This document shows positions 1-32,654 of a DNA stretch of 32,654 nucleotides, piece by piece (the first letter of the stretch is position 1; each line of letters begins with the position of its first letter). The notes beneath the pieces were generated by a model. It saw only the letters and a list, made by a program, of their open reading frames with translations, searched no databases and was not told where the DNA came from. The DNA comes from an uncultured Bacteroidales bacterium. GTDB taxonomy: Bacteria > Bacteroidota > Bacteroidia > Bacteroidales > UBA932. The stretch spans positions 1 through 32,654 of the forward strand of contig CAJOMY010000003.1 of assembly GCA_905235775.1 (NCBI GenBank), read 5' to 3'. The translations under genes and the position numbers were made by a program.

Positions 1-1
1 G

Positions 2-1093
2 GACAACGGAAGAAGTGATTTGCTCTATCTCGTGGCCACTCTCGGCTATGACGAAGAGACTGGCAAGTGGAACGACTGCGGATATGACTGGGGGCGTAGT
101 GTCAACTTCAGCGTTGAAGCCGGAGAGACGTATTATGTTTCGCTTTGCACGTGGAATTATGTCGTAAACGGGTTCGCCCTGTCTTGGCAGCGTCTGCTGC
201 CGCCCGCCAACGACGACTTCGCCGACGCCGCGGCGCTGGCAGGCATGTCCGGCGAAGCGACGGGCACCAACGTCGGGGCGACGACGGACGACGGCGAATG
301 TTCATACGCCCGCGGCAGCGCCTCCTGGGACGATTGGCGGAATGTCGGCGAGGTGTGGTGGAAGTGGACGGCGCCGCAGAGCGGAACCGTTGCTTTCGAC
401 ACGCACGGCTCCGACTACGACACCACTGTCGCCGTCTATACGGGTACGGCGCTCGAAAATCTCGAACTGGTTGCAGATGACGACGACTACTACGACGACT
501 ACACGAGCCGCGTCGAGTTCGGGGCCGTGTCCGGAACGACCTACTACATCGCCGTAGGCGGATATGAAATCGGCAACATACGGCTGAGCTGGAGCATGGA
601 AGGCGACGAGGGGGTCGGCGTGACGGTCGTCGTCGACGAGTGCAAGGCGATTGTTGAGCGGCAGGGCAACGCCTACCTCGTTTCGGCGGTGACCGCGACG
701 GATCCGCTGCTGGCGGGCGACATCTCCGTCACGGCCAGTGTGGACGGCGAAACGGTCGACGTCACGGACGGGTTCGAGATCGTCATCGCGCCGAAAGGCC
801 TGACGGCGACCGTCAGCCTCAGGAAGCCGGAAATCCTCGCCGCCGCGTCCGGTGAAAAGGTCGAGGACGATCCGACCGGCCTTCTGGTGTATGTCCAGGA
901 AGGCGGCGAGAGACATCCCGCTCTGCCGGTCAAAACCGTCCGCGGACTCTACTACCAGGCGAGCTGGGGCGACGACCTCGAGCACATGACGCCCGGCGAA
1001 AAGGTGCGGGCGACGGGCGGCACGCTCTGCCTCGGCGTCATCAGGCAGACGGGCGGAAGAGGCTTCTACAAGGTTTCCGTCAGCGAGAGATAG
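2..1093 (+). CDS. C-terminal part of a repeat-containing surface/secreted protein (PPC-like beta-sandwich repeats), 5' end truncated by the window edge
   Basis: Frame is open from base 2 with no upstream start. Repeated motif WWKWTAPQSGTVAFDTHGSDYDTTVAVYTG...LELVADDDD...YYIAVGGY is typical of cell-surface repeats in Verrucomicrobia/Planctomycetes-type genomes. Stop TAG at 1091-1093. Confidence 0.7.
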   Translation, partial: DNGRSDLLYLVATLGYDEETGKWNDCGYDWGRSVNFSVEAGETYYVSLCTWNYVVNGFALSWQRLLPPANDDFADAAALAGMSGEATGTNVGATTDDGECSYARGSASWDDWRNVGEVWWKWTAPQSGTVAFDTHGSDYDTTVAVYTGTALENLELVADDDDYYDDYTSRVEFGAVSGTTYYIAVGGYEIGNIRLSWSMEGDEGVGVTVVVDECKAIVERQGNAYLVSAVTATDPLLAGDISVTASVDGETVDVTDGFEIVIAPKGLTATVSLRKPEILAAASGEKVEDDPTGLLVYVQEGGERHPALPVKTVRGLYYQASWGDDLEHMTPGEKVRATGGTLCLGVIRQTGGRGFYKVSVSER

Positions 1094-1116
1094 TCGCCGA
1101 AACTTCCGCCGCCGCC

Positions 1117-1146
1117 TTGACTTTTCAGGGCCAAAAACGATATAAT
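1117..1146 (+). promoter_or_regulatory. Canonical sigma70 promoter: TTGACT (1117-1122), 18-bp spacer, TATAAT (1141-1146)
   Basis: 5/6 match to the -35 and 6/6 match to the -10. A GGAGG Shine-Dalgarno (1163-1167) lies 6 nt before ATG at 1174. Confidence 0.75.
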
Positions 1147-1173
1147 TACCATATTATATCGTGGAGGAAAGAC

Positions 1174-1275
1174 ATGGCTGAAGATTTGCAGAGTCTCTTG
1201 GAGAAGATCAACCGCGAGGGGGTCGAAAAGGCCCGCGCCGCAGCAGACGAAATCGTCGCCGCCGCCAAGGCCGAG
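1174..1275 (+). pseudogene. N-terminal fragment of V-type ATPase subunit E-like protein (MAEDLQSLLEKINREGVEKARAAADEIVAAAKAE), interrupted by a probable chimeric junction
   Basis: N-terminal LLEKINREGVEKA...A..I...AKAE pattern is characteristic of V-ATPase subunit E. It is not followed by the expected long coiled coil. Confidence 0.55.
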
Positions 1276-1347
1276 TTCACCCTGAAGTTCGGCCACGCCC
1301 CGAAGATCTACGACGTCGTCATCTCCGACGGCGCACGAAAGCTGTAG
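1276..1347 (+). pseudogene. C-terminal fragment of probable galactokinase (FTLKFGHAPKIYDVVISDGARKL)
   Basis: Pattern ..FG.AP.IY.V.ISDGAR.L resembles Bacteroidetes GalK C-termini. The reading frame continues from the preceding fragment without a start. Family call is from memory, not a search. Confidence 0.5.
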
Positions 1348-1356
1348 GGAATTTAT

Positions 1357-1365
1357 TATCTTTGC
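1357..1365 (+). promoter_or_regulatory. Bacteroidetes-type -7 element TATCTTTGC upstream of ychF
   Basis: Matches TAnnTTTGC; lies 21 nt upstream of the ychF ATG. Confidence 0.65.
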
Positions 1366-1386
1366 ATCCCCAAACAAAGATGCTCT

Positions 1387-2490
<1,104 letters not shown>

Positions 2491-2518
2491 CGTCATTGAA
2501 AAGAAAATGCAACGTTCA

Positions 2519-2538
2519 TTGAGGGGCGAACCCCTCAA
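2519..2538. repeat. Short G/C hairpin TTGAGGGG-CGAA-CCCCTCAA
   Basis: 8-bp perfect stem with CGAA tetraloop, directly after the ychF 3' inverted repeat. Confidence 0.8.
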
Positions 2539-2582
2539 ACTCCCCCGGTCGGCGAGGCCTTCGAAACCAACAACCAGCAGCC

Positions 2583-3161
2583 ATGATTCAAACCCAGTGC
2601 ACCCGGTGCGGTGCGGCCTTTGAGGCGGACGTGCCGCAGAGCGTGAACGTCGCCAAGGATCCGGACTTGAAAGAAAAGGTCCGGAGCGGGGCGTTGTTCA
2701 CTTGGACCTGCCCCCGTTGCGGGGCGCCCAACCTCCTGTCCGTTCCGTTCTTGTATCACGATCCGGACGCGCATCTGATGTTGGTGCTGAGTACGGCTCC
2801 GCTGGCCGCCGAAGGCCTGCCGGAGGGCTATACGGGCCGGCAGGTGCGCAGCGTGGGCGACCTGGTCGAGAAGATCAAGATCTTCGACGCCGGGCTGGAT
2901 GACCTCACCGCCGAGCTGTGCAAGTTCGTGACCTGCCAGGAGCTGAAGAAGGACGTGGCGCTGCGTTTCGCCGGCCTGGACGGCGCCGACGGCGAGATGA
3001 CCTTCACCTATCCGGAGAACGGTGAAATGGAGCTCGTGGCGGTCGGATTCAACGTTTACGAAGATTGCGCCGGCATCCTGCGGCGCAATCCCCAGATCCG
3101 GGACTCCGTCCAGGGTCTCGCCTGCATCGACCAGGCCTGGCTCGCCCGGTTCTTCCGGTAG
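2583..3161 (+). CDS. CpXC domain protein
   Basis: MIQTQCTRCGAAFEADVPQSVN...FTWTCPRCGAPNLLSVPFLYHDPDAHLMLVL: paired CxxC motifs and the sequence pattern of the CpXC family. Confidence 0.8.
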   Translation: MIQTQCTRCGAAFEADVPQSVNVAKDPDLKEKVRSGALFTWTCPRCGAPNLLSVPFLYHDPDAHLMLVLSTAPLAAEGLPEGYTGRQVRSVGDLVEKIKIFDAGLDDLTAELCKFVTCQELKKDVALRFAGLDGADGEMTFTYPENGEMELVAVGFNVYEDCAGILRRNPQIRDSVQGLACIDQAWLARFFR

Positions 3162-3170
3162 GCCATTGTC

Positions 3171-3200
3171 GTCATTCCGGGCTCGACCCGGAACCCCGAT
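3171..3200. repeat. Dispersed palindromic repeat GTCATTCCGGGCTCGACCCGGAACCCC
   Basis: Hairpin TTCCGGG-CTCGA-CCCGGAA (3175-3193). A related copy GTCATTCCCGGCTTGAAGGGGAAT lies at 28089-28112. Confidence 0.65.
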
Positions 3201-3474
3201 CCTTCCGGTCGATCCGCTTCCAGATCCAGTACATCAGCGCCCCCCAGGCGAGAAAGAGCAGCCCATACACCCAGAAAGGCAGCTGCGCCTGATAGACATC
3301 CCAGTCAAGCGCCTTCTCGTACTCCGGGATGTCGGCATAATAATAGGCCCCGGCACCGAAATCCAGCTCGGGATTGAGGCCGATGCGGCGGACCATGATA
3401 TAGACGGCAGCCGCCAGAATGGCTCCCCCCACGACGAGGAGGGCCACCCTGGCGGCTGTCTTCTTTCCGGCCAT
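3172..3474 (-). CDS. Small two-TM membrane protein of unknown function, in operon with the YeiH-like transporter
   Basis: MAGKKTAARVALLVVGGAILAAAVYIMV...LPFWVYGLLFLAWGALMYWIWKRIDRK. Start codon is 5 nt downstream of the upstream gene's stop. Confidence 0.65.
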   Translation of the reverse strand: MAGKKTAARVALLVVGGAILAAAVYIMVRRIGLNPELDFGAGAYYYADIPEYEKALDWDVYQAQLPFWVYGLLFLAWGALMYWIWKRIDRKDRGSGSSPE

Positions 3475-3479
3475 CGCCC

Positions 3480-4832
3480 TTAGGAGAGGTGCGGGACCGG
3501 GAAGAGCACGCCGCTGAGCAGCAGCCACACCGCGAAGAAGGTCAGCGCGATATTGAAGGTCTGCCCCACCAGATAGAGCCAGAGCGGCTTGCCGCCCTGC
3601 ATCTGCTTCACCAGGTCCTTGAAGTTGGTGTCCAGGCCGATGCTGACGAAGGCCAGCACGAAGGCCCAGTTCTTATACTGGTCGAGCACGCCGTTGATGG
3701 CCTTGACCTGGTCGGCGCCGGCGAGCGGCTGCACGAGGAAGGAGGCCACGAGCGACGCGACGAAAAAGCCGATGATGAACTTCGGGAAGCGGGTCCAGAT
3801 CTCGCCGGCGCCCACCTTCTGCCCGTCCTTCCGGCCCACGCTGGTCGCGAAGAAGAGGGCCACGAAGAAGGCAATGAAGCCGATAAGGATGTTCTGGATC
3901 ATCTTGACCAGCACGGCGGCCTGCTCCGCCTCGCCGCCCAGCACGGATCCGGCCACGGCCACGGCGCCGGTGCTGTCCACCGTGCCGCCGATGAGCGCGC
4001 CGCCCATGATGGCGGACATCCCCGTCACACGGATGAGAACGGGCTCCAGGGCCATCATTAGGACCGTGAAGATGATCGAGATGGAGATCGTCATCGTCAG
4101 GTCGTCCTTCTTGCAGTTCGAGGCCGCGCCCGTGGCGATGGCGGCGGAGGTGCCGCAGACGCTCGTCGCGGAGGCCATCGTGATCACGAGCGGCTTGTTG
4201 TCCATCTTGAGCACGCGCGTACCGAACCACCACATGAACAGGATCACGACCGGCGTCACGATCCAGGCGATGCCCAGACCGTAGAGGCCGAACTTGGCGA
4301 TGTTGGAGAAGAGCACGGAGAAGCCCATGATGACGAGCCCCGTCTTGATGTAGAACTCCGTCCTGACGGCCGGTTTGAGCCACCCGGGCGTGCCGACCGT
4401 GTTGGACACGAGCATGCCTACGATGAGCGCCCAGAAAGCCCATTCCAGATAGCGGTTGAGGGTGAATTCGGCGCTGATCAGGCGCACGAGCACGGAGAGC
4501 AGGAAAACGGCGAGGAAAGCCGGGACGAACTTCTTCACCTTCTCGCCGGTCAGCACCGCGCCGACGGTAAAGAGGACGCCGAGCACGAGCACCGTGCGCA
4601 GGCACTTGAGCCAGAAGGCGCCGGAAGAGAGCTGCTGCCCGAGGGGCACTACCTTGGCCAGTTGGGCGTTGGACAGGCCCTCTCCCCAGGTCCAGGTCTT
4701 GAAAGTCAATGCAGAGAAATCGAATCCTCCGGTCAGCACGGCCACCATGCCGATGGCGATGACGATAAAGCCGATCCAGACGGCCAGCCAGTCTTCCGTC
4801 GTCCAGAGTTTGGAGATGTTCTTGTTTGCCAT
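3480..4832 (-). CDS. YeiH/PSE-family putative sulfate exporter-like membrane protein
   Basis: Many TM helices; MASATSVCGTSAAIATG, GGTVDSTGAVAVAG and FVSIGLDTNFKDL match YeiH-family motifs. Start set at MANKNISKLW, downstream of the -7 element. Confidence 0.85.
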   Translation of the reverse strand: MANKNISKLWTTEDWLAVWIGFIVIAIGMVAVLTGGFDFSALTFKTWTWGEGLSNAQLAKVVPLGQQLSSGAFWLKCLRTVLVLGVLFTVGAVLTGEKVKKFVPAFLAVFLLSVLVRLISAEFTLNRYLEWAFWALIVGMLVSNTVGTPGWLKPAVRTEFYIKTGLVIMGFSVLFSNIAKFGLYGLGIAWIVTPVVILFMWWFGTRVLKMDNKPLVITMASATSVCGTSAAIATGAASNCKKDDLTMTISISIIFTVLMMALEPVLIRVTGMSAIMGGALIGGTVDSTGAVAVAGSVLGGEAEQAAVLVKMIQNILIGFIAFFVALFFATSVGRKDGQKVGAGEIWTRFPKFIIGFFVASLVASFLVQPLAGADQVKAINGVLDQYKNWAFVLAFVSIGLDTNFKDLVKQMQGGKPLWLYLVGQTFNIALTFFAVWLLLSGVLFPVPHLS

Positions 4833-4861
4833 TTTTACAGGTTTTGGTACATATGCAGAGA

Positions 4862-4870
4862 GCAAAGATA
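4862..4870 (-). promoter_or_regulatory. Bacteroidetes -7 element TATCTTTGC for the YeiH-like gene
   Basis: Plus strand gcaaagata; 29 nt upstream of the ATG. The longer MKKT start would include the promoter. Confidence 0.6.
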
Positions 4871-4882
4871 CGGTTTTTTTCA

Positions 4883-4890
4883 TAACTTTG
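4883..4890 (+). promoter_or_regulatory. Bacteroidetes -7 element TAACTTTG for uxuA
   Basis: 24 nt upstream of the uxuA ATG; divergent from the YeiH promoter. Confidence 0.55.
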
Positions 4891-4914
4891 TCTTGGGTAT
4901 AGATTATTGCGAAC

Positions 4915-6078
4915 ATGGAGAAAACCTGGAGATGGTTCGGCCCTGCCGACAAGGTCACGCTGGAGATGCTGCGGCAGATCGGCGTGGAAGGGGTGGTAAC
5001 GGCCCTGCACAACCACGCCCCCGGCGAGCTGTGGCCCGAAGAGGAGATCCGCGCCATGCAGGCGCGCATCGCGTCGGCCGGTCTGCGCTGGTCGGTGGTG
5101 GAGAGCCTGCCCGTGAGCGAGGAGATCAAGTATGCAGGCCCCCGGCGCGACGCCCTCATCGAGACTTACCGGGAGAGCCTGGCGAACCTGGGCCGCTGCG
5201 GCATCCATACCGTCTGCTACAACTTCATGCCCGTGATCGACTGGGTGCGCACCGACCTGGAGCGCCCCCTGCCCGACGGCACGCTTTCGCTCTATTTCGA
5301 CTACGTCCGCTTCGCCTGGTTCGACATCAAGATCCTCGGCCGCGAAGGCGCGGAGCGGGATTTCCCGCCGGAGGTGGTGGAGCGGGTGGAAGCGCTGGAC
5401 CGCACGGCGACGCCCGCGGACCGCGCGCAGATCATCGACACCATCATCACCAAGACGCAGGGCTTCGTGAACGGCCCGCTGGGCGGCGAGGGCTCGCCCG
5501 TGGAGAAATTCCGCGCCCTGATGGCGCCCTACAAAGGTATGACGAAGGCGCAGCTGCGCGACAACCTGCGATATTTCCTCGAGGCCGTCATGCCCGTCTG
5601 CCGGGAATGGGACATCCGCCTGTGCATCCATCCGGACGACCCGCCCATGCCCGTGTTCGGCATGCCCCGCCTGTGCTGCGATGCCGAGGATATCCGCTGG
5701 ATCCTGGGCGCGGTGGACGACTTCCACAACGGCCTGACCTTCTGCGCCGGATCGCTCTCCGCCGGGGCGCACAATGACGTGGAAGCCATGGCGCGGGAAT
5801 TCGCACCGCGCACGCACTTCGTGCACCTGCGCAGCTGTGACCTCCTGCCCGGCGGCGACTTCGTCGAAGCGCCGCACACCGCCGGAAGGGTGGACCTCGT
5901 GGAGCTCGTCCGCATCTTCGAGGCCGAGGGCCGCGACCACGGCAAGACGATGCTCGGAGACGAGCGCATCGGCTACAACCCGGGCTACAGCTTCCATGGC
6001 CGCATGCTGGCCCTGGGGCAGGTGGAGGGCATGATGGCGGCCGTCCGCAACGAACACAATAACAACAGAAAGATATGA
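4915..6078 (+). CDS. uxuA: Mannonate dehydratase
   Basis: MEKTWRWFGPADKVTLEMLRQIGVEGVVTALHNHAPGELWP...CIHPDDPPMPVFGMPRL...FCAGSLSAGAHNDV...FVHLRS: UxuA signature. Confidence 0.96.
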   Translation: MEKTWRWFGPADKVTLEMLRQIGVEGVVTALHNHAPGELWPEEEIRAMQARIASAGLRWSVVESLPVSEEIKYAGPRRDALIETYRESLANLGRCGIHTVCYNFMPVIDWVRTDLERPLPDGTLSLYFDYVRFAWFDIKILGREGAERDFPPEVVERVEALDRTATPADRAQIIDTIITKTQGFVNGPLGGEGSPVEKFRALMAPYKGMTKAQLRDNLRYFLEAVMPVCREWDIRLCIHPDDPPMPVFGMPRLCCDAEDIRWILGAVDDFHNGLTFCAGSLSAGAHNDVEAMAREFAPRTHFVHLRSCDLLPGGDFVEAPHTAGRVDLVELVRIFEAEGRDHGKTMLGDERIGYNPGYSFHGRMLALGQVEGMMAAVRNEHNNNRKI

Positions 6079-6890
6079 ACGAACTCTATTCCGTAGCCGG
6101 CAAGGTGGCCGTGATCAGCGGCGCTGCCGGAGCCCTGGGCGGCTCGCTCGCCCGGCATTTCGCCTCGCAAGGCGCCGACGTGGTGGCGCTGGTCCACCGC
6201 CCTGAACAGGTCGAACCGACCGTCTCCGCGCTGCAGGCGCTCGGCGGCAATCCCGTCGGGTACGCCTGCAACGTGATGGATACCGACGAGGTGGCGCGCA
6301 TCGCCGACGAGGTGGTCGCCCGCTTCGGCCGCGTGGACATTCTGATCAACGTGGCCGGCGGCAACGTGCCCGGCGCCACGGTCATGCCCGACCAGAACTT
6401 CTGGGACATGAAGCTGGAGGACTGGACCAAGGTGCTGGACCTCAACCTCAACGGCACCGTGTACCCCTGCCACGTGTTCACGAAAATCTTCGCGAAGCAG
6501 GGCTACGGCTGCATCCTCAACATCTCCTCGATGGCCGCCTACGATGCCCTGTCCCGGGTGGCGGGCTATGGCGCCGCCAAGGAGGGCGTGTCCAACTTCA
6601 CCCGCTGGCTGGCCGCCGAGATGGCCATCAAGTACGGCGAGAAGATTCGCGTGAACGCGCTCGCGCCGGGCTTCTTCATCGGCAAGCAGAACCGCGCCGC
6701 GCTGCTCAAGGAGGACGGTTCCTTGACCGAGCGCTCAGTCAAAGTCATCGGCAAGACCCCGATGCGCCGTTTCGGCGACCTGACGGAGCTCAACGGCGCC
6801 GCGCAGTTCCTCTGCTCCGACGCCGCCTCCTTCGTCACCGGCGTCATCCTGCCGGTGGACGGCGGGTTTAGTTCGTTCAGCGGAATCTGA
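6075..6890 (+). CDS. SDR family oxidoreductase, probable D-mannonate oxidoreductase (fructuronate reductase)
   Basis: Rossmann motif SGAAGALGGSLA, NVAGG, YGAAKEGVSN, and start ATGA overlapping the uxuA stop. Confidence 0.85.
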   Translation: MNELYSVAGKVAVISGAAGALGGSLARHFASQGADVVALVHRPEQVEPTVSALQALGGNPVGYACNVMDTDEVARIADEVVARFGRVDILINVAGGNVPGATVMPDQNFWDMKLEDWTKVLDLNLNGTVYPCHVFTKIFAKQGYGCILNISSMAAYDALSRVAGYGAAKEGVSNFTRWLAAEMAIKYGEKIRVNALAPGFFIGKQNRAALLKEDGSLTERSVKVIGKTPMRRFGDLTELNGAAQFLCSDAASFVTGVILPVDGGFSSFSGI

Positions 6891-6903
6891 ACGAACTAAA
6901 CCC
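6864..6903. repeat. Perfect 17-bp inverted repeat overlapping the 3' end of the SDR gene
   Basis: GGGTTTAGTTCGTTCAG (6864-6880) / CGGAAT / CTGAACGAACTAAACCC (6887-6903). Confidence 0.9.
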
Positions 6904-7002
6904 AGGCTCCGCCATGTAGGGGGAGGGTTCCCCCTAACCCCCTCTGTCGCTTTGCTCCGACCGTTCAGCGGGATCTGAACGAACTAAACCCAGGCTTCGC
7001 CA
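6874..7002. repeat. Two direct copies (39/41 identical) of a 41-nt unit, at 6874-6914 and 6962-7002
   Basis: CGTTCAGCGG(A/G)ATCTGAACGAACTAAACCCAGGCT(C/T)CGCCA. The 47-nt spacer contains the hairpin TAGGGGG-AGGGTT-CCCCCTA (6917-6936). Confidence 0.9.
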
Positions 7003-7005
7003 AAT

Positions 7006-7039
7006 GAGGGCGATTAATCAGTACGCATTAATCGCCCTC
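7006..7039 (+). terminator. Hairpin terminator-like structure
   Basis: GAGGGCGATTAAT (7006-7018) / CAGTACGC / ATTAATCGCCCTC (7027-7039), 13-bp perfect stem followed by TTCTGTGTTGT. Confidence 0.65.
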
Positions 7040-7127
7040 TTCTGTGTTGTGCGGCTAAAAAAACGAATGCAAATTATTTGATTATAAAGAATAATTCGTA
7101 TATTCGGCAAATTAAACCATCTTTAAT

Positions 7128-7742
7128 ATGAAAAAGATAGCGCTCTTTTTGGCCGCAATTCTGCTTGCTGGAAGCGGGATGGCCTCGGCTCAGCAGAATA
7201 CTCTTTCTGCGAAACAGATGAAGGAAATCACGAAGGATGCAAAAAAACAGGCCAAGGAACTCGCCCGTCAGGGCTGGCAGATATCCGGCCCGGTGTCCAT
7301 GGAACGGGCGATCGAGGATGCCCTGGTGCGCATCGCCAACGGTGCGGAGCCGATTACGGGAGAAGTGACCGGCCGGCGCGACATCGTCGTGGCCAGGACT
7401 GCCGCCCGCAATGCCGCGATCAACCAGTACGTAGAAACTTCCCAGTCCATGGTCAAGGCCCATATCGAAACGGAACTGGGAGCCGTCAACGAGGAGGATA
7501 TCAATAATTTGGTTGCCGGATACGAACGTGTAGCTGTCAAAGAAATCGACGGGGAATTCAAACATGTCTATTCGCTGACCCGCAACGTAGGGGGACGTTA
7601 TGATGTCCAGAGCCTCTTTGTTGTAGATCCCGATGCGGCCGCCGCGGCCCGGCGCCGTGCGCTCAAGAGCGCTGCGGAAGAAGCGGATCTCATCAACAAA
7701 TACGGAGACAAGATCAAGGACTTCATCAATTCCGGGTTTTAA
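7128..7742 (+). CDS. Secreted LPP20-like protein, unknown function
   Basis: Signal peptide MKKIALFLAAILLAGSGMASAQ; KKQAKELARQGW, AARNAAINQYVE...; resembles LPP20-type proteins of Bacteroidales. Confidence 0.6.
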   Translation: MKKIALFLAAILLAGSGMASAQQNTLSAKQMKEITKDAKKQAKELARQGWQISGPVSMERAIEDALVRIANGAEPITGEVTGRRDIVVARTAARNAAINQYVETSQSMVKAHIETELGAVNEEDINNLVAGYERVAVKEIDGEFKHVYSLTRNVGGRYDVQSLFVVDPDAAAAARRRALKSAAEEADLINKYGDKIKDFINSGF

Positions 7743-7756
7743 CCAGCCATAGCACG

Positions 7757-8611
7757 ATGAAACGGATTCTAACTTGTTGTCTGGTCCTGCTTCTTGCCAG
7801 CCTGGGAGCCCAGGCCCAGCGGGCCCGGTCGGAAAGCATCCGGCCGGCGTGGCTCAAAGCCCAGCCCGTCCCGTCCAACGGTACCTTCCATTATGTCGTG
7901 AAACAGGACTTCGCCGCCAGCCTTGAAGAGGCGCGGCGGAAATGCTTGAACGACCTGGTCTTGGAAAGCGGCTTGGAGGGAGGCATGGTGGTTGTGACCG
8001 ATATCAATTCCCGGGTTTCCGATGAAATGGTGTGGGAAAATGGCCGCCTGGTCAACCGGGGAGGCGACAGCTTCGACGCCACCACGCGGATGACGGGCAG
8101 CGAGCATACGCTGGCCGTCAAGAACATCGCCGAGTACTGGGAGCGCGACGCGACAGGCAACTATCATCTTTATAACCTGTTCGCGCGGTCCAATTCCGGG
8201 CAGACCGCCCGATTTGACGAAGTGGCGCTGACGACCCGATACGGCGCACGCGGTGTCTGGCGTTCGGCAATCGTCCCCGGTTGGGGTCAGATGTACAAGG
8301 GCTCCACCGGCAAGGGTATTGCCATGCTTGCCGGCGTGGTTGTATCCGCCGGAGGAATTGTTTTCTGCGAAAACGTCCGGAGTTCGTACATCAAGCAGAT
8401 GAACAACGCCATGCATGACGAATCCAAAGCCCGCTCCTATTATACGACAGCACAGAATTATGCGGTGTACCGGAATATCTGTATCGGTGCGTGTGCCGCG
8501 ATTTATCTTTATAGCCTGATTGATGCTGCCGTGGCTCCCGGAGGCACCAGGATTGTTCCGATAATCACCTCAGACGGGGGCGCCGGCCTTTCCTATCGGA
8601 CGAATTTTTAA
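7757..8611 (+). CDS. Exported protein with LPP20-like N-terminal part and DUF5683-like C-terminal membrane region
   Basis: Signal peptide; WRSAIVPGWGQMYKGSTGKGIAMLAGVVVSAGGIVF is typical of DUF5683. Confidence 0.6.
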   Translation: MKRILTCCLVLLLASLGAQAQRARSESIRPAWLKAQPVPSNGTFHYVVKQDFAASLEEARRKCLNDLVLESGLEGGMVVVTDINSRVSDEMVWENGRLVNRGGDSFDATTRMTGSEHTLAVKNIAEYWERDATGNYHLYNLFARSNSGQTARFDEVALTTRYGARGVWRSAIVPGWGQMYKGSTGKGIAMLAGVVVSAGGIVFCENVRSSYIKQMNNAMHDESKARSYYTTAQNYAVYRNICIGACAAIYLYSLIDAAVAPGGTRIVPIITSDGGAGLSYRTNF

Positions 8612-8620
8612 GTTGTTACC

Positions 8621-10201
8621 ATGATGAAACTGAGACCTTTTCTTGCCGCCGCCGCGGCGATGCTGTTTTTATTCGGATGTAAACCCATCGGAGAAGAGCC
8701 GGATTTCAAGGGGAATATCGCCGGGACGGTGTATTCCGCCGGCACGCCGCTTTCCGGCGTGAATGTCGTATTGTCCCCCGGGGGCAATTCGTTTGTGACC
8801 AAGGCGGACGGCTCCTATCTGTTTTCGTCCCTGTCGCCGGGGCAGTACACGGTGTCGTTCTCCCTTCAGGGATACAAAGGGCAGACGAAGACGTTCAACG
8901 TGACGGCAGGGTCCACGACGACCGGGGATGTGACCCTGGAGAAGGATGCCGAGGTCCTGTCTGTGGACAAAACGGTCCTGGATTTCGGCACAGGAACGAC
9001 ATCCCTTTCCTTTGTCCTCACCAACAAAGGGGCGGGCAGCGTGTCTTGGAGTATCGATGTAAACAAGAAGCCGGACTGGCTGACTGTTTCCAAGACAAGT
9101 GGCTCCCTGCAGATGAACGGGACCGCGTCCATTTCGATAGAGGTGGACCGTTCGAAGGTGAGTCTGTCGTCCACCACGGATTCCTGGACGCTGGGAGTCA
9201 GCGCCGATACAGGCCAGAGCGTTTCCGTCAAGATAGAAGTGACTGCCGGCGTCCCTGCCACCCTCACGACCGTTCTGGTCAAGCGGGGGCCGCACGAACT
9301 GAGCATCAAGTGTACGCCCTCCGAGAATACCAGCAAATATGGTGTCCTGCTCAGCAAGAATAACGGTTTCACGCAAGAGCAGCTCATAGATAGAGCAGCA
9401 TACTACACAAAAGAGACAACGATCACCGGATATAATCTGGATGCGGATACGCGTTACACCTTTTATTACATCACCTATAATGAATTCGGACAGTGTGCGG
9501 AGATGGTCAAACAAGGCGCACAGACCGCAGCGGAAGAGAATGAGCCGGCGCCCAAGACGGTGGCTGATTTCATCGGAACGTGGAATATGACCGGCTACGA
9601 CTGGGAAGCCGAAGAGGAAGGATCCTGGTCCGGGTTGGAGATATCCACCTTTACGGAAGACGGAGAAGAATGGGTCAAGGTGTCCAGGTGGGAGGAGCAG
9701 AATTTCTTAAATGCCTTTGGACGTTTCAACGCAGACCGGCAGTGCATCGACCTGTACTCCGGTTATGGTTCCGGTTCCTTCCACTTTAATTCCGCTCCGG
9801 ATGTCAGCTATCGGGCATACTTTTACCCGGTGTATGTGGAAGACGAGGAAAACGCATATTACATCGTGGACGGCAAAGGTCCGGATGACGGGGCGATCGC
9901 TTCGCTTGTCATGGCCGAAGACGGCACACTTTCCCTGACGGGCGCGGCTGACAAGGATTCGCAAGGCCATTATGCCAATGCGTATATGTTCGAATACTAT
10001 AATCTGGAGACCGAGGCTTATGGTGGACACTTCAACATCAAAACGCAGGTCAGGATGACCCGCGCCTCGGCGACTTCCGCCGCCCCTGCGGCCAAACCGG
10101 CTTCCGCCGGGAGACCCGGACCCGCCAGGCCGGCCCGGGTCGGGACAAAGCTTTCGACCGGGCAGGAAGCCGCAATCCTGCAGGCAGTGGAGAATAACTG
10201 A
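8621..10201 (+). CDS. Multidomain lipoprotein: carboxypeptidase-regulatory-like, BACON-like and FN3-like domains, unknown C-terminal domain
   Basis: Lipobox LFLFGC|K; GTVYSAGTPLSGVNVVLSPGGNSFVTKADGSYLFSSLSPGQYTVSF (CarboxypepD_reg-like); LTNKGAGSVSWSIDVNKKPDWLTVSKTSGSL (BACON-like). Confidence 0.75.
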   Translation: MMKLRPFLAAAAAMLFLFGCKPIGEEPDFKGNIAGTVYSAGTPLSGVNVVLSPGGNSFVTKADGSYLFSSLSPGQYTVSFSLQGYKGQTKTFNVTAGSTTTGDVTLEKDAEVLSVDKTVLDFGTGTTSLSFVLTNKGAGSVSWSIDVNKKPDWLTVSKTSGSLQMNGTASISIEVDRSKVSLSSTTDSWTLGVSADTGQSVSVKIEVTAGVPATLTTVLVKRGPHELSIKCTPSENTSKYGVLLSKNNGFTQEQLIDRAAYYTKETTITGYNLDADTRYTFYYITYNEFGQCAEMVKQGAQTAAEENEPAPKTVADFIGTWNMTGYDWEAEEEGSWSGLEISTFTEDGEEWVKVSRWEEQNFLNAFGRFNADRQCIDLYSGYGSGSFHFNSAPDVSYRAYFYPVYVEDEENAYYIVDGKGPDDGAIASLVMAEDGTLSLTGAADKDSQGHYANAYMFEYYNLETEAYGGHFNIKTQVRMTRASATSAAPAAKPASAGRPGPARPARVGTKLSTGQEAAILQAVENN

Positions 10202-10203
10202 AA

Positions 10204-10236
10204 AAAGAAGGCGACCATTTTGGGGTCGCCTTCTTT
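10204..10236. terminator. Bidirectional Rho-independent-like terminator between convergent genes
   Basis: AAAGAAGGCGACC (10204-10216) / ATTTTGG / GGTCGCCTTCTTT (10224-10236), with A-run upstream and T-rich tail downstream. Confidence 0.85.
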
Positions 10237-10259
10237 GGTTTTAGTACAGTTATTATTGT

Positions 10260-11258
10260 TTAGTCATCGAGGCCTTCGATGGTCTCGATGGTGCCGTCTT
10301 CGCGGTAGGTCAGTTCGCAGACCTTGAGGCTGCGCAGGCGGTTGATGCCCTTGGAGGGGACGCTGTCGTGGTGGAAGAGCCACCACTTGCCGCCATACTC
10401 CACGATGGAGTGGTGGGTGGTCCAGCCGTACACCGGCGTGAGGATGACGCCCTTGTAGGTGAAGGGGCCGTACGGATTGTCGCCGATGGCGTAGCAAATC
10501 TTGTGCGTGTCGCCGGTGGAGTAGCTGAAATAGTACTTTCCGTTGTATTTGTGCATCCAGCTGGCTTCGAAGAAGCGGCGCTCGTTGTCCTCCACCTTGA
10601 CCGGGGTGCCGTCCCCGTCCAGGAGGACGACCGGTTTCGGCTCCTCGGCGAACTGGAGCATGTCCTTGCCGAGCTTGACGACGCGGGCCGGAATGGCCGG
10701 CTGGCCGTCGGCGGGGTAGGAGGTGCCGTTGTCTTTGGCGAGGTTGTCCTCGTAGCGCTGGAGCTGGCCGCCCCAGATGCCGCCGAAGTACATGTAGTAC
10801 TCGTCGTCGGCGTCGTCGTGCAGGATGGCGTAGTCGATCGAGTAGCTGCCGCGGACCGGGTCTGGCTGGGCCTTGAACGGGCCGGTCGGGCTGTCGGAGA
10901 TGGCGACGCCGCAGCGGAAGATGTCAGTCTTGTCCTTGGCGGGGAAGTACATGTAGTACTTGCCGTCGCGGCCTTTGACGACCTCGTTGTCCCACAGCTG
11001 GCGGCGGGCCCAGGGAATGTTCTTGATGTCGAGGGCGACGCCATGGTCCTTGATCGGGGAAGTCATCGGATCCGGGCCTTCCAGGGACAGGACGTGGTAG
11101 TCCTTCATGTCATATTCGCTGCCGAAGTCGTCGTCCGGAGCGGCGGACTCCCAGTCATGGGAGGGGTAGATGTAGAGCTTGCCGTCGAACACGTGCACGG
11201 ACGGATCCGCCATGTAGTCGGCGGGGAGGAGGTAGCGTTTCTGAACTTTCTTTGCCAT
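10260..11258 (-). CDS. GH43 family glycoside hydrolase (beta-xylosidase/arabinofuranosidase type), no signal peptide
   Basis: NPxxADPS-type start PADYMADPSVHVFDGKLYIYPSHD; WARRQLWDNEVVKGRDGKYYMYFPAKD; GSYSIDYAILHDD; FFEASWMHKYNGKYYFSYSTGDTH; TTHHSIVEYGGKWWLFHHD. Confidence 0.9.
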   Translation of the reverse strand: MAKKVQKRYLLPADYMADPSVHVFDGKLYIYPSHDWESAAPDDDFGSEYDMKDYHVLSLEGPDPMTSPIKDHGVALDIKNIPWARRQLWDNEVVKGRDGKYYMYFPAKDKTDIFRCGVAISDSPTGPFKAQPDPVRGSYSIDYAILHDDADDEYYMYFGGIWGGQLQRYEDNLAKDNGTSYPADGQPAIPARVVKLGKDMLQFAEEPKPVVLLDGDGTPVKVEDNERRFFEASWMHKYNGKYYFSYSTGDTHKICYAIGDNPYGPFTYKGVILTPVYGWTTHHSIVEYGGKWWLFHHDSVPSKGINRLRSLKVCELTYREDGTIETIEGLDD

Positions 11259-11271
11259 AACTTATTGGTTA

Positions 11272-12720
11272 TTATGCGTTAAGGTGTCTTGCTTCGATGG
11301 CCTGGTTGATCTCGTCCATCTTCTCGTCGCTGAGTTCATACTTGCTGATGATCCAGATGGCGAGCAGGAGCAGGATGGCGGGGATCACGCAGACCAGCCA
11401 GAGGATGCCCTGCAGGGCCAGCGGCGTCTGCGTGGCTGCTTCGGCGTTGAAGCCGACCCAGGCGAGCACGAGTCCCGGAACCACGCCGCCGAGAGCCATG
11501 CCGGCCTTGAAGAAGATGCCGGTCAGGGCGTTGACGATGCCGGCGATGCGCTTGCCGGAGGTATATTCACCGTAGGCGATGACTTCGGGGACGAGGGCCC
11601 ACATGTAGCCGGTGGCGGTGATGATGCCGGTGGACTTCACGAACTGGGCGATGCACAGCAGCACGAAGTTGCTCTTGGTGGCCGGGATGGACACGAAGGT
11701 GTACATCAGGGCCATGCCCACGACGGCGACGCCGAGGAAGAGGTAGAACATGCCTTTCTTGCCGATCTTGCGCTTGATGGCGGGCACGAGCGGCATGAAG
11801 ATGAAGGCCGGGATGGTGCCGAGCCACATGAACAGGGTGGTCAGCAGCGGGGTGGCCTCGACGTTGTAGCTCATGAAGTAGGCGTCGGCAGCGTTGCTCA
11901 CGCTCATCATCGCGAAGGCGGTGATGAAGAAGAAAGCCACGACGCGCAGCGGCTTATTGCGGCCGAACTCCATCCACAGGTCGCTGACCTTGACGTTGGC
12001 GGACTCCTTGGCGTCCATGACGATCTTCTCCTTGCACTGCGTGAAGCAGAAGACCAGCAGGGCGAGGCCGACGGCGGCGAAGATGGCGTAGGTGATGAAC
12101 CAAGCGCTGCCGGCTTCCGGGGTGTTGTACACGGCGACGGACTTGCCGGTCGCGGGGTCCAGGACCTTCGGGGCGAAGATGGCGATGATGATCGGCAGGG
12201 ACTTCACGCAGAGGGCGCCGAGGTTGGCCATGAACATGCGCGTGGAGGTCAGGATGGTGATCTCTTCGGTGTCGCGGGTCAGGGAGGCGTTCAGCGCGCC
12301 GTACGGGACATTCACGAGGGTGTAGCACATGGACATGCCGACGTAGGTGACGTAGGCGTAGATCAGCTTCACGGTGTCGGACGAGGCGGCCAGTCCGTTC
12401 CAGAAGCACAGGATGGCCAGACCCACCAGCGGAATGCCGCCCAGAATGAGCCAGGAGCGGTATTTACCCCACTTCGGGTTGCCTTTGTCGACGATGGTGC
12501 CGACCACCGGGTCCCAGAGCACGTCCACGAGGCGCACGACCAGGAACATCAGGGCGGCGGGACCGGGCTTGAGCCCGAAAACGTTGGTGTAGAAGAAGAG
12601 AAGCCAGATGCTGACGGTCTGATAGATGAGGTTCTGCGCCATGTCGCCGGCGCCGAATCCGATGCGCTGCATCCAGCTCAGTTTGTAGAAGCCCTTGGCT
12701 TCGTTGGGATTGTTGGCCAT
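11272..12720 (-). CDS. GPH-family (MelB/XynP-like) glycoside:cation symporter
   Basis: LSWMQRIGFGAGDMAQNLIYQTVSIWLLFFYTNVFGL...DVLWDPVVGTIVDKGNPKWGKYRSWLILGG: GPH/MFS signature. Confidence 0.92.
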   Translation of the reverse strand: MANNPNEAKGFYKLSWMQRIGFGAGDMAQNLIYQTVSIWLLFFYTNVFGLKPGPAALMFLVVRLVDVLWDPVVGTIVDKGNPKWGKYRSWLILGGIPLVGLAILCFWNGLAASSDTVKLIYAYVTYVGMSMCYTLVNVPYGALNASLTRDTEEITILTSTRMFMANLGALCVKSLPIIIAIFAPKVLDPATGKSVAVYNTPEAGSAWFITYAIFAAVGLALLVFCFTQCKEKIVMDAKESANVKVSDLWMEFGRNKPLRVVAFFFITAFAMMSVSNAADAYFMSYNVEATPLLTTLFMWLGTIPAFIFMPLVPAIKRKIGKKGMFYLFLGVAVVGMALMYTFVSIPATKSNFVLLCIAQFVKSTGIITATGYMWALVPEVIAYGEYTSGKRIAGIVNALTGIFFKAGMALGGVVPGLVLAWVGFNAEAATQTPLALQGILWLVCVIPAILLLLAIWIISKYELSDEKMDEINQAIEARHLNA

Positions 12721-12755
12721 AGGTTATTGTTTTGAATACGTATTATCGAGTCTAA

Positions 12756-12763
12756 CAAATATA
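12756..12763 (-). promoter_or_regulatory. Bacteroidetes -7 element TATATTTG upstream of the symporter-GH43 pair
   Basis: Plus strand caaatata, 36 nt upstream of the ATG at 12720. Confidence 0.6.
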
Positions 12764-12771
12764 GGAATAAT

Positions 12772-12790
12772 CCGGAACATTGTGTCCCGG
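12772..12790 (-). terminator. Small intercistronic hairpin between GH115 and the symporter gene
   Basis: CCGGAACA-ttg-TGTCCCGG (plus strand); one G-U pair in the minus-strand RNA. Confidence 0.45.
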
Positions 12791-12818
12791 ATTCCATCCA
12801 AAAAGCACCAAGAATCCG

Positions 12819-15356
12819 TCATTCGGCGGCGCGGACGGCCGCGGACTCTTCCCCGAAGAGGAATTGCGGGGTGTAGCCGCCGTAGTCGACCACGATTTTC
12901 TCAAACACGATGCCCGGGTCCAGCGGGCGCAGCGAGAGGGTTGCCCAGCCGCCCCGTGCAGGCAGTTCGGACACGGTCTCGACCACGCGGCGCGCCACGG
13001 TCGGGTAGTAGACGGAGTAGATGTTGGCCGGGTCTTCGTTGAGGCGTTCGTTGAAGAACTGCACCTGCGAGGCGCCGTCCAGCTCGACTTCATAGCGGTG
13101 GCCGCTGTTGTTGAAGGCCAGGGTGGACTTGGTCACGACGTGCACCTTCACGGATGTCGTACCCTCCGGCAGTTGCACGCGGTAGCGCAGGACGCCGCCG
13201 TCCGTCGCCACGGTGTAGGGCATGAGTGCGACGCCGCTGAGGGTGCGGCCCATGTGCGGAATGACGGTCCAGGCCGCGTCCGCAGCGCTCTCCGCCGCGA
13301 ACCAGTGCTCCGCTTCGATGGCGGTATAGCCGTGCGGGTCGGACCCGAAGGAGAATCCGCCCGGGGCCGCATCGCCGATGCGGCGGATCTCCGGCAGGCG
13401 GTCGGCGGGGAAGTTGTCGTTCCAGCTGCGGTAGCCGATGTGCTTCTGGGTCATCATGCCGTTCCACTTGCCGCCGGACATCTCCTGGTTGTACTGCCGC
13501 ATCAGGAAGGCATCGCGCGCGAAGCATTTCTCCACGAGGTCCGCCCAGCGGTCTGCGGCCGGGTCGCCCTTGGCATGGAGGTCATGGTTCATCGCCTGCG
13601 CGTAGTACATCTCATAAAGGTTGGAGAGGGCCTGCACCGGGAAGAGGACAAGCTGCCGGTAACTGTCGCGGCGGGCGGGGTCGAGCGAGAGGAACTGCCG
13701 CAGGGCCTCGGCCTCGAGGCGGGCGAAGTCGTCGCTGACGCGCTTGAATTCGCCGGAGGCGAGGTCGTAGGTGGTGCGGTCCATCATTTCGGCCGTGGTG
13801 CGGCCGCTGTACTTGCAGTAGAGGTTGAGGATGCGCGCCGCCTCGTCGGCCTGGTCTTCGCCGAAGGCTGCGGCGCAGAAGGCGCGGGTGTGCTCCTGAA
13901 GCCTGTCCACGGTGAAGGTCTCCGGGCGGCGGGCCATGGCCAGGAAGAGGTCGATCGGGTATTCCATCGGCTTGAGGTCGCCGACATTCAGCACCCAGAG
14001 CCGGTCCACCCCGTAGGCCCAGGTCAGCTGGAGCTGCTCCCACATGTTCTGGATCGGCGTGACGTTCAGCCACTTGGAGTTGCGCGGGGCGCCCACGTAG
14101 TCCACGTGGTAATAGATGCCCCAGCCGCCCTTGCGCTTGCGTTCCTCTGCGGTCGGAAGCTTGCGCACGTCGCCCCAGTTGTCGTCGCTCAGCAGGATGG
14201 TCACGTCGTCGGGCACGCGCAGCCCCAGGTCGTAGTACTGCTGGACCTCTTTGTAGAGGGCCCAGACCTGCGGCCGCTGCTCCGCGGGCTTCCCGGTGAT
14301 CTTACGGATGATCTGGCGCTGGTTCTTGATGATGGTCTCGAGGAGTTTGATGTACCTCGCCTCTTCGCCTTCCTTGGCCATGGCGGCGTCGCCGTCGCCC
14401 CGCATGCCGATGGTGATCAGATCCTCCGTATCCTTGGCGCGCTCCACGCCTTCGGTGAAGAATCGGTCCAGGACCTTGCGGTTGGTCGTATAGTCCCAGG
14501 GGCCGTCGGCGCCGCGCCGGCGGACCCATTCCTGATGGTTGCGCGCCATGGGTTCATGGTGCGAGGTGCCCATGATGATGCCCATATCGTCGGCCGTCCG
14601 GCTGTTCTCCGGGTCGTCGGCATAGAAGGCCCAGTCCCACATGGCGGGCCAGAGGAAGTTGGCGCGCAGGCGGAGCAGAAGCTCGAACACGCGGGCATAG
14701 AAGCGGTGGTCGCCGTAGTCCGTGCCGTAGGTGTTCTTGACCCAGCCGGTCAGGCAGGGGGCCTCGTCGTTGAGGAAGATGCCGCGGTAGCGCACGGCCG
14801 GGGAGGCGACGGAGTAGGTGCCGGGGGCCATCGAGAGGTCCTCACGGTACTCCACGGCCACGTCGGCCCAGTCGTACCAGGGCGAAACGCCGATCTGCTC
14901 GGAGATCTCGTAAATGCCGTAGATGGTGCCGCGCATGTCGGCGCCGACGATGACGAGCGCGTCGTCATAGCCCGGGACGGCGCTGCCGAGCGTCTGGATG
15001 AAGTAGCTCTCGAACTGCCCCTTCAGGGGGGAGGGGTCGATCAGCCCCCGGGCGGCGAGGGCGCGGACGAGCGGGCTGTCCACGCTGCCGGCGAGGATGG
15101 CGCGCGGGCCGGCATCCGGGGCGACCGAGCCGCAGACGCGGCCGAAATCGGCCCGGAGGTTCCCGGCGGCGATCTGGATGCCCTTCGCGTCGGCGGGGTC
15201 GGTGACCACGGCGGCGGGGACGCCCCGTTCAATCAGGGAAAAACGGCCCGGGGCCGTGCGGGTTTCGGTGATGCCGGGGTGGTCGATGGCGCCGGCGGAC
15301 AGGCAGATCAGCATCGGGGCTGCCAGCAGGAGGGTTCGTTTCAGGATATTCATCAT
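12819..15356 (-). CDS. GH115 family alpha-glucuronidase (xylan alpha-1,2-glucuronidase), exported
   Basis: Signal peptide; IYGIYEISEQIGVSPWYDWADV, RYRGIFLNDEAPCLTGW, LRLRANFLWPAMWDWAFYADDPENSRTADDMGIIMGTSHHEPM, LLSDDNWGDVRKLP, GGWGIYYHVDYVGAPRNSKWLN: GH115 core motifs. Confidence 0.95.
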   Translation of the reverse strand: MMNILKRTLLLAAPMLICLSAGAIDHPGITETRTAPGRFSLIERGVPAAVVTDPADAKGIQIAAGNLRADFGRVCGSVAPDAGPRAILAGSVDSPLVRALAARGLIDPSPLKGQFESYFIQTLGSAVPGYDDALVIVGADMRGTIYGIYEISEQIGVSPWYDWADVAVEYREDLSMAPGTYSVASPAVRYRGIFLNDEAPCLTGWVKNTYGTDYGDHRFYARVFELLLRLRANFLWPAMWDWAFYADDPENSRTADDMGIIMGTSHHEPMARNHQEWVRRRGADGPWDYTTNRKVLDRFFTEGVERAKDTEDLITIGMRGDGDAAMAKEGEEARYIKLLETIIKNQRQIIRKITGKPAEQRPQVWALYKEVQQYYDLGLRVPDDVTILLSDDNWGDVRKLPTAEERKRKGGWGIYYHVDYVGAPRNSKWLNVTPIQNMWEQLQLTWAYGVDRLWVLNVGDLKPMEYPIDLFLAMARRPETFTVDRLQEHTRAFCAAAFGEDQADEAARILNLYCKYSGRTTAEMMDRTTYDLASGEFKRVSDDFARLEAEALRQFLSLDPARRDSYRQLVLFPVQALSNLYEMYYAQAMNHDLHAKGDPAADRWADLVEKCFARDAFLMRQYNQEMSGGKWNGMMTQKHIGYRSWNDNFPADRLPEIRRIGDAAPGGFSFGSDPHGYTAIEAEHWFAAESAADAAWTVIPHMGRTLSGVALMPYTVATDGGVLRYRVQLPEGTTSVKVHVVTKSTLAFNNSGHRYEVELDGASQVQFFNERLNEDPANIYSVYYPTVARRVVETVSELPARGGWATLSLRPLDPGIVFEKIVVDYGGYTPQFLFGEESAAVRAAE

Positions 15357-15359
15357 GGT

Positions 15360-18300
15360 TTATTCGTATAATTTCTTGAGATCCGCATCGTCGGGATGAT
15401 TCTGCAGACGCGCCACGAACTCGCGCGGGGTCATGCCGAAATACTCTTTGAAAGAGCTGGAGAAGTAGGAATGGGAGGAGAATCCCACCCGGTAGGCCAC
15501 TTCGGACACATTGACCTGGCTGTCCGCCAGCAGATGCGCCGCCTGTTTCATGCGGCAGGTCCTGATGAGCACGCCGGGGGATTCCTGGCCGAAGGCTTTG
15601 AGCTTGCGGTTCAGGTGTACGCGGCTGATGCCGACGTCCTCGCAGAGCGCGGCCACGCCAAAGTCCGGGTCTTCGAGGTGCTTCTGGATGCTCTCCACGA
15701 TGCGCCGGAGGAGCCGCTCGTCGGCCGAACCCATCTGGATGCCCGAGTAGTCGTAGTTCATCGCCACGCCGTAGCGGTCCTTGACCGCCTCACGGGCGGA
15801 AATGGCCTGGGCGACGCTGCTGAGCAGCAGCTCGACGGAGATCGGTTTGGACAGGAATTTGTCCGCGCCGCTGTCGCTGGCCGCCTGCTCCTCCTGTTCG
15901 TCGTTCTGGCCGGTCAGGATGATGACCGGGATGTGGCGCGTGGCGTCGTTCGCCCGGATGCGGGCGCAAAACTCGCTGCCGCTCTCGCCCGGCATCACGA
16001 GGTCGGTGATCACGATGTCCGGCAGCGTTCCGGTCACGACGGGCCAGGCCGCCGCCGCATCCGCGCAGGCGGTGACGTTGTACGGGCCGCGCAGCAGGGT
16101 CTTGAGGTATTCGCGGGTGTCCTCGTCGTCATCCACCACGACGACGTTCTTCTTGGCCCGGACGGTGCGCTCGGCGGGGCTTTCTGCCGGCGCGTGGGTC
16201 TGGTCCTCGTGCTCGTCGGCGGAGTTTTTGGTGTAAAGGTCCTTGTGGTGCGAGGTGTAGGAGAGCTCTTCGGTGGTGAGGTGCTCCTTGCCGGCGGGCA
16301 CAAGGACGCGGAACACCACGCCGTCGTCCTCATTCTCGGCGAAGATGCGGCCGTGGTGCAGCTCGACGAGCATCTTGGTCAGGTTCAGGCCCACGCCGGA
16401 GCCGGAATTCGCGTCGTGCGGGTTCACCTGCACGAATCGGTCGAAGATGCGGCTGATCCAGGCCTCCTCGATGCGGCTGCCGGAGTTGAAGATGCGCACC
16501 TGCACGAAATCCCGGATATCGGGGCGCAGTTCGTCCCGGTTGGGGATGAGACCGGACACGTTCACGCGGATGCGGCCGCCTTCCGGCGTATGCTTGAAGG
16601 CGTTCGAGAGAATGTTGTAGACGATCTTGTCGAAGTTGCCCTGGTCGATCCAGAGGAGTTCCTCGGCATGCGTGGACGTCAGCGAGAAGTCGATCCGTTT
16701 GCTCTGCGCGAGTTTGTCGAAGGACTTCATGATGTCCTGGATGAAATAGATGATGTCCGTCTGCCGGAAGTGCAGCTGCATCTGTCCGGCATCGATCTTG
16801 CGCAGGTCCATGAACTGGTTGACGATGCGGTTGATGCGCAGACAGTTGCGGTACATCAGGTTGTAGGTGTCCTTGCGGGCGGCGTCCAGCTCGGCTTCGC
16901 GCATGGCGCCCAGCGGCGCCATCACGAGGTTGAGCGGGGTGCGGATCTCGTGGGTGAGATTGGTGAACAGGCCGAGACGCAATTCCATCATCTCCGCTTC
17001 TTTCTTTTCCTCGGTGCGCCGCCGCTGCTGCCGTATCATCCGGAACAACAGCGCTATCAGGCCGGTCAGCAGGATCAGGTAGCAGGCGTAAGCCGGGCCG
17101 GTGCCGTACCAGGGGGCTGCCACGCGAAGTTCCACGCTGTGTTCGGAGCAGTCCTCAGGCGCACCGGCGAAAAAGGCTCTCACTTCGAAACGGTAACGTC
17201 CCGGCGGCACATTGGTATACGTGGCTGCGCGCAGGAGCGCGGGTGCGGTCTTCCAGTCGGTGTCGAATCCCGCCAGGCGGTAGGCATAGACGATGCGCTG
17301 GGGGTTGGTGTACTCCGGGACGGAGAATTCGAGCGAGAACAGATTGGCGCCCCGCGGAATTTGGATCCGGGAGGCCTCGGAGATATGCTTGTCGATCAGG
17401 TTGTCCTTGCCTGCCGCCGGGTCGAAGGAGACGTCCTGGCCGAGCACCGTCAGCCGCGCCAGGGAGACTTGCGGGATGCGGTGTCCGCTGCCGTCCACGA
17501 GCATCGGGAAGAAATGGGTGACGCCGCCGGTCCCGCCGAAATAGAGCCGGCCGGATGCGGCCTTGCAGGCGGCGCCGGAGCGGAATTCATTGCCCTGCAG
17601 GCCGTCGTAGGAGCGGAAGCTGTCGATCTTGCCGCTGCGGGGCGACAGCCGGGACAGCCCGCCCAGCGAGGAGGCCCAGACATCGCCGGTGGCGGTGACG
17701 AGGATATCGCGGATCACATTGCTCGCCAGGCCGTCCTGATCCGTGTAGAGCCGGACTGCGCGCGTGTTCTCGTCCACGCGGAGCAGACCGTCTTCCGTGC
17801 CGAACCACATGGTTCCTTCCGGGCCGCTGCCGATGCTGTAGATGCGCTGCGGGGTGTTGCCGTCGGCCGGAATGGCATATGGCACGACGCGTCTGGCCGC
17901 CGGGTCGTAGCACCAGGGACCGTTGTAGGTGCCCACCCAGAGCATGCCGTTGGCATCCAGGTGCAAAGAGCTGACCCAACGGTATTGATTCTCGACCTGC
18001 CGGTCGACAATCCGCTTCGATCCGGCGTTGATGACGACAAGTCCCTCCCCGTAGGTGCCCGCATAGACGAGGTCGCGCACGGGGTCGTAAACCAGGGTGC
18101 GGATGCGTTCGGTGCCGATTTCGCCGTTGACGGCGAAATGAGTGATCGAGCCGTTCCGGTCCAGGCAGAACAGGCCGTCCAGGTAAGTCCCGATCCAGAG
18201 CGTGCCATGGTTGTCTCCCGTGATGGCCATGATCGAATTGTTGGTCAGGGCGGAATTGTCCCGTGTATATGTCCGCTCCCGGGGGGTTCCCGCCCTTCCC

Positions 18301-19499
18301 GGTACCGCTTTGCAGAACAGTCCGGCGCCGTCCGTGGCGACCCACAGGTTCTGGCCGTCTTCGTAGATGGCAGTGACGCAGGCGCTGTTTTCTCCGGGCA
18401 GTCCGCGGCTGCTGCACCCGAGATAGGAGAAGCCGTACATGGACTGCGGCGCCACGATCACGCCGTGCTGGTGGAGGGTCAGCCAGATGTTGCCCTGGGC
18501 GTCGAGGGTGCCGCTCGTGATCTTCCAGTTGCCCGTGTCCTGACGGATGGAAGACAGGACGGCCGGGTGGACTTCTTCCGTGGCGCAATCGAATCTCAGC
18601 AGGCCGCCGTTTTCGTTCCCGACCAGGAAGGCGCGGCCTTCGCCGGCGTCCGCCTGGCTGTTGAAAATGATGGACGAGGCGACGGTCGCTGCGGCTTTCC
18701 GGCCTTTCGCGCGCTGAATGATACCGGTGCCGCCCTTGCAGTACAGCAGGCCCAGGTTGCTGCCGATCAGAAGGTCACCCGTGAGCGGATCTTCGTCCAG
18801 GGAGCCCAGCCGGATCTGGTCCGACCTTCGAAGCAGGTCGGGACTCCAGCCGATCTCGGGGGCCGGCTCCAGCGTGCTCGGATCCAGGATGGCGGGAAGT
18901 CCCGTCCCTTCCGGGAAAATCCACAGGCGCTTGGCCGAATCGTAGAAAAACCGACGTATGTAATCCGCCGGGAGCTGGTGGTAGATCTGCTCGCGGGGAT
19001 CGGGCAGCAATTCGCGAGTATTGCAGTCGATGACGTACACGCCGGCGCCGCTCGTGCCCACGTACAGGCGGCAGCCGCCGCTGCGGCCCGGCACTTCCTG
19101 CAGCCAGCTGATATAGGGATTGATGATCTCGTTGCGCTCGTTGACCAGCTCATAGCGGGAGAACTCGCTGTGCTCGGGAATAAAAATGTTGAGCCCGGCG
19201 GCGGTCGCCACCCAGGTGGTCCCGCGGCTGTCCTCCAGCATGTCCTGGACGGACGAGCTGGAGATGGCGTTCTCCCGGCCGCGCTCATGGCGGAAGGTTT
19301 CGAAACGCATGCCGTCAAAGCGGACGAGCCCGCCTTCCGTGCACATCCAGATATAATTGCGACGGTCCTGGCAGATCCGGTTCACCTGCGAGTTGGGCAG
19401 ACCGTATTCCGGCGTGTACACCCGCGCGTTCTGGGCAAGAACACCCCCTGCGAGCCCGGCGGCCAGGACGAATAGTAGAAAAAATCGCTTCATTTTCAT
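15360..19499 (-). CDS. Hybrid two-component system regulator (HTCS): periplasmic propeller sensor, histidine kinase, receiver, AraC-type DNA-binding domain
   Basis: Signal peptide MKMKRFFLLFVLAAGLAGGVLAQ; LTHEIRTPLNLVMAPL (HisKA); VVVVDDDEDTREYLK...DIVITDLVMPGESGSEF (receiver); C-terminal HTH RVGFSSHSYFSSSFKEYFGMTPREF. Confidence 0.96.
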   Translation of the reverse strand: MKMKRFFLLFVLAAGLAGGVLAQNARVYTPEYGLPNSQVNRICQDRRNYIWMCTEGGLVRFDGMRFETFRHERGRENAISSSSVQDMLEDSRGTTWVATAAGLNIFIPEHSEFSRYELVNERNEIINPYISWLQEVPGRSGGCRLYVGTSGAGVYVIDCNTRELLPDPREQIYHQLPADYIRRFFYDSAKRLWIFPEGTGLPAILDPSTLEPAPEIGWSPDLLRRSDQIRLGSLDEDPLTGDLLIGSNLGLLYCKGGTGIIQRAKGRKAAATVASSIIFNSQADAGEGRAFLVGNENGGLLRFDCATEEVHPAVLSSIRQDTGNWKITSGTLDAQGNIWLTLHQHGVIVAPQSMYGFSYLGCSSRGLPGENSACVTAIYEDGQNLWVATDGAGLFCKAVPGRAGTPRERTYTRDNSALTNNSIMAITGDNHGTLWIGTYLDGLFCLDRNGSITHFAVNGEIGTERIRTLVYDPVRDLVYAGTYGEGLVVINAGSKRIVDRQVENQYRWVSSLHLDANGMLWVGTYNGPWCYDPAARRVVPYAIPADGNTPQRIYSIGSGPEGTMWFGTEDGLLRVDENTRAVRLYTDQDGLASNVIRDILVTATGDVWASSLGGLSRLSPRSGKIDSFRSYDGLQGNEFRSGAACKAASGRLYFGGTGGVTHFFPMLVDGSGHRIPQVSLARLTVLGQDVSFDPAAGKDNLIDKHISEASRIQIPRGANLFSLEFSVPEYTNPQRIVYAYRLAGFDTDWKTAPALLRAATYTNVPPGRYRFEVRAFFAGAPEDCSEHSVELRVAAPWYGTGPAYACYLILLTGLIALLFRMIRQQRRRTEEKKEAEMMELRLGLFTNLTHEIRTPLNLVMAPLGAMREAELDAARKDTYNLMYRNCLRINRIVNQFMDLRKIDAGQMQLHFRQTDIIYFIQDIMKSFDKLAQSKRIDFSLTSTHAEELLWIDQGNFDKIVYNILSNAFKHTPEGGRIRVNVSGLIPNRDELRPDIRDFVQVRIFNSGSRIEEAWISRIFDRFVQVNPHDANSGSGVGLNLTKMLVELHHGRIFAENEDDGVVFRVLVPAGKEHLTTEELSYTSHHKDLYTKNSADEHEDQTHAPAESPAERTVRAKKNVVVVDDDEDTREYLKTLLRGPYNVTACADAAAAWPVVTGTLPDIVITDLVMPGESGSEFCARIRANDATRHIPVIILTGQNDEQEEQAASDSGADKFLSKPISVELLLSSVAQAISAREAVKDRYGVAMNYDYSGIQMGSADERLLRRIVESIQKHLEDPDFGVAALCEDVGISRVHLNRKLKAFGQESPGVLIRTCRMKQAAHLLADSQVNVSEVAYRVGFSSHSYFSSSFKEYFGMTPREFVARLQNHPDDADLKKLYE

Positions 19500-19516
19500 T
19501 TTTGAACCATCTGTTA

Positions 19517-19524
19517 CAAAAATA
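19517..19524 (-). promoter_or_regulatory. Putative -7 element TATTTTTG for the HTCS gene
   Basis: Plus strand caaaaata, 17 nt upstream of the HTCS start. Confidence 0.45.
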
Positions 19525-19610
19525 CAAAAATCTTTTGGCTTATGAAAGGGTATGTTACAAAACTGACAACATATGGCACCAATTCGATGCCGGGTCCCTG
19601 TTAAATATGG

Positions 19611-19619
19611 TACATTTGC
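19611..19619 (+). promoter_or_regulatory. Bacteroidetes -7 element TACATTTGC upstream of susC
   Basis: TAnnTTTGC match; 54 nt upstream of the susC ATG at 19674. Confidence 0.65.
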
Positions 19620-19673
19620 AGCACAACACATGCTGAAAATCAACCAAACAAACCATTTTAAACATTGTTCACT

Positions 19674-22600
19674 ATGCAATTAAACCTTAAAAAAACGCTC
19701 GCGGTCGTGGCCGCAAGCCTGATGGTGCCGCTGTTCGCCTTCGCACAGACCATCACTGTCAGCGGCACGGTCACGGACAAGAGCGGAGAGACCGTCATCG
19801 GCGCAGCCGTGATGGTCGCGAATTCAACCATTGGCGCCGTCACCGGCGTTGACGGTACTTATTCTCTTCAGGTCAGCCCCACCGCCACCCTCGAGGTCTC
19901 CAGCATGGGCTACACCACACAGCGCATCCCCGTGCAGGGACGTACGCGCATCGATGTGGTGCTCAGCGACGACGCCCAGGCCCTGGACGCCATCGTGGTG
20001 GTCGGTTATGGTACGGCCCGCCGCCAGGATGTCACCGGATCCATCGTCTCCGTGGGCGGTGAGAACCTTCGCGCCGTTCCGGCCGGGGACGTCACCCGCG
20101 CCCTCGAAGGCCGCGTGGCCGGTGTCGAGATGACGCAGACCAACTCCAAGCCGGGCTCCTCGATGCAGATCCGTATCCGCGGACAGCGCTCGCTCTCCGC
20201 GTCCAACGATCCGCTCATCGTGCTCGACGGCATGCCGTTCATGGGCTCGCTCACCGATATATCCACAAATGATATCAAGAGCATGGACATCCTCAAGGAC
20301 GCCGCTTCCACGGCCATCTACGGCTCCCGTGGCGCCAACGGTGTCATCCTCATCACTACGTACAAGGGTGTCGAGGGACAGGCTCCGAAAGTGTCCTTCA
20401 ACAGCTACGCCTCCTTCAAGAAGGCCGTGAAGTACCGCATGATGCCGCAGGACAAATACATCCAGATGCGCACGATGGCCGGAATCTACCAGAACTCCCT
20501 GGACGAGTCCGACAATGTCTATACCGACTGGCAGGACCTCTTCTACCGCACCGGCTACACCCAGAACTATGATCTCAACGTGGTCGGCGGCACCAAGTCC
20601 GGCAGTTACCGCTTCGGCGTGACCTACTACAACGACGAAGCCGTGGTCCCGACCCAGGGCTACAACCGTCTCGCCCTCAACGGCAGCGTGGACCAGCAGA
20701 TCGGCAAATGGTTCCGCATCGGTTTCACCACCAACACCAGTTACTCCGCCAACAAGGGCAACCAGGTGGACATGTACGCCGTGCTGTCCAAGGGACCGCT
20801 CGTGAACCCCTATAACGCCGACGGCAGCCTGAAATGGCGAATCAACATGCCGAGCGACAACGACCAGTATGTCTTCACGCGCGAGCGTGTCGAGGAGCTT
20901 ACCCGGCAGGGCGTTTACGTCAACGAATCCGCGTCCATCGCCACCTACAACACTGGCTATGTGCAGATCAACGTTCCCTGGGTCGAGGGTCTCTCCCTCA
21001 AGTCCAGCATCGGTCTGAACTACCGCAACTCCAAGGCTGGCTCCTTCACCGGCATCGGTGTCAACGGATCCGCCTCCTCGCCCAACTCCGCTTCCTGGAG
21101 TTTCAACGACAGCTTCAACTGGACGGTGGAGAACCTCATCACCTACGACCACACCTTCGGCAAGCACCGCGTCAACGTGGTCGCTCTCCAGTCCGCCGAG
21201 CAGACCACCGGCACCGGCCAGTCCTTCTCCGGCAAGAACATCCCCAACGAACTCTTCCAGTATTACAACATCGGCAGTGCGGTGGCTTCCGACATTACCG
21301 TGAACGGAGGCAGCTACACGCAGACCGGACTGGTCTCCTACATGGGCCGTGTCATGTACAGCTATGACGACCGCTACATGCTGACCGCCGCCGTCCGTTC
21401 CGACGCCTCTTCGCGTCTGGCCAAGGGCCACCAGTGGCACACCTACCCGGCCGTCTCCGCCGGCTGGAACATCCACAACGAGGCCTTCATGGCAAACACC
21501 CGCAGCTGGCTGGACGAACTCAAGTTCCGCGTCGGTTACGGAGAGACCTCCAACCAGGCCATCGCCGCCTACGCGACCCTCGGCTCGCTCGGCACCCGCG
21601 TCTACAACTTCGCGGACGAGAAGTATGCCACGGGTTACTACGTGTCCACCCTTCCTAACGAGGAACTTGGCTGGGAATACTCCCAGACCTGGAACTTCGG
21701 TCTCGACTTCGGTTTCTTCCGGGGCCGTCTGCGCGGTACCCTCGAGTACTATATGGTTGACACCAAGGACATCCTCCTGAACCTCGGGCTGCCCGCCACC
21801 TCCGGTGTGAACTCCTATACCGCCAACATCGGCGCCACGCAGAACCGCGGTATCGAACTCACCCTCAACGGCACCATCATCGATACGGACGACTGGCGCT
21901 GGGATGCCGGCATCAACATCTACGCCAACCGCAACAAGCTGGTCGCCCTGGCCGACGGTTCCGAGCGCGACGAAGGCAACGCCTGGTTCGTGGGATACCC
22001 GCTGAACTGCCTCTATGACTACGAATATGACGGTCTCTGGCAGCCCGGCGATCCCTACATGGACATCCTCGAACCCAGCGGCGAGGTCAATGGCATGAAG
22101 CAGGCCGTGGGTTCCATCAAGGTCAAGTATCATGGCGAGTACAACGAGGACGGTTCCCCGAAACGTGCCATCGACTCCAACGACCGTGTGCCCATCAACG
22201 CGGAGGCCCTCTTCCAGGGCGGTTTCAACACCACCGTGTCGTGGAAGAACCTCGAACTCTCCGTGATCGGTTCCTTCCAGGCGGGCGGCATCCTGCTGTC
22301 CTCCCTGCACAGCGGCAACTCCTACCTGAACATGCTCACCGGCCGCCGCGGCCAGATCGACGTGGATTACTGGACGCCGCAGAACACCGCCGCGCACTAC
22401 CCGCGCCCGGGTTCCCTGCTGAGCGGCGACAACCCCAAGTACGCCTCCACCCTGGCCTACTTCGACGGTTCCTACCTGAAGATCCGCACCATCACGCTCG
22501 GCTACCGCTTCCATAAGCTGCCGGCCCTGCGCCGCGCCGGCATCGACAACCTGCGCGTCTATGCCACCCTTCAGAACCCGGGCCTCGTGCTCTTCTCCGA

Positions 22601-22751
22601 CTTCACCCGCCAGACGGGTCTCGATCCGGAGCCGAACGCCAATGGTGGTTCCACCGCCACCGGCCGTCCCGGTCCGGGACGCCTCTCCTACGTGGGTTTC
22701 AACACGCCGAACACCCGCAACTTCCTCATCGGTGTCAATTTAACTTTCTAA
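19674..22751 (+). CDS. SusC-like TonB-dependent receptor
   Basis: Signal peptide; CarboxypepD_reg-like domain VSGTVTDKSGETVIGAAVMVANS..GAVTGVDGTYSL; plug AIVVVGYGTARRQDVTGSI...LKDAASTAIYGSRGANGVILITT; barrel end NFLIGVNLTF. Confidence 0.97.
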   Translation: MQLNLKKTLAVVAASLMVPLFAFAQTITVSGTVTDKSGETVIGAAVMVANSTIGAVTGVDGTYSLQVSPTATLEVSSMGYTTQRIPVQGRTRIDVVLSDDAQALDAIVVVGYGTARRQDVTGSIVSVGGENLRAVPAGDVTRALEGRVAGVEMTQTNSKPGSSMQIRIRGQRSLSASNDPLIVLDGMPFMGSLTDISTNDIKSMDILKDAASTAIYGSRGANGVILITTYKGVEGQAPKVSFNSYASFKKAVKYRMMPQDKYIQMRTMAGIYQNSLDESDNVYTDWQDLFYRTGYTQNYDLNVVGGTKSGSYRFGVTYYNDEAVVPTQGYNRLALNGSVDQQIGKWFRIGFTTNTSYSANKGNQVDMYAVLSKGPLVNPYNADGSLKWRINMPSDNDQYVFTRERVEELTRQGVYVNESASIATYNTGYVQINVPWVEGLSLKSSIGLNYRNSKAGSFTGIGVNGSASSPNSASWSFNDSFNWTVENLITYDHTFGKHRVNVVALQSAEQTTGTGQSFSGKNIPNELFQYYNIGSAVASDITVNGGSYTQTGLVSYMGRVMYSYDDRYMLTAAVRSDASSRLAKGHQWHTYPAVSAGWNIHNEAFMANTRSWLDELKFRVGYGETSNQAIAAYATLGSLGTRVYNFADEKYATGYYVSTLPNEELGWEYSQTWNFGLDFGFFRGRLRGTLEYYMVDTKDILLNLGLPATSGVNSYTANIGATQNRGIELTLNGTIIDTDDWRWDAGINIYANRNKLVALADGSERDEGNAWFVGYPLNCLYDYEYDGLWQPGDPYMDILEPSGEVNGMKQAVGSIKVKYHGEYNEDGSPKRAIDSNDRVPINAEALFQGGFNTTVSWKNLELSVIGSFQAGGILLSSLHSGNSYLNMLTGRRGQIDVDYWTPQNTAAHYPRPGSLLSGDNPKYASTLAYFDGSYLKIRTITLGYRFHKLPALRRAGIDNLRVYATLQNPGLVLFSDFTRQTGLDPEPNANGGSTATGRPGPGRLSYVGFNTPNTRNFLIGVNLTF

Positions 22752-22763
22752 CAGGATCCGAAT

Positions 22764-24689
22764 ATGAAAACCATAGCAAAAATCGCATTAGCCTTCGCCG
22801 GAGCGGCCGTGCTTGTGAGTTCCTGCGCCAAAGTGCTGGAAGAGAATCCCAAGACCCGCTACACGCCGGACTTCTTCACCACGGAGCTCGGCATCGACGG
22901 CGGCCTGACCGCCCTCTACGCCCATCTGCGTTACCTCTACGGCCAGGCCTATTACTACAACAGCCTGGTCACCGGCACGGATGAGGCCACCTGGGGCCAG
23001 TCCGCCGACGGCAATTTCAAGGATGCCGACATGTCCGGCGCCGGCACGCTGAATGCCAACACTTCCCGCAGCGACGTGCTCTGGAACACGGTGTACACCT
23101 ATATCAACACCGCCAGCGGCATCATCGAGAACGCCGAATCCGTCAACCTGGCGCCGGCTTCAATCGCCGAGGCCCGTTTCTTCCGCGCCTTCGACTACTT
23201 CCAGCTGGTCCAGACCTTCGGCGGCGTGCCCCTCGACCTGGGTGCCGGCGAACTGGCGTTCAACACGTCTCCCGTCCGCGAGTCCACACGCAACACCGTG
23301 CCCGAGGTGTACACCCGGGCCATCTTCCCGGATCTCCAATACGCTATGACCTATCTGCCCGACGAGATGCGTCTGCCCGGCGCATTGACCAAGAATGTCG
23401 CCCGCCTGTTCCTTGCGAAGGCCTACCTGACCTACGCCTGGTGGCTGGAGAACCCGGGCGACATCCCGACCTATCCGGAGTGCCCCCGCACCGATCCGGA
23501 CGGCAAGAGTGCCGCGCAGTACTTCCAGCTGGCCTATGACCTTTCCCTGGAGGGCATCAACAACCCCGGCCCCTACGGCCTGGAGGAGAATTTCTACAAG
23601 GTCAGCCTCGGCGCCAACGACCGCAACAAGGAGATCATGCTCTACGCCGACCACACCGAGAATTCCGAGCAGTACAACGGCTCCAGCCTCACTTATGGCG
23701 GCGGCGGCGCCCCGGACAATTTCTCCGGCTGGATGCTCACCTGGAACTATCCGAACATGACCGCCAAGTCCAACACCGGCGCCAACATCAACCCGGTGCT
23801 GCGTACCGACGCCCAGTCCAACGGCCGTCCCTGGACCCGCATGGCCCCCACGCACGAGGCCCTGGCGACCTTCAACGAGCGTGACAAGGATTCCCGTTTC
23901 GACGGCACCTTCACCTGGATCTTCCACACCAACTGGGCCCTGGGCGGCAACCCGGCCGAGTACGTGGAAGGCCCCAACGGCAACCAGATCAAGATGAACG
24001 AGCCGTTCCTGACCTTCATCGCCGAGGACGACCCGACCGTACAGTATACCTTCAATGCCTCGCAGGAGGTGCTCGGTGTCTCGCCGAACTATGATTCCTA
24101 TGTGATTACGCCGAGCGGTGTGAGCCGCAACGCCTATCCGACGATCTGGAAGCTCGGCCCCTACCGCACCAACACGACGGGCACCGGCCAGCCGAACGCG
24201 GCCTCCACGCGTCCGTATAACATCGCCAAGTTCTCCGAGTTCTACCTGATTGCAGCCGAGGCCGCCGTGAAGGGAGCCTCCGGGGCCCGGTCCGCCCGCG
24301 ACCTTGTCAACGTCCTGCGTGCGCGTGCCGGCAAGTGGAGCTACCAGAACAACGCCCGGAAGGAGTATGTGGCCGATTTCAGCGATGAGCTGACCGCCGC
24401 CACCCCGGCGACCATCACAATCGACTACATCCTCGACGAGCGCATGCGTGAGTACTACGGCGACGGTTTCCGTTGGTTCGACCTCGTCCGCACCCAGACC
24501 TGGGCCGAGCGTGCCGGCACGTTCACCATCTGCGGCGTCAACCCGTCGGACCACACGCCCGAGACCTTCCACCGCGACATCCAGAAATACCATTATCTCC
24601 GCCCGATCCCGCAGGGTCAGCTGGACAACATGAAAATGGACAAAGCCGCGAAGGACGCCTACCAGAACCCCGGTTACCCGACTGAATAA
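22764..24689 (+). CDS. SusD-like nutrient-binding lipoprotein (RagB/SusD)
   Basis: Lipobox VLVSSC|A; EENPKTRYTPDFFTTE; AEARFFRAFDYFQLVQTFGGVPL; ILDERMREYYGDGFRWFDLVRT. Confidence 0.95.
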   Translation: MKTIAKIALAFAGAAVLVSSCAKVLEENPKTRYTPDFFTTELGIDGGLTALYAHLRYLYGQAYYYNSLVTGTDEATWGQSADGNFKDADMSGAGTLNANTSRSDVLWNTVYTYINTASGIIENAESVNLAPASIAEARFFRAFDYFQLVQTFGGVPLDLGAGELAFNTSPVRESTRNTVPEVYTRAIFPDLQYAMTYLPDEMRLPGALTKNVARLFLAKAYLTYAWWLENPGDIPTYPECPRTDPDGKSAAQYFQLAYDLSLEGINNPGPYGLEENFYKVSLGANDRNKEIMLYADHTENSEQYNGSSLTYGGGGAPDNFSGWMLTWNYPNMTAKSNTGANINPVLRTDAQSNGRPWTRMAPTHEALATFNERDKDSRFDGTFTWIFHTNWALGGNPAEYVEGPNGNQIKMNEPFLTFIAEDDPTVQYTFNASQEVLGVSPNYDSYVITPSGVSRNAYPTIWKLGPYRTNTTGTGQPNAASTRPYNIAKFSEFYLIAAEAAVKGASGARSARDLVNVLRARAGKWSYQNNARKEYVADFSDELTAATPATITIDYILDERMREYYGDGFRWFDLVRTQTWAERAGTFTICGVNPSDHTPETFHRDIQKYHYLRPIPQGQLDNMKMDKAAKDAYQNPGYPTE

Positions 24690-24725
24690 GCATTTCGCTT
24701 TTTGGTTATAAAATTTGGTTGGACG

Positions 24726-24755
24726 GAAAGGGCGGCCCGTGAGGGACGCCCTTTC
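24726..24755 (+). terminator. Hairpin between susD and GH67 (attenuator/terminator-like)
   Basis: GAAAGGGCG (24726-24734) ... CGCCCTTTC (24747-24755), with inner CCC-GTGA-GGG stem. Confidence 0.6.
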
Positions 24756-24818
24756 TCAAATTGGAAAAGTGTAAAAAAAAGCGCAAATTTGCGTACAGAA
24801 GAAAACCCCTATCCTGAT

Positions 24819-26843
24819 ATGCGGAAATCATTTATTCTGACTCTCCTGGCAGGCGCGGTGCTAATGTCGGCCTGCAGCCGTCCCGTGCCCGTCGCGCAGG
24901 ACGGCACGGATCTCTGGCTGGCCGCCGGCCGGCCGTATGCCGAGGTGCTCGCTTCCGTCGAGGCGGCCATCGACCCCGCCCTTCCGGCGGAGGCGTATCA
25001 CATTTACGACCAGGACGGACGGCGTCACATCGCCGCCGGCTCCGAAGCCGGCCTGCGCTATGGCGTCTATGCCCTGCAGCGGGCGGAGGTGCTTGGCAAT
25101 GCCGGCCCGGGCATGGACGTGCAGGAACAGCCGGCCTATGACCTGCGCCTGCTCAACCACTGGGACAACCTGGATGACACCGTGGAGCGCGGCTATGCCG
25201 GCGAGTCGATGTGGGAGTGGACCTCCCCGGCCATCCCCGAGGCGCGCATCCGCCGCTACGGCGAGCTCTGCGCCTCCGTGGGCATCAACGGCTCGGTGCT
25301 GAACAATGTCAATTCGAATCCGCTCATCCTGGACGCCGAGCACATCGCCCGCGTGGCGAAGATTGCGGATATCCTCCGCGAATACGGCATCAGGACCTAT
25401 CTTTCCATCAAGTGGACCAGCCCCATCTCCCTGAGCGGGCTGAAGAGCGGAGACCCGCTGGATCCGAAGGTCCGCCGGTGGTGGAAGGACAAGGCGGCCG
25501 AGATCTATGCGGCCATTCCCGACTTCGGCGGCTTCCTGGTGAAGGCCAATTCCGAGGGCCAGGCCGGCCCGCAGGACTATGGCCGCACGCACGCGGACGG
25601 CGCCAACATGCTGGGCGAGGCCCTCGCCCCGTACGGCGGCATCGTGATGTGGCGTGCTTTCGTTTACAGTCCCACGAGTCCCGACCGCGCCAACCAGGCC
25701 GTCGAGGAGTTCCTGCCGCTGGACGGCAAGTTCGCGGACAACGTGATCGTACAGATCAAGAACGGTCCCGTGGACTTCCAGCCGCGCGAGCCCTTCAGCC
25801 CCCTCTTCGGCCGGCTCAAGGACACGAAGATGATGATGGAATTCCAGGTCACGCAGGAGTATCTCGGCTTCTCCAACCACCTTGCCTACCTGGGCACGAT
25901 GTGGGAGGAGTGCCTGAAGTCCGACACCTACCGCGACGGCCCCGGCACGCCCGTGTCCAGCACCATCACCGCCATCGCCGGCGTGGCCAATACCGGACAG
26001 GACCCGAACTTCTGCGGCTACGTCTTCGCCCAGGCCAACTGGTACGCTTTCGGCCGTCTGGCCTGGGACCCGGAACTGGGCGCTGAGCAGATTGCCGACG
26101 AGTGGATACGCCAGACCTTCCTCAAGCCCGACGGCGTGTCCGACAAGGCCTTTGCCGCGAAGTTCATCGCACCGGTGCGCGGCATCCTGATGGCCTCCCG
26201 CGAAGCCGTCGTGAACTACGAGATGCCGCTCGGCTTCCACCACCTCTTCGGGGGCACCCACTACGGCCCCGCACCATGGGACCGCGTCGGCCGTCCCGAC
26301 TGGACGCCGGCCTACTATCACCAGGCGGACGTGCAGGGCGTCGGCTTCGACCGGACCCGTGGCGGCTCCGGCAACGTGGACCAGTACAACGAGCCCCTCG
26401 CTTCGACTTTCAACGATCTCGCGAGCTGCCCGGAGAACCTGCTCCTGTGGTTCCATCACCTGCCGTGGGATTACGAGCTGCGTTCCGGCCGTACCCTCTG
26501 GGACGAGATATGCCTGCACTACGACGCCGGCATCCGCCAGGTGGAGGAGTTCCGCCGGACCTGGGCGGAGCTGAAACCTTACGTGGCCCCGGCCCTCTGG
26601 GCGGAAGCCGCCGCCAAGCTGGAGATCCAGCAGCACGACGGCGAATGGTGGCGTGACGCCATCGTGGGCTATTTCCATCAGATCAACGGCCTGCAGCTGC
26701 CCGCCGACGTCCGTCCGCTCGGTGCGCCCATCGATTCGCTGATCTTCCGGCACATCCAGTCCGACCGGCTCGGCATGCCGGTCCATGATGACCAGCGCCG
26801 TCCCGTCCTGCCCGTCCCGCGCATGCCGCGCCGCCCGCAATAA
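24819..26843 (+). CDS. GH67 family alpha-glucuronidase, lipoprotein
   Basis: Lipobox VLMSAC|S; LLNHWDNLDDTVERGYAGESMWEW, NGSVLNNVNSNPLIL, DFGGFLVKANSEGQAGPQDYGRTHADGANMLG, LLWFHHLPWDYELRSGRTLWDE. Confidence 0.96.
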   Translation: MRKSFILTLLAGAVLMSACSRPVPVAQDGTDLWLAAGRPYAEVLASVEAAIDPALPAEAYHIYDQDGRRHIAAGSEAGLRYGVYALQRAEVLGNAGPGMDVQEQPAYDLRLLNHWDNLDDTVERGYAGESMWEWTSPAIPEARIRRYGELCASVGINGSVLNNVNSNPLILDAEHIARVAKIADILREYGIRTYLSIKWTSPISLSGLKSGDPLDPKVRRWWKDKAAEIYAAIPDFGGFLVKANSEGQAGPQDYGRTHADGANMLGEALAPYGGIVMWRAFVYSPTSPDRANQAVEEFLPLDGKFADNVIVQIKNGPVDFQPREPFSPLFGRLKDTKMMMEFQVTQEYLGFSNHLAYLGTMWEECLKSDTYRDGPGTPVSSTITAIAGVANTGQDPNFCGYVFAQANWYAFGRLAWDPELGAEQIADEWIRQTFLKPDGVSDKAFAAKFIAPVRGILMASREAVVNYEMPLGFHHLFGGTHYGPAPWDRVGRPDWTPAYYHQADVQGVGFDRTRGGSGNVDQYNEPLASTFNDLASCPENLLLWFHHLPWDYELRSGRTLWDEICLHYDAGIRQVEEFRRTWAELKPYVAPALWAEAAAKLEIQQHDGEWWRDAIVGYFHQINGLQLPADVRPLGAPIDSLIFRHIQSDRLGMPVHDDQRRPVLPVPRMPRRPQ

Positions 26844-26850
26844 CCCATTC

Positions 26851-26868
26851 TGCCCGGTCCGCCGGGCA
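26851..26868 (+). repeat. Short intercistronic hairpin TGCCCGG-TCCG-CCGGGCA
   Basis: 7-bp perfect stem with tetraloop in the 36-bp gap between GH67 and the SGNH gene. Confidence 0.6.
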
Positions 26869-26879
26869 TCCCTTCCGAT

Positions 26880-28082
26880 ATGAAAAAGATTGTTCTATTC
26901 GCCATTTCGCTGGCCGCTGCGTTTTGTCTCAGCGGCTGCGCCCAAAGCCCGGACTGGGTCACCACCTGGGCCACGGCCCTGCAGATTGCCGAGCCGCACA
27001 ACAATCCGCCCGAGCCCGGCCTGGAGGGCAATTCCTTCCGCCAGATCGTCCAGGTGTCGATCGGCGGCAAGACCCTCCGCCTGCACCTGTCGAACCTCTT
27101 CAACGAGGACGAGACCGAGATCCTCGGCGTGGAAATCGCCCGTGCCGCGACGATGGGCGACAGCCCCGAGATCGTGGAAGGCTCCACCGTGGAGCTGACT
27201 TTCGGCGGACAGCGCGCCTTCACGATGGCCCCCGGCGACGAGCTTGTCTCCGACCCGGCCGACTTCGCGCTCGCCGAACGCGAGAACCTCGCCGTCACCA
27301 TCCATTACGGCAAGATCTCCGCCACGCGCCTGACCAGTCACCCCGGTTCCCGCACGACCTCCTACATCGCCGCGGGCAACACCACGGACTTCTCGGAGCC
27401 GGTGGCCAGGACCGACCACTGGTACACCATCAGCGCCATCGACGTGATCCCGCTGCGCCCGAGCGCCGCGATTGCCGTGCTCGGCGACTCCATCACCGAC
27501 GGCCGCGGCACGACCACCAACGGTCAGGATCGCTGGACCGACCAGTTGTCCCGTTCCCTGCTCTCCGATCCCCGGACCCGCGACCTCGCCGTGCTGAACT
27601 TCGGCCTGGGCGGCAACTGCATCCTGCGGGGCGGCAACGGCCCCACGGCGCAGAGCCGCTACCAGCGTGATCTCTTCGGCCCGTGCGGCGTCAAGTATGT
27701 CATCCTTTTCGAGGGTACGAACGACCTCGGCGGCAGCCGGGACGGTGAGAAGACGGCCGAAGAGATCAAGGCCGTCTACCGGGACATCATCCGGGAGGCG
27801 CACAGCCGCGGCATCCAGGTATTCGGCGCCACCGTGACTTCCGCCGTGGGCAGCTTCTATCAGCGCGCCGGCGAGCACGAAAAGGGCCGTCAGGCACTGA
27901 ACGCCTGGATTCGCGAAAGCGGGGAATTCGACGCCGTGATCGATTTCGACGCGATCACCGCCGGTCCGGACGATCCGACCCGCATCAACCCGGCCTTCCT
28001 TTTCGAGAACGACTGGCTGCACCTCAACGCCGACGGCTACCGCCTGATGGGGACGAGCATCGACAGGAAGCTGTTCTATTGA
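26880..28082 (+). CDS. SGNH/GDSL-family hydrolase lipoprotein (possible carbohydrate esterase)
   Basis: Lipobox CLSGC|A; block I AVLGDSITDGRG; GTNDLGG; C-terminal DWLHLNADGYRLMG. Confidence 0.88.
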   Translation: MKKIVLFAISLAAAFCLSGCAQSPDWVTTWATALQIAEPHNNPPEPGLEGNSFRQIVQVSIGGKTLRLHLSNLFNEDETEILGVEIARAATMGDSPEIVEGSTVELTFGGQRAFTMAPGDELVSDPADFALAERENLAVTIHYGKISATRLTSHPGSRTTSYIAAGNTTDFSEPVARTDHWYTISAIDVIPLRPSAAIAVLGDSITDGRGTTTNGQDRWTDQLSRSLLSDPRTRDLAVLNFGLGGNCILRGGNGPTAQSRYQRDLFGPCGVKYVILFEGTNDLGGSRDGEKTAEEIKAVYRDIIREAHSRGIQVFGATVTSAVGSFYQRAGEHEKGRQALNAWIRESGEFDAVIDFDAITAGPDDPTRINPAFLFENDWLHLNADGYRLMGTSIDRKLFY

Positions 28083-28088
28083 CCTCCC

Positions 28089-28112
28089 GTCATTCCCGGC
28101 TTGAAGGGGAAT
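28089..28112. repeat. Second copy of the dispersed GTCATTCC palindromic repeat
   Basis: GTCATTCCCGGCTTGAAGGGGAAT; hairpin ATTCCC (28092-28097) / GGGAAT (28107-28112). Confidence 0.6.
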
Positions 28113-28126
28113 CTGTAAATATTTTG

Positions 28127-28135
28127 TATTTTTGC
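28127..28135 (+). promoter_or_regulatory. Bacteroidetes -7 element TATTTTTGC, only 5 nt from the downstream ATG
   Basis: TAnnTTTGC match ending at 28135; ATG at 28141. Confidence 0.55.
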
Positions 28136-28140
28136 AGACG

Positions 28141-31062
28141 ATGAAACGTCTGCGGACTATATGCTGCGGCGGGCTGCTCCTTCTGGGAACGGCCCTGCCG
28201 CTTTCCGCCCAGTTCTATACCCAGGGTGCAGATCCCGGCGCCCTGCGCTGGAACAGCATCGACACGCCGACCTGGCGGGTGATCTATCCCCGCGGACTGG
28301 ACTCGCTGGCGCGCGCCTATGCCGCGACGCTGGAACGCGTGTCCGGCCCGGTGGCGGGCACGATGGGCGTCCGCCCGAACGCCGCCTACGGCAACAGGAT
28401 GCCCGTCGTGCTGCACGCGCAGACGGCCTACGCCAACGGACTCGTGAGCTGGACGCCCCGGCGCATGGAGCTGCTGACCACGCCGGACGCCTTTCCCGAC
28501 AACTCGACCCCGTGGATGAGGCAGCTGTCCGTCCATGAGTCGCGCCATGTCGCGCAGATGCAGGCCGGCGCCATGAAACCCTACCGCTGGCTGAACGTCC
28601 TCGCGGGACAGCTGATTCCCGGGGGTATCGCCGCGATCTACGGCGGCCCGGCCTTCTTCGAAGGCGACGCCGTGGCTGCGGAGACGGCGCTGACGGCCTC
28701 CGGACGCGGGCGCACGGCCGATTTCCTCGAATACTACCGCGTGAGTTTCGCCGCCGGCGACTACCGCGACTATTGGCGCTGGCGCTATGGTTCGCAGCGC
28801 TGGTACACACCGGATTATTATCGCGCCGGCTACCTGGCCGTCGCCGGCATCCGGACGACCTTCGACGTGCCCGACCTGAGCGCACGTTTCTATCGCCGCA
28901 TCGCCGACCACGGCGGCGTCGCCTTCCTGAACTGGGACAAGACCGTCCGCGAAGCTACCGGGCTGCGTTTCAAGGACGCTTTCGCCACGGTGTGCGACAG
29001 CCTGCAGCGCTTCTGGGCGGCGGATGAGGCGGCCCGCGGGCCGTTCATGCCCGCGCAGACCGTCACCGCCGTGCCGCGTCGTTTCACCTCATACACCGGC
29101 TTGGAAAGCGTCGGGGACGACCTGTACGCCATCCAGTCCGGGCTCACGCAGCCCGACCGCCTGGTGCGCATCGGCCCGGACGGTCAGGTGCATCCGCTCA
29201 GGCTGCTGGGCGGCCAGATTTCCGAGCTCAAGTACAGTGCGGTCGTGGGCGGATTGTATTGGAGCGAGGTGGTGCGCGACGCGCGCTGGCCGCTTCGCTC
29301 CTGGTCGGTCATCCGCAAGTACGACGGATCGTCCGTGAGGACGTTGACACGCAAGACGCGCTACTACAACCCCGTTCCGGCACCGGACCGGCCGGTGCTG
29401 TCCGCGACCGGATATTCCGTCGAAGGCATCAGCCGCGTGGTCCTGCTGGACGCCGGGACCGGCGAGCCCCTTCGCGAGTGGGCCGCGCCCGCAGGCCTGC
29501 AGGTCGTCGAAACCGTCTGGCTGGGCGACGAGATCTTCGCCAGCGCCATCTCGGATGAGGGTTTCGGGCTCTACCGGGTCGCAGATTTCTCTCCGGTGCT
29601 TGCGCCCCGTCCGGTCCAGATTCATTCCCTGAGGGAGCAAGACGGCCGGCTGCTCTTCTCCAGCGACCTGACGGGCGTGAAGGAACTCTATGCCCTGGAT
29701 CCCTCCGACGGGCGGACGGAACGCCTGAGCTCGACGCGTTTCGGCGGCGACGATTTCCTGATCGTGCGGGACACCCTGTTTTACAATACCCTGCAGCCGG
29801 AAGGACGCCTCGTCCGCAAGACCGCCCTGCGCGACCTGGAGCCGCAGGAGGCCGATTTCTCGCAGCTGCCGCGTTACCCCTTCGCGGAGGAGCTCAGCGC
29901 CGGCGAGCCGGATCCGGTCGACTGGGACGCTCCCGTGGAGGTCGGCGACCCGCAGCCGTACAGCAAGCTGGCGCACCTGTTCCGCTTCCACTCGTGGCTG
30001 CCGTTCTACCTGGACTTCGACGGCGTCGAGTCCCTGTCGCTGGACGTCCTGACCCGGGATGCCGGCCTGGGCGCGACTGCCTTCTGGCAGAACGACCTGG
30101 GGTCCGGCTACGGCTTCGCCGGCTACCATGCCGCCCCCGTCGACGGCGTCTGGCGGCACTCCCTGCATGCCGATTTCACTTACACGGGCCTGTATCCCGT
30201 GATCGAAGCCCGCGTGGACTTCGGCGACCGGAACGCGTTGGACTATTACCTCGAGCGCAATGAGGAGCAGAAGACCCTTGCCCTGAAGAGCAACCCGCGC
30301 GGGACGCCTTCCGTGTCCGGAACCCTGCGCAGCTATATCCCCTGGGTGTTTTCTTCCGGGGGGTGGCAGCGCGGCGTCGTGCCCACGGTCGCGCTCTATT
30401 GGAACAACGACCGCTTCTCGGACGGCAGTCCCATGCACCGCACGACCGCGAGCCTGCGCGCTTACACCATCCAGCATACGCCGCCGTCGCGGGTCTATCC
30501 GCGTTTCGGACTCGGTGCCGAGCTGGGCTACAGTTTCCGCTGGACCTCCTCGCTCATCGCCCCGTCGGCGTACGCCTACCTGTACGGCTACCTGCCCGGC
30601 CTGCACGAGACGCACGGCCTGCGCTGGAGCGCGCTGCTGTCCCACCGCTTCGACGGTTTGTTCAGCGAGACCTACGCCAACGTGGCACCGCGCGGCTTCC
30701 CGTTCGCGGTCGCGTCCCGCCTCGCATCCTACCCGAACCAGTTCAAAGCGGCGGCGGACTACAAACTCCCCTTGATTCCCGTGGACCGTGCCGTGCTGGG
30801 CCCCGTGGCCTACCTGCGCAATTTCGAGCTTACGCTGCACGGCGACTGGACCGCTTTCTCCTCGCAGCAGCGGAAGGGTTCCCTGTTCAGCGTCGGGGCC
30901 GATCTGGCCGCGGTGCTGGGCAATCTCCTCTGGGTGCCGTACCCGACGCGCATCGGCGTGTCGTACAACTACAACGGCGGCCCTTCCTACACAGACCTCG
31001 CCGCGCAGGAACTGCCGGTGCAGCGGCACGTTTTCTCGCTGATCTTTTCCGTGGAAATGTGA
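28141..31062 (+). CDS. Exported protein with N-terminal HExxH (gluzincin-like) domain, central beta-propeller-like region and C-terminal outer-membrane-barrel-like region
   Basis: Signal peptide MKRLRTICCGGLLLLGTALPLSAQ; HESRHVAQMQ (HExxH at 28534-28548) followed by FFEGDAVAAE; aromatic-rich C-terminus ending FSLIFSVEM. Confidence 0.75.
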   Translation: MKRLRTICCGGLLLLGTALPLSAQFYTQGADPGALRWNSIDTPTWRVIYPRGLDSLARAYAATLERVSGPVAGTMGVRPNAAYGNRMPVVLHAQTAYANGLVSWTPRRMELLTTPDAFPDNSTPWMRQLSVHESRHVAQMQAGAMKPYRWLNVLAGQLIPGGIAAIYGGPAFFEGDAVAAETALTASGRGRTADFLEYYRVSFAAGDYRDYWRWRYGSQRWYTPDYYRAGYLAVAGIRTTFDVPDLSARFYRRIADHGGVAFLNWDKTVREATGLRFKDAFATVCDSLQRFWAADEAARGPFMPAQTVTAVPRRFTSYTGLESVGDDLYAIQSGLTQPDRLVRIGPDGQVHPLRLLGGQISELKYSAVVGGLYWSEVVRDARWPLRSWSVIRKYDGSSVRTLTRKTRYYNPVPAPDRPVLSATGYSVEGISRVVLLDAGTGEPLREWAAPAGLQVVETVWLGDEIFASAISDEGFGLYRVADFSPVLAPRPVQIHSLREQDGRLLFSSDLTGVKELYALDPSDGRTERLSSTRFGGDDFLIVRDTLFYNTLQPEGRLVRKTALRDLEPQEADFSQLPRYPFAEELSAGEPDPVDWDAPVEVGDPQPYSKLAHLFRFHSWLPFYLDFDGVESLSLDVLTRDAGLGATAFWQNDLGSGYGFAGYHAAPVDGVWRHSLHADFTYTGLYPVIEARVDFGDRNALDYYLERNEEQKTLALKSNPRGTPSVSGTLRSYIPWVFSSGGWQRGVVPTVALYWNNDRFSDGSPMHRTTASLRAYTIQHTPPSRVYPRFGLGAELGYSFRWTSSLIAPSAYAYLYGYLPGLHETHGLRWSALLSHRFDGLFSETYANVAPRGFPFAVASRLASYPNQFKAAADYKLPLIPVDRAVLGPVAYLRNFELTLHGDWTAFSSQQRKGSLFSVGADLAAVLGNLLWVPYPTRIGVSYNYNGGPSYTDLAAQELPVQRHVFSLIFSVEM

Positions 31063-31097
31063 ATCGTGGCGAATTTTCGCTAACTTTATGCCCCGGT

Positions 31098-32060
31098 ATG
31101 AAACGCTCGACCCTCATATTGCTCTTGCTGCCGCTCTTGCTGGCGGGCTGCCGGGCACGCGGTCCGCAGACCCCTGCGGCGTCGCAGCTGCGCGACTTTC
31201 CGGTGCCCGAAATCCCGACGGTCTATGTCGATCCGGACGAGCGGCGGGAGTGGCTCCTGGACCACTACTGGGACGCCTTTCTCGCCGGAGACGGCCGTTG
31301 CGACAGCGGAGCCGTGCTGGGGGTGCGACGCGCCGACGTGGAAGGGCAGGTGGCCGCATACGCCCAGGTGCTCGAAATGATTCCGCTCCCGGAGGCGCAG
31401 CGGAAGATGCGGCAGTTCTTCTCGAAAGTGGAGGCGCGCCAGGCCGCCGACACGGTCTCGCACGTCTTCCTGCTGATGGAGGAGATCGTCTCCAAATATC
31501 TCTACGACCCCAATTCCCCGGTGCGTGACGAAGATCTCTATCTTCCTTATGTCGAAGGACTTGCGAATTCTCCCTACACCCGGGAGGCAGCGCGTCCCGG
31601 CTATGCCTACGAAGCCCGCATGTGCGCCCTCGCGCCGGTCGGCTCCGTGGCCCCGGACTTCCGCTTCACGGATGCGCGCGGCCGTACCCGCAGCCTGCAC
31701 GGCGTGAAGGCCGGCAGCACCCTGCTCTTCTTCAGCAACCCCGGCTGCCATGCCTGTCTGGACATCATCAACACCCTGCTCTCCGTGCCCGGGCTGGACA
31801 GCCGCATCGCCCGCGGCGATTTCGCGGTGGTCAACGTTTACATCGACGAGGACCTCGACGCCTGGCGCGCCTATGAGCCCAACTACCCGCGCAACTGGCT
31901 GTGCGGCTACGATCCCGACGGTCTCGTGCGCTCCGACCGGATCTACAACGTCCGGGCGATTCCGTCCTTGTACCTGCTGGATGCGGAGAAGCGCATCCTC
32001 ATGAAAGACGCCCCCGTGGAGCGGGTCGTCTCCTGGCTGCAAAACCAACAAAATCAATAA
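31098..32060 (+). CDS. Thioredoxin-fold lipoprotein (DUF5106/TlpA-like)
   Basis: Lipobox LLLAGC|R; DFRFTDARGRTRSLHGVKAGSTLLFFSNPGCHACLDIINTLL (CxxC = CHAC); IPSLYLLDAEKRILMKDA. Confidence 0.8.
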   Translation: MKRSTLILLLLPLLLAGCRARGPQTPAASQLRDFPVPEIPTVYVDPDERREWLLDHYWDAFLAGDGRCDSGAVLGVRRADVEGQVAAYAQVLEMIPLPEAQRKMRQFFSKVEARQAADTVSHVFLLMEEIVSKYLYDPNSPVRDEDLYLPYVEGLANSPYTREAARPGYAYEARMCALAPVGSVAPDFRFTDARGRTRSLHGVKAGSTLLFFSNPGCHACLDIINTLLSVPGLDSRIARGDFAVVNVYIDEDLDAWRAYEPNYPRNWLCGYDPDGLVRSDRIYNVRAIPSLYLLDAEKRILMKDAPVERVVSWLQNQQNQ

Positions 32061-32064
32061 CATC

Positions 32065-32654
32065 ATGGCTATCAACAGAAAACTCTGGGGCAGGACCCCC
32101 GACGGCAAGCCCATCTACAAGTACACCCTGACCAACGCCAGCGGCGCCTCCGTGGTGCTCGGCAGCGTGGGCGCCGCGATCGTGAGCGTCAATGTGCCTG
32201 ACAAGAACGGCAAACTGGGCGACGTCGCCCTCGGATACGGCAAGGCCGGGCAGTATTTCCACGACGGCCCGTACCTGGGCAAATGCCCGGGCCGCTTCGC
32301 CAACCGCATCGCGAAGGGCCGCTTCACCCTCGACGGCAAGACCTACACGCTCCCGGTCAACAACGGTCCCAACCACCTGCACGGTGGTCCGGAGGGCTTC
32401 TCGGAGCAGGTCTGGGACTCCCGCAAGCGCAAGGGCGGCGTGGAGTTCAAGTACGTCTCCGCGGACGGCGAGATGGGCTATCCCGGCCAGGTCGTCGTCG
32501 TGGCGCGCTATGAGTGGAGCGAGGAGAACGAGCTCCGCCTCACCTTCAGCGCCAGGACGGACAAGCGCACGGTGATCAACCTGACGAACCACGCCTACTT
32601 CAACCTCAACGGCGGCGGTTCCATCCTGCGCCAGTTCCTGAAGCTGAACTGCTC
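32065..32654 (+). CDS. galM: Aldose 1-epimerase (galactose mutarotase), 3' end truncated by the window edge
   Basis: VVLGSVGAAIVSVNVPDKNGKLGDVALGYGKAGQY...GKCPGRFANRIAKGRFTLDGKTYTLPVNNGPNHLHGG...VINLTNHAYFNLNG. Confidence 0.92.
   Translation, partial: MAINRKLWGRTPDGKPIYKYTLTNASGASVVLGSVGAAIVSVNVPDKNGKLGDVALGYGKAGQYFHDGPYLGKCPGRFANRIAKGRFTLDGKTYTLPVNNGPNHLHGGPEGFSEQVWDSRKRKGGVEFKYVSADGEMGYPGQVVVVARYEWSEENELRLTFSARTDKRTVINLTNHAYFNLNGGGSILRQFLKLNC

Follow-up and report, generated by a model that had tools for sequence, protein, structure and literature searches.

How does the end of a gene come to stand beside a perfect inverse copy of itself, and what is the short G/C-rich sequence that follows it? 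The question is raised by a locus in the window (the whole 32,654-nt stretch of Bacteroidales DNA analysed here), where the last codons of a gene for an SDR-family oxidoreductase form the left arm of a palindrome. An initial annotation made from sequence alone had reported at this gene a 17/17 inverted copy of the gene end, a G/C hairpin followed by a C-run and GTCG-type sequence, and a 41-nt direct repeat, and had noted a parallel order of modules after ychF. The first observation held in full; the second also held, ychF having 18/18 arms and its modules in matching order. The element concerned is called E throughout, its G/C hairpin is called hairpin C, and the features are collected in Table 1.

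Table 1. Features of the two E loci in the window
Feature	Position	Strand	Remarks
Target gene ychF	1387..2490	+	TIGR00092, 462 bits; second target gene in the window
Gene-end palindrome of ychF	2468..2511	+	arms 2468-2485 / 2494-2511, 18/18, loop 8 nt
Variant E copy after ychF	2512..2559	+	hairpin 2519-2538; CTCCCCCGGTCGGCGAGGCC 2540-2559
Target gene, SDR-family D-mannonate oxidoreductase	6075..6890	+	NCBIfam NF006132, 332.7 bits (cut-off 281)
SDR left arm	6864..6880	+	native gene end GGGTTTAGTTCGTTCAG; codes GFSSFS; conserved in orthologues
SDR loop	6881..6886	+	CGGAAT, 6 nt
SDR right arm	6887..6903	+	inverse gene-end copy, complementary to the left arm 17/17; starts with stop-codon bases
SDR E spacer s	6904..6918	+	AGGCTCCGCCATGTA; spacing from right-arm end to hairpin
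SDR hairpin C	6917..6936	+	TAGGGGG-AGGGTT-CCCCCTA; outer pairs covary across copies
SDR conserved 3' block of E	6938..6961	+	CCCCCTCTGTCGCTTTGCTCC (6938-6958) + GAC
Direct repeat, copy 1	6874..6914	+	41 nt: gene end, loop, right arm, part of spacer
Direct repeat, copy 2	6962..7002	+	41 nt, immediately 3' of E

Results

Palindromic gene ends are rare and accompany E

The SDR and ychF palindromes are not chance occurrences, because a scan of the 32.6-kb window for perfect inverted repeats of 14 bp or longer, with loops of up to 24, returns no others. The hairpin after ychF reads TTGAGGGG-CGAA-CCCCTCAA and is followed by ACTCCCCCGGTCG; the direct repeats at the SDR locus are identical at 39/41 positions (two differences), with a start-to-start spacing of 88 nt. 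Across the roughly 1.2 Mb of the 1.9-Mb genome that was surveyed, in stretches, only 5/935 gene ends carry a perfect inverted repeat, 9 bp or longer, with six or more coding bases in its left arm. Four of these carry E. The fifth (L059) does not, and is the orthologue of a gene that bears E in a sister genome, for which loss of E is the simpler reading. Among E-free gene ends of the same genome, a palindrome enters the coding end in 1/929.

E is a dispersed hairpin element

The initial annotation had proposed a dispersed element with further copies. A search of the own genome for a G4-7/C4-7 hairpin, a C4-7 run and a GTCG-type sequence, blind to palindromes and gene ends, returned ten places, each with an extra inverse or direct copy of the adjacent sequence. 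Inverted arms are found at SDR, ychF and rpoC (21-bp arms), at a tRNA-Gln gene (26-bp arms plus a direct repeat) and at the end of an unidentified RNA-like gene (20-bp arms), while a three-unit tandem E array at a yidD-like gene accounts for three matches and two further genes (L020, L035) have a direct repeat only. An RNA-gene identity guessed for the target at L021 was not confirmed, as Rfam gave no match. The pattern CCCCCN{1,3}GTCGCN{3,4}CTCC was matched about 85 times in 81 genomes of the genus against five times for a reversed-pattern control, so that the further copies were indeed found. Presence across these 81 genomes is patchy and copy number low. A stricter pattern found no E in the rest of the order, sampled as 244 genomes from 165 other genera. 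E is likely restricted to the genus, although this is unproven, because the stricter pattern also missed the single other genus member in that order-wide sample. No match was found in phages or plasmids, and carriage by either was rejected.

Each copy comprises a variable spacer, a G5/C5 hairpin (GGGGG-loop-CCCCC) and then CCCCCTNNGTCGCTTCGCTCC. Alignment of 46 copies gave a conserved core in which the spacer ends in (C)ACT or similar and is followed by GGGGG-loop-CCCCC, a short link, CCCCCTNNGTCGCTTCGCTCC and GAA. Both base pairs flanking the G/C runs of hairpin C covary, with three pair types each; pairing is retained in 52/54 and 47/54 copies against shuffled means of 27 and 22.5, a level reached in 0/2000 shuffles. 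The covariation therefore supports a real hairpin, as RNA or single-stranded DNA. A second, small hairpin inside the spacer was unsupported overall (23/42 copies against 44% after shuffling). Rfam 15 gave no family in the window at gathering threshold, and none at E-values up to 1 for 6840-7080. The data show that E is a dispersed hairpin element; its movement is inferred, no insertion event having been caught between strains.

An inverse copy of the target precedes most copies of E

Within the 110 nt upstream of E, 46/61 distinct copies have a perfect inverted repeat of 9 bp or more, and the other 15/61 lack the arm. The corresponding frequencies are 2.3% for random positions taken from these loci and 9.4% for gene ends without E. 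Leaving out one composite repeat family of genome G065 the figure for E copies is 38/53, and the remaining loci are partly homologous between genomes, so that not all of these counts are independent. Given these backgrounds and the rarity of such palindromes in the window and genome, a chance origin of the arms was rejected. Ordinary terminators were rejected too, since, although 9% of E-free gene ends have inverted repeats of 9 bp or longer, these practically never reach into the coding end. Assembly error is unlikely because the same footprint recurs across many separate genome assemblies.

The composite family aside, arm sequences are unrelated between loci, each consisting of its own gene or tRNA end and the reverse complement. 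The stretch repeated just before E is the terminal 9-26 bases of the target. The palindrome loop is mostly 2-8 nt (median 4), and in protein genes whose arm reaches the coding end the palindrome is centred no more than about 8 nt from the end of the stop codon. The distance from the end of the right arm to hairpin C has a median of 20 nt and falls within 9-26 nt in 43/46 cases, regardless of arm length. This near-constant distance is inferred to mark the 5' end of E. The arms do match the end of the neighbouring gene, and capture of the adjacent gene end by a dispersed element is supported in the sense that the junction holds an inverse copy made from the target itself. Two refinements are needed: the arms are not cargo carried between sites, and the footprint is not confined to gene ends, being found also in frame inside mutY.

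About 12 copies of E lie after tRNA genes. Palindromes that include at least 4 nt of the tRNA were seen at 9/13 tRNA genes with E and 2/24 without, and one of the two E-free cases carries an apparent truncated E. At some tRNA copies mismatches are confined to the right arm, with no change in the tRNA arm (L133 vs L138, L145 vs L146), a pattern that suits a footprint in decay better than a stem under maintenance. Separately, a 26-bp loopless perfect palindrome at L036:7284-7335 includes the 3' end of tRNA-His, with no recognisable E adjoining it.

The right arm is derived

The right arm is derived and was not a pre-existing target, because E-free orthologues lack it. At the SDR gene six readable E-free orthologues end without the right arm; at rpoC a gene-end palindrome is present in 0/28 readable orthologues, against 21 bp in the own genome; mutY orthologues without E have no left arm, right arm or direct repeat of the kind found in G065; and for three loci of relatives (L165, L167, L172) the own genome has armless, E-free sites. 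The initial annotation had proposed looking for sites empty of the element, and at all six loci such sites exist without the inverted arm. A template-switch footprint, defined as a perfect inverse copy beside its source that is absent from orthologues, is therefore met at each of the six.

These comparisons bear on a target-choice explanation, in which E simply inserts beside pre-existing palindromes or terminators. In its favour, the palindrome core at tRNA genes is an ordinary terminator, and L059 has a gene-end palindrome without E. Against it stand the single palindrome into the coding end among 929 E-free gene ends and the lack of any palindrome in E-free orthologues of rpoC, SDR, mutY and others, which leave this explanation very unlikely and largely refuted.

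E inside mutY and at other coding ends

E lies in frame within mutY in G065 (L156:990-1052), in G097 (L131) and in a fragment of the own genome (L150, contig C157). The inserted peptide is DGG(S/R)IPRNPLGRFAPTAS or close to it (GGSIPRNPLGRFAP-type), and in the own-genome fragment the GGSIPRNPLGRFAP-type insert occurs as two tandem copies. The G065 copy has GAGCCGTTGGTC as its left arm and GACCAACGGCTC as its right arm, with a 29-nt direct repeat after E; in G058 E is present in mutY and the arm is absent. A different palindrome, of TTTTTCGCAAGGCTTTGCGAAAAA type, occupies the same mutY linker in G028 (L191) and G037 (L192), and the linker may possibly be a hot spot for hairpin insertions. At another locus of G037 (L144), a gene orthologous to L039:13057-13328 of the own genome apparently runs into E and stops at a TAA in the loop of hairpin C, so that E would supply a new C-terminus.

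Direct repeats are a rarer and more variable footprint

Direct repeats of at least 12 nt accompany 18/61 copies and are thus a rarer footprint than the inverted arm. Their length varies from about 20 to 45 nt. The clearest start where the left arm ends, or close to that point, and stop just before hairpin C, and those in the window, at L121 (45 nt), L153 (twice) and L156 contain the loop, right arm and spacer. Four loci (L148, L151, L020, L035) have no inverted arm, and there the gene end itself is directly repeated. E-free orthologues have neither the inverse nor the direct copy of the gene end. Of the two origins suggested at the outset for the SDR direct repeat, target-site duplication or strand slippage, the results are compatible with a long target duplication of variable length, and slippage is not excluded.

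Three observations on repeats stand apart. At L020:14387 and its second copy, the first four sites at which the direct copy departs from the original gene end are all A-to-G changes, which may be chance or may possibly reflect a strand-specific mutagenic step. In G065 (L123, L154, L159-L163) E travels within a composite repeat together with a GCAGATGT hairpin and CCGGAATGCTACAGCGAGACAGGCAGGG-type repeats. Another dispersed family of perfect palindromes, TA(C/T)GAAAGTAACCG...CGGTTACTTTC(G/A)TA, occurs without E at L078:4003-4044 and L085:10835-10876.

Orientation and candidate enzymes

Of 51 intergenic cases, 41 have E downstream of a gene in the same orientation (41 vs 10, p=1.5e-5); no bias was detected on the other side of the intergenic copies, and some copies lie antisense within genes. 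Orientation is one of two points in favour of a selected 3'-UTR device, in which the whole structure is kept as a terminator or mRNA stabiliser. The other is the very stable fold of 6862-7045 (-85 kcal/mol, z -6.7). However, presence is patchy and copy number low, copies lie inside mutY and antisense within genes, right arms are decaying at some tRNA loci, and selection alone leaves perfect 17-26-bp inverse copies of unrelated sequence unexplained. Such a device is considered very unlikely.

The 23 E-bearing genomes were counted from the genus pattern search, with false matches removed by eye. Genes for Y1 (HUH) transposases are present in 23/23 of them and in 36/58 other genomes (p=2e-4, not corrected for phylogeny). 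In a mere sample of Y1 loci, comprising contig C8 of the own genome and ten loci from relatives, of which three belong to genomes that bear E, no Y1 gene was flanked by E. Reverse transcriptase genes show no association with E (10/23 vs 22/58 genomes, p=0.8), several E-bearing genomes have no RVT_1 match at all, and reverse transcriptase was rejected as a partner of E.

The last result weighs against retro-insertion, in which the 3' end of a transcript, such as a tRNA precursor or mRNA, pairs with itself and is extended by a reverse transcriptase, which adds E through a template switch before the cDNA enters the gene end by recombination. This explanation would account for E following the direction of transcription and for the strong over-representation of tRNA genes among its targets. 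In addition, at tRNA genes the right arm lengthens the stem of the terminator so that it takes in the tRNA end, the outcome expected if the 3' end of the terminator primed its own extension. Nevertheless, besides the missing enzyme association, the mutY copies are intragenic and far from any transcript end, and retro-insertion is judged unlikely.

Discussion

Inverse and direct copies of the target at E junctions, their near-fixed spacing and the orientation of E with genes are shown. The preferred mechanism is inferred. HUH/Y1 transposases act on hairpin-bearing single strands and leave 3'-OH ends. It is proposed that insertion of E would pass through a free 3'-OH on the gene side, that this end would fold back on itself and be extended by self-copying, and that the self-copied end would then be joined to the fixed 5' end of E, so that target, loop, inverted target and E would stand in that order. 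The direct repeats, where these are formed, would come from repair on the other side. The joining enzyme may be an HUH/Y1 (RAYT-like) transposase, which is the weakest step. Taken jointly, a non-autonomous mobile DNA element of about 55-60 nt, its mobility inferred, and a fold-back origin of its junctions form a proposition on which the evidence is evenly poised; that a mobile mini-element, possibly served by HUH/Y1, joins the folded-back, self-copied 3' end of its target could equally prove right or wrong. Against it count the 15/61 armless copies, the L059 palindrome without E, the want of an E-flanked Y1 gene among the loci examined and direct repeats that it does not explain in detail. The poorest fit is rpoC, whose right arm is separated from E by a terminator-like hairpin.

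Template switching after insertion remains a possible alternative. Here E would insert cleanly or with a target duplication, and its hairpin would later stall replication, whereupon the polymerase would copy the neighbouring gene end inversely, giving a perfect hairpin, or directly, giving tandem repeats. Perfect hairpins are known to arise in one event (PMC8794818), direct and inverse copies and arrays of two to three units occur at the same loci, and both the rpoC hairpin and the armless E in mutY of G058 fit this view. On the other hand, arms are present at a high share of copies and stand at a narrowly constrained distance from the hairpin, both of which suggest a step linked to the junction, and E-free gene ends with ordinary hairpin-forming terminators almost never show an arm.

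The footprint thus points either to a self-primed integration step or to an element that provokes hairpins wherever it lands. A bolder form of the fold-back mechanism, that E represents a new mode of DNA mobility in which integration proceeds via the target's own 3' end and leaves an inverted duplication, is not beyond reach, though the balance lies slightly against it. The E family would be a natural source of new perfect 3'-end hairpins, of new C-termini of proteins and of in-frame insertions such as that in mutY, and with dozens of comparable events in one genus the mechanism is testable.

Comparison with known elements

Short palindromic mobile repeats such as REP, RPE and CGTC repeats are known (PMC3733652). 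REP/REPIN sequences, associated with RAYT transposases of the IS200/IS605-type Y1 group, are like E in being short, non-autonomous intergenic hairpins near gene 3' ends, and the likeness extends to the genome level, Y1 genes being present in every E-bearing genome. However, no GTAG/CGTC-tagged REP structure of 20-40 bp was recognised in E, a Y1 gene flanked by E, as RAYTs are by REPs, was not seen among the loci examined, and binding or cutting of the hairpin is only hypothesised. Nor is an inverse copy of each target's own end reported for REPs in PMC3733652. A retroelement would be expected to bring reverse transcriptase genes into E-bearing genomes, and this was not met (10/23 vs 22/58). 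CGTC repeats and Rickettsia palindromic elements (PMC3733652) are short palindromes without a known transposase and some are intragenic, as E is in mutY, but in E a conserved, unpaired C-run/GTCGC block comes after the G5/C5 stem, and their stems are the repeats' own sequence whereas the arms associated with E are the target's. Cyanobacterial very small mobile repeated elements and fungal mitochondrial double-hairpin elements are also tiny mobile hairpins whose mobility mechanism is unknown, like that of E; neither is known to have a target-derived inverted arm.

Template-switch mutation and quasipalindrome correction (PMC8794818, PMC7202029) likewise produce perfect inverse copies with a short loop, but no link to a mobile element, or placement at a fixed distance from one, is known for them. 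In the open-access literature searched, no description was found of an element with an inverse copy of its host gene's end. MITEs share with E the direct repeats that flank some copies, yet unlike MITEs and insertion sequences E has no target duplication of constant length (18/61, variable), and it has an inverse copy of the target. It also lacks the own-sequence terminal inverted repeats of classical MITEs and insertion sequences, its long inverted repeat being target-derived and different at each locus. Direct target duplications are the usual mark by which insertions of mobile elements are known, whereas those of E go with inverted target copies. E is best placed among the short palindromic mobile repeats, with a footprint that may prove categorically new.
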